Part shown: in pieces, positions 1 through 64,000 of the stretch
How the letters are laid out: every line of letters begins with the position of its first letter
Numbering within the stretch: the stretch's first letter is position 1
From: an uncultured Clostridia bacterium
Lineage (GTDB): Bacteria > Bacillota > Clostridia > Oscillospirales > Acutalibacteraceae
NCBI GenBank assembly: GCA_947585965.1
Contig: CANPXK010000004.1
Span: 1-64,000, forward strand
Length of the DNA: 64,000 bases
Direction: 5' to 3'
The notes under the pieces: generated by a model
What the model was told of the DNA's origin: nothing
Seen by the model: the letters and a program-made list of their open reading frames with translations, nothing else
Database searches by the model: none
Position numbers and translations under genes: made by a program

Positions 1-99
1 ACCAAGCAGCAAATAGACGATGCAGTTGACAAATTTAATTCGCTGTTTGGAACAAATATTCAGGATACATCGACTCCTGATCCGTATGATCCGCTTGAA

Positions 100-495
100 A
101 TGCAATTTAATAAAATGATTTATGTGATAGCAATAGTCATGATGCTTGTTATAATACTGGCAATTGCGAAATTCTATAATTATATACTTTCAGAAAGGTT
201 GGGAACGCTTGCAATTTTGCGTCTTTGCGGCTGCAACAGGGTTAAGACACATATTATTTATATGCTTGAAATCACAATAACCATGATTTTGACCTCGGCT
301 GTGGGGGCGTTGATATTTAAATATTTAGTATTTGACTATATCGCATATTACTACCCGTCATTTGTTGAATTTTATAAACCGCATATTTTCTTTATCGTTC
401 TGGCAGCTTATACACTCCTTGCCCTGATAATTATGTTCTTTACAATAATTCCGAGTACCAAAGCAAGCATTGTTGAAATGAAGAAAAAAGCTTAG
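100..495 (+). CDS. FtsX-like ABC transporter permease, C-terminal part (5' end outside or truncated)
   Basis: Hydrophobic FtsX-type TM segments; same operon as permease and ATPase. Confidence 0.6.
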   Translation: MQFNKMIYVIAIVMMLVIILAIAKFYNYILSERLGTLAILRLCGCNRVKTHIIYMLEITITMILTSAVGALIFKYLVFDYIAYYYPSFVEFYKPHIFFIVLAAYTLLALIIMFFTIIPSTKASIVEMKKKA

Positions 496-505
496 GGGGT
501 GGCTG

Positions 506-1705
506 TTGATGAAATATTTAAAATTCGGTTTTTATTCCGTAGTAAAAAAGCCTTTGTTCAACATACTGATTATAATTGAGGTTGCGGCAATACTTGTTTT
601 GGGAAATATGGTAATATCTGTATTCAACAGCAGAGCTGTATTATACGAGCCGTATGAGGATATTCTGTCACAGGACGGATATGTATTTCAATCAAGACTC
701 AGCAGATCGTATGATCCCGAAATGAAATTTGAAAAATTGTGTAATTCGCTTAAGGGTGATGTGACCGTAATAAAAACGTATCAGCTTTTTCTTCAGCTTG
801 ATAAAAATGATATGCTGTCGAATGCAAATGTTTATTCTGTTGACGAAAATATATATTCAAAATATAATCTTCCACTCCTTTGCGGAAGATGGGCTTCGAC
901 AAAAAAGAATTCCAATGGGGAAATCGAGGCGGTTATTACCGGAGGAAAAACAGCAGAGGAATCAAAATATCCGTTAGATGCAGTGTTTGATACGGAAATA
1001 GGAAAAATTCGTATTGTGGGAATTATTGCTGCGAATACATATGCTCCTTTTGTGAGCATGGGTACAGACAGCCAATTGCTTAATATCCTGAATTTTTATC
1101 AGGTTGCTGATGAAACAGACCAAACCGCCCTTTTTGTTTCCTCGTCTGCCGATGAGGCACTCAGAAATCCGTGTGATATGGGAGTATCAAAGGCATTTAT
1201 GTATTACAATTCCGAACCGACAAAGGAAATCCGTGAGCGTAACGAACAAATACTTATGGGAGGAACTCGCCACCTTTCGGAGCTGTCTGTGTATAGGGAC
1301 AATTCGATTGAATATCTTATCGAGCAGTACAAAAAGCTCCTGCCAATCTTACTTTGTGTTTTTGCTATTGTCCTTGCCGAGCTTATCTGCTCTGTTGCAA
1401 TGAATACAAAATCACAGATGAGAAATTACGGTATATACTTCCTTTGCGGTTGTCGCTGGAAAGGCTGTTTGAAGATATCTCTTGCCTATTCCGCTATATT
1501 ACTTACGGGCGGAATGATAATAGGTACAGCGGCATTTCTGATATTTCAAAATACGGAATATGCCTCATTATTCGAGCAAAATCTTGCTATGGATAATATA
1601 TATATCACACTTGCAATTTTTGCGGTTATGCTTATAATATCTCTTGTGATACCGTTCTTTATGGTTCGGGGAACATCGCCTGTGGAAACAATAAAGGAGA
1701 ACTGA
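506..1705 (+). CDS. ABC transporter permease, FtsX/MacB-like
   Basis: N-terminal TM, periplasmic domain, 3 C-terminal TMs, ending GTSPVETIKEN. Confidence 0.75.
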   Translation: MMKYLKFGFYSVVKKPLFNILIIIEVAAILVLGNMVISVFNSRAVLYEPYEDILSQDGYVFQSRLSRSYDPEMKFEKLCNSLKGDVTVIKTYQLFLQLDKNDMLSNANVYSVDENIYSKYNLPLLCGRWASTKKNSNGEIEAVITGGKTAEESKYPLDAVFDTEIGKIRIVGIIAANTYAPFVSMGTDSQLLNILNFYQVADETDQTALFVSSSADEALRNPCDMGVSKAFMYYNSEPTKEIRERNEQILMGGTRHLSELSVYRDNSIEYLIEQYKKLLPILLCVFAIVLAELICSVAMNTKSQMRNYGIYFLCGCRWKGCLKISLAYSAILLTGGMIIGTAAFLIFQNTEYASLFEQNLAMDNIYITLAIFAVMLIISLVIPFFMVRGTSPVETIKEN

Positions 1706-1709
1706 TATT

Positions 1710-2387
1710 ATGATAGAAATAAAAAATCTTACAAAGACTTATAATTATAAAAAGTCCAATGCCTTTACAGCACTTAAGGATATATCGCTGGAAATTGAAG
1801 ACGGAGAAATGCTTGCGATAGTAGGAAAATCCGGTGCGGGAAAATCTACACTTCTGCATATTATAGGCTGTATTGATACCTTTGAAAAGGGAGAGTATAC
1901 AATTGACGATATAAACATACATAAGCTGTCGGATAAAAAACTTGCGGAAATACGTAACGAAAAGGTCGGAATAGTAATGCAGGATTTTGCCCTCGTTGAA
2001 GAATATACGGTTATTGAAAATGTCAAAATACCGCTCTATTTCAGCAAGAAGAAAAAGGGCAACGCAAATACGCTTGCTCTCGAGGCACTTGAAAAGGTGG
2101 GAATAAAGGAACTTGCCAAAAAGCCTGTAAATAAACTGTCGGGAGGACAAAAGCAGAGAGTAGCCATCGCCCGTGCAATTGTGAATGACCCGTCATTTAT
2201 ACTTGCGGATGAGCCGACCGGTGCACTCGACACAAAAACCTCCGCCGAAATAATGCAGCTTTTCAGTGAACTGAATAAGGATGGGAAAACCGTAATAATC
2301 ATAACGCACGACCCGGAGGTGGCAGATGCCTGCAATAGGCGGATTGAAATATCGGACGGTAAAATTACTGAAAGCGGTCAAACGTAA
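1710..2387 (+). CDS. ABC transporter ATP-binding protein (LolD/MacB family)
   Basis: Walker A GKSGAGKST, signature LSGGQKQR, Walker B ILADEPTGALD. Confidence 0.95.
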   Translation: MIEIKNLTKTYNYKKSNAFTALKDISLEIEDGEMLAIVGKSGAGKSTLLHIIGCIDTFEKGEYTIDDINIHKLSDKKLAEIRNEKVGIVMQDFALVEEYTVIENVKIPLYFSKKKKGNANTLALEALEKVGIKELAKKPVNKLSGGQKQRVAIARAIVNDPSFILADEPTGALDTKTSAEIMQLFSELNKDGKTVIIITHDPEVADACNRRIEISDGKITESGQT

Positions 2388-2432
2388 AAAAATGTTTCAG
2401 TCAGGAGCCCCCCGGCTGAAACATCTTATTTT
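2388..2432 (+). terminator. Intrinsic terminator, possibly bidirectional
   Basis: ATGTTTCAG...CTGAAACAT 9-bp inverted repeat with A/T runs on both sides. Confidence 0.75.
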
Positions 2433-2566
2433 ACGGCCGCAGCATAGTCTGGAATAAAAAGTGGTGGGAATAATTTTTTGCTGCACAATGATTGTTTTTT
2501 ATAAAAACTTGCCAATCATAAAATTATGTTGTATAATGAAACAAATACTAAGTTTGGGAGAAAAAA

Positions 2567-3601
2567 ATGGATTTTACCGGAAAAAGCTGCCCTGTATGTT
2601 CCAAACGCTTTGAGGCTGACGATGATATTGTTGTCTGCCCGAAATGCGGTGCACCTTACCACAGGGAATGCTATGAAATAAAAGGTGCTTGTATATTTTC
2701 CGAGCTTCATGAAAAAGGCGAAGTATGGCATGACATAAATCAGGAATCGGGTAGTAATACTACCGAGGAGAATAACGATGACTTGGTGGTATGCAGATAT
2801 TGCGGACATAAAAATTCTCCGGACAGTATTGTCTGTGAGAGATGCGGAAACTTCCTGTCTGCTCATGACGGCGGGGAGCAGGGGGATTATGGGTCCGATG
2901 ATGAAGGGGACGATGATCCGATGAGGATGTCATCGCCGGTTTTTCGTGCTAAAAAATTCTATATGGATGACATAAGGGATTTTGCTATCGGAATAAAGAA
3001 GGATGAGGATTTCGACGGTGTTACCGGCGAGGAGCTTATGAACTATGTCGGTACTAATGAGCTATATTACGGACCTGTTTTTTCCTCAATTAAAAAAAGG
3101 AATATGAGCAGATTCAACTTCTCGACACTGCTGTTTCAGGGTGTATGGTATTTTTATCGTAAGCAGTATTTGACAGGCATAATACTGAGTCTCCTGACGG
3201 TTTTGCCGCCAGTGGTGCAGTATTTTTGCTATTCGTATTTCAAAACTGATGAACTCTGGCTCACGGCTCAGGAAGCGGTCGCTTCCGGGGGATATGCTTC
3301 ATACAGAGATTATCTCGGATGGATATTTGCAAATTGTGATTTGATGCATGGTGTATTGATGCTTCTGCCTCTCGCACTTAGCTTTATTGGCTTTGCCGTT
3401 ACGATTGTGCTTGCGTTTTGCGCTAACAGAAACTACTATAAACGTGCAATAAAGAAAATAAAGTCCATAAAGACAAATAACAGTGATAAAAGTGAAAAGG
3501 AAATATTGGAGATTATAAGGAATAAAGGCGGTATAAATCAGGGACTGGGTATAATGATGCTTGTATGTGAATTGATTATTACCGTTGCCTTCACACTTTG
3601 A
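2567..3601 (+). CDS. Prokaryotic RING-finger-like / zinc-ribbon membrane protein (DUF2628-like)
   Basis: CPVC...CPKCGAPYHRECY RING-like cluster, second CRYCG...CERCG ribbon, C-terminal TMs. Confidence 0.7.
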   Translation: MDFTGKSCPVCSKRFEADDDIVVCPKCGAPYHRECYEIKGACIFSELHEKGEVWHDINQESGSNTTEENNDDLVVCRYCGHKNSPDSIVCERCGNFLSAHDGGEQGDYGSDDEGDDDPMRMSSPVFRAKKFYMDDIRDFAIGIKKDEDFDGVTGEELMNYVGTNELYYGPVFSSIKKRNMSRFNFSTLLFQGVWYFYRKQYLTGIILSLLTVLPPVVQYFCYSYFKTDELWLTAQEAVASGGYASYRDYLGWIFANCDLMHGVLMLLPLALSFIGFAVTIVLAFCANRNYYKRAIKKIKSIKTNNSDKSEKEILEIIRNKGGINQGLGIMMLVCELIITVAFTL

Positions 3602-3670
3602 CATTTCGTTATTTTGGTTATTTCCCTTAATTAAGAAAAAATATATAATTACAAAATAAGGAGGAACATT

Positions 3671-4543
3671 ATGAAAGTTACTAAGGCGGTTATACCCGCA
3701 GCCGGACTGGGCACAAGAGTCCTGCCCGCAACAAAATCAATGCCGAAGGAAATGCTTACGATCGTTGATAAACCTGCTATCCAGTATATTGTGGAGGAGG
3801 CTGTTAATTCCGGTATTACAGACATCCTCATCATAACGAATCGTGGAAAGGGAATTATCGAAGACCACTTTGACCGCAGCCCCGAGCTTGAACAAAGGCT
3901 TCTTGACACGGGTAAAAAGGATATACATGATCAGGTCGTTTCAATATCCAAGCTTGCAAATTTTTATTTTATCCGTCAGAAAGAAACAAAAGGACTTGGT
4001 CATGCCGTTAATTGCGCACGTTCGTTTGTAGGTAATGAGCCGTTTGCCGTGCTGTATGGGGATGATGTCATAATCGGCGATGATCCTGCCTGCGGACAGC
4101 TTATAAGAGCATATGAAAAATTCGGAAAGGCTGTTGTCGGCATAAAATCCGTTCCCGAGGAAGCTATATCAAAATACAGTTCTCTTAAGGTTGAACATCT
4201 TGAGGATAATATCTACAAATGCACGGATATGGTCGAAAAACCGCAGACTAAGGAGGAGGTACTTTCTACCTACTCGATTCTTGGGAGATGTGTGCTTACA
4301 CCTGATATTTTTGATATTCTTGACAATACAGAACCGGGAACAGGCGGAGAAATTCAGCTGACGGACGCTATGCGTACACTTGCACAAACACAGACGATGA
4401 CGGGGGTTGATTTTACCGGAAAACGCTATGATATGGGCGATAAACTCGGAATACTTCAGGCAACCGTTGAAATAGCTCTGAAAAATCCAACGCTCGGAGA
4501 AGCTTTCAAGGCTTATCTTAAGGAGATCGTTTCAAAGTTTTAA
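3671..4543 (+). CDS. galU: UTP-glucose-1-phosphate uridylyltransferase
   Basis: KAVIPAAGLGTRVLPATKSMPKEML N-terminus typical of GalU. Confidence 0.96.
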   Translation: MKVTKAVIPAAGLGTRVLPATKSMPKEMLTIVDKPAIQYIVEEAVNSGITDILIITNRGKGIIEDHFDRSPELEQRLLDTGKKDIHDQVVSISKLANFYFIRQKETKGLGHAVNCARSFVGNEPFAVLYGDDVIIGDDPACGQLIRAYEKFGKAVVGIKSVPEEAISKYSSLKVEHLEDNIYKCTDMVEKPQTKEEVLSTYSILGRCVLTPDIFDILDNTEPGTGGEIQLTDAMRTLAQTQTMTGVDFTGKRYDMGDKLGILQATVEIALKNPTLGEAFKAYLKEIVSKF

Positions 4544-4753
4544 AAGTTTAAATGTAAATGTAATTACAGCCTGTGTGAGTTGTATGATGCAGCTTGCAGA
4601 GGCTGGATTTTATGAAACAAAATATGATCTCTGCCGAGCCGACTTGTTGGAGGCAGAGCTTAAAATAAAATGAATTTTTGTACTTTACAAAGAATTTGTT
4701 TTGCCTTATAATATACAAGTAATAATTATGAAGTACGGAATGGTGGATAATTT

Positions 4754-5890
4754 ATGATACAATTTGAGGAACTGAGATTACAGCTTGAAGCACTGCATCC
4801 GGATATGCTTGAGCTTTCAAATGCACTTGGTCTTGATAAGCTCAAAATGGAAATAGAACAGCTTGAGCAAAGAGCTTCACAGCCGGGTTTTTGGGATGAT
4901 GTTGAAAATTCGCAGAAGATATTACAGAAAACAGGAGCATTGAAAAATAAAGTTGCGGAATATGACTCCCTGGCAGCATCCTATGATGACACTATGGCTC
5001 TCATTGAGCTTGCGGATGAAGAGGAGGATCTTACCCTGCTTGAAGAAGCACAGAGTGAGGTAGAGAAGATAAAGACAAACCTTGAAGCACAGCGTTTACA
5101 GACACTTCTGACAGGTGAATATGATTCTAAGAATGCAATACTTACATTTCATGCCGGAGCAGGCGGAACAGAGGCTCAGGACTGGGCTATGATGCTGTAC
5201 AGGATGTATATGCGGTGGGCGGAGAGTCATAATTTCAAGGTCAAAGAGGTTGACTACCTTGACGGTGAGGAGGCCGGTCTGAAAAGTGCGGTTCTGCTCA
5301 TCGAAGGGGAAAATGCATACGGTTATCTGAAAAGTGAGTCCGGAGTACACAGACTTGTCAGAGTTTCTCCGTTTGATTCTTCGGGAAGAAGACATACATC
5401 CTTTGCATCCCTTGAGGTAATGCCTGAAATTGACAATACGATAGAGGTCGAGATACGTCCGGAGGATATAAAAATGGATGTTTACCGTGCCAGCGGTGCG
5501 GGTGGTCAGAAGGTCAACAAGACATCGTCTGCCGTACGTCTTACGCATATCCCCACAGGTATAGTTGTTGCAAGCCAGGTTGAGAGAAGCCAGTATCAGA
5601 ACAGGGATGTTGCCATGACGATGCTTAAATCCAAGCTTATCGAAATTAAGGAGAGGGAGCACCTTGACAAGATAGAGGATATCAAGGGTGTGCAGAAAGA
5701 AATTGCATGGGGAGCACAGATACGCTCCTATGTATTTATGCCCTATACAATGGTAAAGGATCACAGGACCGGTTATGAAACAGGAAACGTCAATGCCGTT
5801 ATGGACGGAAATATTGACGGATTTATAAATGCTTATCTTAAAGCGGCAAGCCTTGATCAGTTGAGTGAGGATTTCTCTGAGGATGTATAA
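4754..5890 (+). CDS. prfB: Peptide chain release factor 2
   Basis: GAGGTEAQDWA and GAGGQKVNKTSSAVR motifs; SPFDSSGRRHTS. Confidence 0.95.
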   Translation: MIQFEELRLQLEALHPDMLELSNALGLDKLKMEIEQLEQRASQPGFWDDVENSQKILQKTGALKNKVAEYDSLAASYDDTMALIELADEEEDLTLLEEAQSEVEKIKTNLEAQRLQTLLTGEYDSKNAILTFHAGAGGTEAQDWAMMLYRMYMRWAESHNFKVKEVDYLDGEEAGLKSAVLLIEGENAYGYLKSESGVHRLVRVSPFDSSGRRHTSFASLEVMPEIDNTIEVEIRPEDIKMDVYRASGAGGQKVNKTSSAVRLTHIPTGIVVASQVERSQYQNRDVAMTMLKSKLIEIKEREHLDKIEDIKGVQKEIAWGAQIRSYVFMPYTMVKDHRTGYETGNVNAVMDGNIDGFINAYLKAASLDQLSEDFSEDV

Positions 5891-5919
5891 GAGTTAAGAT
5901 TTATTGTACGATAAATTGT

Positions 5920-5954
5920 ACTACGGATACTTGCGTGTCCGTAGTATTTTTTGT
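5920..5954 (+). terminator. Intrinsic terminator after prfB
   Basis: ACTACGGATA-cttgcg-TGTCCGTAGT followed by T-run. Confidence 0.85.
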
Positions 5955-6057
5955 ATAATTATCTTAATTTGATTTGTAGAAATTACCTGATGTCAATGTG
6001 ATTAAAATAGAATTGAATTTGTGGAATTAATGTTTATACCGACACGGAGGTAAAAAA

Positions 6058-9000
6058 ATGATAAAATTTATATTGGGCAGAAGCGGGAGCGGAAAAACGG
6101 AAATGATACACAAATATATCGGGGAAACAGGAAACGACAAACGTGTCGTCCTGATTGTTCCCGAACAAAGCTCATTTCAGAATGAAAAACGTATACTTGA
6201 CACAATGGGGGCAAAAAGGGCAAGAAACGTTGAGGTGCTCAGTTTCAGGAGATTATGTGATAACATTTTTGATAAATATAAGGGCATTACCGAGAAAAGG
6301 ATAGATGACGGAATAAAGGCTGTTCTTATGAACATTGCAATTGAAAATGCACCGGCAGAGGGGGGAGAACTTGAACTTTACGGTTCGACATCAAGAAGCC
6401 TTAAGAAGAGCATGGATCTTATAGAACCCATGCTGACAGCGGTAAACGAATATAAAATGTGTCTTATAACACCAGAAAAATTATTTGAAACGGCAGGGAG
6501 GACAGAGAATAGAATACTTGCCGCAAAGCTGCGTGACAGTGCAAGAATATACGCTGCATATAATGCGCTGCTTGAGAACAGCTATGCCGATCCGGACGAC
6601 GACCTGATAAAGCTTTATGCTATTCTCGGAGAACATAATTATTTTGAAAATATGTCCGTCTTTATTGATTCGTTTTATGGCTTTTCCGCACAGGAAATAA
6701 AGATAATCGAGCGGATATTTTCTCAGGCGGAGGATGTGTTTATATCTGTCTGCTGTGACAGGGATAATATTCATGATAAAAATTCAATATTTGCGGAATC
6801 GAATGAAACGTACAGAACTCTGCTCCGTTCTGTCGAGAGGAGCGGTAGGAAATGCGGGATAGAAGTCTGTTCCGGAGAGGGGATAAGGTATAAAACGGAT
6901 GTACTCCGGGCGGTGGAAAAAAGAATATTTTCCGCATACAGACATACAGCGGAAAATACCGATAAGATAAAAAATGACGGTAGTGTGCGGATGTATGAAG
7001 CGGCGGATATTTATGATGAGGTTCGGTACATAGCGGAAAAAATATTTACACTTGTACATGATGAGGGATACAGATACAGTGATATAGAGGTGATCGGCAG
7101 AAATCTTGACAGCTTCAAGGGGATCATATCTGCTGAATTTCCGAAATATGATATACCATATTTTCTCTCAAACCCGGAACCTCTTGAGATAAAACCTCTT
7201 ATAAGAATGATATTATCGGTGTTTGAGGTTATACACTCGAACTTTGATACCGAGGCTGTTCTGCGTCTTGCAAAAACGGGTCTTACACCATTGGAGGATT
7301 ATGATATATACCTGCTCGAAAATTATTGTTATGTCTGGGATATAAGAGGAAAAAGATGGAGGGAAGAATTTACAATGTCCCCGGACGGAAGCCGTGCGGA
7401 CAATATTGAAAGTAAATCTGTCAATGACAGGATAGCACATATTGAGGATATCCGCAAAAAAATTATTCAGCCGCTGATTGAGTTTGAGGAGGGCGTAAAA
7501 AGGGCTGAGGACGGTGCGGAAATAACAGTGCGGCTTTATGAACTGCTCGAAAAGCTTGAATGCAGAGAAAATTTCAGGAAATTTATATATAAGCTCAGCA
7601 GAAACGGACTTGATGTAAATGTCGGGCACGAAGCGGGAATATGGGATATTGCCATGAGGATACTCGGAAATATGTATGATGTTCTGAAAAATAAAAGGAC
7701 AGACAGCATAAAATATGCCGAGCTTCTTGCAATATATATAAGAAAAAATCCGGTATCGGATATTCCGCAGACGATAAACAGTGTTACAATAGGTACTGCC
7801 GGAAATATAAGGAGTGAGTCGCCGAAGGTGGTATTTGCAATAGGTGCAGTCGAGTCCGTTTTTCCTGCACAGGCGGGCGCGGTGGGAATATTTACCGACA
7901 GTGAAAGACGTTTTTTGCGTGACGAACAGCCTGACGATATAAGACTACCGCTGTATGACTCAATATACGGTGCCTCACTCAAGGAAAAAATGAACGTGTA
8001 TGTCACACTTTCGGCACCATCGGAAAGATTATATATAAGCTGGTATATGCAGGATCTTTCCGGAAAGGCGTGTGAACCGTCGGTAATAAAGCGTGAAATG
8101 GAATCCGTAATTGACGATTGTACGGTTTATCATAAATCTGAAATTACGGAAAACGCCCCGTCTGATAAGCGGCTTTTTCTCACGGAAAGGCAGTCATTTG
8201 ATATATGTGCCGAATTGTGGAATACTGACGGTATCAGGGCAAATACACTAAAAAAGTATTTCAGATCGGTTCCGGAGTATTGTGATAAAGTATTTGCGAT
8301 AGAACGTGCGGCAAAAAGGGAAGCATTCAGGCTTAATAACCATGCCGGAATAAGAAAGCTGTACGGTATCCCTGTCAATCTCTCAAGTACCAAGATAGAT
8401 ACATTTGCCGATTGCAGATTTTCTTATTTCTGTAAATACGGTCTTGAAGCAAAGCCGTTGAAAAAAGCGTCAATGGACAATGCCCTGTACGGAACGTCAA
8501 TGCATTTCATTTTTGAATATCTGTTCAAAAATACCGGTATCGACAGGCTTATGGAAATGGATGAGGGACAGCTCAGACTTCAGATCAAATCCGCACTTGA
8601 TGAATATATCGGAAAATTAGGAGATGAAGCGGAAAGAAGCGAAAGATTCAATGCTATATGTGTAAAGATAAAGAAAAATGCCCTGAGGGTACTTATGAGA
8701 ATGTGTGAGCAATTCAAAAAGGATAAATTCCGTCCGGTGGATTATGAGCTGAGGATAGGTGAAGGTAATGACGGAGAAAATTCAATTCCGCCATATGAGC
8801 TTGAGCTTCCGAACGGCGACAGAATTCTCGTCAGCGGATTTGTTGACAGGGTTGATACAGCCGCGATCAACGGGAAAAAATATGTAAGAATAATAGATTA
8901 TAAGACCGGAAACAACAAATTTGAATTTAAAAATATTGCAAATAAAATAAAAATTCAGATGCTTCTTTATCTTTCGGCGATTATAAAGAACGGCTCGGAA

Positions 9001-9513
9001 AAGTATGCGGACGGCGAAATGCTTTTGCCCGCAGGAGTGCTTTATGTTCCTTCGACCTCGGTTTCAGGACCGGCTGATATAAGTAATACAAAAGAGACGG
9101 AACGCAGTATCAGAGAGCAGAATAATAACTTCAGGATGTCGGGTTTACTTACGGATGATTGTACGGTTCTTGAAAATATGGAGGAGGGAATAGGCGGAGA
9201 ATTTATACCGGCACAGAAAACTAAAACACCGCCTTATAAGCTTTCAGCCAATAGCAGTGTCGTATCGGAAAAGGATTTCAGAATGATTCTTGAATTTACG
9301 GATATATGTATCAAGAGAGCAGCCGCGGAAATTTATTCCGGAGAGATTGCCGCCATGCCGACTCAGGGGGCTTGTAAGTATTGTGAGTATTCGTCTATAT
9401 GCCGTTTTGAAAAAGGTAATGCAACAGTCAGGCTGCCAAAATACAGCAAGAAGCAATCACTTGAAAAGATAAGGCGGGATATGGAGGAAATGGGGGAAGA
9501 AACAGATGAGTAA
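6058..9513 (+). CDS. addB: ATP-dependent nuclease subunit B
   Basis: GRSGSGKT N-terminus, C-terminal PD-(D/E)XK nuclease and Fe-S cysteines (CKYCEYSSIC); upstream of addA. Confidence 0.92.
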   Translation: MIKFILGRSGSGKTEMIHKYIGETGNDKRVVLIVPEQSSFQNEKRILDTMGAKRARNVEVLSFRRLCDNIFDKYKGITEKRIDDGIKAVLMNIAIENAPAEGGELELYGSTSRSLKKSMDLIEPMLTAVNEYKMCLITPEKLFETAGRTENRILAAKLRDSARIYAAYNALLENSYADPDDDLIKLYAILGEHNYFENMSVFIDSFYGFSAQEIKIIERIFSQAEDVFISVCCDRDNIHDKNSIFAESNETYRTLLRSVERSGRKCGIEVCSGEGIRYKTDVLRAVEKRIFSAYRHTAENTDKIKNDGSVRMYEAADIYDEVRYIAEKIFTLVHDEGYRYSDIEVIGRNLDSFKGIISAEFPKYDIPYFLSNPEPLEIKPLIRMILSVFEVIHSNFDTEAVLRLAKTGLTPLEDYDIYLLENYCYVWDIRGKRWREEFTMSPDGSRADNIESKSVNDRIAHIEDIRKKIIQPLIEFEEGVKRAEDGAEITVRLYELLEKLECRENFRKFIYKLSRNGLDVNVGHEAGIWDIAMRILGNMYDVLKNKRTDSIKYAELLAIYIRKNPVSDIPQTINSVTIGTAGNIRSESPKVVFAIGAVESVFPAQAGAVGIFTDSERRFLRDEQPDDIRLPLYDSIYGASLKEKMNVYVTLSAPSERLYISWYMQDLSGKACEPSVIKREMESVIDDCTVYHKSEITENAPSDKRLFLTERQSFDICAELWNTDGIRANTLKKYFRSVPEYCDKVFAIERAAKREAFRLNNHAGIRKLYGIPVNLSSTKIDTFADCRFSYFCKYGLEAKPLKKASMDNALYGTSMHFIFEYLFKNTGIDRLMEMDEGQLRLQIKSALDEYIGKLGDEAERSERFNAICVKIKKNALRVLMRMCEQFKKDKFRPVDYELRIGEGNDGENSIPPYELELPNGDRILVSGFVDRVDTAAINGKKYVRIIDYKTGNNKFEFKNIANKIKIQMLLYLSAIIKNGSEKYADGEMLLPAGVLYVPSTSVSGPADISNTKETERSIREQNNNFRMSGLLTDDCTVLENMEEGIGGEFIPAQKTKTPPYKLSANSSVVSEKDFRMILEFTDICIKRAAAEIYSGEIAAMPTQGACKYCEYSSICRFEKGNATVRLPKYSKKQSLEKIRRDMEEMGEETDE

Positions 9514-12500
9514 GAATAAAACAACCTTTGAACCGACACAGGCACAGAAAAATGCCATCAATGCACAAGGGGGAGGTATTATTGTTTCTGCAGCGGCAGG
9601 CTCGGGAAAGACAAGGGTACTTGTTCAAAGAGTGATAAAACTTCTGACGGGTGAAAATCCCGTATCGGCGGACAGACTGCTTATTCTTACATTTACGAAC
9701 ACAGCGGCGGCAGAAATGAAGATGAGAATTTCTCAGGCAATAGACGAACTTATACAGGAAAATCCCGCAAATGATTTTTATCGCAAACAGCAGCTTTTGC
9801 TTTCGTGTGCGGATATATGCACAATAGACAGCTTTTGCAGCAAGGTTGTCAGAGAGAACTTTTTCAGGCTCGGGGTAAGCAGGGATTTCCGTGTGGGTAC
9901 TTCGGCGGAACTGTATGAATTAAGCAGAAGAATAATGTCCGATATTATTGAGGAATATTATACTCCGCCCGAGGAGAGCAGTGAAAATTACAAGGAAGAG
10001 CTTGAAAGATATGAAAGCTTTAATATTATGAGTATGCTAATGACGGATGCAAAACTCGATAATGATCTTGAAAGTGAGCTTCTTGAGGCATATAACAAAT
10101 ATACCGCCCATGCTTTTCCGGATCAATGGCTGAAAATGTGTATAGAACAGTATAACCCCGGGATGAAGCTGTCCGAAAACAAGGCTGCGGATTACCTTTT
10201 TCACAGTCTTGAAGCAAAAATAATAAAACTGCGTGATATCTATGATAATGCTATGAAATATTATGAAGCCGTTGATAAAAACAGAAACAGCGGAAAAAAG
10301 TCCTACATAAATACGTTGGATGTGTTCGACAGCTGCGGGGCTTTTCTTGAAAGTATCGAAGGACTGTATTCCTCAAAAGAAAATAATTATTCAGATTTAT
10401 CCGGGATAGTGATGAATTTCTCTAAGACCACCATACGAACGGGCAGCTCCAAGGATGAAGACCTCAAAGCTGCCGCTTCGGGGCTTAACTCATTCGGGAA
10501 ATATACTGAGGAGGAACTCAAACCGTATGCCTGCTTCACAGATGAGATTTTCAGGGAAAACAATACTAAGCTTTATCCTGTAATGAAATGTCTTGGAGGA
10601 CTTCTGCAAAAATTTGCTCGTAAATATTTTGAGGCAAAAAAGGAAAGAAAGATACTTGATTTCCATGACCTTGAAAGTCTTGTTCTCAGACTTCTATACA
10701 GATATGACGAGGAAACGGACGGATATATCACAACGGATTTTGCGGATGAAATAAGGCAAAAATATGAAGAGATAATGATTGATGAATATCAGGATACCAA
10801 TGATATTCAGGAAAATATTTTCAGGGCAATATCAAGGAATGAAGAAAACCTTTTTGTTGTCGGAGATGTCAAGCAGAGTATATTCCGATTTCGGGAGGCA
10901 AAGCCGGTATTATTCAAAAACAGATGCGGACAGAGCAGTGTTTATGATGAGGAAAATGCCGATTTTCCCGCGCTCATTGTTCTTGATAAAAATTTCCGCA
11001 GCAGAAAGGGCATTATTGACAGTGTTAATTTTATTTTCGGACTTCTTATGTCGGAAAAATCCGGAGAAATAGAATATGATGAAAACCACCGACTGACTGC
11101 GGGAGCATATTATCCCGAAAAAAGCCAACCCGATGTTGAACTGCATATTGTTGAGCATAGGGAGAAAATTATTTCGGAGGAAAGTGACAGCCGGAACAGT
11201 GATAAAAATTCCGATGAGGATGACGGAATAAATGCAGAGGAGGAAAATAAGACCAAAACGGAGGCAATATATTGTGCAGGACTTATAAAAGAGATTATAG
11301 ACAGGGGTGATACTGTTTATGATGCAAAGGAAAAAAAGGAAAGAAAGGCTGTATTTAGTGATTTTTGCATTTTGATGAGAAGCGTCAGGAATACAGCTCA
11401 TATATACTCGTCGGAATTTGAAAAATGCGGGATACCTGTATATACCGATGCGGATTTTGATCTTCTCGAAAGATATGAGGTAAAGGCGGCTCTTTCATAT
11501 CTTAAGGTGCTTAATAATCCTCTTTCCGATATTGATATGATTGCCGCACTCATGTGTCCGGTATTTGGCTTTACACCTGATGAGCTTTCGCAGATAAAAG
11601 GAGTATACGGAAAAAATTATTACAAAAAGCTCCGGACAATTTCTTATAATGATACCAAATCGGATGGAGAAAACCATTCAGATAATATTGCGGCTAATGC
11701 TGACAAAGACCGTACCTATGCCGGAATCGGGAATGAACTCAGGGAAAAATGCGGTAATTTTCTTGAAACAATGAGGAAGTTCAGGGAATTGTCCGTAACA
11801 GTTACAACTGACAGGTTATTACAGGAGTTTTTTGAGAGTACGGGCTTTATTTCAGTGATGAATGCCATGCCAAACGGGGAATTTCGTGTCCAGAACCTCA
11901 GAAGATTTATGAATTTTGTTTTTGAATATGAAAACAGTGTATCTGGCGGACTGACCGGCTTTGTGCGTCATGTAAGATATCTTGAAGAGACAAATAACGG
12001 TATAAGGGTTTCGGACAGTACACCTGTCAATGCCGTAAGAATAATGACAATACATCATTCAAAAGGACTTGAATTTCCAATATGTATAGTTGCCGGAATG
12101 AATACAAAGGAAAAGGTAGATGCATCAAAGGTAAAATATCATAGTGAACTTGGAATAGGTCTGAGGACTATAGATACAGAAAAGCTTTTGCAGTTCAACA
12201 CACTGCAATTCAAGTCAATACATATGGCAAAAGGAGCAGAGGAAAAAAGCGAACTGTTAAGACTTCTCTATGTTGCCCTCACACGACCCAAAGAAAGACT
12301 TATAATGCTTTCCACAGTAACGACAAAGGAAAATACGAACAGCGGAAATACTGATGAAGTCGGTTCGGAAGAATCGGAAGGCTATTATAAATATATAGGC
12401 AGTCTTGCGGGTAAAATTAAATATAATGAAAAAACAGGACACATTTTTCCGAGTGTCGTAATGGAACAGCATACATTATCCGATTGGGTTGTTATGTGTG

Positions 12501-13372
12501 CATTGCTGAACGGAGAAATGACACAGCTCAGAGATGATGCCTGCTCAGGTGCCGGGGATGACATTCATCTCCCCTCGCTCAGATGCAATGCCCACTGGAA
12601 ATTTGTTCATGCGGATAAGGTTGAAAGAAGAGCCGGAAGAATCAGAAAATCGGCATTAACCGGAACCGATGACAGGCTCGAAAAATTCCTGCGTGAGCGT
12701 TTTTCCGAAAAAAGAAATGATATCAGCACAAAAATCCCGTCAAAGGTATCCGCTTCCATGCTTGCACACAGCGGAACACAGACATATTATGCTGCTGTTT
12801 CAAGTCCGCCCTTTGCAAAATCCGGTTCGGTATCTCCTGCCGAAAGGGGAACTGCAACTCATGCCTTCCTGCAATATGCGAATATCAATAATCTTTATAA
12901 GGAAATTTGTGAAACAGGTGTTTTTGAAAAGGAGAAAAAATCGGTTACGGAACAGAAATTGATGTCCGCCGAGCAGGCAGATCTTATAATTGACGAAAAT
13001 ATAATAAAATTTTCAAAAAGCAGACTTTTTGAAAGAATGGCAGGTGCAGAAAAGCTTTATAGGGAATATCGTTTTACGGTAAGTATTCCGGCAAGACTGG
13101 CTTTGATAGACGGGGAATCTTTTTCGGATGAAGAATTCGGTGACAGCAAGTCCATACTTCAGGGTTCCATTGACTGCATAATCGAGGAAGATGACGGTAT
13201 TGTCATAGTAGATTATAAAACCGACAGAGTCAAAGATACCGAAAGGTTGAAGGAAATGTATGGTGTACAGCTCAGACTTTATAAGGAGGCGGCAAATCAG
13301 ATTTTTGATAAACCTGTCAAGGAATGTTATATATATTCCCTTCACTGCGGCTGTGAAATACCTATAGAATAA
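9506..13372 (+). CDS. addA: ATP-dependent helicase/nuclease subunit A
   Basis: UvrD-type motifs (SAAAGSGKTRVLVQR, MIDEYQDTND, VGDVKQSIFRFREA, TIHHSKGLEFP), C-terminal nuclease IVDYKTDR. Confidence 0.95.
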   Translation: MSKNKTTFEPTQAQKNAINAQGGGIIVSAAAGSGKTRVLVQRVIKLLTGENPVSADRLLILTFTNTAAAEMKMRISQAIDELIQENPANDFYRKQQLLLSCADICTIDSFCSKVVRENFFRLGVSRDFRVGTSAELYELSRRIMSDIIEEYYTPPEESSENYKEELERYESFNIMSMLMTDAKLDNDLESELLEAYNKYTAHAFPDQWLKMCIEQYNPGMKLSENKAADYLFHSLEAKIIKLRDIYDNAMKYYEAVDKNRNSGKKSYINTLDVFDSCGAFLESIEGLYSSKENNYSDLSGIVMNFSKTTIRTGSSKDEDLKAAASGLNSFGKYTEEELKPYACFTDEIFRENNTKLYPVMKCLGGLLQKFARKYFEAKKERKILDFHDLESLVLRLLYRYDEETDGYITTDFADEIRQKYEEIMIDEYQDTNDIQENIFRAISRNEENLFVVGDVKQSIFRFREAKPVLFKNRCGQSSVYDEENADFPALIVLDKNFRSRKGIIDSVNFIFGLLMSEKSGEIEYDENHRLTAGAYYPEKSQPDVELHIVEHREKIISEESDSRNSDKNSDEDDGINAEEENKTKTEAIYCAGLIKEIIDRGDTVYDAKEKKERKAVFSDFCILMRSVRNTAHIYSSEFEKCGIPVYTDADFDLLERYEVKAALSYLKVLNNPLSDIDMIAALMCPVFGFTPDELSQIKGVYGKNYYKKLRTISYNDTKSDGENHSDNIAANADKDRTYAGIGNELREKCGNFLETMRKFRELSVTVTTDRLLQEFFESTGFISVMNAMPNGEFRVQNLRRFMNFVFEYENSVSGGLTGFVRHVRYLEETNNGIRVSDSTPVNAVRIMTIHHSKGLEFPICIVAGMNTKEKVDASKVKYHSELGIGLRTIDTEKLLQFNTLQFKSIHMAKGAEEKSELLRLLYVALTRPKERLIMLSTVTTKENTNSGNTDEVGSEESEGYYKYIGSLAGKIKYNEKTGHIFPSVVMEQHTLSDWVVMCALLNGEMTQLRDDACSGAGDDIHLPSLRCNAHWKFVHADKVERRAGRIRKSALTGTDDRLEKFLRERFSEKRNDISTKIPSKVSASMLAHSGTQTYYAAVSSPPFAKSGSVSPAERGTATHAFLQYANINNLYKEICETGVFEKEKKSVTEQKLMSAEQADLIIDENIIKFSKSRLFERMAGAEKLYREYRFTVSIPARLALIDGESFSDEEFGDSKSILQGSIDCIIEEDDGIVIVDYKTDRVKDTERLKEMYGVQLRLYKEAANQIFDKPVKECYIYSLHCGCEIPIE

Positions 13373-13455
13373 TTGACGGACAGACGGCTGCTATATGTTC
13401 ATACATTACATCATTCCCGCATAATATATAACAGTAGAAACTGTGGGGTGATGTT

Positions 13456-14019
13456 ATGTCGGCGGTATCGGCGGCGATAATCGGTGCGGCTCTTGCCATG
13501 GATGCCTTTGCCGTGTCGTTTGTGTGCGGCTCCTCGGACAGAACAAAACGGCTGAGGTGTGCCTTTATTACGGCTGCGGCATTTGGTATCTTTCAGATGA
13601 TTATGCCGATACTCGGCTGGAGCGTTGGAAAGGTCGGAAGCAAGGCGATTGAGGGCTTTGATCATATCATAGCCTTTGGTATATTGGTATTCCTCGGAGT
13701 AAAAATGATTATCGACAGCTTCGGAAATATTATGGACAAAAAATCGGATGTCTTTGATCTGCGTTCGCTTATAATTATGGCTCTTGCAACAAGTATTGAT
13801 GCCCTTACGGTTGGAATTGTACTTCCGTCTGCTGTAGGGGCGGAGACCTTTACTTCACTTATTATGTCTGTTTCGATAATCGGTGCTGTAACATTCATAC
13901 TTTGCTTTATCGGATATCAGCTTGGAAGACGAATAAGCAATCTCAACCCGAGGATTACTCAGATAATCGGAGGAATAGTTCTTATAGCACTCGGAATAAA
14001 ATCCCTAATAACAGGTTAG
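13456..14019 (+). CDS. mntP: Manganese efflux pump MntP
   Basis: ALAMDAFAVSF...ATSIDALTVGI duplicated MntP motif. Confidence 0.9.
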   Translation: MSAVSAAIIGAALAMDAFAVSFVCGSSDRTKRLRCAFITAAAFGIFQMIMPILGWSVGKVGSKAIEGFDHIIAFGILVFLGVKMIIDSFGNIMDKKSDVFDLRSLIIMALATSIDALTVGIVLPSAVGAETFTSLIMSVSIIGAVTFILCFIGYQLGRRISNLNPRITQIIGGIVLIALGIKSLITG

Positions 14020-14021
14020 CA

Positions 14022-14062
14022 AAAAAATCATCTCTGTATATTATGATACAGGGGTGATTTTT
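14022..14062 (+). terminator. Intrinsic terminator overlapping the start of yunB
   Basis: AAATCATCTCTGTAT...ATACAGGGGTGATTTTTT. Confidence 0.7.
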
Positions 14063-14709
14063 TGTCCATAAGACGCAGAGGGAGAAAGGGAAATAAGGCG
14101 GCTAAGGTAATACTCATTATGCTTATCGTTCTGATAATAACCGTAATTTTTCTTGAAATACGCCTTAAGCCTGTTATACGTTCCGTAGCATCAATACAGG
14201 CACAAAGCTTTGCGACTCTTACAATCAGTGAAACCGTTACCGATATTCTTGACGAAATGAATATAAGCGGGGAAGAGCTTGAAACCGTGACAGCCTCATC
14301 TGACGGGACTATTGCTTCAATAAGTACAAATACTGTTGTTACCAACAGGCTAAAAAATCTTATTACAACACGAACTCAGGAGGCACTTTCAAATATCCAA
14401 AGCAAAAGAATTGATGTGCCGATAGGTACGATCCTCGGCGGAGAGCTTTTTAACGGTGTCGGACCGGCAATACCCGTATATATTTCCATGTCGGGAACGG
14501 TAAACAGTGATTTTGAGGAAAAATTTGAGAGCGGGGGCATAAATCAGACGGTACATAAGCTGTCGGTAAAAATATCTGCGGAAATAAATATAATAATGCC
14601 TATGACATCATGTACGGAAAGAGTAGAAACCACCGTACTTGTAGGGGAAACCGTAATTGTAGGGGAGACTCCGGACGGCCTGCTCATGCATGAACAGACA
14701 ATATCGTGA
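14062..14709 (+). CDS. yunB: Sporulation protein YunB
   Basis: Single N-terminal TM, IPIGTILGGELFNGVGPAIPV motif. Confidence 0.85.
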   Translation: MSIRRRGRKGNKAAKVILIMLIVLIITVIFLEIRLKPVIRSVASIQAQSFATLTISETVTDILDEMNISGEELETVTASSDGTIASISTNTVVTNRLKNLITTRTQEALSNIQSKRIDVPIGTILGGELFNGVGPAIPVYISMSGTVNSDFEEKFESGGINQTVHKLSVKISAEINIIMPMTSCTERVETTVLVGETVIVGETPDGLLMHEQTIS

Positions 14710-14801
14710 ATTTGCCGTCAATATTGCTTGAATGGCTGTGCAAAATATGTTATTATAAGCTTGTATAAATCATTATGTATTTTTAACACGGAGGTAAAAA
14801 C

Positions 14802-16208
14802 GTGAGCAGTATTAATATAACGGAGAAAAGGTCTGATGCACAGGATCAATACATCGAACTTTTAAAAGATCTTCTTTATATGAGGGCAGGAAATAAGCAG
14901 CCATATGGATATGTGCGTACGTACGGCTGTCAGCAGAATGTTTCGGACAGCGAAAAAATTAAGGGTATGCTTGAAGAAATGGGTTGTATTATAACGGAGG
15001 AACCTGAAAAAGCGGATATAATAATATTCAACACCTGTGCCGTGCGTGAACACGCCGAGGACAGGGTATTCGGAAATGTCGGCGCACTTAAGGCACTGAA
15101 AAGGGAAAAACCATCCTTGCTTATAGGTCTTTGCGGCTGCATGATGGAGCAGGAGCATATTGCGGACAGGATATATAAAAGCTTTCCGTATGTGGGTCTT
15201 GTTTTCGGGACTCATGTTATACATAAATTTCCGGAGCTGGTATATAACGCTGTTACGAGTGGAAAAAGACTTGTTGAAAGAGGAAATGATGACGGAAAAA
15301 TATATGAGGGACTTCCGATTCATAGGGACGGAAGCTTCAAGGGCTGGCTCCCTGTTATGTACGGATGCGATAATTTCTGTTCTTACTGTATTGTTCCGTA
15401 TGTAAGGGGTCGGGAAAGGAGCCGCCGTCCGTCTGCGATTATTGAAGAAGCGGAAGCTATGGTAAAGGCAGGTTATAAGGAAATAACTCTCCTCGGGCAA
15501 AATGTAAATTCCTACGGAAAGGGACTTGATGAGAAAACCGATTTTGCGACACTACTGAATGATGTTGCAAATATTGACGGAGATTTTTGGGTGCGTTTTA
15601 TGACATCACACCCAAAGGATGCATCCGAAAAGCTTATTGATGTGATTGCGGAAAATGATAAAATCTGCAATCATCTGCACCTTCCGTTTCAGTGCGGAAG
15701 TAACAGGGTGCTTGATAAGATGAACCGTCGCTATACAAGGGAGAAATATCTTGAAATTGTAAATTATGCCAAAAGAAAAATTCCCGATTTATCGCTTACA
15801 AGTGATGTTATTGTGGGATTCCCGGGAGAAACCTATGAGGAATTTCAGGAAACACTTGACCTTATAAGAGAGGTTAAGTTTACATCACTGTTTACATTTA
15901 TTTATTCGCCGCGAGTAGGTACGCCTGCCGCAAAGCTTGACGATCCCTATACTCATGAGGAAAAGGCAAAGAGAATGACAGAGCTTCTGAAGCTTCAGGA
16001 GGAGATTGCCGCAGAGAGATGTGCGGGAATGGTAGGAAAGATTTACCGTGTGCTTGTGGAGGAGCAGGCAAGAGAGGGAGTACTAAATGCCCGTACACAG
16101 AATAATATAGTCGTTGAGCTTAATGCACCGACAGAGCTTATCGGAACTTTCCAATATGCCGAAATAACCGAGGCAAGGAACTGGATACTCAGGGGAAAAA
16201 TTGTCTGA
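14802..16208 (+). CDS. miaB: tRNA-2-methylthio-N6-dimethylallyladenosine synthase MiaB
   Basis: TYGCQQNVSDSEKIKGML, radical SAM GCDNFCSYCIVPYVRGRERSR, TRAM domain. Confidence 0.95.
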   Translation: MSSINITEKRSDAQDQYIELLKDLLYMRAGNKQPYGYVRTYGCQQNVSDSEKIKGMLEEMGCIITEEPEKADIIIFNTCAVREHAEDRVFGNVGALKALKREKPSLLIGLCGCMMEQEHIADRIYKSFPYVGLVFGTHVIHKFPELVYNAVTSGKRLVERGNDDGKIYEGLPIHRDGSFKGWLPVMYGCDNFCSYCIVPYVRGRERSRRPSAIIEEAEAMVKAGYKEITLLGQNVNSYGKGLDEKTDFATLLNDVANIDGDFWVRFMTSHPKDASEKLIDVIAENDKICNHLHLPFQCGSNRVLDKMNRRYTREKYLEIVNYAKRKIPDLSLTSDVIVGFPGETYEEFQETLDLIREVKFTSLFTFIYSPRVGTPAAKLDDPYTHEEKAKRMTELLKLQEEIAAERCAGMVGKIYRVLVEEQAREGVLNARTQNNIVVELNAPTELIGTFQYAEITEARNWILRGKIV

Positions 16209-16419
16209 TGAAAATTATTCGGAAATATTTGATTTATCAAAATGGAATATTTTATGATATTTATAGAATACTATATCAGGATTAAGACTGTTTCCGAAAT
16301 GGGAGCAGTCTTTCTGATTTGAATAAATATATCACATATCGGTTTGACAATATCTTATGAATTTGATAAAATAATGTTGATTGTTCAATTGGAAAATTAA
16401 TCGAAAAAAGGAGATTATT

Positions 16420-16839
16420 ATGGAAAATAAGGATATTATTGAAATTGCAAGAGAACTGGGCAGACAGCTGCAAAGGGAGGATGCCTATATAAAATTCAAT
16501 ATGGCAAGACAGGCTGCGGATGATGATAAGGAGCTGCAAAAGCTTATAACAAGGTTCAGCGCTATACGTGCGGAAATGTCGGAAATGACTGCAAAACCCG
16601 ATGATGAGCGTGACCCTGATGCCGCAAGAAAGCTTGGTGAGAATATGAGAAGGGTTTATGCCGAAATAATGGCCAATGAACGCATGATAAATTATAATAA
16701 GGCTAAAGACGATTTTGACGTAATAATGAACAGAATTTCCGCAATAATACAGAAAGCCTCCGAAGGGGAGGATCCCGATACGGCGGATTATACGCCGTCA
16801 TGCAGTGGAAGCTGTGCAACGTGCGGCGGCTGCGGCTGA
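16420..16839 (+). CDS. YlbF/YmcA-family protein
   Basis: Helical YlbF-like protein with Cys-rich tail CSGSCATCGGCG; upstream of mutS. Start chosen at MENKD with RBS. Confidence 0.7.
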   Translation: MENKDIIEIARELGRQLQREDAYIKFNMARQAADDDKELQKLITRFSAIRAEMSEMTAKPDDERDPDAARKLGENMRRVYAEIMANERMINYNKAKDDFDVIMNRISAIIQKASEGEDPDTADYTPSCSGSCATCGGCG

Positions 16840-16904
16840 TAAAATAACAGGGTAGGACTTACGCAGATGAAGGTTTATGACCGACATATGAAGATAAATT
16901 TAAG

Positions 16905-19529
16905 GTGGTGAATGAATTGGCTGAAATTTCTCCTATGATGAAGCAATATCTTGAAATAAAGGAAAATTATAAGGACTGTATACTTTTTTACCGTGTGGGG
17001 GACTTTTATGAAATGTTCTTTGATGATGCAAAAACCGCACAACAGGAGCTTGAACTGACGCTCACGGGAAAGGACTGCGGACTTGAGGAGCGCGCGCCTA
17101 TGTGCGGTGTTCCTTTCCACAGCTATGAAACCTATGCGGCAAGACTTATTGCAAAGGGATATAAGGTAGCAATATGCGAGCAGACGGAGGACCCCTCAAA
17201 GACAAAAAAGCTTGTAAAGCGAGAGGTTATAAGAGTGATAACCCCCGGTACAGTAATGGAGCAGAGTATGCTTGACGAGGGGAGCAATAATTTTATATGC
17301 TCCGTTTATACACAGAAGAATAAGACAGGTATAGCTTTTTGTGATATTTCGACAGGAGAATTATATGCGACACTTATTGATACTGATGATATTGAAGGTG
17401 CCGTTAAGGATGAGCTTCTTAAATATTCGCCGAGAGAACTTCTGATAGGCGGCGAAACAATTCGTTTCAAAACACTTGCCGCCTTTATAAAGGATAAGCT
17501 TTCAGCCTGTGTCAATATGCTTGATGACGAGGCTTTCTCATATGCGGATGCCGAAGAAACAATAAAAGGTCGGTTTGCGGGAAAAAGCATTGACAGTATC
17601 GGGCTTACGGATATGCCGCAGACTGTTTCGGCCATCGGTGCTCTTATAACCTATCTTGTAAAAACACAAAAGGGCGGTCTGGAGCGCATAAATAAAATCG
17701 AGCTTTACAGCGAGGAGCAGTACGTTCATCTTGATTATAATACAAGACGTAATCTTGAACTTACAGAGCCGCTTAACAGTAAAAATAAATCGGCATCACT
17801 GCTTGCCGTACTCGACAGAACAAAAACCTCAATGGGAAAAAGGCTTATCAAAAGCTATATCGAAAAGCCGCTTGCAAAGATCGGTGCAATAATGAAAAGG
17901 CAGAATGCGGTGTCAGAGCTTTACGATAATGTTCAGATGAGAATGAATCTGCGTGAAGCACTTGTAGGAATGTTTGATATACAGCGTGTTATAACAAGGG
18001 TGGTTTACGGTTCGGCAAATGCAAGGGAACTGCGTTCTCTTTGCGGAGCATTAAAAAGACTTCCCGGAATAAAGGGAAGTATAGCCGGAGCAAAGAGCGG
18101 ACTGCTCAAAGAAATGTATGGCAGTATTGATCTGCTTAATGATATAGTGGAGCTTATAGATAAGACCATTGAGGATGAACCGCCGTTTTCCGTCCGTGAG
18201 GGAGGAATGATACGAGAAGGCTGTTCGGAGGAGCTTGACAGTCTGCGTACGGATATGAAGGGCGGAACCGAGCTTATGGCTAAAATCGAAGCCGAGGAGC
18301 GGGCTAAAACCGGAATACCAAAATTAAAGATAGGATACAACAGGGTGTTTGGTTATTATATTGAAGTATCAAATTCCTATAAGAATCTTGTTCCGGAGGA
18401 ATATATCAGAAAACAGACACTTACAGGCGGCGAGAGGTACATAACCGAGGAGCTTAAAAACCTTGAAAGAAGAATACTCGGTGCAAAGGACAGGTCAAAT
18501 GAGCTTGAATATGCAATATTTGAAAAGGTAAGAAATACAGCGGCGGCGGCGGTGGACAGAATTTCTTCCTCCGCAGCGGCTGTGGCAGTGCTTGATGTAA
18601 TGGCTTCGTTTGCACAGGCAGCATTCGATAATGACTATTGCTGTCCGACACTTAACAATAACGGAACAATACATATAACCGAGGGCAGACATCCTGTTGT
18701 GGAAAAGCTTGTCAGTGATACAAGATTTGTTCCGAATGATACAAATCTTAATCTGAATGATGAAAGAGTAGCAATAATAACAGGACCGAATATGTCAGGT
18801 AAATCTACATATATGCGTCAGACGGCACTTATAGTTCTTATGACACAGATGGGGTCGTTTGTGCCGGCAAAAAGTGCGGATATCTCCATTGCGGACAGTG
18901 TATTTACAAGAATAGGTGCATCTGACGACCTTTCAACGGGGCAGTCCACATTCATGGTTGAAATGAATGAAGTCGCTTATATTATGAAAAAGGCAACACG
19001 CAACAGCCTGCTTATACTTGACGAAATAGGCAGGGGTACTTCAACCTATGACGGAATGAGCATAGCAAGGGCAGTGCTTGAATATGTTGCGGATACAAAA
19101 AAATTAGGTGCAAAAACACTCTTTGCTACGCATTATCATGAGCTTACTGTTCTTGAAAATAAGCTTAAGGGTGTCAAAAATTATAACATAGCGGCGGTAA
19201 AACGCGGAGATGATATTACATTTCTCAGAAGAATAATTCCGGGGGCGGCAGATGAATCCTACGGAGTTGAGGTGGCAAAGCTTGCGGGACTGCCGGACAG
19301 TGTTATTGAAAGAGCAAAGGTGATACTTGCGGAGCTTGAAAGAAGCAGCAGGAAAATGCAGCGTCAGACAAAGAAAAAAACGGAGGAGCCGGAGGAGGAA
19401 ATGCAGATGGTATTTGCACCGAAGGATACACCGATAGAAAAACGTCTGAGGGAAATAGATATAAATACTCTTACACCAATGGAGTCGATGAATATCTTAT
19501 TTGAGCTTGTTAAAATGCTTAAGAATTAG
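16905..19529 (+). CDS. mutS: DNA mismatch repair protein MutS (GTG start)
   Basis: MMKQYLEIKENYKDCILFYRVGDFYEMF; Walker A GPNMSGKSTYMRQ. Confidence 0.97.
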   Translation: MVNELAEISPMMKQYLEIKENYKDCILFYRVGDFYEMFFDDAKTAQQELELTLTGKDCGLEERAPMCGVPFHSYETYAARLIAKGYKVAICEQTEDPSKTKKLVKREVIRVITPGTVMEQSMLDEGSNNFICSVYTQKNKTGIAFCDISTGELYATLIDTDDIEGAVKDELLKYSPRELLIGGETIRFKTLAAFIKDKLSACVNMLDDEAFSYADAEETIKGRFAGKSIDSIGLTDMPQTVSAIGALITYLVKTQKGGLERINKIELYSEEQYVHLDYNTRRNLELTEPLNSKNKSASLLAVLDRTKTSMGKRLIKSYIEKPLAKIGAIMKRQNAVSELYDNVQMRMNLREALVGMFDIQRVITRVVYGSANARELRSLCGALKRLPGIKGSIAGAKSGLLKEMYGSIDLLNDIVELIDKTIEDEPPFSVREGGMIREGCSEELDSLRTDMKGGTELMAKIEAEERAKTGIPKLKIGYNRVFGYYIEVSNSYKNLVPEEYIRKQTLTGGERYITEELKNLERRILGAKDRSNELEYAIFEKVRNTAAAAVDRISSSAAAVAVLDVMASFAQAAFDNDYCCPTLNNNGTIHITEGRHPVVEKLVSDTRFVPNDTNLNLNDERVAIITGPNMSGKSTYMRQTALIVLMTQMGSFVPAKSADISIADSVFTRIGASDDLSTGQSTFMVEMNEVAYIMKKATRNSLLILDEIGRGTSTYDGMSIARAVLEYVADTKKLGAKTLFATHYHELTVLENKLKGVKNYNIAAVKRGDDITFLRRIIPGAADESYGVEVAKLAGLPDSVIERAKVILAELERSSRKMQRQTKKKTEEPEEEMQMVFAPKDTPIEKRLREIDINTLTPMESMNILFELVKMLKN

Positions 19530-19554
19530 AAAAGGTATGGCGGGGGTGTGAAAA

Positions 19555-21546
19555 ATGGGAGTAGTAAACGTATTGCCTAAGCATATAGCGGAGCTTATTG
19601 CGGCGGGTGAGGTTATAGAAAGACCCTCGTCCGTAATAAAGGAGCTTGTCGAAAACAGTATAGATGCGGGGGCAAAATCCGTTGCCGTTGAGATACAAAG
19701 AGGCGGAATTACCTATATGCGTGTTACCGATGACGGCGGCGGGATAGAACGGGATGATATCAAAAATGCTTTTTTGCGTCATGCAACCAGTAAAATATCA
19801 GTACAGGACGATCTCGATGCTATAGCCACATTAGGCTTCAGAGGGGAAGCGCTTGCATCAATATGTGCGGTTTCCAAAGTCGAAGTCATTACCAAAAGTA
19901 CTAAGGAACAGGACGGAACACGCTATGTTATAGAGGGCGGAGAGGAAAAATCTTTTGATATAACGGGTTGTCCGCAGGGAACGACAATAATCATCAGGGA
20001 TATATTTTATAATGTACCCGCAAGGATGAAATTTCTGAAGAAGGATGCCTCCGAGGGAAGCTCCATCTACGTTCTGCTTGAAAGGATGGCATTGTCCCAC
20101 CCTGAAATATGTTTCACATTCATTCGCGATAGAAAGAAAATTATGAAAACTCAGGGTGACGGAAATCTTGAAAATGCAATATTTCAGGTATTCGGGAAGG
20201 ATTTTCATGACAGTCTTATACCTGTGTCCTATAACAGGAATAATATTACAGTAAGCGGTTTTATAACGAAGCCGGCATCGTCTGTCAAGGCTAACCGTAC
20301 AATGCAGATGTTCTACATAAACGGTCGGTATGTACGCTCAAAAACCGCAGCGGCAGCACTTGAACAGGCATATAAGGGAAGTATTATGGTCGGAAAATAT
20401 CCGTCATGTGTTTTGCTTATAGGTATGCATTGTTCAATGCTTGATGTAAATGTACATCCGGCAAAGCTTGAGGTTCGTTTCACAAATGAACGCCCTGTTT
20501 TTGACAGTGTGTATTATGCCGTGAAAAATGCGATAATGAACTTTGACACAAGAAATGCCGTTAAAAATGCGGAGGAGATACGAGTTAAAAATCCCGCACT
20601 TCTTATACCACCGACAGACAGGGCATCTCAGCTTAATTTTTATTCAAAAGTCCGTCAGGATATGAATTCCTCGGAATACATTGATGACGAACCTGTAATA
20701 GTCGTTCCCAAGGTCAGAGATATAGATTATGCAATTCTTACGGATGAGCAAGATACCGAAGCGGCGGATACAGCCGTGCAAAAAACTAAGCTCGTATATG
20801 ATTATAACAGTGATAGTAAGCCTGATAGAAAAGACAGCACGACAAAGGAAGATACTGCTGAAATGCAGGCAGCGGTGGATACGGAGGAAATTGTACCGGA
20901 TTTCAGCAATGATGAGGTAAAAGAGGAAGAAACGCCTGTTGCGGATACGGAAGCGGGATATGATGAAATGCCCGCTGCGATAAAATATATAGGTGAAGTA
21001 TTTAATACATATATAATTTTAGAATATGACAGTGACAGGTTAATGTTTATAGATAAGCACGCGGCACATGAAAGGCTTATCTATGAAAGGCTGAAAAGAG
21101 AGGACAGAGGAAAAAATGCACAGTTCCTTCTTTCTCCCGTATCTGTAACGCTCGATGCCGAGGAATGTCAGGCGGTGCTTGAAAACAAGGATATGCTTTC
21201 CGAAACCGGTTTTGATGTTGACGGTTTCGGGGAAAAAACGGTGCTTATACGCTCCGCACCGGTTATGCTTCAGAATGAGGATATATCGGAATCATTTTCC
21301 GAAATTGCCGATTATCTGTGCAGACATAAGAAACTCAGAATATCTGAGAAAATGGAGTGGATATATGCAAATACCGCCTGCAGGGCTGCTGTCAAGGCAG
21401 GGAATATAAACAGCCGAGAGGAGCTTATCGAGCTTGTACGCAGACTTGAAGAAAATCGGGAGGTCAGGTATTGCCCGCACGGACGGCCGATTTATTTCTT
21501 TGTGACAAAAAGAGAAATAGAGAAATCCTTTGGTAGAATACAGTAA
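19555..21546 (+). CDS. mutL: DNA mismatch repair protein MutL
   Basis: GHKL motifs IAAGEVIERPSSVIKELVENSIDAGA, GFRGEALASI. Confidence 0.97.
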   Translation: MGVVNVLPKHIAELIAAGEVIERPSSVIKELVENSIDAGAKSVAVEIQRGGITYMRVTDDGGGIERDDIKNAFLRHATSKISVQDDLDAIATLGFRGEALASICAVSKVEVITKSTKEQDGTRYVIEGGEEKSFDITGCPQGTTIIIRDIFYNVPARMKFLKKDASEGSSIYVLLERMALSHPEICFTFIRDRKKIMKTQGDGNLENAIFQVFGKDFHDSLIPVSYNRNNITVSGFITKPASSVKANRTMQMFYINGRYVRSKTAAAALEQAYKGSIMVGKYPSCVLLIGMHCSMLDVNVHPAKLEVRFTNERPVFDSVYYAVKNAIMNFDTRNAVKNAEEIRVKNPALLIPPTDRASQLNFYSKVRQDMNSSEYIDDEPVIVVPKVRDIDYAILTDEQDTEAADTAVQKTKLVYDYNSDSKPDRKDSTTKEDTAEMQAAVDTEEIVPDFSNDEVKEEETPVADTEAGYDEMPAAIKYIGEVFNTYIILEYDSDRLMFIDKHAAHERLIYERLKREDRGKNAQFLLSPVSVTLDAEECQAVLENKDMLSETGFDVDGFGEKTVLIRSAPVMLQNEDISESFSEIADYLCRHKKLRISEKMEWIYANTACRAAVKAGNINSREELIELVRRLEENREVRYCPHGRPIYFFVTKREIEKSFGRIQ

Positions 21547-21658
21547 GAATAAGGAAAATTTTTGTACAATTTTATTTGGTAAATCACTGATATAAATGTT
21601 GATTTACAATTTGAAATTTGGTATTATAGAATTATGATTATTTTGAGGGGGCAGCCGT

Positions 21659-22369
21659 ATGTCTGATACAGAAGTGAATGACAGAGAAATGACAGTGACC
21701 GAGGATGATACAGTTATTACAAATTCAAAGCTTACTCCGGAGGAGCAGATTGAATTTTTACAGCGTAAGCTTGAACAAGCTGAGCTTGAGGCAACGGACA
21801 AGGGTATTGCACTTATCGAAATGACTGCCGCAAGGAACGCACTGTATAAATCCCTTCAGGACACACAGATGCGGCTTGCGGAGGCTGTCGGACAGCGTGA
21901 AAATGATATAGAAGCATATCAGAAGGAGCTTGATATCCGTCTCAGCGAAAAAAGGCAGCTCCAGGAGCAGTATGACGCTCTCGTTATAAAGGCTAAAAGG
22001 TATGATGAGCTTCAGGAAAGTATTGTGAAAATAAAGCTAAAAGCCGAGGTCAGGGCACATGGAGTCATAGATGAAGCACAGGAAAAAGCAATGGACACAA
22101 TTATGCTTATTGAGGATATAGAGAGAGAAATACAGCTTTTCAGGGAAGATCTTACATACCTGCGGCGTGATATAAAAATCGGAACGGTAACGCTTGATGA
22201 CAGGCTTGAAAACATATATCTGCGTCTTTGCAGGAACCTCGACAGGCTTACGGAGATCAAGGAGAATTTCTATATAAAAAATTCCCTGCCTCTTAACGAA
22301 GTGTCGATGGATGTACGGGGAAATGCACCCGTTATAAAATATCCGGAGCCGGAAAAGAAAAAGGAATAA
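21659..22369 (+). CDS. Coiled-coil protein, unknown function
   Basis: ORF with RBS (GAGGGGGCAG), long predicted coiled coil. Confidence 0.6.
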   Translation: MSDTEVNDREMTVTEDDTVITNSKLTPEEQIEFLQRKLEQAELEATDKGIALIEMTAARNALYKSLQDTQMRLAEAVGQRENDIEAYQKELDIRLSEKRQLQEQYDALVIKAKRYDELQESIVKIKLKAEVRAHGVIDEAQEKAMDTIMLIEDIEREIQLFREDLTYLRRDIKIGTVTLDDRLENIYLRLCRNLDRLTEIKENFYIKNSLPLNEVSMDVRGNAPVIKYPEPEKKKE

Positions 22370-22622
22370 GGTGTTATATTACACATATGAACAGTCAGGT
22401 GTACTGTATGTTATACGGGAAAGTGCCTTGTTATTATTATCTTTCCTTTCATAGCAGTTCGTCCGACTGTTCTTCTGTTGATTATGTGAATATCAGTTTG
22501 AGTTGTTTCTGCCATACGGCAAGTTGTTGATGACATATTTATAAAGTATTGACCTTAACTGATTGTAAGTCGGGTCTGTATTATATCGGCCGCTGTTGTC
22601 ATATACTGTATGGGGTGATAAC

Positions 22623-23336
22623 GTGGAAAAGCTTAAGGTCTATTTTTACTATTCTACTGCATTGATTTGTATATTCTTGTTCGGTGCGTTACTTTATGTA
22701 TCCGTTAATGATGAACCGGAAACAGTTACGGCTTCGGCCGGGTCAAAACCTGTTGTGGTTGTTGATGCCGGTCATGGCGGTGAGGACGGTGGGGCAAGTG
22801 CAAACGGGGTGCTTGAAAAGGATATCAACCTTGCTGTTGCACTTAAGCTTAAGGATATGCTTACAGCTTCGGGATATACCGTTGTTATGACGAGGGAAGA
22901 GGATATTTCCATATATGACAGTTCTGCTTACACAATACGTGAAAAAAAGGTTTCCGATATGAGAAACAGAAAGGATATAGTGAACGGCAGCAGTAACAAT
23001 ATTCTGATAAGCATACATCAGAACAAATTTGAACAAAGCAAATACAGCGGTACACAGATATTTTATTCAAAAAACAACGACCGCAGCATAAAGCTTGCCG
23101 AGAATATACGACGTTCCGTTACGGGACTTTTGCAGCCTGAAAACAAAAGAGAGCTTAAGGCAGCCGACAGCTCGGTATATCTGCTCGATAAAGCGGAGGT
23201 TCCCGCGGTAATTGTGGAGTGTGGATTTCTCTCAAATGAGGAGGAGGCAAAAAAGCTCTGTACGGATGAATATCAGAAGCGAATGGCTTTTGCAATATTA
23301 TGCGGATTTCTGGATTATGAAAAAAACATATCCTGA
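22623..23336 (+). CDS. cwlD: N-acetylmuramoyl-L-alanine amidase, CwlD-like
   Basis: VVDAGHGGEDGGA, MTR, SIHQN Amidase_3 motifs, N-terminal TM; GTG start preferred. Confidence 0.85.
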   Translation: MEKLKVYFYYSTALICIFLFGALLYVSVNDEPETVTASAGSKPVVVVDAGHGGEDGGASANGVLEKDINLAVALKLKDMLTASGYTVVMTREEDISIYDSSAYTIREKKVSDMRNRKDIVNGSSNNILISIHQNKFEQSKYSGTQIFYSKNNDRSIKLAENIRRSVTGLLQPENKRELKAADSSVYLLDKAEVPAVIVECGFLSNEEEAKKLCTDEYQKRMAFAILCGFLDYEKNIS

Positions 23337-23377
23337 TATAAACAGCGGATAAAGTATTTTTTTTTAGGAGGAACAAA

Positions 23378-24757
23378 ATGGCGGATAAAATAAAAACAAT
23401 GTATGTATGCTCCGAATGTGGGTATGAGAGTGCCAAATGGTTCGGAAAATGCCCCGGCTGCGGTGAATGGAATACCATGAGTGAGGAGGTCAGGGAAGTA
23501 TTCAAGGGAAAAAGTTCTGTTGCCCCGAGGGCTGCAATAACCTCCAAAGCGCTGCCTATAACCGAAATAAGCACGGAGGATGAGGAAAGATATTATACAG
23601 GCTCAAAAGAACTTGACAGAGTGCTTGGCGGAGGTATAGTAAAGGGTTCATTGGTACTTCTCGGCGGAGATCCGGGTATCGGAAAATCAACAATACTCTT
23701 GCAGATATGCGCACATCTCGGAAAAATACTTAAAATTCTGTATATTTCGGGAGAAGAATCAAAACGGCAGATAAAGCTTAGGGCAACAAGGCTCGGAGTA
23801 AACTGTGAAAATCTTTATATACTCACGGAAACAAATATAGAAAATGTAACGGAGCATATTCAGACGGAAAAGCCTGATCTTGTCATGGTGGATTCAATAC
23901 AGACAATGAATTTCAGAGAGCTGAGTTCTTCACCCGGAAGTGTCACTCAGGTGAGGGAATGTACAAATATACTTATGCGTACCTCAAAATCCCTTGATAT
24001 ACCGTGTATAGTTGTCGGCCATGTAAACAAGGACGGAGCAATAGCAGGACCCAAGGTTCTGGAGCATATAGTTGATGCCGTGCTTTATTTTGAGGGAGAT
24101 AAGCAAATGTCGTACCGTATACTGCGTGCGGTCAAAAACAGATACGGCTCAACAAACGAAATAGGTGTATTTCAGATGAGTGACAGCGGACTTTCGGAAG
24201 TGGAAAATCCCTCGCTTATGCTTCTTTCGGGGCGGCCGAAAAACGTCAGCGGAACGTGTGTAGCCTGCCCGATGGAGGGAAGCAGACCTATACTTGCCGA
24301 AATACAGGGACTTGTCACAAATTCGGGATACGGAAATGCCCGCAGAATGTCTACGGGCTTTGATTACAACAGAATGTCCATGCTGCTTGCTGTATTGGAA
24401 AAACGCTGCGGGTATTATTTTTCAAGTCTTGACGCATATGTAAATGTAATAGGCGGTTTGCGTCTGGATGAGCCTGCGACTGACCTTGCGGTTGCAATTT
24501 CACTTGTCAGCAGTCTTAAGGATATAATTATACCGGAAAATCTTCTTGCCTTCGGAGAAATAGGTCTGACAGGAGAGATACGTGCAGTAAGTCATGCCGC
24601 ACAGCGTGTATCGGAGGCGGCAAGGCTTGGCTTCGGAAAATGCATACTTCCGTATCATAACCTCAGAAATATTGTACTTCCGAAGGACGTTGAGATTGAT
24701 CTGATCGGTGTCCGTACCATTCAGGATGCTGTTGCCGCTCTTGTTCGACAGCGTTAA
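23378..24757 (+). CDS. radA: DNA repair protein RadA
   Basis: CSECGYESAKWFGKCPGCGEWNT zinc finger; GDPGIGKST; KNRYGSTNEIGVF. Confidence 0.97.
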   Translation: MADKIKTMYVCSECGYESAKWFGKCPGCGEWNTMSEEVREVFKGKSSVAPRAAITSKALPITEISTEDEERYYTGSKELDRVLGGGIVKGSLVLLGGDPGIGKSTILLQICAHLGKILKILYISGEESKRQIKLRATRLGVNCENLYILTETNIENVTEHIQTEKPDLVMVDSIQTMNFRELSSSPGSVTQVRECTNILMRTSKSLDIPCIVVGHVNKDGAIAGPKVLEHIVDAVLYFEGDKQMSYRILRAVKNRYGSTNEIGVFQMSDSGLSEVENPSLMLLSGRPKNVSGTCVACPMEGSRPILAEIQGLVTNSGYGNARRMSTGFDYNRMSMLLAVLEKRCGYYFSSLDAYVNVIGGLRLDEPATDLAVAISLVSSLKDIIIPENLLAFGEIGLTGEIRAVSHAAQRVSEAARLGFGKCILPYHNLRNIVLPKDVEIDLIGVRTIQDAVAALVRQR

Positions 24758-24887
24758 GCAGATCGGACGGACGTATTCTGTGCATACAGCCGCTTTCGGA
24801 GGAATTGGTAACGGCTGAGGCACATTCAAGGATACAGTTTCCCTCACGCTGATAAATACAATTTTCATCACAGAATATCATGCTCAT
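24663..24887 (-). CDS. Small Cys-rich protein, overlapping the radA 3' end antisense
   Basis: MSMIFCDENCIYQREGNCILECA...CMHR resembles a clostridial conserved small protein. Confidence 0.45.
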   Translation of the reverse strand: MSMIFCDENCIYQREGNCILECASAVTNSSESGCMHRIRPSDLLNAVEQERQQHPEWYGHRSDQSQRPSEVQYF

Positions 24888-25222
24888 AAATATCACCCGA
24901 TGATATTATCGCAATATTTTTATCATTTTATACAGTTTGCGGCAGAAAGATATCTGCATAACAGACGCAAATTTCATCCTACAGGTGTCGGAAATATCCG
25001 GCACCTGCATTATTTCGGATATGAATATGCGTATATCGGGTATCGTAGTATATTATCAGGCTATTGAACCTTAAGGCAAAAAAATAATGAACTATAAATA
25101 TATTAAAAATACAAATTTATGGTAAAATATATAATTTAAAGGATATTTATAGCAATTTATTATTGAAATTCATGGAAATATATAGTATAATATCGTCATA
25201 ATCTTAAACGGCGGTGAAATTT

Positions 25223-26671
25223 ATGAAAAAAGATGTAAGTATAATTATAACATTTTTGCTTTTGTTCACGACCTTTACCAATACGGCGGGCTGTAATGAA
25301 AAACAAGTTGATACGGTTTCGGAAGTACCGCATATAAGGGGACCGCAGGCGGTTTCATATAAGGAAAATCAGGAAATATCCGATGAAACGTCAGAAATTG
25401 TTTCAGATGAAGTGTCTGAGGTTACCTCCGATGAAACGTCAGAAATTACTTCCGGTGAATCGGAGAATGTAACCGAAAGCTCACCTGCTGTATCGGAGCA
25501 GTCAGATGAAAATTCCGCAGCTGAAAATATTGTATCAAAACCACGTATAGGTTATGTTGCCGAGGAAGACGGGAATATATACTACTGGAAGTATAATGAA
25601 GATTCTTTCGAGAAAGGCGGCTGCGGCGGCTTCATGCAGAATCCGGATACAGCAAACGAATTTGTGTGTCTTGATCCGGAAGGAAATGAAATATCATTGT
25701 TTAAGTCAGCCAGGGGAAACAAATTTTATTTGAAAGATGAAGGGGTATACTTTGAGACATATGACAGTACATATCATGGAATGCTTGATTACTTTAGTAT
25801 GTCCGAAAAAATAATAGGTCCTGTTGATGAAAACTTTAGAATCATGGATATGACCGATGACGGGGAATGTGTTGTTTATTCCAACCTTTCTGAAATTATA
25901 TCCAGAGGAAAAAACGTGTCTGTTACATTGATTGAGAGAGGAGAAGGCGACTATATTGCCTTGCATAACGGAGTTGTCTATTATGAATCCGGAAATGATG
26001 ATTTTTATAACAGCGGAGGGGCTATAAAAATTTCCTGTGTAAATGTTGACGGTACAAACAGAAGGGATATTTACATTGACAATGATAACCTTTATCCTGA
26101 TTCATACGAATATGTGAGGCATACCGTGGGACAGATGTATTTTGGTGATGAATATATATATTTTTCCTATGGGGGAGTATCGGGTTCGGAATCATTTTAT
26201 CAGGGCGGCAGAATTGCAAGGGTAAAATATGACGGCAGTGGAGCCGAAATAATAAAAAATGATGGTGCCGGTGCGGAATTTTCCGTAAATGAAGACGGAA
26301 CTATCACCGAGTATATGGATCCTGCACCCTATAAAGGTATGACGGATTATTACAGAGAGGATAATAATGTGTACTCAATAGACAGAACAAACGGAGAGAG
26401 AAAACTTTTGCTCTCGGGCAGTGATTACGCTATGGTGGGAATTGAACCTCCGAATAATACAGGTGTTTTCAATATCTATTCGGAGGCGGACAGCTGTTAT
26501 TTTATAGATTATATTGAACAGATCGGTGATAATGTATATGCTCTTGTTCATTACGGCGAAAAGGACGAAAGCTATTCGATTGGCTACAGAACAGGATTCA
26601 GACGGGTAAACTCCGCACTTTTGAAAAAGAATCTCAAAACGGGAAATACCGAAATGTTATATCAATTCTGA
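25223..26671 (+). CDS. Lipoprotein-like DUF5050/beta-propeller surface protein with Ser/Glu-rich linker
   Basis: Signal peptide with C (NTAGCNEK), degenerate SDETSEI repeats, repetitive GNIYYW / VYY motifs. Confidence 0.65.
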   Translation: MKKDVSIIITFLLLFTTFTNTAGCNEKQVDTVSEVPHIRGPQAVSYKENQEISDETSEIVSDEVSEVTSDETSEITSGESENVTESSPAVSEQSDENSAAENIVSKPRIGYVAEEDGNIYYWKYNEDSFEKGGCGGFMQNPDTANEFVCLDPEGNEISLFKSARGNKFYLKDEGVYFETYDSTYHGMLDYFSMSEKIIGPVDENFRIMDMTDDGECVVYSNLSEIISRGKNVSVTLIERGEGDYIALHNGVVYYESGNDDFYNSGGAIKISCVNVDGTNRRDIYIDNDNLYPDSYEYVRHTVGQMYFGDEYIYFSYGGVSGSESFYQGGRIARVKYDGSGAEIIKNDGAGAEFSVNEDGTITEYMDPAPYKGMTDYYREDNNVYSIDRTNGERKLLLSGSDYAMVGIEPPNNTGVFNIYSEADSCYFIDYIEQIGDNVYALVHYGEKDESYSIGYRTGFRRVNSALLKKNLKTGNTEMLYQF

Positions 26672-26755
26672 ATGAGAATTATGAAATAATCTACTTAATT
26701 CTGCAAAACAGCAGTTTGAGGTCAGGTGTTTTCAAATCTCTTTCGGGAAATAAAT

Positions 26756-26861
26756 CAGGGACTGTCATGCAAGCTTTGCACGATAGTCCCTGTATTAGCG
26801 GGTTATTTTTAAAATTCTCCTGTTTCCGGGAAAAATCCCCGGTCGCTGTCCGGAGAATTTT
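26756..26861. repeat. Two tandem hairpins (terminator/REP-like)
   Basis: CAGGGACT...AGTCCCTG (26756-26792) and AAAATTCTCC...GGAGAATTTT (26811-26861). Confidence 0.6.
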
Positions 26862-26898
26862 ACATGGGATCTGTACGGAAATTTGTGGTATTTTACGG

Positions 26899-26956
26899 TT
26901 GACAAATTACGGAAATAATGATAAAATGTATGTATGCTAACAATCAGCTTGCTAAC
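26899..26956 (+). promoter_or_regulatory. Promoter TTGACA-17-TAAAAT with direct repeats TGCTAAC, likely MarR operator
   Basis: TTGACA 26899-26904, TAAAAT 26922-26927, TGCTAAC at 26935 and 26950, upstream of marR. Confidence 0.6.
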
Positions 26957-27003
26957 CTTTTTTTGGCGGGCGGTTGGAATTTTTTTGTTAAGGGGGGAGA
27001 TTT

Positions 27004-27438
27004 ATGGATATGCCGAGATTTGTCGGCGTAGAGATAAGTAAGACAAATAACATACTAAAACGTAAATGCCGGGATACGGAGCTTTCAAGGGAAATTGATG
27101 AAATTACAGGAAAAAGCGGCTGGATAATCGGATTTCTTGCGGAAAATGATGATAAGGATATTTTTCAGAAGGATATTGAAGAAAAGTTTTCCGTAAGAAG
27201 ATCCACGGTTTCAAGTATGCTTAAGCTTATGGAAAAAAAAGGTCTTGTAACAAGAGAAAGTGTAAATTTTGATGCGAGGCTGAAAAAGCTTGTGCTTACC
27301 CCGAAGGCGAGGGAGATGCACTGCCGTATGCTTGAAAAGCTTAATATGACCGAGAAAAAGCTGAAAAGAGGTATTTCAGAAGAAAAACTTGAGATATTTT
27401 TTGAGGTTCTCGAAAAAATACGGAAAAATGCGGAATGA
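27004..27438 (+). CDS. MarR-family transcriptional regulator
   Basis: wHTH with RRSTVSSMLKLMEKKGLVTRESVNFDARLKKLVLTPKA. Confidence 0.9.
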   Translation: MDMPRFVGVEISKTNNILKRKCRDTELSREIDEITGKSGWIIGFLAENDDKDIFQKDIEEKFSVRRSTVSSMLKLMEKKGLVTRESVNFDARLKKLVLTPKAREMHCRMLEKLNMTEKKLKRGISEEKLEIFFEVLEKIRKNAE

Positions 27439-27453
27439 TATGGAGGTAAAAAT

Positions 27454-29199
27454 ATGATAAGAATGCTTGCTAAAAGTATACGTGAGTATAAGATGGCGTC
27501 GATTCTTACACCGATTTTTGTTGTGCTTGAGGTAGTAATGGAAGTATTGCTGCCGTTTCTAATGGCAAACCTTATTGACTACGGTGTAAGCGGCAACGGC
27601 GGAAAGGGTGATATGGACTATATAGTAAAAACAGGACTTATGCTTGTTGCGGTTGCCTTTGCGGCTCTGATATTCGGTGCGTTGTCGGGAAAGTTTGCGG
27701 CACAGGCTTCGGCGGGATTTGCAAAGAATTTAAGACATGATATGTTCTATAAAATTCAGGATTATTCTTTTTCAAATATTGATAAATTCTCCTCATCAAG
27801 CCTTGTTACAAGACTTACGACGGACGTTACAAACGTACAGAATGCTTTTCAGATGATAATTCGTGTGGCTGTCAGAGCACCGTTTATGATGATATTTGCA
27901 ATGATAATGTCATTTAATGTAAATATGAGCCTGTCATGGACGTTTGTTGCATTTATACCGTTTATTGCAATAGCACTCGCTATTGTTATGCGGCTTGCAC
28001 ATCCGATATTTACAAGGGTATTTAAAACATACGATAAGCTTAATAATGTGGTACAGGAAAATCTCCACGGGATAAGGGTTGTAAAGTCATTTGTAAGAGA
28101 AGACCATGAGGTGGAGAAATTCGGAAAAATTTCCGACATTATATACAAGGATTTTTCAAAGGCTGAAAAAATTATTGCATTCAATATGCCCGTTATGCAG
28201 ATAAGTGTTTATTCCTGTATTCTGATTATATCATGGTTTGCCGCTCAGTTTATCGTTGGCGGAAGCATGACGACAGGCGAGCTTATCAGTATGATGACAT
28301 ATGTTATGCAGATACTTATGAGCCTTATGTTTATATCAATGACAATGGTTATGATAATAATGTCAAAGGCGTCAGGCGATCGTATTGCAGAGGTGCTTTC
28401 GGAAGAAATAGACCTTAAAAATACAGATAAGCCGCTTGAAAAGGTAAAGGACGGAAGTATAGTATTTGATAACGTAAGCTTCAGCTATTCCAAAAATAAG
28501 GATAAGCTCTGTCTTAAAAACCTTAATCTTACAATAAAGTCAGGCGAAACTGTCGGTATCATAGGAGGCACGGGTTCGTCAAAGTCCAGCCTTGTGCAGC
28601 TTATACCGAGATTGTATGATGTCACCGAGGGAAGTATTATTGTCGGGGGAGAGGATGTCCGTAAATATGATATAGAGGTAATACGTGATAATGTTGCAAT
28701 GGTACTCCAGAAAAATGTACTCTTTTCGGGAACGATCAAGGAAAATCTCCGTTGGGGCGATCCGAATGCAACCGATGAGGATATAGTGCGTGTCTGTAAG
28801 CTTGCTCAGGCAGAGGATTTTATAGAGCGTATGCCTGATAAATACGACACATATATTGAGCAGGGCGGTACAAATGTTTCGGGCGGACAAAGACAAAGAC
28901 TTTGTATTGCAAGGGCACTTCTTAAAAAGCCGAAAATACTTATTCTTGATGATTCGACAAGTGCTGTCGATACAAAAACCGATAAGCTTATCCGAAAGGC
29001 ATTTCTTGAGGAGATTCCCGATACAACTAAGATTATAATAGCACAGAGAGTTTCCTCGGTGCAGGATGCGGATAAGATTATTGTCATGGACAAGGGCAGA
29101 ATTGATGCAGTCGGAACACATGAGGAGCTGCTTAAAAACAACAAGATATATGCTGAAGTATATAATTCTCAGCAGAAGGGAAGTGAAGATAATGGCTAA
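27454..29199 (+). CDS. ABC half-transporter (permease + ATPase)
   Basis: TM domain then Walker A-like GGTGSSKSS, NVSGGQRQRLCIARAL, LILDDSTSAVD. Confidence 0.93.
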   Translation: MIRMLAKSIREYKMASILTPIFVVLEVVMEVLLPFLMANLIDYGVSGNGGKGDMDYIVKTGLMLVAVAFAALIFGALSGKFAAQASAGFAKNLRHDMFYKIQDYSFSNIDKFSSSSLVTRLTTDVTNVQNAFQMIIRVAVRAPFMMIFAMIMSFNVNMSLSWTFVAFIPFIAIALAIVMRLAHPIFTRVFKTYDKLNNVVQENLHGIRVVKSFVREDHEVEKFGKISDIIYKDFSKAEKIIAFNMPVMQISVYSCILIISWFAAQFIVGGSMTTGELISMMTYVMQILMSLMFISMTMVMIIMSKASGDRIAEVLSEEIDLKNTDKPLEKVKDGSIVFDNVSFSYSKNKDKLCLKNLNLTIKSGETVGIIGGTGSSKSSLVQLIPRLYDVTEGSIIVGGEDVRKYDIEVIRDNVAMVLQKNVLFSGTIKENLRWGDPNATDEDIVRVCKLAQAEDFIERMPDKYDTYIEQGGTNVSGGQRQRLCIARALLKKPKILILDDSTSAVDTKTDKLIRKAFLEEIPDTTKIIIAQRVSSVQDADKIIVMDKGRIDAVGTHEELLKNNKIYAEVYNSQQKGSEDNG

Positions 29200-31075
29200 G
29201 GCAGGAAAGGGACAACGACTCAAAAATCCCTCAAAGGTAATAAAAAGACTTCTCAGTTACCTTAAGGGATACAGACTCAGATTTATTGTAGTTCTTGTAT
29301 GTATCGTAATGAGTGCTGCGGCAAGTGCATTAAGCTCTATGTTTATGCAGACGCTTATTGATGATTATATAATGCCGCTTATGGGGTCGGATAATCCCGA
29401 TTTCAGTAATCTTTTAAGAGCCATTATCATTATGGCTGCCGCTTTGCTTATCGGGGCGCTTGCAGGTCTTGCATATAACAGAATTATGGTGGTTATCTCT
29501 CAGGGAATACAAAAGAAGATACGTGACCAGCTTTTCGCACATATGCAGACTCTGCCTATAAAATATTTTGATACACACGCACATGGGGATATCATGAGCC
29601 GTTATACAAATGATATAGATACGCTCCGTCAGATGATGTCGGCAAGTCTGCCGCAAATGTTTGCCTCTGCTATAACGATAATTACCGTGTTTGTTGCAAT
29701 GCTTACGCTTAATTTATATCTGACGCTCTTTGTTCTTCTCTTTGTTGCTGTTATGCTTTTTGTAACAAAAATTATAGCGACAGGAAGTGCAAGAAATTTT
29801 GTTGCACAGCAGAGGGAACTCGGAGATGTGAACGGTTTTATAGAGGAAATGATAAACGGTCAGAAGGTCATAAAGGTATTCTGTCATGAGGAAGCAACAA
29901 AGGAAGAATTTGACAGAAAGAATGAAGCACTATGCAAAAGTGCGACAGCGGCTAATACCTATGCAAATATTCTTATGCCGATTCTGAATAACCTCGGTAA
30001 TCTTCAATATGTGCTTATTGCAATGGTCGGAGGAGCATTGGCTATTTTCGGTGTAGCTCCGATAACGCTTGGAATTATTGCGGCGTTCCTGCCGTTATCC
30101 AAAAACTTTACAAGACCGTTCAGTGAGATATCTCAGCAGCTTAATGCGGTCATTATGGCACTTGCCGGAGCTGAAAGAATATTTGAGCTTATGGACGAGG
30201 AAAGCGAGCATGACGAGGGTTATGTAACTCTTGTCAATGCAAAATATGATAAGGACGATAATATTGTTGAATCGGACGAGCGTACTCAGATGTGGGCATG
30301 GAAGCATCCCCATGGGGACGGCACCGTTACCTATACAAAGCTCTGCGGTGAAATTGTTATGAAGGATGTTGATTTCGGATATGATGAGAACAAGATAGTA
30401 CTGCATGATATTTCGCTTACTGCCGATAAGGGACAGAAGGTTGCATTTGTCGGAGCTACGGGTGCGGGAAAAACAACAATAACAAATCTTATAAACCGTT
30501 TCTATGATATAGCAGACGGTAAGATACGTTATGACGGAATAAATATAAACAAAATCAGAAAAACAGACCTCCGCAAATCACTGGGTATTGTTTTGCAGGA
30601 TGTACACCTGTTTACAGGCACGGTAAGGGAGAACATCCGGTACGGAAAGCTTGATGCATCCGATGAAGAGGTTATTGCTGCGGCAAAGCTTGCCAATGCA
30701 CATGATTTTATATCCATGCTTCCTGACGGATATGATACTGTAATTACCGGTGACGGCGGACAGCTTTCTCAGGGTCAGTGCCAGCTTATTTCCATAGCGA
30801 GGGCTATTATCGCCGATCCGCCTGTTATGATACTTGACGAGGCAACATCGAGTATTGATACCAGAACCGAAGCGATAGTACAGAAGGGTATGGACGGTCT
30901 TATGTATGGCAGGACGGTATTTGTTATTGCACACAGACTCAGTACGGTAAGAAATTCAGATATGATCATGGTGCTTGAGCTTGGAAGAATTATTGAAAGA
31001 GGCACGCATGATGAGCTGATAAATCAAAAGGGCAAATATTATCAGCTTTACACAGGTGCTTTTGAGCTATCCTGA
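29192..31075 (+). CDS. ABC half-transporter (permease + ATPase), partner of the previous gene
   Basis: GATGAGKTT, LSQGQCQLISIARAI, MILDEATSSID; ATG at 29192 overlaps the upstream stop. Confidence 0.93.
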   Translation: MAKAGKGQRLKNPSKVIKRLLSYLKGYRLRFIVVLVCIVMSAAASALSSMFMQTLIDDYIMPLMGSDNPDFSNLLRAIIIMAAALLIGALAGLAYNRIMVVISQGIQKKIRDQLFAHMQTLPIKYFDTHAHGDIMSRYTNDIDTLRQMMSASLPQMFASAITIITVFVAMLTLNLYLTLFVLLFVAVMLFVTKIIATGSARNFVAQQRELGDVNGFIEEMINGQKVIKVFCHEEATKEEFDRKNEALCKSATAANTYANILMPILNNLGNLQYVLIAMVGGALAIFGVAPITLGIIAAFLPLSKNFTRPFSEISQQLNAVIMALAGAERIFELMDEESEHDEGYVTLVNAKYDKDDNIVESDERTQMWAWKHPHGDGTVTYTKLCGEIVMKDVDFGYDENKIVLHDISLTADKGQKVAFVGATGAGKTTITNLINRFYDIADGKIRYDGININKIRKTDLRKSLGIVLQDVHLFTGTVRENIRYGKLDASDEEVIAAAKLANAHDFISMLPDGYDTVITGDGGQLSQGQCQLISIARAIIADPPVMILDEATSSIDTRTEAIVQKGMDGLMYGRTVFVIAHRLSTVRNSDMIMVLELGRIIERGTHDELINQKGKYYQLYTGAFELS

Positions 31076-31087
31076 TATAGTATTTAA

Positions 31088-31131
31088 CGGATCAGACCAC
31101 GGATGATATTATTTGTGGTCTGATCTTTTTT
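31088..31131 (+). terminator. Intrinsic terminator
   Basis: GATCAGACCAC...GTGGTCTGATC TTTTTTT. Confidence 0.9.
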
Positions 31132-31305
31132 TATTACAAAAAATATTATCGTAACAAATACCGACTCTACGCATCGGCTAAAGCAAAGCTTATAATTTTC
31201 ATATTAAAATATTTTTTGCAAAAACTGTTGTTTTTTGAATATTATAATGTTATACTTATTTCATTAGGCGTTGTAATTAAATATTGAATTGGAGGAATCA
31301 GAGAT

Positions 31306-32529
31306 ATGTCTTTTTTTAGGAACAAAATAGTAATTGCAGTTATTATGCTGCTTGCGGCTCTCGGATTGGGTATCGGAGGATTTACCGAGCTTTCAAAGGT
31401 AAGCGGAGAAATAAAGAATTACTACAGTATGCCTGAGTCCGAGATTAAATCGGGAACATTGGTTGAATTTGATATCACAGAGGAAAACTACATCGGTCAG
31501 TTTGGTTACAGGGATAATGAGAAGTATTATTTCGTATGGACGAATTCCAGAAAAATTCTTACGTTCAAGACAGAGGATAAAGATCAGAAGAATTTACTTC
31601 TTCAGTTAGAGCAGGGAAAAACCGGAAGTATTTCCTTGACGGGTCAGGTATCGCCGCTTGCCGATGATGAAAAAGACGTTGCCATTGATATGCTCAAGGA
31701 TACGGGCTTTTTTGATGATATGACCGCACGTCAGTATCTTATGCCGTATAAAATCGGTAATTATAATAAAAGTCTCCCATACATATTGCTTGGTATAAGC
31801 GGAGGGTGTCTGCTTATAGGAATCATACTGTTTATACCTTTCGGAAGAAAGAATAACAGCTCTTCGGGCGGTTCAAACAGCTATTATAACGACATAAACA
31901 GACCTTATACCGGTATGAATAACGGTTATAATGATCCCAACCAGCCGTATGGCGGAACAGGCGGTTATAATGATCCGAATCAACCGTATGGCGGAACAGG
32001 CGGTTATAATGATCCCAACCAACCGTATGGCGGAACAGGCGGTTATAATGATCCGAATCAGCCGTATGGAGGAACAGGCGGTTATAATGCTCCGAATCAA
32101 CCGTATGGAGGAACAGGCGGTTATAATGATCCAAGTCAACCGTATGGCGGCACAGGTAGCTACGGAAACAATAACAGTACCTATGGCGGCACAGGCAGCT
32201 ACGGTAACAGCAATAGTACCTACGGCGGCACAGGCGGTTACGGTAACAGCAATAGTACTTATAGCGGCACGGGCAGCTACGGTAACAGCAATAATACTTA
32301 CAGCGGCACAGGCGGTTACGGTAACAGCAATAATACTTACGGCGGCACAGGCAGTTACGGTAACAGCAATAATACTTATGGCGGCACAGGCAGTTACGGT
32401 AACAGCAATAATACTTATGGCGGCACGGGTGGTTACGGCAACAATACATCCGGAGCAGGCAATAATCAGGATAGGGAAAATAAAGATGATGACAATAATA
32501 ACCAATTCCCGTTTATAAAAACATTCTAA
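31306..32529 (+). CDS. Membrane protein with tandem 13-aa Gly/Tyr/Asn repeats
   Basis: N-terminal and mid TM; NDPNQPYGGTGGY x6 followed by GNSNNTYGGTGSY-type repeats. Confidence 0.8.
   Translation: MSFFRNKIVIAVIMLLAALGLGIGGFTELSKVSGEIKNYYSMPESEIKSGTLVEFDITEENYIGQFGYRDNEKYYFVWTNSRKILTFKTEDKDQKNLLLQLEQGKTGSISLTGQVSPLADDEKDVAIDMLKDTGFFDDMTARQYLMPYKIGNYNKSLPYILLGISGGCLLIGIILFIPFGRKNNSSSGGSNSYYNDINRPYTGMNNGYNDPNQPYGGTGGYNDPNQPYGGTGGYNDPNQPYGGTGGYNDPNQPYGGTGGYNAPNQPYGGTGGYNDPSQPYGGTGSYGNNNSTYGGTGSYGNSNSTYGGTGGYGNSNSTYSGTGSYGNSNNTYSGTGGYGNSNNTYGGTGSYGNSNNTYGGTGSYGNSNNTYGGTGGYGNNTSGAGNNQDRENKDDDNNNQFPFIKTF
31930..32448. repeat. Tandem 39-bp repeats in two sub-families
   Basis: aatgatcccaaccagccgtatggcggaacaggcggttat (39 bp) then ggtaacagcaataatacttatggcggcacaggcagttac (39 bp). 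Confidence 0.9.
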
Positions 32530-32534
32530 TAAAA

Positions 32535-32572
32535 CGATTGCCCCTCGCCTTTGTGCGGGGGGCTTTCTGTTT
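32535..32572 (+). terminator. Intrinsic terminator
   Basis: GCCCCTCGC...GCGGGGGGC + TTTCTGTTT. Confidence 0.7.
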
Positions 32573-32688
32573 GGAGTATTGCAAATTGAAATAGGTCTTG
32601 AAATTGCGTTGAGATATTGCTAAAATATATACAGGTAATGTATTTGAAGTGGATTTTACATTATACTTTTATCAGGGAGTGAAAAAAT

Positions 32689-33159
32689 ATGAATGTTGAA
32701 TTTTGTAAATGGTTGGAGGAGAACGGTTGGAAAATCAGCCGTTCCGATAAAAAGCTGCCGCCTGAGATTTTGGAAAGATATAAGAATATTCCGATGGAAT
32801 GGCTGCAATTTATTGACGGAATGGGAAAAATTACCAATGAGGACGGTACGGTGTGGTTTCTTACGGCGGATAATTATTATCCTAAGAGTGAGGACGAATT
32901 CAGGTATAATGAATATGAATTGATAAGTATCGGTGCTGCGGAGGATGACGAGGATTGGAAAGGTGATATAATAGCGTTTTGGGATAATCATTTGCCGATT
33001 GTCATGTCCGTCAGGGACGGCTATGAATATTGTGCAATAGAGCTGGACAGCGGAAAGGTTGTATCGGGTTTTGAGCCTGAGTTTGAGGAACCGGAAACGC
33101 TTGCCGACAGTTTCGGAGAATTTTTAGAATTATTTATGGAAGGTGAAATATACGATTAA
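32689..33159 (+). CDS. SMI1/KNR4 (SUKH)-like protein
   Basis: LPPEILERYKNIPMEWLQFIDGMG... acidic SUKH-like composition. Confidence 0.55.
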   Translation: MNVEFCKWLEENGWKISRSDKKLPPEILERYKNIPMEWLQFIDGMGKITNEDGTVWFLTADNYYPKSEDEFRYNEYELISIGAAEDDEDWKGDIIAFWDNHLPIVMSVRDGYEYCAIELDSGKVVSGFEPEFEEPETLADSFGEFLELFMEGEIYD

Positions 33160-33212
33160 GTAAAAGAGGAATAATATTTTTCTGTTCTGTCAGCACAGCG
33201 GATAAAATGATA

Positions 33213-33252
33213 CCGCCCACACCTTCGGTTAAAAGTGTGGGCGGGGGATTAA
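33213..33252. terminator. Hairpin between convergent genes
   Basis: CCGCCCACAC...GTGTGGGCGG. Confidence 0.65.
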
Positions 33253-33277
33253 AAAATGTCCTTATTTAAGGTATATT

Positions 33278-33556
33278 TTACAGATTACTTTTCAGGCATG
33301 AGCCGCATATTATTTCGTCCTTGGAAATAGGCTTTCCGCAAAAGATACAACGCTCACTTTCGGGCGAATTTTTGCAGGATTTCTCCGATATTTTTTGTCT
33401 GAAGCTTTTGTTTTGTTTTTGCAGCTTGTCAATTATCTGTTCGTATTTGGAAAGACGGCTGCTCTGCAATACGCTTAAGATTATCATAAGGAGGAATCCG
33501 CCTGCAACAAAGCCGGCTATAAAAAACAGAAAATTATCCAATTTCTTATGTTTCAC
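33278..33556 (-). CDS. Small membrane protein with C-terminal zinc ribbon
   Basis: TM segment then CIFCGKPISKDEIICGSC. Confidence 0.6.
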   Translation of the reverse strand: MKHKKLDNFLFFIAGFVAGGFLLMIILSVLQSSRLSKYEQIIDKLQKQNKSFRQKISEKSCKNSPESERCIFCGKPISKDEIICGSCLKSNL

Positions 33557-34257
33557 TCCGTTCCTTTGGTCGGTTCTGCGGACACACCGTTTGCTGCTTC
33601 CGATACAGTGTCGGTAGCGGAAATTTCGCTTTCCGTTTTTTCCGATTCAACAGGCAGATCCGTTGATATGTCCGTTATGTCCGAACTGACATCCTCGGAC
33701 TCCGATAAAACAGTCTGAGTTTCCTCCTCCGCGGTTGTCTGCACTGAGGTTTCCTCTTTAGCAGCGGATTCTTCCCGTTTAGCGGAGGATTCTTCCGGTT
33801 TATCGGATTTATCCGCATCCTCTGAGCTTTCCGTTTTTGCGGAAGTTGTCGGCTCGGGGGTATTTTTTTTCGGGACGGTATAGTCCTTTGGCGGGATACG
33901 GAGTATCGCTCCGACTTGTATATTGTCTGTATTTTCAATATTATTGTATGCAGCCAATGCCTCCAAAGAGACGTTAAATTTTTCGGCTATGTATGAAAGA
34001 GTATCGCCGCTTTTAACCTGATATACCGTGTTAGGCTTTTCGGTTACGATGTGGGGATCTTCCTGCGGTTGGGGGGCAGGATCTGTACCGGTTGGTTTAG
34101 CTGGAATTTCAATACTCCATGTTGATGTGAGTTTGACTTCCTTTGAATACTTTGCATAGGTTGTACTAAGAGATACTAAAGAGATAATGGTCAAAAGGGA
34201 GAATACTATGACAAGAATTCCGGCTCTCTTATTGAAAAAACTTGTAAATCTTTTCAC
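33553..34257 (-). CDS. LysM-domain exported protein with SipW-type leader
   Basis: TYAKYSKEV leader; YQVKSGDTLSYIAEKFNVSLEALAAYNNI LysM. Confidence 0.8.
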   Translation of the reverse strand: MKRFTSFFNKRAGILVIVFSLLTIISLVSLSTTYAKYSKEVKLTSTWSIEIPAKPTGTDPAPQPQEDPHIVTEKPNTVYQVKSGDTLSYIAEKFNVSLEALAAYNNIENTDNIQVGAILRIPPKDYTVPKKNTPEPTTSAKTESSEDADKSDKPEESSAKREESAAKEETSVQTTAEEETQTVLSESEDVSSDITDISTDLPVESEKTESEISATDTVSEAANGVSAEPTKGTE

Positions 34258-34259
34258 TA

Positions 34260-35081
34260 TTAAGTACCTCCTTTGGATTGATTGGCAGTTACAGTAATAG
34301 AGGGGTCATTCTTCGGCTGTCTTAACAGAGCAGTCTTAGTAGGCGTATATCCTGTTACATCAAATACTATGGCACAGGTGTGATTTTCGGCTATTGAACC
34401 TGTTTTTAAGGAAATTGCATCGCTGTTTCGTAAAAGAAAACTCATGGGAAAAGACATTTCCACGTCATATCCACTCACAACATCACCCATTGGCATTTCA
34501 TACGGAATATCACCAGCGACAGTTGACATATTCAGTTCGTTAGTAAGTTCTGTTTTCTTCTCACCGTCCACATACAAATATACCTTGAGTTCATCTTTCA
34601 TAAGTGATTTCAGTGCATTTAAGGTATAATCTCCCCAATACGATTCAGACATGTCTACTACAAACTCACAGCGGAATGTCAGATCGCAGTTAATATCAAC
34701 CTCGGAAATATTTCCGTTCACATCTTTATTGCTGACTGTAAAGGCACAGGCTAAAAGTTGGTTATCATTCAAGCCGGTGAGGTGTTCATTTTTGTATGCT
34801 TCTGTTTCCTCCGGTGTCATTTGTTTTGCTTCAAACGCAAATTGTGCCGCCTGAATCGAAAGAGGGGGAATTTCTACCGTTGGAGATATATATTTAGCAT
34901 AAGTCCCTACCGCAGACGTCATAAGAGCGGCAAATACAAGAGCAAAGCAAGTTAATGCCCTCAGTGATTTCCTCTTTTCCGGCTTTTTTAAATACTTAGG
35001 ACGGTATCGCCGAAAAAGTTTTGTCGGTTTTATATCCGGCTCTTCGGTCTGAACAGCCTTTTTTTCATTGTACTCTATCAT
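34260..35081 (-). CDS. SipW-dependent-type exported protein (TasA/camelysin-like)
   Basis: FAALMTSAVGTYAKYISPT leader typical of SipW substrates. Confidence 0.6.
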   Translation of the reverse strand: MIEYNEKKAVQTEEPDIKPTKLFRRYRPKYLKKPEKRKSLRALTCFALVFAALMTSAVGTYAKYISPTVEIPPLSIQAAQFAFEAKQMTPEETEAYKNEHLTGLNDNQLLACAFTVSNKDVNGNISEVDINCDLTFRCEFVVDMSESYWGDYTLNALKSLMKDELKVYLYVDGEKKTELTNELNMSTVAGDIPYEMPMGDVVSGYDVEMSFPMSFLLRNSDAISLKTGSIAENHTCAIVFDVTGYTPTKTALLRQPKNDPSITVTANQSKGGT

Positions 35082-35601
35082 GCGTTTTGCCCACCTTTCG
35101 TATTAAATAACCGGGAAGCAGAATAAAAACTCCGACGGCAAGCAGGATCGTGCATATTCCCGGAGGAGTGCGGAGCCAATACAGAAAGCTCCCCACGCCC
35201 GGCAGAACCGTCCGTACCTTTCCCCGGATCTGTTCGGGGGAAAAGGGAGCGTCCTCGGTATTGTTTGCATCACCCTTTGTGACGGCTTCTTTATCCGTAA
35301 CGGAGACAAGGCGGTGTGTTATAAGACTTCCGTCATCATCCTGATATATCACGATATCTCCCGGTGTGTAGCTGTCCTGTTTTTGTGTTATGAGCAGTGA
35401 GCCGACGGGCAGAGTCGGTTCCATGCTGCCGGAGAGTACCGTGGCATTTCCCCAGCCGAACACGGTCGGCAGCGGATTGCCGGCAATTCGTGATATTGTC
35501 ATATATCCCCAAAGCACAGCCGCTAAAAGTATCAAAACAGTAACAGCCGCCGTAATGACCCGGCTCTTATCCTTAAATAAATTCTTCATCTTCATCATCA
35601 C
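35065..35601 (-). CDS. Signal peptidase I, SipW type
   Basis: VLSGSMEPTLPVGSLLI...GDIVIYQDDDGSLITHRLV...KGDANNTED. Confidence 0.9.
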   Translation of the reverse strand: MMMKMKNLFKDKSRVITAAVTVLILLAAVLWGYMTISRIAGNPLPTVFGWGNATVLSGSMEPTLPVGSLLITQKQDSYTPGDIVIYQDDDGSLITHRLVSVTDKEAVTKGDANNTEDAPFSPEQIRGKVRTVLPGVGSFLYWLRTPPGICTILLAVGVFILLPGYLIRKVGKTHDRVQ

Positions 35602-36400
35602 GCTTGTGTCTGAGAAGAAGTGTCAGACCGAGTGCCGCAGCAGAGCAAAGCTCCAAAGCTATAAGCGGTACAACAGTGTTGTTGTCGCCGGTCTGCGGAG
35701 GATTCTGTGAGCCGCTCGGTTTAACCGGATTTGTCGGATTGCCCGGATTATCGGGTTGATCGGGTCCTACAGCCTCTCCGCTCTGTTCGGCGGAGCAGCT
35801 TATTTTAAGAATATACTCCATACTCTCTCCGTAGCCCTCTGCCGCTTGGGCGGCTTTTATTCCTATGGCGGTGTCACGTTCGTCATCAACATCGCCGTCC
35901 CACCGCCATTCGAGAGTATAATTATTATCCGATTCATAGTTCAGCTTTGATAAAAAATCAAGCCCCGAAAGCTCGACCCACTCGTCATCACCGCCGACAA
36001 TGTAGCCGTCATTGTTTTTAAGTCTGTATTCAAAGGGAATGATATATTCGTTCTCCTCCGAAGCATTTGTTTCTATGCTGAAAGAAAAATCGCAGTCTAT
36101 CGGAAAACGTGCCGTATTTTCAACGGAAAACGAATAGCTGCCCTTGCTGTATGGGGCAACGATCGCTCTGCCGCCGAACTCATCGTTTGCAAATATGTTA
36201 ACTTCGTTTGTTTCCGACCAGTCCTTTCCGTTTTCGTCACGTACTATAAGGAAGTCGTCGTTTGCGGAGTCGGGGTCTGCCTTGGCATAGGTTATCTGAG
36301 GTGAGGTCAGAAAAAGACTTGTCCCCAACAGAACCGTCAGGGAAGCCGCCATACATATCGGAAACGGGCGGGTATTTTTCGGGTCTGTACTCATTTCCAT
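35573..36400 (-). CDS. Cell-wall-anchored surface protein (PPQTG sorting signal)
   Basis: Signal peptide; C-terminal NPPQTGDNN + TM + RHKRDDEDEE tail. Confidence 0.75.
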   Translation of the reverse strand: MEMSTDPKNTRPFPICMAASLTVLLGTSLFLTSPQITYAKADPDSANDDFLIVRDENGKDWSETNEVNIFANDEFGGRAIVAPYSKGSYSFSVENTARFPIDCDFSFSIETNASEENEYIIPFEYRLKNNDGYIVGGDDEWVELSGLDFLSKLNYESDNNYTLEWRWDGDVDDERDTAIGIKAAQAAEGYGESMEYILKISCSAEQSGEAVGPDQPDNPGNPTNPVKPSGSQNPPQTGDNNTVVPLIALELCSAAALGLTLLLRHKRDDEDEEFI

Positions 36401-36445
36401 ATTGCATACCTCTTTTCATTTTATCTTTTTTCAACTTTTAAAGCC

Positions 36446-36478
36446 ACAGCCCGCCATCAGTATGCGGCGGGCTGTGCC
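36446..36478 (-). terminator. Intercistronic hairpin (attenuator/stabiliser)
   Basis: ACAGCCCGCC...GGCGGGCTGT perfect stem. Confidence 0.6.
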
Positions 36479-36559
36479 GTTAAAAGCTGAACCGTCCGGG
36501 GAAACCCCGGCCGACTGCCTTACTCCACGTTCGGGCAGTCAGCTTATATTTTTTCAAAT

Positions 36560-37189
36560 TTATTCACCAGCTTCAGCTACATGTTCTGCCTGTTCAGCTT
36601 TCAGTGTCAAACTATTAAAGTTGATTGGTGTACCTGCCAACTCTGTATCCTTAGTAGCATTCGAGCCATCAGCACCAAATTCCCAGACATATGCTACATA
36701 TACTGTTTTTGAAGACTGAGGAGCAACCTCTACACCATTAAGACCGCTAAGATCTCCGGTTATTTCATTTTTAGTTTTCGGTGCGGAATCACTTTTTTCA
36801 AATACTTTAAGGGAAAGATTACTACCGCTTACATCAGTAGCTCCAGAACCTTCCGTAACAGTTATTTTTGCAGTAACTTCACTATTGTTTGTTATTTTTA
36901 TTGGCTCATAAGCCCATGTTCCGGGTGCGGGCTTATCAGGCTTCGCAGCAGTTGATCCTTCAGCACATGACTTTATGTCATCAAATGCAATAGTACCAAT
37001 CTGTGCTGAAGCCCAAGGTGAATCATTTAATTGAACATCCCATGTAGCTGCTGTGATAGTTGCCTGAGCCGTTTTGTCTTCTGACGTATACTTAGCCAAA
37101 GTGCCGCCGAGTACGCAGGTCATGAGCATTGTGCCGCCGAATATGCAAGCGGCAGTCTTAAGAATACCGTTCTTTTTTGTTTTTTCCAT
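36560..37189 (-). CDS. TasA/camelysin-like SipW-dependent surface fibre protein
   Basis: GGTLAKYTSEDKTAQATITAATWDVQLND. Confidence 0.7.
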   Translation of the reverse strand: MEKTKKNGILKTAACIFGGTMLMTCVLGGTLAKYTSEDKTAQATITAATWDVQLNDSPWASAQIGTIAFDDIKSCAEGSTAAKPDKPAPGTWAYEPIKITNNSEVTAKITVTEGSGATDVSGSNLSLKVFEKSDSAPKTKNEITGDLSGLNGVEVAPQSSKTVYVAYVWEFGADGSNATKDTELAGTPINFNSLTLKAEQAEHVAEAGE

Positions 37190-37232
37190 TGTAAAAACCT
37201 CCTGTAATATGTTATAATAATGTATGTAATTC

Positions 37233-37258
37233 CGTCTGCCGAGTTGTCAGCAGACGGT
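37233..37258 (-). other. Intercistronic hairpin between sipW and the tasA-like gene
   Basis: CCGTCTGC-10 nt-GCAGACGG perfect 8-bp inverted repeat. Confidence 0.6.
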
Positions 37259-37292
37259 AACTACCGGATTTAACAGCACCCGACCGCCGGAT

Positions 37293-37943
37293 TTAATCAT
37301 CTGTATTTTTTCCCGCTTTCTTTGTCGCAAGATATCTGTATCTGTTCCTGCGGGATCTGATTTTCGACGGAACAGTGAAAATAAGATATATAACAAGAAT
37401 CGGGAGCAATACACATAAAATCATACCGATAGGTGTCTGTATAAACAACAACGCATTTCCCATGCCTGCAAAATGCGTGCTGTAAACACCGAGTATCTGC
37501 TCTGCTTTGACAGTATCCCTGTCCGGGGTGTTGTTGGCATCGCCCTGTGTGGTGTACACGGTTTTTCCGTCTTCCTTGGAAACCTTTACGATACGGTGTG
37601 TTACATAAACATCACCGCTGCGGTAACAAATAACCGTGCCTTTTTCATATTTATCGTTTTCCGATGTGTTGCGGATAAGTATGAGGTCGTTCTGTTCAAA
37701 GGACGGCGACATACTGCCCGATTCAACTATCAGCGGAGTTACGCCGAAACAACTCGGCGGCACATCAGGGTTGATAAGAGAACTTATAAGAAGTATAGAG
37801 GTAATAAGAAAAGCGGGGAACAACAATACACAAAGAATTATTCCTATAATGTTGGCAATGCCGAGCCTTGATTTGTGCCGTGCGACACGACTCTGCGGCA
37901 CGTCCGCCGGAGCTGCTTCATTGTTTACTGTTTCCGGTTCCAT
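37293..37943 (-). CDS. sipW: Signal peptidase I, SipW type
   Basis: VESGSMSPSFEQNDLILIRN...GTVICYRSGDVYVTHRIV...QGDANNTPD. Confidence 0.88.
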   Translation of the reverse strand: MEPETVNNEAAPADVPQSRVARHKSRLGIANIIGIILCVLLFPAFLITSILLISSLINPDVPPSCFGVTPLIVESGSMSPSFEQNDLILIRNTSENDKYEKGTVICYRSGDVYVTHRIVKVSKEDGKTVYTTQGDANNTPDRDTVKAEQILGVYSTHFAGMGNALLFIQTPIGMILCVLLPILVIYLIFTVPSKIRSRRNRYRYLATKKAGKNTDD

Positions 37944-38016
37944 TCTATTCTCTCCCTGTTTTACTTCACAGTTACTTTTTATGCGGTTATTATTTACCTA
38001 TCTCAGACAGGCTGCA

Positions 38017-38306
38017 ACATAATCCGCATTATGTTGCATTGAAAAATTAAAATAAATGCACATATGATAACATGATAGCCCTAAAAAGAAAAACAGACAT
38101 GAAAATCAGACCTCCGTCTTATCCGAAAAAAGAAAAAAGTTGAGGGAGGTTTTGTTTTCATGCCCGAAAATAAAATTTTTTTAAAAATTTCAATAATTTC
38201 ATTAAAAAAGGTGTTGACATTTTAGAATAACGGTGATATAATTATGTACATCGAAGCAAGATAAGATTGCTTATGAAATATGTTTTCAACATAATGCGGA
38301 TTATGT
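38017..38306. promoter_or_regulatory. Invertible DNA segment (phase-variation switch): 20-bp inverted repeats flanking 250 bp
   Basis: ACATAATCCGCATTATGTTG (38017-38036) and exact reverse complement CAACATAATGCGGATTATGT (38287-38306), beside a tyrosine recombinase. Confidence 0.8.
38214..38242 (+). promoter_or_regulatory. Consensus sigma-A promoter inside the invertible segment
   Basis: TTGACA-17 nt-TATAAT. Confidence 0.85.
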
Positions 38307-38334
38307 CACCGGTTGATAATCGGTGGCATTTTTT
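38307..38334 (+). terminator. Intrinsic terminator just outside the switch
   Basis: CACCG...CGGTG GCATTTTTT. Confidence 0.6.
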
Positions 38335-39178
38335 ATAGTATTAATCGCATATTTTCCATTTGACGGCGGTGCTCTGCACCCGTGGAAATGATATAAATTC
38401 TTGTTGTTTCTATGCTGCTGTGACCAAGAATGTCGGCAAGCTTTGCAATATCTTTCTCAATATTGTAAAATACCCGTGCGAAAAGATGCCTGAGGTTGTG
38501 AGGGAACACCTTTGACGGACTTACATTCGCTTCTTTGCAAAGAGACTTCATTTCTCTCCATATTGCAGACCTGCTGAGCGGCTTTCCTTTTCTTGTTGTA
38601 AACACTGCCCCGGATTTTATTTTATGATCCGATATATAGCGGAGCAGTTTTTTCCGCAGACCTTTCACAAGAAATACCGTCCTTGTTTTGCCCTTGCAGG
38701 AAACAACCGCTTCGCCGTTTTTGACAGCCTCTACACTGATATATTGCAGCTCACTTACACGTATGCCGGTGCTGCAAATGGTCTGCAAAATCAGATACAG
38801 CCGCTCATTATGCTTCCTTTGTGCCGTCAGACACAACCGCTCATATTCCTCTTGCGTAAGCTCCTTTTCCTCCGGACAGTAAACCTTACGCTGAACCTTA
38901 ATTGTTTTTACCTTAAGATCGTGTCTGCCGATAAATGCAAACAGACCGTTCACCGCCGCAAGCATGGAATTGACACTGCATACTGTATATCCGTTGTCTA
39001 TCAGCTCCTGCTTATATGCTATAACGGTTTCCTTGGTAATCTCTCCGCCCGAAAGATATTTTGCAAATACCCTGATATCATGAATATACTTGCTGATTGT
39101 TGAAGGGCTTTTTTCTTCTTTTATAAGATAATCCTGAAATTCGGATATAATTTTCTTTGTAATTCTTGCTTTTTTCAT
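38333..39178 (-). CDS. Tyrosine recombinase (XerC/D- or FimB-like), probable invertase for the adjacent switch
   Basis: SAM-like N-domain; catalytic R (STGIRVSEL), HNLRHLFAR, LGHSSIETTRIY. Confidence 0.9.
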   Translation of the reverse strand: MKKARITKKIISEFQDYLIKEEKSPSTISKYIHDIRVFAKYLSGGEITKETVIAYKQELIDNGYTVCSVNSMLAAVNGLFAFIGRHDLKVKTIKVQRKVYCPEEKELTQEEYERLCLTAQRKHNERLYLILQTICSTGIRVSELQYISVEAVKNGEAVVSCKGKTRTVFLVKGLRKKLLRYISDHKIKSGAVFTTRKGKPLSRSAIWREMKSLCKEANVSPSKVFPHNLRHLFARVFYNIEKDIAKLADILGHSSIETTRIYIISTGAEHRRQMENMRLIL

Positions 39179-39455
39179 TAGTAACTACCCCCGAAAAAAT
39201 TGTTTCAACTATAGTTTAAACCAAAAGTATGAATAAAAATATTTTTTATGGGATTATTACAAATTTTTATGTCATTTTTTGTACAATAAGCAGATATTCT
39301 GAAAAAATCAGTGTATACCGTTTTGTAAATAATAAGGGGCTTGCACAAATACGTCATATTGTATATAATTCGTATTGTAAATATTTTGTTACGGCAACCG
39401 TATAATATGTTCGGGTACTGCCGGCAAAAAATAAATAAAATCAGGAGTGCAGATT

Positions 39456-39977
39456 ATGAATGAAATACTTAAAAAATATGTGACGAATATTCCAGATTTC
39501 CCGAGAAAGGGTGTAATTTTCCGTGATATCACATCAGTTATTCAGAGCAGTGAGGGTCTTAGCCTTGCCATTAATGCCCTGACCGAGTCCGTCAAGGATT
39601 TAGAATTTGACAGAATAGCCGCCATTGAGTCAAGAGGATTTATATTCGGTTCGATTTTAGCGGAAAAGCTGGGAAAGGGACTTGTGCTTGTACGCAAAAA
39701 GGGGAAGCTCCCGAGGGAAACCGTTTCCGCAGAATATGATCTGGAATACGGAAGCGAGGTTATTGAAATACATAAGGATGCAGTCAATGCAGGGGACAGG
39801 GTATTGATTATAGATGATCTTCTTGCCACGGGCGGCACTGCTAAAACAGCGGCACATCTTGTAGAAATGCTTGGCGGGAAGGTTACAGGTGCAGCATTTC
39901 TGATAGAGCTTACAGACCTTGGCGGACGCACCGCACTCAAAAATTACCCCGTCCGCTCCATCATAACCTATCCGTAA
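39456..39977 (+). CDS. apt: Adenine phosphoribosyltransferase
   Basis: IPDFPRKGVIFRDIT, VLIIDDLLATGGTA PRPP motif. Confidence 0.95.
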   Translation: MNEILKKYVTNIPDFPRKGVIFRDITSVIQSSEGLSLAINALTESVKDLEFDRIAAIESRGFIFGSILAEKLGKGLVLVRKKGKLPRETVSAEYDLEYGSEVIEIHKDAVNAGDRVLIIDDLLATGGTAKTAAHLVEMLGGKVTGAAFLIELTDLGGRTALKNYPVRSIITYP

Positions 39978-39983
39978 CTACAA

Positions 39984-40176
39984 ATGACATACTCATTTCT
40001 TGTTCATCAAGTAAAGTAACTGTCGAGCCATAGATTAATTGACCTAAAAAAACTAATCACGAACTGACAGCGGGGGCACCCCGCCGCCGCTGTCAGTTCG
40101 TAATTAATTTTCTTAGGCATATCAGTTTATGGCTCGACCATTAATTAACCTGATGAACGAGTGATAAGTATGTCAT
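39984..40176. repeat. Long imperfect palindrome (MITE/REP-like), about 193 bp
   Basis: ATGACATACT...AGTATGTCAT ends, GTTCATCA/TGATGAAC, TCGAGCCATA/TATGGCTCGA, ACGAACTGACAGC/GCTGTCAGTTCGT. Confidence 0.85.
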
Positions 40177-40190
40177 ATTAGAAATATAAA

Positions 40191-40232
40191 AATATAGGTC
40201 AAGTCCCCAAAAAGACTTGACCTATATTTTTT
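40191..40232. terminator. Strong bidirectional hairpin terminator
   Basis: AATATAGGTCAAGTC-8 nt-GACTTGACCTATATT, 15-bp perfect stem. Confidence 0.85.
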
Positions 40233-40410
40233 CTGTCTGCTTTATTTTATTGTAACTTTCTCATGGCGGTGCCGCGCCGGCACTGTCATGTTCGCGTTTT
40301 CGCTCACTGCGTTCGCTTTGTTTATTATGGAGGTAAGTCTGTTTCCGCGATAGGTAGTTTACCTGACGGAATGCGGCAGAGAGTGTTGAGAGCGGCTCTG
40401 TGAGCCGCTC

Positions 40411-40540
40411 CGTAACTACAAATGACAAACTTATCACTTGTTCATTGAGTAAATTAACGGTCGAGCCATAGACTGATTCACCTGAGTAAATTAGTTACGA
40501 ACTGACAGTGCCGGCACGGCACCGGCACCGGCACGGCACA
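40411..40540. repeat. Second, half-copy of the 39984 palindromic element, running into the gatD 3' end
   Basis: CGTAACTACAAATGACA..., TTGTTCATTGAGTAAA, GGTCGAGCCATAGA, TTACGAACTGACAG shared with copy 1. Confidence 0.75.
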
Positions 40541-41234
40541 GGGCATTTAATGTTACTTCATAACCGGTTTTTTCAAAACCGAGGTGTTTTGTGCTTATTT
40601 CCTTTTCTTTACCTGCGACCAGATTGGCAATGTATTCAAGGAAATAAGGATTTTTTATGAGTATGGGCCCTGTAAGGTGGGTGCCGAATAAATTATTTAT
40701 CCGTATGCCCTCTTTGTCGTCATCAACCTTGTTTCCGAGCCCCATAAGTACATCAAAAAGAGGAGTGTCTATCCCGAAAATCTCACTGCACTTGTTGATG
40801 AATCCTACCAATTCCTTATCGGAAAAATCAGCCTTGAATATCGCATCCGAGGTATTTCTTTTTTTGTTTTGCTCCTTAACGGAAAAATCCGCTATACCAA
40901 TTCCCTCAAACTCCGTGCCGCTTGCATCTGTTATTCTGCCCCCGAGCATTTCAAAAGAATTTCCCGTCATAAGTATAACTTTGCCACTGTCAATGTATGA
41001 TTTCAGAGTTATGGTGTATTTGCGGAAATCCTCAAGCACTGCCTTCTGATTTCTTTCCGTGCCCGAGCCTATATATATGAAATCGTATTCCGAAAGCTCC
41101 GCATTGTCACCTATGGAAAGCTTGTCCGTCTGACACTCGATGCCGCTTTTTTTGAGTATTCTTTCCATAGCGGATATATTGGCATATTCGCCGTATAAAT
41201 TCATTATGTCATGATACAGATGAAGCAGTTTCAT
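40491..41234 (-). CDS. gatD: Lipid II glutaminyl synthase, glutaminase subunit GatD
   Basis: CobB/CobQ-like amidotransferase; next to MurT. Confidence 0.85.
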   Translation of the reverse strand: MKLLHLYHDIMNLYGEYANISAMERILKKSGIECQTDKLSIGDNAELSEYDFIYIGSGTERNQKAVLEDFRKYTITLKSYIDSGKVILMTGNSFEMLGGRITDASGTEFEGIGIADFSVKEQNKKRNTSDAIFKADFSDKELVGFINKCSEIFGIDTPLFDVLMGLGNKVDDDKEGIRINNLFGTHLTGPILIKNPYFLEYIANLVAGKEKEISTKHLGFEKTGYEVTLNALCRAGAGAVPALSVRN

Positions 41235-41245
41235 ATCTGTCCTCC

Positions 41246-42562
41246 TTAAAGAAGCGTCAGGAATTTGCCTTTATCCGAAAAACAGGTTATCGTATAAATA
41301 TATTCCTCTCTGTCACTGTTAAGAAAATCATAGGCTTTTTTTATATCCTCGAAAATCTTTATCTTATCCCGCGGTATGTCGGTGTAGCTGAATCTTACGG
41401 CGAGATCATTGCAATATTTTCCCGAAAGGATTATTTTGTGGACGTTTTCACAGTTGAGCATATCAAAATTTATATCCCACAGCCAGGAAACATCACTCGT
41501 AAAATACTTCCTGCTTACCGCATCAACAATGAACATTACATCACAGCCACTCTTTTCCGAGGCTGCAAGCTTTATTGATTGGTCATATGATATACTGTTT
41601 TCGTGCTTTGCGGTAAGCAGAGTGCCGTGACGTTTTCCTATGGTGAAATTAACCACTCTTCCGTTTTTCATGACATAATTGCTGAGGTTTTCCGCCGTTT
41701 TACCTTTGTCAATTCCGACAACAGAGGCAACGGTAAAGGCTGCAAGAATATTATATATATTGTAAAGTGACTTAAGTGCAAGTGAAATATCATATTTTCC
41801 GTCTATAACCGCCAGACCCTTGTCAAGATCCACCGAGGTTACCGTATAATCGGTATCATGTCTTTTATAACCGCAGTTTGTACATTTATAGTGTCCGATA
41901 TGTGCGTAATGTCTGCTGCTGTATCGCATGAATTTTTTGCATACTGGACAGTATACACCATCGTCATACATTCCCGTGCATTCCTCGGTATCGCTCTCAA
42001 GCCTGTCTGCACCGAACCATATAACATTATCCCTGTCTTTTCCGAAAACTGACACAAGCGGGTCATCGGCATTAAGTATCAGCTGCGTATTATCCCTGAT
42101 ACTGTCGGAAATTGCATCGGCAACCCATTCAGGATGACCGTTCCTTGTGAGCTGGTCACGATAAAGATTGGTTATGACATAATGTGTCGGTGTGATATGT
42201 TTAAAGGTATAACGGGCAAACCGCTCATCACTTTCAATAAGAAGGATATCGTTTCTTACCCTCCCGGATAAGGTGGAATTTGCAAGGATAAGGGTAGTCA
42301 CTCCCTCTATCTGATTGGAGCCTTCCTTGTTCCATGCCACGGATTTGCCGTTTTCGGTAAGTATGTGTGCTATCATTTCCACTGTTGAGGTTTTTCCGTT
42401 ACTTCCCGTAACGGCTATAATATATTCGGGAAGCTTTACCCTGTCGAGAATATCCGGACAAAGCTTTAGTGCAATTTTTCCGGGCAGACTGCTTCCCTTG
42501 CCCATAAGCTTACCGATAAAACGCAGAAATCTGCATATCAGTATGGTTAAAAACAATTTCAT
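41246..42562 (-). CDS. murT: Lipid II amidotransferase MurT (Mur ligase-like)
   Basis: AVTGSNGKTSTVEM, Cys zinc ribbon CPVCKKF...CTNCGY; ATG at 42562 preferred over the longer ORF. Confidence 0.9.
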   Translation of the reverse strand: MKLFLTILICRFLRFIGKLMGKGSSLPGKIALKLCPDILDRVKLPEYIIAVTGSNGKTSTVEMIAHILTENGKSVAWNKEGSNQIEGVTTLILANSTLSGRVRNDILLIESDERFARYTFKHITPTHYVITNLYRDQLTRNGHPEWVADAISDSIRDNTQLILNADDPLVSVFGKDRDNVIWFGADRLESDTEECTGMYDDGVYCPVCKKFMRYSSRHYAHIGHYKCTNCGYKRHDTDYTVTSVDLDKGLAVIDGKYDISLALKSLYNIYNILAAFTVASVVGIDKGKTAENLSNYVMKNGRVVNFTIGKRHGTLLTAKHENSISYDQSIKLAASEKSGCDVMFIVDAVSRKYFTSDVSWLWDINFDMLNCENVHKIILSGKYCNDLAVRFSYTDIPRDKIKIFEDIKKAYDFLNSDREEYIYTITCFSDKGKFLTLL

Positions 42563-42803
42563 ATTTATTCTCCTTTTGCCTGACAGAATTATTATAAGAC
42601 AAAAAATAATATTTTTCAAGCAAAATGCCTGACAGCCATATAAAAAAGAATATATAATGTCGCTTTGGACAAAAACAGGCATATTGTATTGTAAGACTTT
42701 GTACTGTTTTTTGGCAAACACTTGATTATTTAAGTGCTATAGTATATTATAATATTGGTATTTACCGATATCAATATTATACGGATAAGAGAGGAGAATA
42801 TTT

Positions 42804-43322
42804 ATGTCCAATCCTGTTGTTACCATTAAGATGAAAAACGGAGATGTTATAAGGGCTGAGCTTTATCCTGAGATTGCACCAAACACCGTAAATAACTTTA
42901 TAAGTCTTATCAAAAAGGGTTTTTATAACGGACTTACATTCCACAGGGTAATATATGGCTTCATGCTTCAGGGAGGTTGCCCCGAGGGTACCGGAACAGG
43001 CGGTCCCGGATATCATATCAGGGGTGAATTTTCGGCAAACGGTTTTGAAAATAATCTTAAGCACACAGAGGGCGTGCTTTCTATGGCACGTACCAATATA
43101 CCGGATTCTGCCGGTTCACAGTTCTTTATAATGCACAGGGCAGCACCTCATCTTGACGGTGAATATGCAGCTTTCGGCAAGGTTACTGAAGGTATGGATG
43201 TTGTCAACAAAATAGCGGCTGCACGAACCGGTTATGCCGACAAACCTATATCACCCCAGATTATGGAAAGCGTAACGGTAGACACCTTCGGAATAGATTA
43301 CCCGGATCCCGAAAAACTGTAA
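42804..43322 (+). CDS. Peptidyl-prolyl cis-trans isomerase (cyclophilin)
   Basis: IAPNTVNNFISLIKKGFYNGLTFHRVI...AGSQFFIMH. Confidence 0.95.
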   Translation: MSNPVVTIKMKNGDVIRAELYPEIAPNTVNNFISLIKKGFYNGLTFHRVIYGFMLQGGCPEGTGTGGPGYHIRGEFSANGFENNLKHTEGVLSMARTNIPDSAGSQFFIMHRAAPHLDGEYAAFGKVTEGMDVVNKIAAARTGYADKPISPQIMESVTVDTFGIDYPDPEKL

Positions 43323-43566
43323 CATAACAATCGGCTTCGATTAAGTCTGCTGAAACTTAATTGAAGCCATCATTTTGTGTTATGGGTGATGTTTTGAAGG
43401 ATTTTCCTACTTATTGGAACGGGAAGTATATAATTATGTTGTATAAAAGTGATTTTTGGATTGCCTCTGATTTGAGATTGACTTTTCAACTTATATATGC
43501 TAACATGAAATGGTATAGATGTCTTAATGTCAATATTTTTATGATGTCAAGGAGTACAGACGTATC

Positions 43567-46524
43567 ATGAAAAAATGGATTGGTAAAATATTGCTTTCAT
43601 TGTTGGTGTGCGTAATTTGTGCTGTAACCGTCTTGATAGGAATGTCTTACTTAAATTTTATTTCAGGAAAAATATATGAGGATAGTACAGGTCATTTGAA
43701 AGAAATATATGCCCAGGTGAACAGATCATTCGGTGCATTTGTTGAAAGAAACTGGGGACTTATTGACGGTTGGAGCAGGTATATCGTTGTCACAGAGTAT
43801 AAGGAAACAAGTGACAGTGAGATTTCTGATTTTATTACCGAGGAAAAGCAATATTGGGGTTTTTCCGACTTTTATTTTTTATCTTCCGATAAAAAATGTA
43901 TAACGGTTGACGGAGAAAAAAACGGTCTGGTTCTTGATGAGGTGGAGGAATGTCTTTCAAGTGAAAACGGTCCCGTCATGGCGGGAGCACAGCTTTCCAC
44001 GGGTAGGGATGTCACGGTTTTTGCTGTTCCCGTAAAGCATGGTGAATATAAGGGCTTCGGCTATGATGCAATTGCGGTAAGCTATACTAATGAAGATATA
44101 GTAAAATCACTGAATGTTAATGCTTTTTCCGGTGAGGCTTTGTGCTTTGTAATACATGATGACGGAAAAGTTTTGCTTTCGACCCAGACAGGCGGCAGTA
44201 TATTTGATAATTATCTGACATATCTCAATGCAGTATCCGATATAAGTGATGAAAAGCTCGTACAAATCAAAGCGGATTGGAGAGATGGAAAATCAGGTCT
44301 TCTGCAATGTAATATAGGAGATATCAATTATTGTATTCTTTATCAGTCCGTGGGATATCAGGGCTATATGATGCTTAGTGTGGTTCCGCAAAGTGCAGTC
44401 AGTGCTGGATTTATTGAGGTTCAGCATACCACCACGGGAATGCTTATCGCTATATTCCTTCTTGTCAGTGTAACTACTGTAACCATTGTTATCATACGAA
44501 ACTATAAACAGTCAAGAAAAAATAAAATGGAACTGCAATACAGGGAACTTATGTTCGATGTTTTGTCAAACAGTGTAGATGATATATTTATAATGCTCGA
44601 CCGTAAAAGTATTGGCGTGGATTATATAAGCCCTAATATAGAAAGGCTTATAGGAATTTCAGCAAAGGATGCACGTAGGGATATAAGGGTTATGGAAAAA
44701 TGTGCGGTGAATTTTGATGTTGTTATCCCAAAGAGAGAGCTTGACGAGATACCGCTTAACGGTAATAAATATTGGGAATGTGAGTATATGCATCAGCATA
44801 CCGGTGAACGCCGTTGGTACAGGATGACTATATATCATATGAGCATACAAAGGATCGAAAAATACATTATAGTTCTATCGGACAGAACACTCGACCGTCA
44901 GATGAATAAACAGCTTGAGGAGGCATTAACGGCGGCAAAGACCGCAAACGAGGCAAAGAGTAATTTCCTTTCAAATATGTCACATGATATACGTACACCC
45001 ATGAATGCCATAGTAGGGTTTTCCGTGCTTTTGGAGAAGGATGCGGATCATGCTGATAAGGTTCGTGAGTATACACGGAAGATTACTGCATCAAGCCACT
45101 ATCTGCTCAGTCTGATTAATGATATTCTTGATATGAATAAGATTGAAAGCGGAAAAACATCACTGAATGTTGATACCTTCAGTCTGCCCCAGCTGCTCGA
45201 GGAGCTCAATATCATACTTATGCCGCAGGTAAAGGCAAAACAACAGGAATTCAGAATGCACGTTATGGGATCCCCGCCCGAACAGATAATCGGAGATAAG
45301 CTTCGTCTTAATCAGATACTTATAAATCTGTTGTCGAATGCAATTAAATATACTCCGAACGGCGGAAGAATTTCGTTTGACGTAAGTGTACTCACTCCTC
45401 CTGCAAGTCAGTATGCTAAGCTTAAATTCGTTGTTGAGGATAACGGAATAGGAATAAGCGATGAGTTTAAGAAACATATTTTTGCTCCGTTCAGCCGTGA
45501 GATAAGCTCTGTAACAAATAAGATACAGGGAACAGGTCTTGGTATGGCAATAACGAAAAACCTTGTCGATCTTATGGGCGGTATTATTGAGGTTGAAAGT
45601 GAGATAGGAAAAGGAAGCACCTTTACCGTTGAGCTTACCTTTGCACGACCTGACAATGAGGAATCGGATTCCTGGTTTGCAAGCAATATTACGCGAATGC
45701 TTGTTGCCGATGATGAGGAGCAGGTATGTATTAATGTCCGCAATCTTATGAAGGATGTCGGTGTTGAGGTTGCGATTGCAACAAGCGGTGCTCAGGCTGT
45801 AGAGAAAACAGTTGAGGCACATGAAAGCGGAAATGATTTTGATATAATTCTTCTTGATCTTAAAATGCCCGGAATGGATGGAGTTGAAACCGCACGCAGA
45901 ATAAGAGAAAAGGTTGGAGCATATGTTCCGATACTTGTGCTTACCTCAAATGACTGGACAGAAATAGAGGACGAAGCACGACGTGCAGGTATTGATGCAT
46001 TTATGGCAAAGCCCTTTTTTGTATCATCATTCAGACACGTAGTAAAGCCTCTGTTTTATGACAGTGCTGTGGGTTATGGCGGGGACGATAAAGAAAAGGA
46101 TATATCCGCAGATTCCGGTGAAAGTGTGATGAAGGGTAAATTATTCCTTGTTGTTGAGGATAATGAGATAAATTCGGAGATCCTTATGGAAATGCTTAAA
46201 ATCGAGGGTGCAAGCTCCGAATTGGCAGTCAACGGTCAGGAGGCCGTGGAAATGTTCGGAAAATCCGAACCCGGTCACTATGATATGATACTTATGGATG
46301 TGCAGATGCCTGTTATGAACGGATATGAGGCAACAAGGAGGATAAGATCCTGTGAGCATCCGGAGGCAAAAACCATACCGATTGTGGCAATGACTGCAAA
46401 TACTTTTGCCGAGGATGTTCGTGATGCTCTCGAATCAGGAATGAACGGACATTTAGGAAAGCCTATTGATATGAACGCCGTGCGGGAACTGGTAGGAAAG
46501 CTTTTTAATGAAGATATCAAGTAA
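43567..46524 (+). CDS. Hybrid sensor histidine kinase with two receiver domains
   Basis: Extracellular sensor, PAS, HisKA SNMSHDIRTPMNAI, HATPase, two REC domains (LLDLKMPGMDG; LMDVQMPVMNG). Confidence 0.95.
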   Translation: MKKWIGKILLSLLVCVICAVTVLIGMSYLNFISGKIYEDSTGHLKEIYAQVNRSFGAFVERNWGLIDGWSRYIVVTEYKETSDSEISDFITEEKQYWGFSDFYFLSSDKKCITVDGEKNGLVLDEVEECLSSENGPVMAGAQLSTGRDVTVFAVPVKHGEYKGFGYDAIAVSYTNEDIVKSLNVNAFSGEALCFVIHDDGKVLLSTQTGGSIFDNYLTYLNAVSDISDEKLVQIKADWRDGKSGLLQCNIGDINYCILYQSVGYQGYMMLSVVPQSAVSAGFIEVQHTTTGMLIAIFLLVSVTTVTIVIIRNYKQSRKNKMELQYRELMFDVLSNSVDDIFIMLDRKSIGVDYISPNIERLIGISAKDARRDIRVMEKCAVNFDVVIPKRELDEIPLNGNKYWECEYMHQHTGERRWYRMTIYHMSIQRIEKYIIVLSDRTLDRQMNKQLEEALTAAKTANEAKSNFLSNMSHDIRTPMNAIVGFSVLLEKDADHADKVREYTRKITASSHYLLSLINDILDMNKIESGKTSLNVDTFSLPQLLEELNIILMPQVKAKQQEFRMHVMGSPPEQIIGDKLRLNQILINLLSNAIKYTPNGGRISFDVSVLTPPASQYAKLKFVVEDNGIGISDEFKKHIFAPFSREISSVTNKIQGTGLGMAITKNLVDLMGGIIEVESEIGKGSTFTVELTFARPDNEESDSWFASNITRMLVADDEEQVCINVRNLMKDVGVEVAIATSGAQAVEKTVEAHESGNDFDIILLDLKMPGMDGVETARRIREKVGAYVPILVLTSNDWTEIEDEARRAGIDAFMAKPFFVSSFRHVVKPLFYDSAVGYGGDDKEKDISADSGESVMKGKLFLVVEDNEINSEILMEMLKIEGASSELAVNGQEAVEMFGKSEPGHYDMILMDVQMPVMNGYEATRRIRSCEHPEAKTIPIVAMTANTFAEDVRDALESGMNGHLGKPIDMNAVRELVGKLFNEDIK

Positions 46525-46584
46525 TAATTCAATATAAAGCCTGATTTTTTGGCTATAAACATATTATACGAGGAGAAATAAATA

Positions 46585-47865
46585 ATGAAAAAATTTTTTT
46601 CCATGCTTCTGATTTTTGCGATGGCATTATCCTTCGCTGCCTGCGATGACAAGAAAGATAAACAAGAGGAATATGATGAAAATGCAATTACGATCATGGG
46701 AAAGAAGAGCGATCTTGCTAAAAGCTACATGACAAACATATTTGAACGGTACAAAGAATCTACGGGAAAAAATATAAACATCATTTCCATTGATGACTCG
46801 GATTACGAGACCGAAGCTGAAAGGCGATTTTCCGATGGGGAGACTCCGGATATCTTTATGCATTTCCATAATGCGGATCTCAACCGTTTTGATGTTGATA
46901 ATAATTTCTGTTATCTCAATGATGAGAATTGGGTGGGGGATCTTACGGACAGTGCCCGTTCCTATTGTACGGATGAAAAAGGTAATCTGCTCGGACTTCC
47001 ATATTGGGAGAGTTCGGTTTCGGGATGTTATTATAACAAAACACTATTTGACAGTCTTGGTCTGAAGCCCGCATCAACACAAGCAGAGTTTGATGCGTTA
47101 TGTCAGACACTTAGTGAAATCGGATATACACCTATATGCTGGCCCGCAGACGGATGTTCATGGATGATGCAGTTTGGTCTTGATCCCGTTTTTGCAGATG
47201 ATCCGTCAATACTCAGAAAGATAAATAATAATGAGATAAATTACTCTGACATTCCGCAGGTTGAAAATATGTTCAAGTGGATATCGGATGCTGCGGAAAA
47301 GGGTTGGTTCGGTGACAAATACCTCGAAACAGGAATGGAAGATATCAGTGATATAATGGGTTCGGGGGAGGCTGTAATGGTTTTTATATGGGACACATGG
47401 TTCTATACGGATCTCAAAGAGGGCAATGAATATTATGTGGATGATTTTGCCCTTATGCCTGTGTTTATGAATACTGTAGAAAACGGTACCTATGAGGGCG
47501 GAAATCTTAATATGATGATGGTGAATAAAAACAGCGATAAGAAGGAAGAAGCTTTGGATTTCCTTGAATTCTGTGCTGCTGAGGAAAACTACAATGCGGC
47601 TTTTGACGGAATTTCAACCGTAAGTTGTTTCAAAGGTCAGACAACAAATATTCAATCAGAGATGGTGACAGATGCAAGTGCATCAATAGCAAAGTGTGAG
47701 CGTGTATCTACTGCTGCAACGAGAATAATCGGCTACAGTGCCGATGAGGTTGCCTCGGCACTCAATAAGCTGTTCAAAAAGGAAATAAATGTATCCGAGT
47801 GTATTGACCTGATGGATAAATATCGTACAAAGGAGGCTGAAGCACAGGGAATTGAGGGCTTCTGA
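46585..47865 (+). CDS. Extracellular solute-binding protein (family 1, sugar-type) lipoprotein
   Basis: Lipobox-like ALSFAACDD; SBP_bac_1-like fold signatures (GLPYWESSVSGCYYNKTLFDSLGLKP). Confidence 0.85.
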   Translation: MKKFFSMLLIFAMALSFAACDDKKDKQEEYDENAITIMGKKSDLAKSYMTNIFERYKESTGKNINIISIDDSDYETEAERRFSDGETPDIFMHFHNADLNRFDVDNNFCYLNDENWVGDLTDSARSYCTDEKGNLLGLPYWESSVSGCYYNKTLFDSLGLKPASTQAEFDALCQTLSEIGYTPICWPADGCSWMMQFGLDPVFADDPSILRKINNNEINYSDIPQVENMFKWISDAAEKGWFGDKYLETGMEDISDIMGSGEAVMVFIWDTWFYTDLKEGNEYYVDDFALMPVFMNTVENGTYEGGNLNMMMVNKNSDKKEEALDFLEFCAAEENYNAAFDGISTVSCFKGQTTNIQSEMVTDASASIAKCERVSTAATRIIGYSADEVASALNKLFKKEINVSECIDLMDKYRTKEAEAQGIEGF

Positions 47866-48130
47866 AAAATTCAACGGTGCGGCGGACAATCAATGTATGT
47901 ATAAAGGGCTGGGGATTGAGTCTGTACTGCATAATCATGGGTTCCCGTATACTTTTCCGGAAATCGCTGCCGTTTTTTCTTGATATATCAGTATATGTAT
48001 GATAAAATTAAATCGTCGGACCGGAGAAAATGATGTTTTTATGAGATACTGTAATGCCGGTTGGAAATACTGATTTTCGTGGAATAAGAGAGGAAGGTGT
48101 TTATTATATTTAAAGTATATAATCAGCGGT

Positions 48131-48334
48131 TTGTATAATAATTACAGATATTTGTTGGGTTCCGATAAAATTACAACACAGGAAATGAATAAATACCATG
48201 ACATTTTTAATGAAAAACAGCAGCCGCAGAAATTACGGAATAGCATTTTCAAAAAGTTACATGGTAAAAAAGACGGAATATTAAATCTACATACTACATT
48301 GAAAAATTATCAAGGTTATCTGAAAGGAGAATAA
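48131..48334 (+). CDS. Small hypothetical protein upstream of the NYN gene
   Basis: ORF ending 2 bp before the next start; basic, 67 aa. Confidence 0.4.
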   Translation: MYNNYRYLLGSDKITTQEMNKYHDIFNEKQQPQKLRNSIFKKLHGKKDGILNLHTTLKNYQGYLKGE

Positions 48335-48336
48335 TT

Positions 48337-49662
48337 ATGGGCAGATATACAAAAAGTATCGTATCTACAGTGGCATACATGATCGGGATCAAAAAACATA
48401 TTATTGAGGAAATTTGTTCTGATGAGTATGAGGATCTGAGTAAATTATATGAAAATAAAAATGCTACAATTATAAGGTATTTATGTAAGTTGAGGACAAG
48501 CCTGATGCTGAATTTCAAAAAAACCGATCAGGAGATGAAATATAATGTTACTAATATTGATAAGCTCCCTTGGTTTGACAGTGAAAATATAAAGCTGCTT
48601 ACGGATTGGGGAATTGATATTATTAAGTTAAACTATACAGCGGCAAAGTATATTGTATTATTCAATAAAATTATAAGTGAACAAATCGGAAACTGTCGGG
48701 AGTTGTTTCCGGAGTGGGTTAATTGGGAATATATAAAGGATATATTCGTTATTCCGAGATTCAATAATGAAAAGGTTACAAAAAATGAGTTCACTACGTA
48801 TATGGAGTTTATTCAGTGGTATCCTTATCAGTCGTATATACACTGGAAGCCCGGAGATTACGGTAATATACTGTATAATGACGGTAAATTTCTGAAAATT
48901 ATTTATGAACAGCATAATGATACCTTTGTCGGGAAATCCAACTATATTGATGCCGATGAAGAGATTAAGGAACGGATATATCAGTTTATAGACAGTTCCG
49001 AGGGGGTGGAGATTGTTGTTGATTGCGAAAACTCTAACCCATATAAACTGTGCGGCGTTTTGACAAGTCTTGACAGCGAAGTTGTTGCAAAAATCAAAAA
49101 GCTTATATTGTTTGATGATGTACATACAAACCCGGGTTGGGATCTGGTTGAAAGATTTATCAAAATACCCGTTCAGCATATCATGGTTGAGCGTGTCAAA
49201 GAGCAAAAATCACTTGTGGATATCAAAATGACGGCTACGGTATGCACCGAGCACTATAATAACAAAATATCTTCATTTATTTTGCTGTCAAGTGATTCTG
49301 ATTATTGGGGGTTGATATCATCACTGCAAACTGCGAAATTTCTTGTCATGTTTGAATACTCGAAGGTAAGCGAGGCGATAAGAAGAACACTTTCCGAACA
49401 TTCCGTATATCACTGTTCGATTGATGATTTCTGCGTTGGAAAAATTGACGAATTTAAACGTTTTGTTCTCTTTAATATTCTGAAAAAATATCTTCCGAAT
49501 ATCCTTGAATACAACGGCAGGGAGCTGGTGAGCAGAATATATGAAGAAGCAAGAATTTCTGCTGATCATTCGGAGCTGGACGGATTTTATAAAAAATATA
49601 TACAGACGTTGAAATTTACGGCGGATGATGAGGGAAATTTAGGTCTTGAGATAAATAAATAG
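48337..49662 (+). CDS. NYN/PIN-like (DUF88-type) domain protein
   Basis: IVVDCENSNPYK ... SSFILLSSDSDYWGLISSL acidic motifs. Confidence 0.6.
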   Translation: MGRYTKSIVSTVAYMIGIKKHIIEEICSDEYEDLSKLYENKNATIIRYLCKLRTSLMLNFKKTDQEMKYNVTNIDKLPWFDSENIKLLTDWGIDIIKLNYTAAKYIVLFNKIISEQIGNCRELFPEWVNWEYIKDIFVIPRFNNEKVTKNEFTTYMEFIQWYPYQSYIHWKPGDYGNILYNDGKFLKIIYEQHNDTFVGKSNYIDADEEIKERIYQFIDSSEGVEIVVDCENSNPYKLCGVLTSLDSEVVAKIKKLILFDDVHTNPGWDLVERFIKIPVQHIMVERVKEQKSLVDIKMTATVCTEHYNNKISSFILLSSDSDYWGLISSLQTAKFLVMFEYSKVSEAIRRTLSEHSVYHCSIDDFCVGKIDEFKRFVLFNILKKYLPNILEYNGRELVSRIYEEARISADHSELDGFYKKYIQTLKFTADDEGNLGLEINK

Positions 49663-49689
49663 TATTAATTAATCGGGTTCCGGGTTGAG

Positions 49690-49722
49690 TTATGATACTT
49701 GACCCGGAGTCTGTTTTTTTTA
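49690..49722 (+). terminator. Intrinsic terminator
   Basis: TCCGGGT...ACCCGGA followed by GTCTGTTTTTTTT. Confidence 0.75.
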
Positions 49723-49800
49723 TACGGAAAATTATCCCTCGTATACAAATAGGGTTTAGTAAAGTACTGATTGTTAGTAATATATTATAAATAACAACTG

Positions 49801-49836
49801 CTCCCCCGAAAATGTTTTTGTTGGGGAGATTTTTAC
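49801..49836. terminator. Hairpin CTCCCC...GGGGAG + ATTTTT
   Basis: Seen directly; no gene clearly ends just upstream. Confidence 0.5.
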
Positions 49837-50081
49837 CGTTCAGTACAAATTTTATACAGATAACTCCATAGGGTATTGAAAAAAATTGATTTTAGCCGTA
49901 ATATAACATAAAATGGAGTTGCCAAAAATTATTACATTCGTAAAAAAGGCGGTGATTGCGATGTACACATTTGACAGCATGGTCAACCGACAAATAAAAT
50001 AAGTATATGACTTGTGCGGTTGGCAATTTTAAATTCCGGTCGGATTGGTTGTTTTTGAATTTGTGAAAGGAGATGTCTTAC

Positions 50082-53000
50082 ATGAAAGCTAAGAAGATAT
50101 TATCGTTTATACTTGTTGCGGCAATGATGTTATCGGTGTTGGTAATGCCTGTGGCGGCAGTGGAGGAAAATGAAGTTGTTGTGCATTATTATAATGAAAA
50201 CAACTGGGAAAACCCGTATATTTACTATTACAATGACGGCAATACACCGGTAAATTGACCGGGCGTTGCTATGAAAAATGATGGTGATAACTGGTACAGT
50301 TATACAATAAGTAATTTTGCCTCCGTGAAGGTGATTTTCAGCAATAACGGAGCGGATCAGTATCCCGGACAGAATGAAGAAGGTCTTACCGTTTCGGGTG
50401 AAAAATGGTATAAATCGGGGAACTTTTACAATCAGAATCCCGACCTGTCAAAAATAACTGTGCATTACTATAATGCAAACGGTTGGAGCAAACCGCATAT
50501 TTATTATTATACGGACAGTGCCAATCCCGTGACATGGTCCGGCGTTGCAATGACTTCGGACGGCAACGGCCGGTATTCGTATGATATTTACGGTTATGAC
50601 AGTGCAAAGGTGATTTTCAGCGACAACGGAAACAATCAGGATCCTGCACAGAATGAGTCGGGATATGATGTAAGCGGAGAAAAGTGGTACATAAACGGTC
50701 GGCTTTACGATAGTGAGCCGGACGGAATTACCGTACATTTCTACAATTATGATAATTGGAGCAATGTAAACATATATTATTACAGTGATGAAATTACAGG
50801 TTCCGATTGGACGGGTGTACCCATGTTTGCCGATGGTGACGGTTGGTACACATACAAAATCTACGGCTTAGAGGAAGCAAAGGTACTTTTCAATAACGGT
50901 GCCGGTATTCAGATACCGGGTGTTATGGAAAAAGGTTTCACGGTTTCTGATGAGATGTGGTACAGAAACGGAACATGGACAAAGGAGCGTCCGGAGGAAA
51001 TAACCGTATATTTCTATAAGCCGGACAACTGGTCGGTACCGAACATTTACTATTATCTCAATGATAATGATACAGGCCCTGTATGGCCGGGCGAGGCTAT
51101 GGTTAAGTTAAGTGATGATGAAACTATTGCCAACTGGTATATGTACACTATAACCAAATATTCCTCTGCTAAGGTTATGTTTAATGATGGAAATAACCAA
51201 ATCCCGGGACAGAACGAGCCGGGTCTTGACGCAAGCGGAATAATGTGGTATAAAGATGGTATATGGTGTGACAGTGAAACTGATACGGACGGAGACGAAC
51301 TGCCGGATTACGGTGAGTTGGTTCTTGGCACGGATATCAACAAGACCGATACTGACGGGGATCTTTTGCCTGACGGATATGAAGTGAATACACTTGGCAC
51401 AGATCCGACAAAAGCCGACAGTGACGATAATAATGTGAGTGATTCGGATGAGGATGCGGACAAGGATAAACTCACTAATTATGAAGAATATAAAAATGGG
51501 ACAAATCCTATTCTTGAAGATACGGATGATGATAATCTTAGTGACTATGATGAGCTTAACACCTACGGAACAGAGCCGACAAAGCCTGATACGGACGGTG
51601 ACGGGGCAAGTGACGGTTGGGAAATCGAGAACGGCTTTGACCCATTGACATACAATGATAAATTTTATGTTGAGTCTGAATGCACAGACAAAGATAATAG
51701 TTTATCTGCAAAGGTCACAGGATCATTGAGCGGAGAGCAGGCTGAATTTTTATCAAGCGAATTTCAGGACGATACATTCAATATAAATTCGACCATTCCC
51801 GGATATATTGGAAAGGCAGTTGAGCTTACAACAGAGGGTGAGGTTGACAGTGCAGTATTATCATTTACATTCGATGAAAATTTATTGAATGATAAAGATT
51901 TCATTCCGGTGATTTACTACTACAACGAAGAAACACAGCTTCTCGAAGAGCTTGAAACAAGCGTGGAGGGGAATATTGCAACGGCACAGCTCGAACATTT
52001 CTCGACCTATATACTGCTTAATAAAACTAAATTCGAGGAGGTTTGGAACACAGATATAAAGGCTCCCGATGAAGATGGTACCGGTGTTAAGAATTTGAGG
52101 ATTGCCTTTGTGGTAGATTGTTCCAGCAGCATGAGCGGCTCAAAATTAAATACAACAAAGGAAGTATTGAAATCGTTTGCCGATGTTTTAGGTGATGATG
52201 ATGAATTTTCTATGATAAAATTTGAGTATAGTTCATCAGTTGTTTGTGGGTTGACAAAAGATAAAAATTTGTTGAGGAATTCTATTGACAGTTTGTATGC
52301 AAGGGGTGGCACTGCCATTTATACAGGAATTGATGAGGCAATACAGATGTTGGTGCCGGTCAAAGATAAGAATTATCAAAATACAATAATAGTTATAACT
52401 GATGGCTTTGATGAACCTCACACAACGTATGAGAACCAATATTCATCATTAGTAAATACTGCAAATGAGAATGATATAACCATTTATGCGGTTGGCATAG
52501 GAAGTGTTGACAAATCAATCCTAACAAAGGTAACAGAAAATACAAACGGTAAATATTATCATGCAGATGATGTTTCGGATTTAGAAGAAAATTTTGAAAA
52601 TGTAAAAGAAGAAACAATTGACTATAATACCGATTCAAATAGTGATGGTATATCCGATTATTATACCAAGAAGCTTATAAGCGGTGAGCTGCGGTATGGT
52701 TCCGGCGCTAAAACGTATGTATTTACAGTACCGGAGGAAAATAGTCAAAGACCTGCAACTTATGAAGAAGTACAGGGAAATAATGACTTTGATGGTGACG
52801 GGCTTAAAAACGGAGATGAGGTAAGCGTTCTGGTAGAAAAACCATATAACAGACCTTATCTTTGGGTCAAATCTTTCCCGGATAGTGAGGATAGTGATGG
52901 AGATATTGTGCAGGATTGTTGTGACGAAAATCCTATACATAGTGATTATACAGGATTAAAATCTAATTATATTTCTGTAAAATATGGTAGTTGGGACAGC

Positions 53001-53753
53001 TATGGTGGCGATCAGGGTAAATTCACTGAGAATGGAGCTTTTTTTAATTATGGTTGCGGCTTGATTGCATTTACCGACATAGTACTTTACTTGTTGATAA
53101 ATAATGAAACATTTGTTAATAAAGATTTGTTGAACGAATTATATTCGGTAGGGGGGATTGCTGAAGGAGGTGCGTTAAATCGAGAGTCTTATTACCAAAT
53201 ATTAGAAAAATTCAATGAAATGTTTTTTAAGATTAAAAATCATGGTGTTCCCATAAATGATCTTATTAACGGATTTAATGACTTGTCAAGTCTTTATGAT
53301 TGGAATCTGTCAGCCGAATGGAATGGTAATATACATCCGAATGAATATCTTAAACCTGAGATAATAGAATCTCAGTTAAAAATGGATATACCTATGGTGT
53401 TAAATATAGCTTCGGATTATAAAAATGAGTATAACTACCCAAATAATTGTGGTCCGGAATTGAGTGTGAAATTATATTTAACAAGATTACCTCATTTTTG
53501 TGGTAAGGAGTATGCAGTAAGTTCAGTTCCAGTGAGTAAACATTATGTTGTGATTACAGGAATTATAAGAAATGGTTCTGATATTTGGTTGGAAGTATCT
53601 AGCAATGGTGTAAAGAATTATATCAACTATAATGATTATTTGTATTATACCAAGTATCAGTACGAGTTGCCAAAATTCTTTTTACTGAACAGAGATTATA
53701 AATATGAAAATAACATACTGATATTGAAAGAAATTAAGCGTAGTTATTTTTAA
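50082..53753 (+). pseudogene. Large secreted protein (CBM26-like repeats, TSP3 repeats, VWA domain, C39-like peptidase) interrupted by in-frame TGA at codon of a conserved Trp
   Basis: ORFs 50073-50258 and 50271-53753 are in the same frame; PVN*PGVAM versus PVTWSGVAM in the next repeat; DCSSSMSG VWA MIDAS; GCGLIAFTD / HYVVITG C39-like. Confidence 0.75.
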
Positions 53754-53764
53754 GCAAAGGGTGA

Positions 53765-54580
53765 ATGGATATGCCAAAAAAAAATAAAAAGAAAATATTA
53801 AAAACTGTATTATTTATCTTGGCATGTATACCTGCTGCAATATTAATAATCAATTACATATTGGACACAGAGGACAGAAATTTCAGGAATTATGTTTATT
53901 CTGGAATGTCGAAGCTTTACGATAATGTTGAGTTTGAAGAAATAAAAATATTTCCGCGAGAAGAAGATCCTGCTCATTATGAGTTATTAATACGCTTTAC
54001 TGCCGGTTACCCTGTTAATACAAATGATAGTTATGGTGATATCGTATATGATGATTCTATGAAAGATATAAAAGCCATGGCAGATCTCTGGAAAATTTGT
54101 ATGGATTATATAGAGAAGAACAAAGAAAGTAAATTTTCTGAAGTATCTTCGATTATGTTATCCGGAGCAGGAGACAGGAGATATAATGTTGCTGTATTTG
54201 ATGCACAATACGATGAAAAATTCAGAGTTAGTGAGGATGATGTTTTATTCAAAAACAATGATAATAAATTGGACAAACTCACTTTAAACTATGCCTTGCC
54301 TCCTTATGTGCCAATGGATGCTCTGCTCATATATTTTTCTGATTGCAAGCAGATTGATGTATTTTTGATAGACGGATCGAATCCGGAAGAGGTCTATAAT
54401 AGTTGCCGTTTTGATGAATTTGAAAATCTGAAATGTCTTAGTTTTCAGATAGAGTCACCGGATTATAGTGATGATTATTGGTATGATGAGGAAGAACGTC
54501 AGAAATTATTGGATATAATAAAAGGACAGCTTTCTCCGGATTGTCGTTTAGTCTGGTATGATGAACTTATAATAAAATAA
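53765..54580 (+). CDS. Hypothetical membrane-anchored protein
   Basis: N-terminal TM; RBS-linked directly to the upstream gene. Confidence 0.6.
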   Translation: MDMPKKNKKKILKTVLFILACIPAAILIINYILDTEDRNFRNYVYSGMSKLYDNVEFEEIKIFPREEDPAHYELLIRFTAGYPVNTNDSYGDIVYDDSMKDIKAMADLWKICMDYIEKNKESKFSEVSSIMLSGAGDRRYNVAVFDAQYDEKFRVSEDDVLFKNNDNKLDKLTLNYALPPYVPMDALLIYFSDCKQIDVFLIDGSNPEEVYNSCRFDEFENLKCLSFQIESPDYSDDYWYDEEERQKLLDIIKGQLSPDCRLVWYDELIIK

Positions 54581-54602
54581 TAAAATGGTAAAACATATCC
54601 GG

Positions 54603-54627
54603 GTGGGGATGCCGCCAACATCCCCAC
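54603..54627 (+). terminator. Hairpin GTGGGGATG-7-CATCCCCAC
   Basis: 9-bp perfect stem. Confidence 0.5.
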
Positions 54628-54690
54628 ATTGCTTTGGCAAGAAAGAAAAATGTTGATGAAATACAGAAACAAATATTGACATTTGCTAAA

Positions 54691-54806
54691 TAATGTGGTA
54701 TAAAGATGGTATATGGTGTGACAGTGAAACGGACACGGACGGAGACGAGCTGCCGGATTGCGGCGAGTTGGTTCTCGGCACGGATATCAACAAGACCGAT
54801 ACTGAC
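54691..54806 (+). pseudogene. 116-bp fragment of a paralogue of the CBM/TSP3/VWA gene
   Basis: About 110/116 identical by eye to 51241-51356. Confidence 0.85.
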
Positions 54807-54895
54807 TATAAATAGAATTTTCGCATATTTTTCCGATCTTGTTGTGTCCGGTTTTGTTATAAGTTTTATAGATTTATTGTGAGGAAGTGTTAAAT

Positions 54896-55489
54896 ATGTC
54901 GGAAATTATTAAAAATGGTACTGTAAATTATGATATGGATTACATTAATGAACGGAGGAAAGCATCTATACTAATGTCTATTGCGGACATTTTATTGGCA
55001 ATACAGGCACTTTGTTTATTAATTTGGGTGTTATGCGGGCTGATTCATGTTTTTATAGTTGACTCCGATATACCAACCTATCAGCTTATCTGTATGATTA
55101 TTGCATTACTCGGTGTGAGTATTGTGATACCTCTTTGTATAGTGTTTTTATACGGAAAGATTTTGAGTTGTATTGTATCTAAACATGATATTAATAACAG
55201 AAATATCATTAAGGTAAAATTAAAGTCAAACGAATACAGTGCAAAATACATTGATTCAATGTCCAGTTTTAAGAAGAAGAATGATAGTTATGATGTTTGT
55301 GTTACTATACGTATGAGAAAGGATAATGATAAACCTATACCAAAGCATTTCTTATTCAACACTGTCGTTCTTGCCGGTGCAATTCGGAAAAACAAAATAG
55401 TTTATTATCATCATGAAACAATAATAGTAACATATTTGAAAGATTCAAAATTTATTATTGATGTTTCAAGCTTAAATCTTGACGACTGA
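54896..55489 (+). CDS. Hypothetical two-TM protein
   Basis: Two TM helices then soluble domain; RBS present. Confidence 0.55.
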   Translation: MSEIIKNGTVNYDMDYINERRKASILMSIADILLAIQALCLLIWVLCGLIHVFIVDSDIPTYQLICMIIALLGVSIVIPLCIVFLYGKILSCIVSKHDINNRNIIKVKLKSNEYSAKYIDSMSSFKKKNDSYDVCVTIRMRKDNDKPIPKHFLFNTVVLAGAIRKNKIVYYHHETIIVTYLKDSKFIIDVSSLNLDD

Positions 55490-55614
55490 CCTTGGGTAAG
55501 TATATAGAGATGCGGGATATATTGCTTCCATGACAATACATATGGATACCTTCTGCAAGAATTAAAACTACAAATTTTAGTAGTCTATTCAGATTTTTTC
55601 ACTGCTGACACGAT

Positions 55615-55860
55615 TCAATATTCGAGTATCGTTATGATGATGTTGTACCGAGCGTGTCGGCAGTAATGCATGGTGAGCAGGCAGAAAACCTTGGTATTGA
55701 GCAGATTACGGATAATCAGTGCTATGTCAATAAGAGAACCGGACTTGTTGTAAATTTTGAGTCCGAAAAAGGGAGGAGAAGCGTCCTTCCTGAATTATGT
55801 AGACACGTATTTAGAGTTTCTATATTACATATCGCAGGGAAAACGAGAAAGTTGAGATAA
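55615..55860 (+). pseudogene. Truncated protein fragment, unknown family
   Basis: Open frame extends upstream of any good start (FEYRYDDVVPSVSAVMHGEQAENLGIEQITDNQCYV...). Confidence 0.4.
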
Positions 55861-55888
55861 TAGTTCATAGTAAGAAAGTGGTGAAATT

Positions 55889-56557
55889 ATGGAGATCAAA
55901 AAGATTTTTCGTATAATATTAATAGTAGTTTTGGGACTTCTGATTTTATTTACTGTTCTGATTGTACTGCTCATAGCAACACCCTTGCCATACTATCTTA
56001 CTTCAACTGTAGGTAGCATAGAATCAATATTAGAGGACAGGTATAATATTGATTTTGAGTTTATCGGTTCTGAATTCAAAGATTTGCCTGATTATGAGGT
56101 AGATCCAATTAAGCCCAACTTTTTAAGGGTTAAAGTGAATGGGAAGAATTCAAAGGTTTATTATTTCAGACCGGTAGGAAATGAAGAAATTACCATAACA
56201 ACAACGTATGGGATTGCTGAGAATAATATGATCGCTCCTCTTCAGTACAGTGAGTGGGTCTGGGACGATTACGAGCTTGTGCTGAAGCAATACCTGGAAA
56301 AAGAAGAAAAACAACTTATCGGTGATTTCAATTCCTTAAATCTCGTTGTGACAGAAAATAATATTACGGAAATAGCCGAAAAAATATACAAACTGCAGGA
56401 TACGATTTGTAAGGAATATTCAAAATATGGGATAGAACGTGAGGGACACAAATATATTGCCAGGCTTCATATTAAAACGGATAAATTTGATGGGTATATT
56501 ACATTCTCTGATCACGATAAAAGCAAAATATTGAAGTATCTTGGTGATAATCTTTAG
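55889..56557 (+). CDS. Hypothetical membrane-anchored protein
   Basis: N-terminal TM; RBS; complete ORF. Confidence 0.6.
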   Translation: MEIKKIFRIILIVVLGLLILFTVLIVLLIATPLPYYLTSTVGSIESILEDRYNIDFEFIGSEFKDLPDYEVDPIKPNFLRVKVNGKNSKVYYFRPVGNEEITITTTYGIAENNMIAPLQYSEWVWDDYELVLKQYLEKEEKQLIGDFNSLNLVVTENNITEIAEKIYKLQDTICKEYSKYGIEREGHKYIARLHIKTDKFDGYITFSDHDKSKILKYLGDNL

Positions 56558-56789
56558 GGCAACACCGAATAAATCAAGAAATAATAAGAAACAAAAAGAA
56601 AACACCCGGCAAATAATCCGAGTGAGCAATAAGTATCCTGTGGTTGTTTGTCAAGCGGCAAAGCAAGATTTTATTTATTTTTATTCAGGGGTAGTACCCT
56701 GAAACGGGTAGTCATTATATAAAATCGTTGCCGTTCTCCAATCTGGTAACAGAGAAGAGGCGTGCAGATATGTCCCTCTTAGTATCCTT

Positions 56790-56842
56790 CATTATGCACA
56801 ACATACAACGGTTGCAGTTCGCACATACCCATATATTGAGAG
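56790..56842 (+). CRISPR. Degenerate orphan copy of the tracr anti-repeat/first-repeat junction
   Basis: About 38/53 identical to 59522-59574; repeat part GTTGCAGTTCGCACATACCCATATATTGAGAG 23/32 to array repeat. Confidence 0.55.
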
Positions 56843-56853
56843 ACGAAGGGCAA

Positions 56854-58044
56854 TCATAATATTGGGCGAAAAAAATCGAGGTGACTGGATTCGAACCAGC
56901 GGCCTCTACGTCCCGACACATAATTATCAAATTTGTTTATACTGTATATCATAGTCTGCTCCCTAAGTTCTGTGTAGATTTTCAGTGTTGTTTGAATATC
57001 AGCATGCCCCATTAATTTACTTGCTGTCATTATGTCGACACCCGAATTATATAACATTGTGGCATATGTATGCCTAAGCATATGAGGTCTAATTTTTTCA
57101 ATAATCTGCGGAGTTTTTTTAGGTGTATATTTTGTATCCAACTTTGAATTACCGAAAATTCTGTTAAGATCAAATATATATGAATTCCAAAGACTTCTCC
57201 ACGAACTTGGGCTTTGCATAGTTCCGTCCCTCTTAGGACAAACAATTAGTGAACTGCTGGTTTGATAGTAAGTGTTAAGATCGTTTAAAATTAAATCCGG
57301 TATGCTTACTGTCCTCGATTTCCCGTTCTTAGTTGACTGTTTGATTTCGAATTTATTTGGTGCTGTTTTAATAGCATTTTTATTTATATTAACGAGTTTA
57401 TTTTTGAAATCAATGTCACTCCATTTTAAAGCAATTAACTCTCCAGCCCTTAAACCACAGAACATCATTAGTAAACAACCACAACGTAATCTATGGGGCA
57501 TATCATAAATCCATTTTTGTTCCTGTTCGTTTAGGGCTCTCACAGTTGTTTTTGGTGCGTTCTTCGGTATTTTTATTTCCATAGCAGGATTTTTTATATA
57601 CCCATCGCAATTCATAATGGCATAGTTAAAAATAGACTTTACTACATTACGTATTTCCTTGAGATATGCCTTGGACATAGGTTTTCCTGTATTTGGATTT
57701 AAGTTTCCCCTCTCGATAATGATATCATCAAGGTTCATAAGTTTGATTTTATTGATAGGCAAATTTCCGATGAATGAATATATATGTGCAAGTTGACTTT
57801 CAATGGTGATTTGTCGACCATATGCTAATCCAATTATATTTCTTTTCTTCCACCTCTCGCCCCATTCACTAAATGTAGAATTTTCGTTTAAAATTTCCAT
57901 AAAATTCAATCTCCTTTTCCTGAAAGCCTTTCCGAGATAATTTGGATTGGCTTTTTTATTTGCAGATTGTATTCTACAAAAAAGAAAGAAAATTGTCAAT
58001 AAGCATAAATTATTTTCTGTTATTTCAATATTTTTATTGAACAT
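56854..58044 (-). CDS. int: Tyrosine-type site-specific integrase
   Basis: MFCGLRAGELIALKWSDID; RPHMLRHTYATMLYNSGV; LMGHADIQTTLKIY; C-terminus GRWFESSHL reads through the tRNA fragment. Confidence 0.92.
   Translation of the reverse strand: MFNKNIEITENNLCLLTIFFLFCRIQSANKKANPNYLGKAFRKRRLNFMEILNENSTFSEWGERWKKRNIIGLAYGRQITIESQLAHIYSFIGNLPINKIKLMNLDDIIIERGNLNPNTGKPMSKAYLKEIRNVVKSIFNYAIMNCDGYIKNPAMEIKIPKNAPKTTVRALNEQEQKWIYDMPHRLRCGCLLMMFCGLRAGELIALKWSDIDFKNKLVNINKNAIKTAPNKFEIKQSTKNGKSRTVSIPDLILNDLNTYYQTSSSLIVCPKRDGTMQSPSSWRSLWNSYIFDLNRIFGNSKLDTKYTPKKTPQIIEKIRPHMLRHTYATMLYNSGVDIMTASKLMGHADIQTTLKIYTELREQTMIYSINKFDNYVSGRRGRWFESSHLDFFRPIL
56876..56917 (-). other. tRNA 3'-half fragment (Pro-CGG-like), probable ICE attachment site
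   Basis: Minus strand ...CGGGACGTAGAGGCC GCTGG TTCGAAT CCAGT CACCTCG A fits canonical tRNA positions 33-73; sits inside the integrase 3' end. Confidence 0.75.
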
Positions 58045-58090
58045 AGATAATAATTAATATTAAGATAGATTAACAAAGGAAGTGACATAA

Positions 58091-59413
58091 TTGATAAAAG
58101 TAGTAAAAATTCCCTTAATTTATGCGGAAGAAAGAAATCAAGAGGATCTTGATTATAAGAAAGTCAATGAGATTTTGTGGCAGCTGCAAAGGCAGACACG
58201 CAGTATAAAAAACAAGGTTATACAGCTTTGCTGGGAATACAGTGGCTTTGCAAGCGACTATAAACAGAAAAATAACGAATATCCAAATGAAAAGGATGTT
58301 ATAGGAATGTCCCTGAGAGGATACACATATAAGGCTGTTTCCGGCAGCGGTGAATATGACCTGTATAGTGTAAATATGTCCGCTACTACAGATAAGGCAT
58401 ATAAAGAGTTCAATAACTCCAAAGGTGAGATGTTTAAAGGAAACCGTTCAATCATCAACTACAATGGTGACCAACCTTTAGAATTATCAAAACAATCAAT
58501 ATACATATTCAGCTCGGATGAGGAGTACAAGAACTTTTATATAAATATCAAACTTTTTAATAGAAAAGCTAAAGAAAAGTTTAATTTATCGGAACTGCAC
58601 TTGTGCTTTAAGGCTTTTGTCAAGGATAAGTCCACACGCTGTATATTGGAGCGATGTATTGCCGGTGAATATGCAATAGCCGGAAGTCTGATGAAGTATA
58701 ACAGGAATAAGAAAATGTGGCAGCTGAACCTCGTCTATGATTTTCCGGCTTCAAAGATTAGTAAAAACGGCAAAAAAATATTTCTTGAAGGTGATAAGAT
58801 ACTCGGAGTATTCCTTGATTACACACACCCGATATGTGCATCTGTTTACGGTGACAGTAACAGCTTCATCGTTGATGGTGATGAAATAGAAAATTTCCGA
58901 AGAAAGACAGAGCAGCGTAGAAGATCCCTACTCCGACAAGCTAAATACTGTGGTGACGGCAGAATAGGTCACGGTATAAAAACAAGAAACCGTCCTGCAT
59001 ATAAAATTGAAGACAAAATCGCACGATTTCGTGATACCTGCAATCATAAATACAGTAGGGCATTAGTCGAATATGCTGTTAAAAATAATTGTTCTGTCAT
59101 ACAGATGGAAAATCTGACCGGTGTATCAACAGATAATAAATTCCTTAAGAACTGGAGTTATTACGACTTACAGACTAAAATAGAACAGAAAGCAAACGAA
59201 TACGGTATAACCGTAAAATATTTAAAACCGACTTATCTGACAAGACGGTGCAGCTCTTGCGGCACTATTGACAAAGAACAGGAATTGACGGAATATTTCA
59301 TATGTCCTGATTGCGGAAAGAAAATGACTGCATTTTATAATGCAAGTCAAAATATTGCTATCGCAAAAATAGATGAGATTATAAAAAAATCTTTGGAAAA
59401 GTCTGAAAATTAA
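58091..59413 (+). CDS. Cas12f1-like (type V-F) effector with apparently inactivated RuvC
   Basis: CGDGRIGHGIKTRNRPAYKIEDKIARFRDTCNHKYSRALVEYAVKNNC, QMENLTG, CSSCG...CPDCG zinc ribbon, YNASQNIA; adjacent array; TTG start after AAAGGAAG. Confidence 0.88.
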   Translation: MIKVVKIPLIYAEERNQEDLDYKKVNEILWQLQRQTRSIKNKVIQLCWEYSGFASDYKQKNNEYPNEKDVIGMSLRGYTYKAVSGSGEYDLYSVNMSATTDKAYKEFNNSKGEMFKGNRSIINYNGDQPLELSKQSIYIFSSDEEYKNFYINIKLFNRKAKEKFNLSELHLCFKAFVKDKSTRCILERCIAGEYAIAGSLMKYNRNKKMWQLNLVYDFPASKISKNGKKIFLEGDKILGVFLDYTHPICASVYGDSNSFIVDGDEIENFRRKTEQRRRSLLRQAKYCGDGRIGHGIKTRNRPAYKIEDKIARFRDTCNHKYSRALVEYAVKNNCSVIQMENLTGVSTDNKFLKNWSYYDLQTKIEQKANEYGITVKYLKPTYLTRRCSSCGTIDKEQELTEYFICPDCGKKMTAFYNASQNIAIAKIDEIIKKSLEKSEN

Positions 59414-59420
59414 ATTAATT

Positions 59421-59542
59421 ATGGGGCGACTCGGCGTCCAAAAATCGAGATCAGTATGAGTAATTCCCTTCCTGAAGGGTTTCAGATACACTCGGTGAGG
59501 TATAAACTGCATACACTCAAGCCGTATGCACAATATGTAGCG
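59421..59542 (+). ncRNA. Candidate tracrRNA between effector and array
   Basis: Hairpins GGGCG/CGTCC (59424-59439), CCCTTC/GAAGGG (59466-59479), GCATAC/GTATGC (59509-59529); long-range ATCGAG (59444-59449)/CTCGGT (59491-59496); anti-repeat CACAATATGTAG (59529-59540). Confidence 0.65.
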
Positions 59543-59836
59543 GTTGCAACTCGTATATGTCTATATGTTGCGAGAAGAGCAAGTTGTTTGTAAGTTGTTT
59601 TGCTCTTACGTTGCAACTCGTATATGTCTATATGTTGCGAGATAATGGAGGCGAAGACTAAATGGCTGTTTATCGATTGCAACTCGCATATGTCTATATG
59701 TTGCGAGGTTTAATAGTATCTTGTGAGATAAGCATTAACCGTTGCAACTCGTATATGCTATATGTTGCGAGGAGATAAACGAAAGACCGATACCGGTAAA
59801 ACTGGTTGCAACTCGTATATGTCTATATATTGCGAG
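59543..59836 (+). CRISPR. CRISPR array, 5 repeats (32 nt; one 31 nt) and 4 spacers (35, 34, 33, 33 nt)
   Basis: Repeat GTTGCAACTCGTATATGTCTATATGTTGCGAG at 59543, 59610, 59676, 59741, 59805; eroded remnants at about 59841-59872 and 59898-59912. Confidence 0.93.
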
Positions 59837-59921
59837 CTGTAATAATATATAAATATACCTATATATTGCAAGCAAGACACGATACAATCTGTTATAAGTT
59901 GCAATTCGTATAATAAATAAC

Positions 59922-59948
59922 CGTCTGTAATGAGCAGGCGGTTTTTAT
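59922..59948 (+). terminator. Intrinsic terminator downstream of the array
   Basis: CCGTCTG-taatgag-CAGGCGG then TTTTTATTT. Confidence 0.8.
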
Positions 59949-59985
59949 TTATAAAAATTTAATTTCAAGTAAGGAGAAGACAATT

Positions 59986-60780
59986 ATGAAAAAAGCAAAA
60001 ATCATTGCCGTTGCCAATCAAAAAGGCGGCGTAGCAAAAACAACGACCGTAATTAATATCGGTGCAGGACTTGCACTAAAAGACAAAAAGGTGCTGCTCG
60101 TTGACACGGACAATCAGTCCCACCTCTCCCGTTTTTTGGGCTACGATGGTACGGACGGCAATCCCACAATTTCAGAACTGATTTTTCAGACTGTATCAAA
60201 GGTTAAGAAGCCTGTGTCAGAAGCTATCCGTAAGTCTGAGCTTGGTGTTGATTATATCCCGTCTAACTTTATGTTGGCAGGAATTATCTCCATTCTCGGC
60301 ACAGACAGCGATAGTACGGGAGTATTCAGCCGTCTTTTCTCTGACGGTACTTTCGATAAATATGATTATATCATTATCGACTGTCCCCCAACACTTGATC
60401 TGCTCGTTTCCAATGCCCTTAAAGCCTGTGACAAGGTGCTTATCCCTGTGCAGTCTGACTATTGGGCTTATGAGGGTGTGGATCAGCTGCTTGCTACACT
60501 GCAAAGAGTTAAGCAAACAAATGACATTAAGCCTTATGTACTCGGAATGCTCGTTACAATGTTCAACAAGCGTACAAATTCGGCAAAGGCAATTATGGAA
60601 GCAATGAATGAAAGCTATGGCAGCTTTGTCTTTGAAAATGCGATTGCTTTTCGTGATGAAGTCAAAGTTGCTACTATTGAACACAAAAGCCTTGTCGGCA
60701 AAAAGAGCAGTGTAACAGGACAGCAGTATATGGCTGTTGTTGACGAGATCATCGGTAAGGAGGGACAGGTAAATGGCTAA
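59986..60780 (+). CDS. parA: ParA/Soj-family partition ATPase
   Basis: NQKGGVAKTTTVINIGAGLA deviant Walker A; IIIDCPPTLDLL. Confidence 0.95.
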   Translation: MKKAKIIAVANQKGGVAKTTTVINIGAGLALKDKKVLLVDTDNQSHLSRFLGYDGTDGNPTISELIFQTVSKVKKPVSEAIRKSELGVDYIPSNFMLAGIISILGTDSDSTGVFSRLFSDGTFDKYDYIIIDCPPTLDLLVSNALKACDKVLIPVQSDYWAYEGVDQLLATLQRVKQTNDIKPYVLGMLVTMFNKRTNSAKAIMEAMNESYGSFVFENAIAFRDEVKVATIEHKSLVGKKSSVTGQQYMAVVDEIIGKEGQVNG

Positions 60781-62218
60781 AAAATTGAGTATTCCTAAAC
60801 AGCAGTTTCCTACAAGCGTTGCGGACGCTTATAGTAATTTGCTCGGAGTAAAGTCTGATAATCAGTATGTAAATATTTCTCTTTCTCTGCTCGATGAGAT
60901 AGAAGATCAGCCATTCCCGATAAATGAGGATAAGGTTGCTCAGATTGCCGACAGTATTGAAGCAGTCGGGGTTATAGAACCGCTTATAGTTGTCAAGAAC
61001 GGAGAAAGATATCATATCCTTTCGGGACGGCACCGTTTCCGAGCCTGCCGTCAGCTCGGCAAGGAGGAAGTACCGTGCTTTGTCAGAGAAATGAATATAA
61101 CTGATCCGGAAGCCCGCTATATTCTGCTTGCAACCAACACCGACCGAAACAATGAATATACACCTACGGTTTATGCCCGTGCTTATTCGGAACAGCTTGA
61201 GCTTTTGAGGAAACTCGGCAGGAAGTCAACTGTATCGGCAATAGCCGAGCAGAATGGTATGAGCCGCAAGCAGATATATCGTTATATCCGACTTACAAAC
61301 CTCATACCGGATATTCAAAAATTGGTTGATAAAGGTGCAATCAGTATAGAAGCAGCCGTCGAACTTTCTTTTCTGTCAGAAAAGAAGCAGCTTGCTTTTT
61401 TTGATTACATTAACAGCATTGGTATGGATGATAGTGCTATTTCAAAGCACTTTAAAGTGTATGTAACAAAAAATATACATACAATTGCTGATGCGTTGAG
61501 TGACGAAGAATTTGGTAAAAACATTGATATGATTGTGTTCGGTAAGTCCGCGGTATCGGATGAAAAGGAGCAAAAAGACGAAAACTCAGATACAAGTGAA
61601 ATATCAGGAATTGTATCTGAATCTCCCGAAAATATATCTCAACCGGATGCCAAAATCCCGACAGAGAAGAAAAAGAAAACCGAACGCAGCAAAACACCAA
61701 CACCGGAAGATACCGGGGAACAGGGACTTAAAGTCCCGGATTTACAGACCGATAGCGAAGAATTGGCATTGCCGGAAGAGTTGGAAGAGGAAGAAGCAGA
61801 AGAAACATTTGTGGAAAATCTGAAATGGGCAGACGAAGAACACGAGTATTACTATTCTTTGTTCTGTAGCCGCATGGAATACTTGGATGAGTACCATAGG
61901 GCGGTTGCGTATCTTCTTGCATTGGACGAAAACATCAGAAATCACGTTTCGGACGTGTTTGATTTTGATAGAGATGTCATAATTCTTGAAGGTATTGATA
62001 TGGCATGGCAGACCGGCACAAGTAAGAAAGTAACACGGTTAGCATTTAACCTATGGGACGGCTGCTGCTCAGACGGTGAAAAATACATATCCGGGGAGGG
62101 CTATGAATTAGAACTGCCGAGTGCGTATTACACTCCAAGTTCTATTTTCTGTTGCAATTATGCACCATACTTTTGGGAGGCAATTAAGCTCCGTTACCCA
62201 TGTTACATAGATGATTAA
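60773..62218 (+). CDS. parB: ParB/Spo0J-like protein
   Basis: Ser/Arg-box region SGRHRFRACRQLGKEEVPCFV; HTH MSRKQIYRYIRL; overlaps parA. Confidence 0.9.
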   Translation: MAKKLSIPKQQFPTSVADAYSNLLGVKSDNQYVNISLSLLDEIEDQPFPINEDKVAQIADSIEAVGVIEPLIVVKNGERYHILSGRHRFRACRQLGKEEVPCFVREMNITDPEARYILLATNTDRNNEYTPTVYARAYSEQLELLRKLGRKSTVSAIAEQNGMSRKQIYRYIRLTNLIPDIQKLVDKGAISIEAAVELSFLSEKKQLAFFDYINSIGMDDSAISKHFKVYVTKNIHTIADALSDEEFGKNIDMIVFGKSAVSDEKEQKDENSDTSEISGIVSESPENISQPDAKIPTEKKKKTERSKTPTPEDTGEQGLKVPDLQTDSEELALPEELEEEEAEETFVENLKWADEEHEYYYSLFCSRMEYLDEYHRAVAYLLALDENIRNHVSDVFDFDRDVIILEGIDMAWQTGTSKKVTRLAFNLWDGCCSDGEKYISGEGYELELPSAYYTPSSIFCCNYAPYFWEAIKLRYPCYIDD

Positions 62219-62241
62219 GAGTAAAAGGTGGATGTGACTTT

Positions 62242-62436
62242 ATGGGAGAAAAACAGAAGATAACGGTTAATAAGGATGAATTTGCTTTAATTGCTGCAAA
62301 AGCAATTAAAGAAACTGCTGAAATGATTTGCGGTTTTGATAGAAAAATATACATCTCTGTGTCGGCATTGACCATTGAAAAAATGTGGGATATGCTGATC
62401 GAGATGTCCCATATGAATGGGAGCGGTGATGTATAA
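62242..62436 (+). CDS. Small ICE-type hypothetical protein
   Basis: Overlapping/adjacent ORF chain with RBS. Confidence 0.5.
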   Translation: MGEKQKITVNKDEFALIAAKAIKETAEMICGFDRKIYISVSALTIEKMWDMLIEMSHMNGSGDV

Positions 62437-62837
62437 TGGTTGATTGGAAAGAGGTTGAAGTTAAAATAATGGACTGCCAACTTCCTGTTGAGCTTCGGAT
62501 AGATGAGTACGATGTTACACTTATTCGTACCCGAGAAAAAAACAGTCTTTATACCGTCATATTCATTAACGGAAAAATTAACTTTGAATGGTGTACCGAG
62601 GACTGTGATATACGAAAGAGGTTCATGTGTCCTCAAAAAAAATGCCTGCTATCGCAAAAGGAGCTGTCCGGAATAAGAAGCAAGAAGAAAAGGCAGGAAG
62701 TCAAAGAGCGGGCTACCTACACATACTATACCCCATATTGGTCGTCTTTCAGCCGACTGAGGAAACATCTGATTGAGAATAACAAAAGCATAGAAATGAA
62801 GAAAAACGAAGAGGAAGAACAGGATGAATATCATTGA
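62436..62837 (+). CDS. ICE-type hypothetical protein
   Basis: ATG overlaps the upstream stop region. Confidence 0.55.
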   Translation: MVDWKEVEVKIMDCQLPVELRIDEYDVTLIRTREKNSLYTVIFINGKINFEWCTEDCDIRKRFMCPQKKCLLSQKELSGIRSKKKRQEVKERATYTYYTPYWSSFSRLRKHLIENNKSIEMKKNEEEEQDEYH

Positions 62838-63180
62838 ATTTTTAACCAATTACCCCTGTCTTATAATCTCGTTTGTACTTCAGATAATTGTCATACCAAT
62901 AATACTATCGAAGGCAGCGGCAGAATTAGAAATAATCGACACATTGCTTGGAATGATATTGGCAGGGTTATTCAGTATTATCTCATCTATTGATGTAGGA
63001 ACATCCGCACTGATAATATTTGTTGTACCTTCATTTATGCTTTTTGTGGGTGCATTTATGCAAATAGATGATTTTTATTTTAAAAAAACAACTAAAATTC
63101 GAATATGTATGTATTTTTGGGTGTTTGCAGGTGTTTTGATTGGATACGCAACGGTTATTTTGATTCTTTTAGGAGGATGA
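62824..63180 (+). CDS. Small integral membrane protein
   Basis: Several TM segments; ORF overlap. Confidence 0.55.
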   Translation: MNIIEFLTNYPCLIISFVLQIIVIPIILSKAAAELEIIDTLLGMILAGLFSIISSIDVGTSALIIFVVPSFMLFVGAFMQIDDFYFKKTTKIRICMYFWVFAGVLIGYATVILILLGG

Positions 63181-63181
63181 A

Positions 63182-63568
63182 ATGTGGGACTTTATTTTAG
63201 TTATATTCATAGTGATTTACACTATGCTGATAATAACTTTCAAAGCTATAAACAAAAAAATAGCAAGGAATAAGGTAGAAATGATATTAAATTTTCTCCG
63301 GCAAGAATATCATACATTTGCTGAATTAAGGGATGAATTGCCCAAACTATCCACACCCTCATTAACGTATTTAAAATTATTTGATATTAATTTTAACCTA
63401 TCAGATGTACATGATACAACAAAAATAACTATAACGTTGTATTATTCGCAAAAAGAAATCCGAAAAAAGTTAATTTATGTATTGTTGAATGATCCTATAA
63501 ACAAATATGTAATAGGCAGTATTAGTATGGAATCCCAATACGAATCATACAATAACCTGTATAATTAA
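63182..63568 (+). CDS. Hypothetical protein with N-terminal TM
   Basis: ORF chain. Confidence 0.5.
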   Translation: MWDFILVIFIVIYTMLIITFKAINKKIARNKVEMILNFLRQEYHTFAELRDELPKLSTPSLTYLKLFDINFNLSDVHDTTKITITLYYSQKEIRKKLIYVLLNDPINKYVIGSISMESQYESYNNLYN

Positions 63569-63620
63569 AAAATCTGTACTTTAAATCTAAAGAAAAGTAA
63601 TATATAATGGAGGAAGAGCT

Positions 63621-63896
63621 ATGAAAATAACATCAATAGCGATAACAAAAACCGAGGGCAACAAAAGGCAGATAGCCGATGTATCAATCGTAATTGACTA
63701 CTGCCTTCTCATCGGCAACATCAGGCTTATTGACAACGGAAAGAAAAGGTTTGTAGAGTTTTCAAAAACAATACGCAGGCATTCCGGCAATGAGTCCTCT
63801 GATGTAATCCCGCTTACTCCGAAAACACGTTCATATATTGAGCAGGAGGTTATAAAGGAATATGACCGGCTTGAAAGGGGTGAGAGTGTTATATGA
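63621..63896 (+). CDS. SpoVG-like protein
   Basis: MKITSIAITKTEGNKRQIADVSIVIDYCLLIGNIRLIDNGKKRFVEF. Confidence 0.7.
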   Translation: MKITSIAITKTEGNKRQIADVSIVIDYCLLIGNIRLIDNGKKRFVEFSKTIRRHSGNESSDVIPLTPKTRSYIEQEVIKEYDRLERGESVI

Positions 63897-64000
63897 CTTA
63901 TTATGATAAGGCATTCCGTAAAAGCCTTTTGGAACTTCTTACAAGCTATCGAAAGATGCTTGAGCAGGCTTCGGTTGCTTCGAGCGAGCAGAATTACAAT
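63893..64000 (+). CDS. Partial hypothetical ICE protein (runs off window)
   Basis: ATGACTTATTATGATAAGGCATTCCG overlapping the upstream stop. Confidence 0.5.
   Translation, partial: MTYYDKAFRKSLLELLTSYRKMLEQASVASSEQNYN

Follow-up and report, generated by a model that had tools for sequence, protein, structure and literature searches.

A very probably invertible promoter segment ahead of a SipW-type surface operon, and its relatives in gut Clostridia

Does the 250-bp segment that lies between two inverted repeats ahead of a SipW-type operon control that operon by inversion, and in which state was it assembled? We addressed this question in a 64-kb stretch of DNA (referred to here as the window) and in homologous loci from related genomes. 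The original prediction was that of an invertible promoter, currently OFF. It is highly likely that the segment switches transcription between two states and that the recombinase encoded next to it flips it at two ACATAAT-CCGC-ATTATGT sites. This reading builds on the repeats, the promoter, a sink terminator, the catalytic residues of the recombinase, the operon itself, and the recurrence of the arrangement in relatives, all of which are read directly from sequence (Table 1).

Table 1. Positions, in the window, of the putative switch, the recombinase gene, and the target operon
Feature	Position	Strand	Remarks
92-aa membrane protein, operon end	33278..33556	-	C-terminal CxxC pairs
LysM-domain protein	33553..34257	-	SipW-type N-terminus; PF01476 E 4.8e-15
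Second secreted protein, candidate fibre/accessory subunit	34260..35081	-	SipW-type N-terminus ..GTYAKY; homologue in L081
sipW2, second SipW-type signal peptidase	35065..35601	-	TIGR02228 83.9 bits, cut-off 51.85
Secreted protein, PPQTG sortase-type C-terminus	35573..36400	-	TIGR01167 17.3 bits, cut-off 15.9
tasA1, secreted protein, predicted beta-sandwich	36560..37189	-	SipW-type signal peptide region ..GGTLAKY
sipW1, SipW/archaeal-type signal peptidase I, first operon gene	37293..37943	-	TIGR02228 90.8 bits, cut-off 51.85
Left inverted repeat, putative recombination site	38017..38036	+	core ACATAAT-CCGC-ATTATGT, palindromic around 4-nt centre
Putative invertible segment, 250 bp	38037..38286		enclosed by both repeats
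Internal hairpin, predicted terminator facing operon in OFF	38098..38162	-	-24.7 kcal/mol; T-rich run 38082-38097
Extended -10 sigma-70 promoter, TTGACA-17-TATAAT	38214..38242	+	points away from operon (OFF)
Right inverted repeat, putative recombination site	38287..38306	-	same centre inverted, GCGG on + strand
Sink terminator for OFF-state transcript	38303..38335	+	between right repeat and recombinase 3' end
Tyrosine recombinase, presumed invertase, 281 aa	38333..39178	-	catalytic motifs R, K, H-R, H, Y

The two arms of the repeat are 20 nt long, 100% complementary, and 250 nt apart, and the core of each is palindromic around a 4-nt centre, as had been described. The pair is unique across the 2.87-Mb genome. 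Among perfect inverted repeats of 18 bp or more whose arms lie 50 to 1000 bp apart, it is the only one in the window, and order-1 random sequences with the same dinucleotide make-up yielded no perfect inverted repeats of at least 16 bp. A second perfect inverted repeat, of 16 bp (ATGGACAAAAAATC..), lies at 13730-13745 and 14056-14071, with its arms 310 bp apart; it exceeds chance expectation in the window.

The promoter between the repeats is intergenic, as is typical of invertons. Its -35 element is TTGACA at 38214-38219, its spacer is 17 nt, and its -10 element is TATAAT at 38237-38242, with TG ahead of the -10. This is the sole sigma-70 promoter with a 12/12 consensus match in the 64-kb window, and the claim of a perfect promoter inside the segment was therefore correct. 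It had further been proposed that the promoter faces right, away from the operon and into a terminator starting at about 38307. The orientation was confirmed, but the terminator stem begins at 38303; it runs to 38329, is followed by a T tail, and takes in the outer 4 nt of the right repeat. At 39 of 57 related loci, the 12 nt leading up to the recombinase stop codon include at least 6 T when read toward it, which is consistent with a predicted sink terminator for the OFF transcript.

The segment also contains a hairpin (38098-38162) that was absent from its earlier description. This hairpin folds at -24.7 kcal/mol, compared with a mean of -10.0 kcal/mol for shuffled sequences, and among 9 homologous hairpins, 6 of 17 stem pairs show two-sided compensatory changes. 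In the window, the 12 nt on the side of the hairpin that faces against the promoter include 9 T and the 12 nt on the opposite side include 1; the averages for 50 family segments were 6.3 and 4.4 of 12 (Wilcoxon P = 0.003), an asymmetry that is weak in distant homologues. A simple scan for short-loop terminators missed this element because its loop is long. We concluded that the segment apparently carries both a promoter and a predicted terminator.

The gene directly beside the segment encodes a tyrosine recombinase, as had been predicted. Its product matches PF00589 (E = 2.9e-30; 105.7 bits versus a gathering score of 27.1), and the R-K-HxxR-H-Y residues that characterize the superfamily are intact in the motifs GIRVSEL, CKGKTRT, PHNLRH, LGHSS, and TRIY. 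Among solved structures, the nearest enzymes by sequence are of the XerA/XerC/XerD type. Scores for the Fim-type DNA invertase models were far below their cut-offs (NF007370, 37.1 versus 221 bits; NF007371, 30.4 versus 222 bits). Hence, the description "fim-like" suits the logic of the switch but not the enzyme. The same genome (G000) encodes three further paralogues of the recombinase, 52-64% identical. One of these (L079, contig C37) has a matched site pair with a different centre, another (L078, C114) has a single site near a contig end, and behind the third (L080, C71) there is a run of secreted-protein genes.

The operon runs leftward from 37943, in agreement with the original prediction, and contains all the genes that had been listed (sipW-tasA-PPQTG-sipW-LysM); that list left out the second secreted-protein gene (34260-35081) and the small ORF at 33278-33556. 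The Bacillus SipW equivalog model, NF046067, gave 97.9 bits for sipW1 and 82.3 bits for sipW2, versus a cut-off of 190. An AKY motif closes the signal-peptide region in tasA1, the second secreted protein, and the LysM protein. Strong minus-strand folds occur in both gaps that border tasA1 (36401-36559, 159 nt, -68.1 kcal/mol, with a long near-perfect stem; 37190-37292, 103 nt, -31.7 kcal/mol), and no T-run follows the main stems. As candidate elements for mRNA stabilisation or processing, these gaps could increase the dosage of tasA1. Farther left, the C-terminal half of ORF 31306-32529 is a run of YGGTGGYND/PNQP-type repeats, where long ORFs are open on both strands.

An assignment of tasA1 to TasA by sequence was considered and rejected. 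There was no Pfam match and no PDB match up to an E value of 10, the score for TIGR04088 was 13.2 bits versus a cut-off of 19, and none of the family models, including those for TasA/camelysin, recognised the protein. One homologue matched the BsaA family TIGR04090 (E = 0.0032). We also compared predicted structural models with known structures. The second, an AlphaFold model with a pLDDT of 78.5 and a well-scored domain that starts at about residue 41, retrieved the Pyrobaculum bundling pilus 7ueg at rank 1 (E = 1.3e-4) and the TasA fibre 8aur at rank 5 (E = 3.3e-3), both with TM scores of only 0.3-0.4 and with other beta-sandwich proteins nearby; the first model aligned with 8aur at a TM score of 0.41. 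The Pyrobaculum pilus has been called a TasA-like system (PMC9674648). The term "TasA-like" thus stands with regard to SipW linkage, the signal peptide, and a weak fold similarity, and falls with regard to any family model. We concluded that tasA1 is a SipW-dependent and probably TasA-like secreted protein, with weak similarity of the modelled fold as the basis for TasA membership, and that the secreted proteins of the operon are candidates for SipW-type fibre proteins.

We looked for the recombinase in relatives and found it in 12 of 64 genomes of the window's genus (E <= 1e-60) and in 108 of 396 genomes of the order (E <= 1e-75). A search for the exact 20-mer in species genomes returned 18 contigs, mainly from rabbit-gut Clostridia MAGs; most of these carried the recombinase, and many had a second, inverted copy 200-300 bp away. 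The first-round locus set consisted of 82 loci around recombinase matches and one stray site. At most loci, an ACATAAT-nnnn-ATTATGT site lies a few to about 60 bp past the recombinase stop codon, and its inverted partner is about 244 bp away.

Partner sites in the recombinase flanks were sought by their arms alone, whatever the 4-nt centre, and 57 site pairs were obtained. The same centre was present in inverted orientation in 54 of the 57 pairs, and there were no direct repeats; in the three exceptional pairs, the centres differ by a single base. When partners were shuffled, matching centres averaged 3.6 (maximum, 11). There are 33 different centres among the pairs, none of them palindromic. 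Variation of the centre between loci combined with identity within a pair is as expected if strand exchange by a tyrosine recombinase requires identical overlaps, and inversion between such sites calls for asymmetric centres. Loci within the window's genome carry different centres. The idea that the centre serves as a bar code for each locus and so keeps paralogous switches from cross-talk was rejected as a general rule, since TGGT is found at all three loci of one genome (G158) and TGTC is found twice in another (G026). A lone perfect palindromic site with the centre GCCG/CGGC lies downstream of a large ORF for a surface protein, at a distance of about 360 bp (G000:C24:5327-5344; L004, L099). 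We rejected this site as half of a second switch, as no partner with fewer than 7 mismatches lies within 1500 bp.

We scored promoter orientation blind at the 57 loci. The promoter points toward the recombinase (OFF) at 35 loci and toward the target operon (ON) at 15, with 7 unclear; these calls are consensus scores, and several homologues lie near the shuffled null. In homologues, some 45-50 bp typically separate the -10 element from the nearer repeat core, within an overall range of about 36-75 bp. Two SipW operons are found in the ON orientation (L113 and L159), and the closest homologous operons with readable segments (G026 and G021) are both OFF. MAG CANRNZ01 contains two cassettes (L024 and L040) whose recombinase 3' ends are 93% identical and whose segments are 97% identical, yet the segments have opposite orientations relative to the recombinase, indicating that inversion took place after duplication. 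Thus, both orientations are present among homologues, as is characteristic of invertons.

Contigs tend to break at the switch. Ends within 200 bp of the recombinase were found on its 3' (switch) side in 11 of 60 cases versus 1 of 60 on its 5' side (binomial P = 0.006), and within 400 bp, there were 14 versus 2 (P = 0.004). Such an excess is expected of mixed orientations; in some genomes, e.g., G042, the breaks can instead stem from near-identical paralogues (repeat collapse). One contig begins exactly at the repeat, before a sipW-tasA operon, and another contig from the same MAG ends 57 bp into the segment (L030 and L026). Together, the concerted centres, the two orientations among homologues, and the opposed duplicate cassettes strongly support an invertible promoter that is OFF in the assembly, as was originally predicted. 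We concluded that the segment very probably flips, switching surface-fibre genes on and off in individual cells.

We infer recombination by the adjacent enzyme, with ON and OFF expression as follows. In the OFF state, the strong promoter would fire right, and a transcript of about 80 nt would stop at the terminator beside the recombinase gene. The recombinase gene is upstream of the operon and co-directional with it, so the internal hairpin, whose T-run faces the operon in this state, would halt read-through of leaking recombinase transcripts; with a promoter and an opposed predicted terminator in one segment, OFF would also insulate the operon. After inversion, transcription from the promoter would run leftward across the repeat and enter sipW1 and the genes for the secreted proteins, with the internal terminator now facing away from the operon. 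A fraction of cells would then make a SipW-processed surface or matrix fibre.

The position of the recombinase gene, directly upstream of the operon and co-directional with it, would also suit a switch that acts mainly by termination. Here, the recombinase promoter would read the operon, segment orientation would gate the internal terminator (as in CwpV), and the internal promoter would be secondary. The T-run that faces the operon in OFF and the covariation of the hairpin pairs agree with such a scheme. Nevertheless, we regard it as unlikely, given that nothing in the segment is better conserved than its perfect extended -10 promoter, which keeps a conserved distance from one repeat. A formerly invertible switch that has decayed and is now fixed OFF in this lineage is somewhat less likely again. 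Every readable close homologue of the operon is OFF, and the one-base centre mismatch in three family members may lock those; in the window, however, the two sites match perfectly, no operon ORF is disrupted, and the recombinase is complete, with every catalytic motif in place. Finally, each site is itself a palindrome, like many operators, and an integrase-like protein could regulate from such operators without inversion. Regulation from operators would not call for identical asymmetric centres that face opposite ways, which nearly all site pairs have, and this reading is also opposed by the two orientations in relatives and by the duplicated cassettes that differ in orientation. We consider it very improbable.

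The first downstream ORF is co-directional at 44 of 53 loci. SipW-type operons, including distant ones, lie behind the switch at 14 of 57 loci. Within 3 kb of the recombinase, 9 of 46 flanks on the downstream side contain SipW-type genes, compared with 0 of 58 on the upstream side (P = 4e-4), so the association of switch and SipW is not due to chance. The gene order of the window operon recurs after the same switch in G026; in G221 and rabbit-gut MAGs, the switch is followed by part of this arrangement. At L101, L103, L108, L117, L123, and L139, the first downstream gene opens with '(M)A.IIKYEGDN..F.WK.P..DFNT..QLIVH.SQEA.F', and its protein is presumably SPFH/virion-core-like; a helicase-like gene ('HPTGTGKS') is found at the switches L029, L034, and L136. 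Phase-variable loci of the family thus appear to extend beyond surface fibres.

SipW/TasA-type matrix fibres have been studied as regulated biofilm components. In commensal Clostridia, in which phase variation is poorly catalogued, the choice to make a fibre appears to be written in DNA, and the switch design recurs at about fifty related loci. The chances seem evenly balanced that the family is a transferable toggle cassette, made up of a recombinase, a sink terminator, palindromic sites with a free but concerted 4-nt centre, and a promoter with an opposed terminator, that has repeatedly been placed before fibre operons that depend on SipW and before other loci (surface, SPFH-like, and helicase-like); each cell in much of the gut Clostridia would then toss a coin over matrix-fibre production. 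Because the site motif is defined, the switch can be found by sequence alone, and because orientation can be read from existing metagenomes, the frequency of fibre-ON cells in the gut is measurable.

It is well established that invertible promoters occur with tyrosine recombinases. The fimS switch of E. coli, on which FimB/FimE act, likewise has an invertible promoter before a surface-fibre operon and an adjacent tyrosine recombinase; unlike FimB/FimE, the present recombinase is a XerC/D-type enzyme of 281 aa with an N-terminal SAM-like domain. In C. difficile, an invertible promoter sets the gene downstream ON or OFF at pdcB and cmr, and the upstream promoter of pdcB is also orientation sensitive; the recombinase for pdcB is unidentified (PMC9286219). 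The logic is that of the present switch, and the targets differ. The C. difficile cwpV switch has 21-bp inverted repeats 195 bp apart, is acted on by RecV, and contains an orientation-dependent terminator that controls a cell-surface product (PMC2784873). The present switch resembles it in its short inverted repeats, tyrosine recombinase, orientation-dependent terminator (predicted here), and surface product. However, the cwpV promoter is outside the segment and recV is distant, whereas the present segment contains its promoter and adjoins the recombinase gene. The present element therefore appears to use both an internal promoter and an internal terminator, unlike cwpV, which has a terminator without an internal promoter.

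With regard to the target, the sipW-bsaA operon of C. perfringens is similar in that it combines SipW with a secreted, fibre-forming matrix protein and is expressed heterogeneously, ON or OFF (PMC7395162). There, bimodality depends on a two-component system and PilA2, and the term "inversion" is absent from the text of that study; here, the switch would be in the DNA itself. A 2025 survey describes "inverton group 139", with "invertase group 35", as 33 invertons, 32 of them from Clostridia, that adjoin a tyrosine-type recombinase; its examples have repeats of 14-26 bp and spacers of 205-227 bp, and inversion was measured in culture (PMC11892184). Our family is likewise clostridial, with an adjacent tyrosine recombinase and similar sizes, and may be the same group. 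The main text of the survey mentions neither a SipW/TasA operon nor "signal peptidase", and we found no report of an invertible SipW/TasA operon in the open-licence literature. We concluded that this type of clostridial tyrosine-recombinase inverton is already known and that what stands out is its target and its probable double design of promoter and terminator.

Follow-up and report, generated by a model that had tools for sequence, protein, structure and literature searches.

In the 64,000-nt window analysed here (an uncultured Clostridia bacterium of the Acutalibacteraceae, contig CANPXK010000004.1), a Cas12f1 effector that has lost two catalytic aspartates is encoded next to a tracrRNA and a short CRISPR array. 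The reading that best accounts for the sequence data, and which we consider probable, is a binding-only RNA-guided silencing system used in conflicts among mobile elements, possibly also controlling host genes. In such a system, crRNAs of the array would guide a type V-F1 effector that is nuclease-dead by nature and is carried by an integrative element, and the tracrRNA would join the first repeat in cis, giving a naturally occurring RNA akin to a single guide. In complex with this RNA, dCas12f would bind DNA beside a YTN-like 5' PAM and block transcription or another process without cutting. Its targets would be control points of rival elements (an integrase start, an excisionase-like gene, tRNA-adjacent elements) together with some host genes, and dispersed tracr+repeat units that lie at tRNA genes and lack an effector would supply further guides acting in trans. 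Expression, complex formation in trans and repression by the dead-Cas12f system are what we infer from the sequence; a selected cut-free guided binder whose targets lie at control points and have PAM-like flanks fits transcriptional or replicative blocking, as reported for Cas12m.

The effector

The effector (58091-59413, + strand) has 440 aa and was identified as Cas12f by PADLOC (1.6e-110). PDB chains of AsCas12f and OsCas12f match it at about 1e-90, and its AlphaFold (AF2) model, with a pLDDT of 83, has AsCas12f 8dzj as best fold match; by sequence and modelled fold, the protein is Cas12f1 of type V-F. It does not have the intact RuvC D-E-D nuclease of this type: two of the three catalytic residues are lost, D being replaced by F at 241 and 415 (F241, F415), and E340 is kept, whereas the live homologues in the alignment retain all three, which bears out the original prediction of a dead effector. 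The dead clade contains five sequences from five species and is monophyletic (support 100/99). The other four proteins covering the active site show F/F, F/F, F/F and T/H at the same two positions, so the changes do not stem from an assembly error in a single genome; of the L043 protein (97%) only an N-terminal fragment is present, and the active site lies outside it. Pairwise dN/dS in the dead clade, where measurable, ranges between 0.05 and 0.14, indicating that the dead effector is maintained by selection, and the protein seems to have no DNA-cutting ability yet to be kept. No Cas12f relatives were confirmed in IMG/VR.

Guide RNA and CRISPR array

The array had been placed directly downstream of the effector. 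It is downstream, about 130 nt away, and a tracrRNA (59423-59542, + strand) lies between them; this tracrRNA was missing from the original prediction, as was the relic of a second unit described below. The tracrRNA and the first repeat form a 152-nt module (59423-59574, + strand), supported by alignment, covariation and a covariance model (CM). The module aligns without gaps over 152 nt in eight units, and its CM hit at R1 scores 176 bits. The antirepeat, at about 59531-59540, pairs in cis with the 3' half of R1, and the five-helix fold that includes this antirepeat-repeat helix shows 18 double-change cells (0/500 shuffles). No Rfam family matches the tracr+repeat unit; a tracrRNA with an antirepeat accompanying a CRISPR array is the layout of type V-F.

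Sequence inspection, a repeat scan and fuzzy matching place an array at 59543-59836 (+ strand) that has five repeats, four spacers and the repeat changes described originally. The repeats are R1 (59543-59574), R2 (59610-59641), R3 (59676-59707, two substitutions), R4 (59741-59771, a 1-nt deletion) and R5 (59805-59836, one substitution), with start-to-start distances of 67, 66, 65, and 64; the spacers, on the same strand, are S1 (59575-59609, 35 nt), S2 (59642-59675, 34 nt), S3 (59708-59740, 33 nt) and S4 (59772-59804, 33 nt). The repeat scan also found degenerate repeat remnants after R5 (59837-59914, + strand), which include two half-repeats at about 59853-59873 and 59893-59914. The description of a short, drifted array holds across the clade: mean repeat identity within arrays is 0.87-0.96 in the dead clade, with the exception of one two-repeat array at 1.0, vs 0.97-1.0 in live relatives. 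The proposal of a static array is not supported. The window, L030 and L031 loci, whose effectors are 96-97% identical (dS 0.15-0.26), have no spacer in common, hence spacer turnover outpaces synonymous-site change in the effector. Elsewhere in the clade, L032 shows tandem tracr+array units behind a single dead effector (2627-3230), with spacers down to 16 and 20 nt, and in L031 a repeat-rich ORF, leucine-rich-repeat-like by eye, is inserted between the array and parA (1600-2500).

In line with the reported absence of local adaptation genes, a search for Cas1 found none on the contig of the window; cas1 genes are present elsewhere in the same assembly, and most genomes checked for Cas1 encode it elsewhere. 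Contig G000:C78 (L098) carries a CRISPR array of at least 55 repeats, I-C-like by eye, with a cas1 gene. The start of its repeat (GTCGCACCTCGCAT) partly resembles the dead-clade repeats (GTTGCACCTCGCAT), a likeness seen by eye only, which suggests that dead-clade arrays may take up spacers in trans through a system of this type; TTC is not uniform among the target flanks.

The mobile element

The gene order of the element is integrase, effector, tracr/array, parA and parB. The tyrosine integrase (56854-58044, - strand; PF00589, 6e-28) is divergent from the effector, L030, L032, L033 and L043 have a homologue in the corresponding position, and the C-terminus of the integrase overlaps a 3' fragment of tRNA-Pro(CGG) on the attachment-site side of the element (56877-56914, - strand, end coordinate by eye). 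The fragment matches the intact tRNA-Pro gene, which sits on contig G000:C26, exactly over 28 nt (56877-56904; ARAGORN was run on L102). Just outside the attachment site, blastn and the CM detected the relic of a second tracr+repeat unit (56793-56846, + strand), 98.5% identical over 68 bp to the unit adjoining the intact tRNA-Pro. The ParA partition ATPase (59986-60780, + strand; AAA_31, 4e-47) is directly downstream of the array and is followed by a ParB-like partition protein (60773-62218, + strand; ParB_N, 1e-12); tblastn showed the unit-parA-parB order retained in L032 and L143.

Contig G049:C60 begins at a unit and continues with parA, parB, and genes for a DUF6017 protein, SSB, NikA/MobC and a relaxase. 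MobC and relaxase downstream of parAB were seen only on this contig, which ends at the unit; the window element presumably has a similar backbone and is probably integrative and mobilizable. Identity between the element and L030, a contig of G021, is 96%, vs about 81% for the neighbouring chromosomal genes, which fits horizontal transfer. A stretch of about 9 kb (47865-56873), encoding an NYN-domain protein, a CBM26/VWA surface protein and others, is absent from the matching place in G021 and separates the flanking chromosomal genes from the element.

Units without an effector

The guide repertoire is wider than the window array, with tracr+repeat+guide units that lack a nearby effector elsewhere in the genome. 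The covariance model found such orphan units in all five dead-effector genomes, almost all of them metagenome assemblies in which contig membership could be wrong, and in two of the 59 other genomes of the genus that were covered (G062 and G037), neither of which yielded an effector. The chance probability of this overlap is 2.8e-6 among 64 genomes, with relatedness ignored. Where a genome has live Cas12f, the unit linked to the effector is the only one seen. Most orphan units are located 20-180 nt from the 3' end of a tRNA gene (Pro, Arg, Glu, Tyr) and face it, several are preceded by a sigma70-like promoter (TTGACA-17-TA(G/A)AAT), and some are truncated. In the L143 and L144 units, a 4-nt loop joins the antirepeat to the 3' half of the repeat in an sgRNA-like arrangement; compared with shuffles, the stability of their folds as a whole is not strongly raised. 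From this distribution a dispersed network can be proposed tentatively, as a possibility we rate below an even chance: one mobile-element dead Cas12f, programmed in trans by single-guide RNA genes at several tRNA loci, might control rivals, toxin-like neighbours and host surface-protein genes.

Targets of the guides

Targets were found for one of the four window spacers. S2 matches 33/34 positions in G373, with a CTC flank, and 31/34 in G062, where it covers both the ribosome-binding site and the start codon of a gene for a tyrosine integrase. This gene belongs to another element, which carries DUF6017, MobC and relaxase genes. In a sister array, S2 of L033 matches 32/33 positions in an HTH_17 excisionase-like gene. 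The suggestion of anti-MGE or regulatory targets is supported. Window S1 weakly resembles a conserved tRNA-adjacent element (3/200 shuffles), and no target was found for S3 and S4. Host genes are also matched: S2 of L030 agrees at 34/35 positions with a gene of its own genome (G021) that encodes a surface protein of 1321 aa, a 23-nt guide on G049:C60 falls, with one mismatch, within a homologue of that gene, and orphan guide O4 matches miaB of the same genome (33/35). Guides of G021 show near-perfect or perfect self-matches; such host-gene matches, and some of the self-matches, may be accidents left unpurged by a non-cutting effector. Homologous large surface-protein genes (CarboxypepD_reg, DUF11) at L078:7951-11916 and L168:2283-5843 are each matched by a guide of their own genome.

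In the flanks of the ten spacers with targets, T is found at -2 in 9/10 and Y at -3 in 9/10, a motif defined post hoc, and the repeat end (GAG) does not show this pattern. The 5' PAM inferred after the fact from these ten would be close to YTN. No spacer matched GenBank phages or PLSDB plasmids, no exact spacer core was found in IMG/VR, and a comparison with the own element, which could have indicated autoregulation, gave no convincing match.

Orphan guides O2, O3, O6, O8 and O9 all match one conserved tRNA-adjacent element (0/200 shuffles each), O3 perfectly and in the same genome. At L140:2486-2663 and homologous places in L136, L137, L138 and L142, this type of element shows two perfect facing sigma70-like promoters and, on the minus strand, a small hydrophobic ORF; it is possibly a type I toxin-antitoxin. 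A CreTA-like addiction, in which guides repress small toxin-like genes in tRNA-adjacent elements and loss of the effector or guide frees toxicity, so that the element is retained, would account for these five guides, for several matches in the vicinity of a small hydrophobic ORF where convergent promoters overlap, and for ectopic, degenerate repeats, a CreTA hallmark (PMC9458426). We nevertheless regard it as improbable: the guides fit their own copy of the element less well than other copies, the small ORFs vary between copies, lack a family assignment and are only putatively toxic, and window S2-S4 miss the element altogether, with S1 matching it at the weak level given above.

Alternative explanations

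Decay of a CRISPR-Cas system, with the nuclease lost and the array and units left as functionless remnants, is less probable still. Repeat drift, the degenerate repeats after R5 and the truncated units are what it would produce, but the low dN/dS on the dead protein, a guide RNA with compensatory changes, the turnover of spacers and PAM-like flanks are not. A Cas12k-like role, in which the dead effector directs the neighbouring integrase to integration sites by RNA guidance, would suit the position of the effector, which, in those dead loci that show this side, adjoins the integrase and is divergent from it, and the location of units near tRNA attachment sites; however, among the guides tested none had a match to a tRNA gene or an attachment site, and the integrase, which uses a tRNA-Pro site, is a tyrosine recombinase of the ordinary kind, making this role very unlikely. 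Cutting through a non-canonical active site, or action on RNA, is the least likely of all, since both RuvC aspartates are changed to Phe, Thr or His and self-matching spacers are tolerated, although the RuvC-II glutamate and the zinc ribbon are retained.

If silencing by binding is correct, nature would have its own version of CRISPR interference, built on a Cas12f that is under selection and does not cut and on guides that are fused naturally and spread across the genome, some of which resemble engineered sgRNAs. The system yields concrete target predictions, such as the integrase start matched by window S2, and is relevant to the conversion of class 2 effectors into regulators and to competition among mobile elements.

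Comparison with known systems

Among the closest known systems, those of type V-F1 Cas12f (AsCas12f and OsCas12f, formerly V-U3) are alike in fold and sequence (about 1e-90), tracrRNA layout and 32-nt repeats. A T-containing 5' PAM may be a further likeness, given the post hoc motif with T at -2 described here; that of OsCas12f1 is 5'-YTTH (PMC10090079). The system described here differs from them in the loss of two catalytic aspartates, in the close fusion of the tracr to the first repeat and in the orphan units in trans.

Cas12m (type V-M) protects against MGEs by silencing, through binding without cleavage (PMC10442227, PMC11013384). It is a different protein family, in which inactivity arose separately; the best matches of the window effector are Cas12f and Cas12m is only distant, so the effector is not placed in that family. 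Cas12m is not known to be accompanied by scattered tracr-guide units. PDB 9n9c, a natural dCas12f with a sigma factor, is alike in being a naturally dead Cas12f and is distant in sequence from the window effector (5.5e-16). No sigma-factor gene was seen beside the latter, whose neighbours are the integrase, ParA and ParB.

TldR proteins are TnpB-derived nuclease-dead repressors on phage, and the genes they can repress include host surface genes, flagellin for example (PMC13418256). They are likewise nuclease-dead and borne on mobile elements, and the host-gene matches reported here recall them; however, TldR belongs to the TnpB lineage with its own gRNA and lacks a CRISPR array, while the present system is of the Cas12f1 lineage with a tracrRNA, a CRISPR array and many guides. 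Finally, CreTA, CreR, scaRNA and tracr-L use ectopic repeats or natural single guides for repression (PMC9458426, PMC12737573, PMC11417352). These repurpose active effectors near their own locus, whereas the dispersed units described here would serve a dead effector. CreTA employs type I Cascade and its guide matches the promoter of the adjacent toxin RNA; in contrast, the present units carry a Cas12f-type tracr+repeat and their guides match other copies of the toxin-like element, their own copy not clearly.
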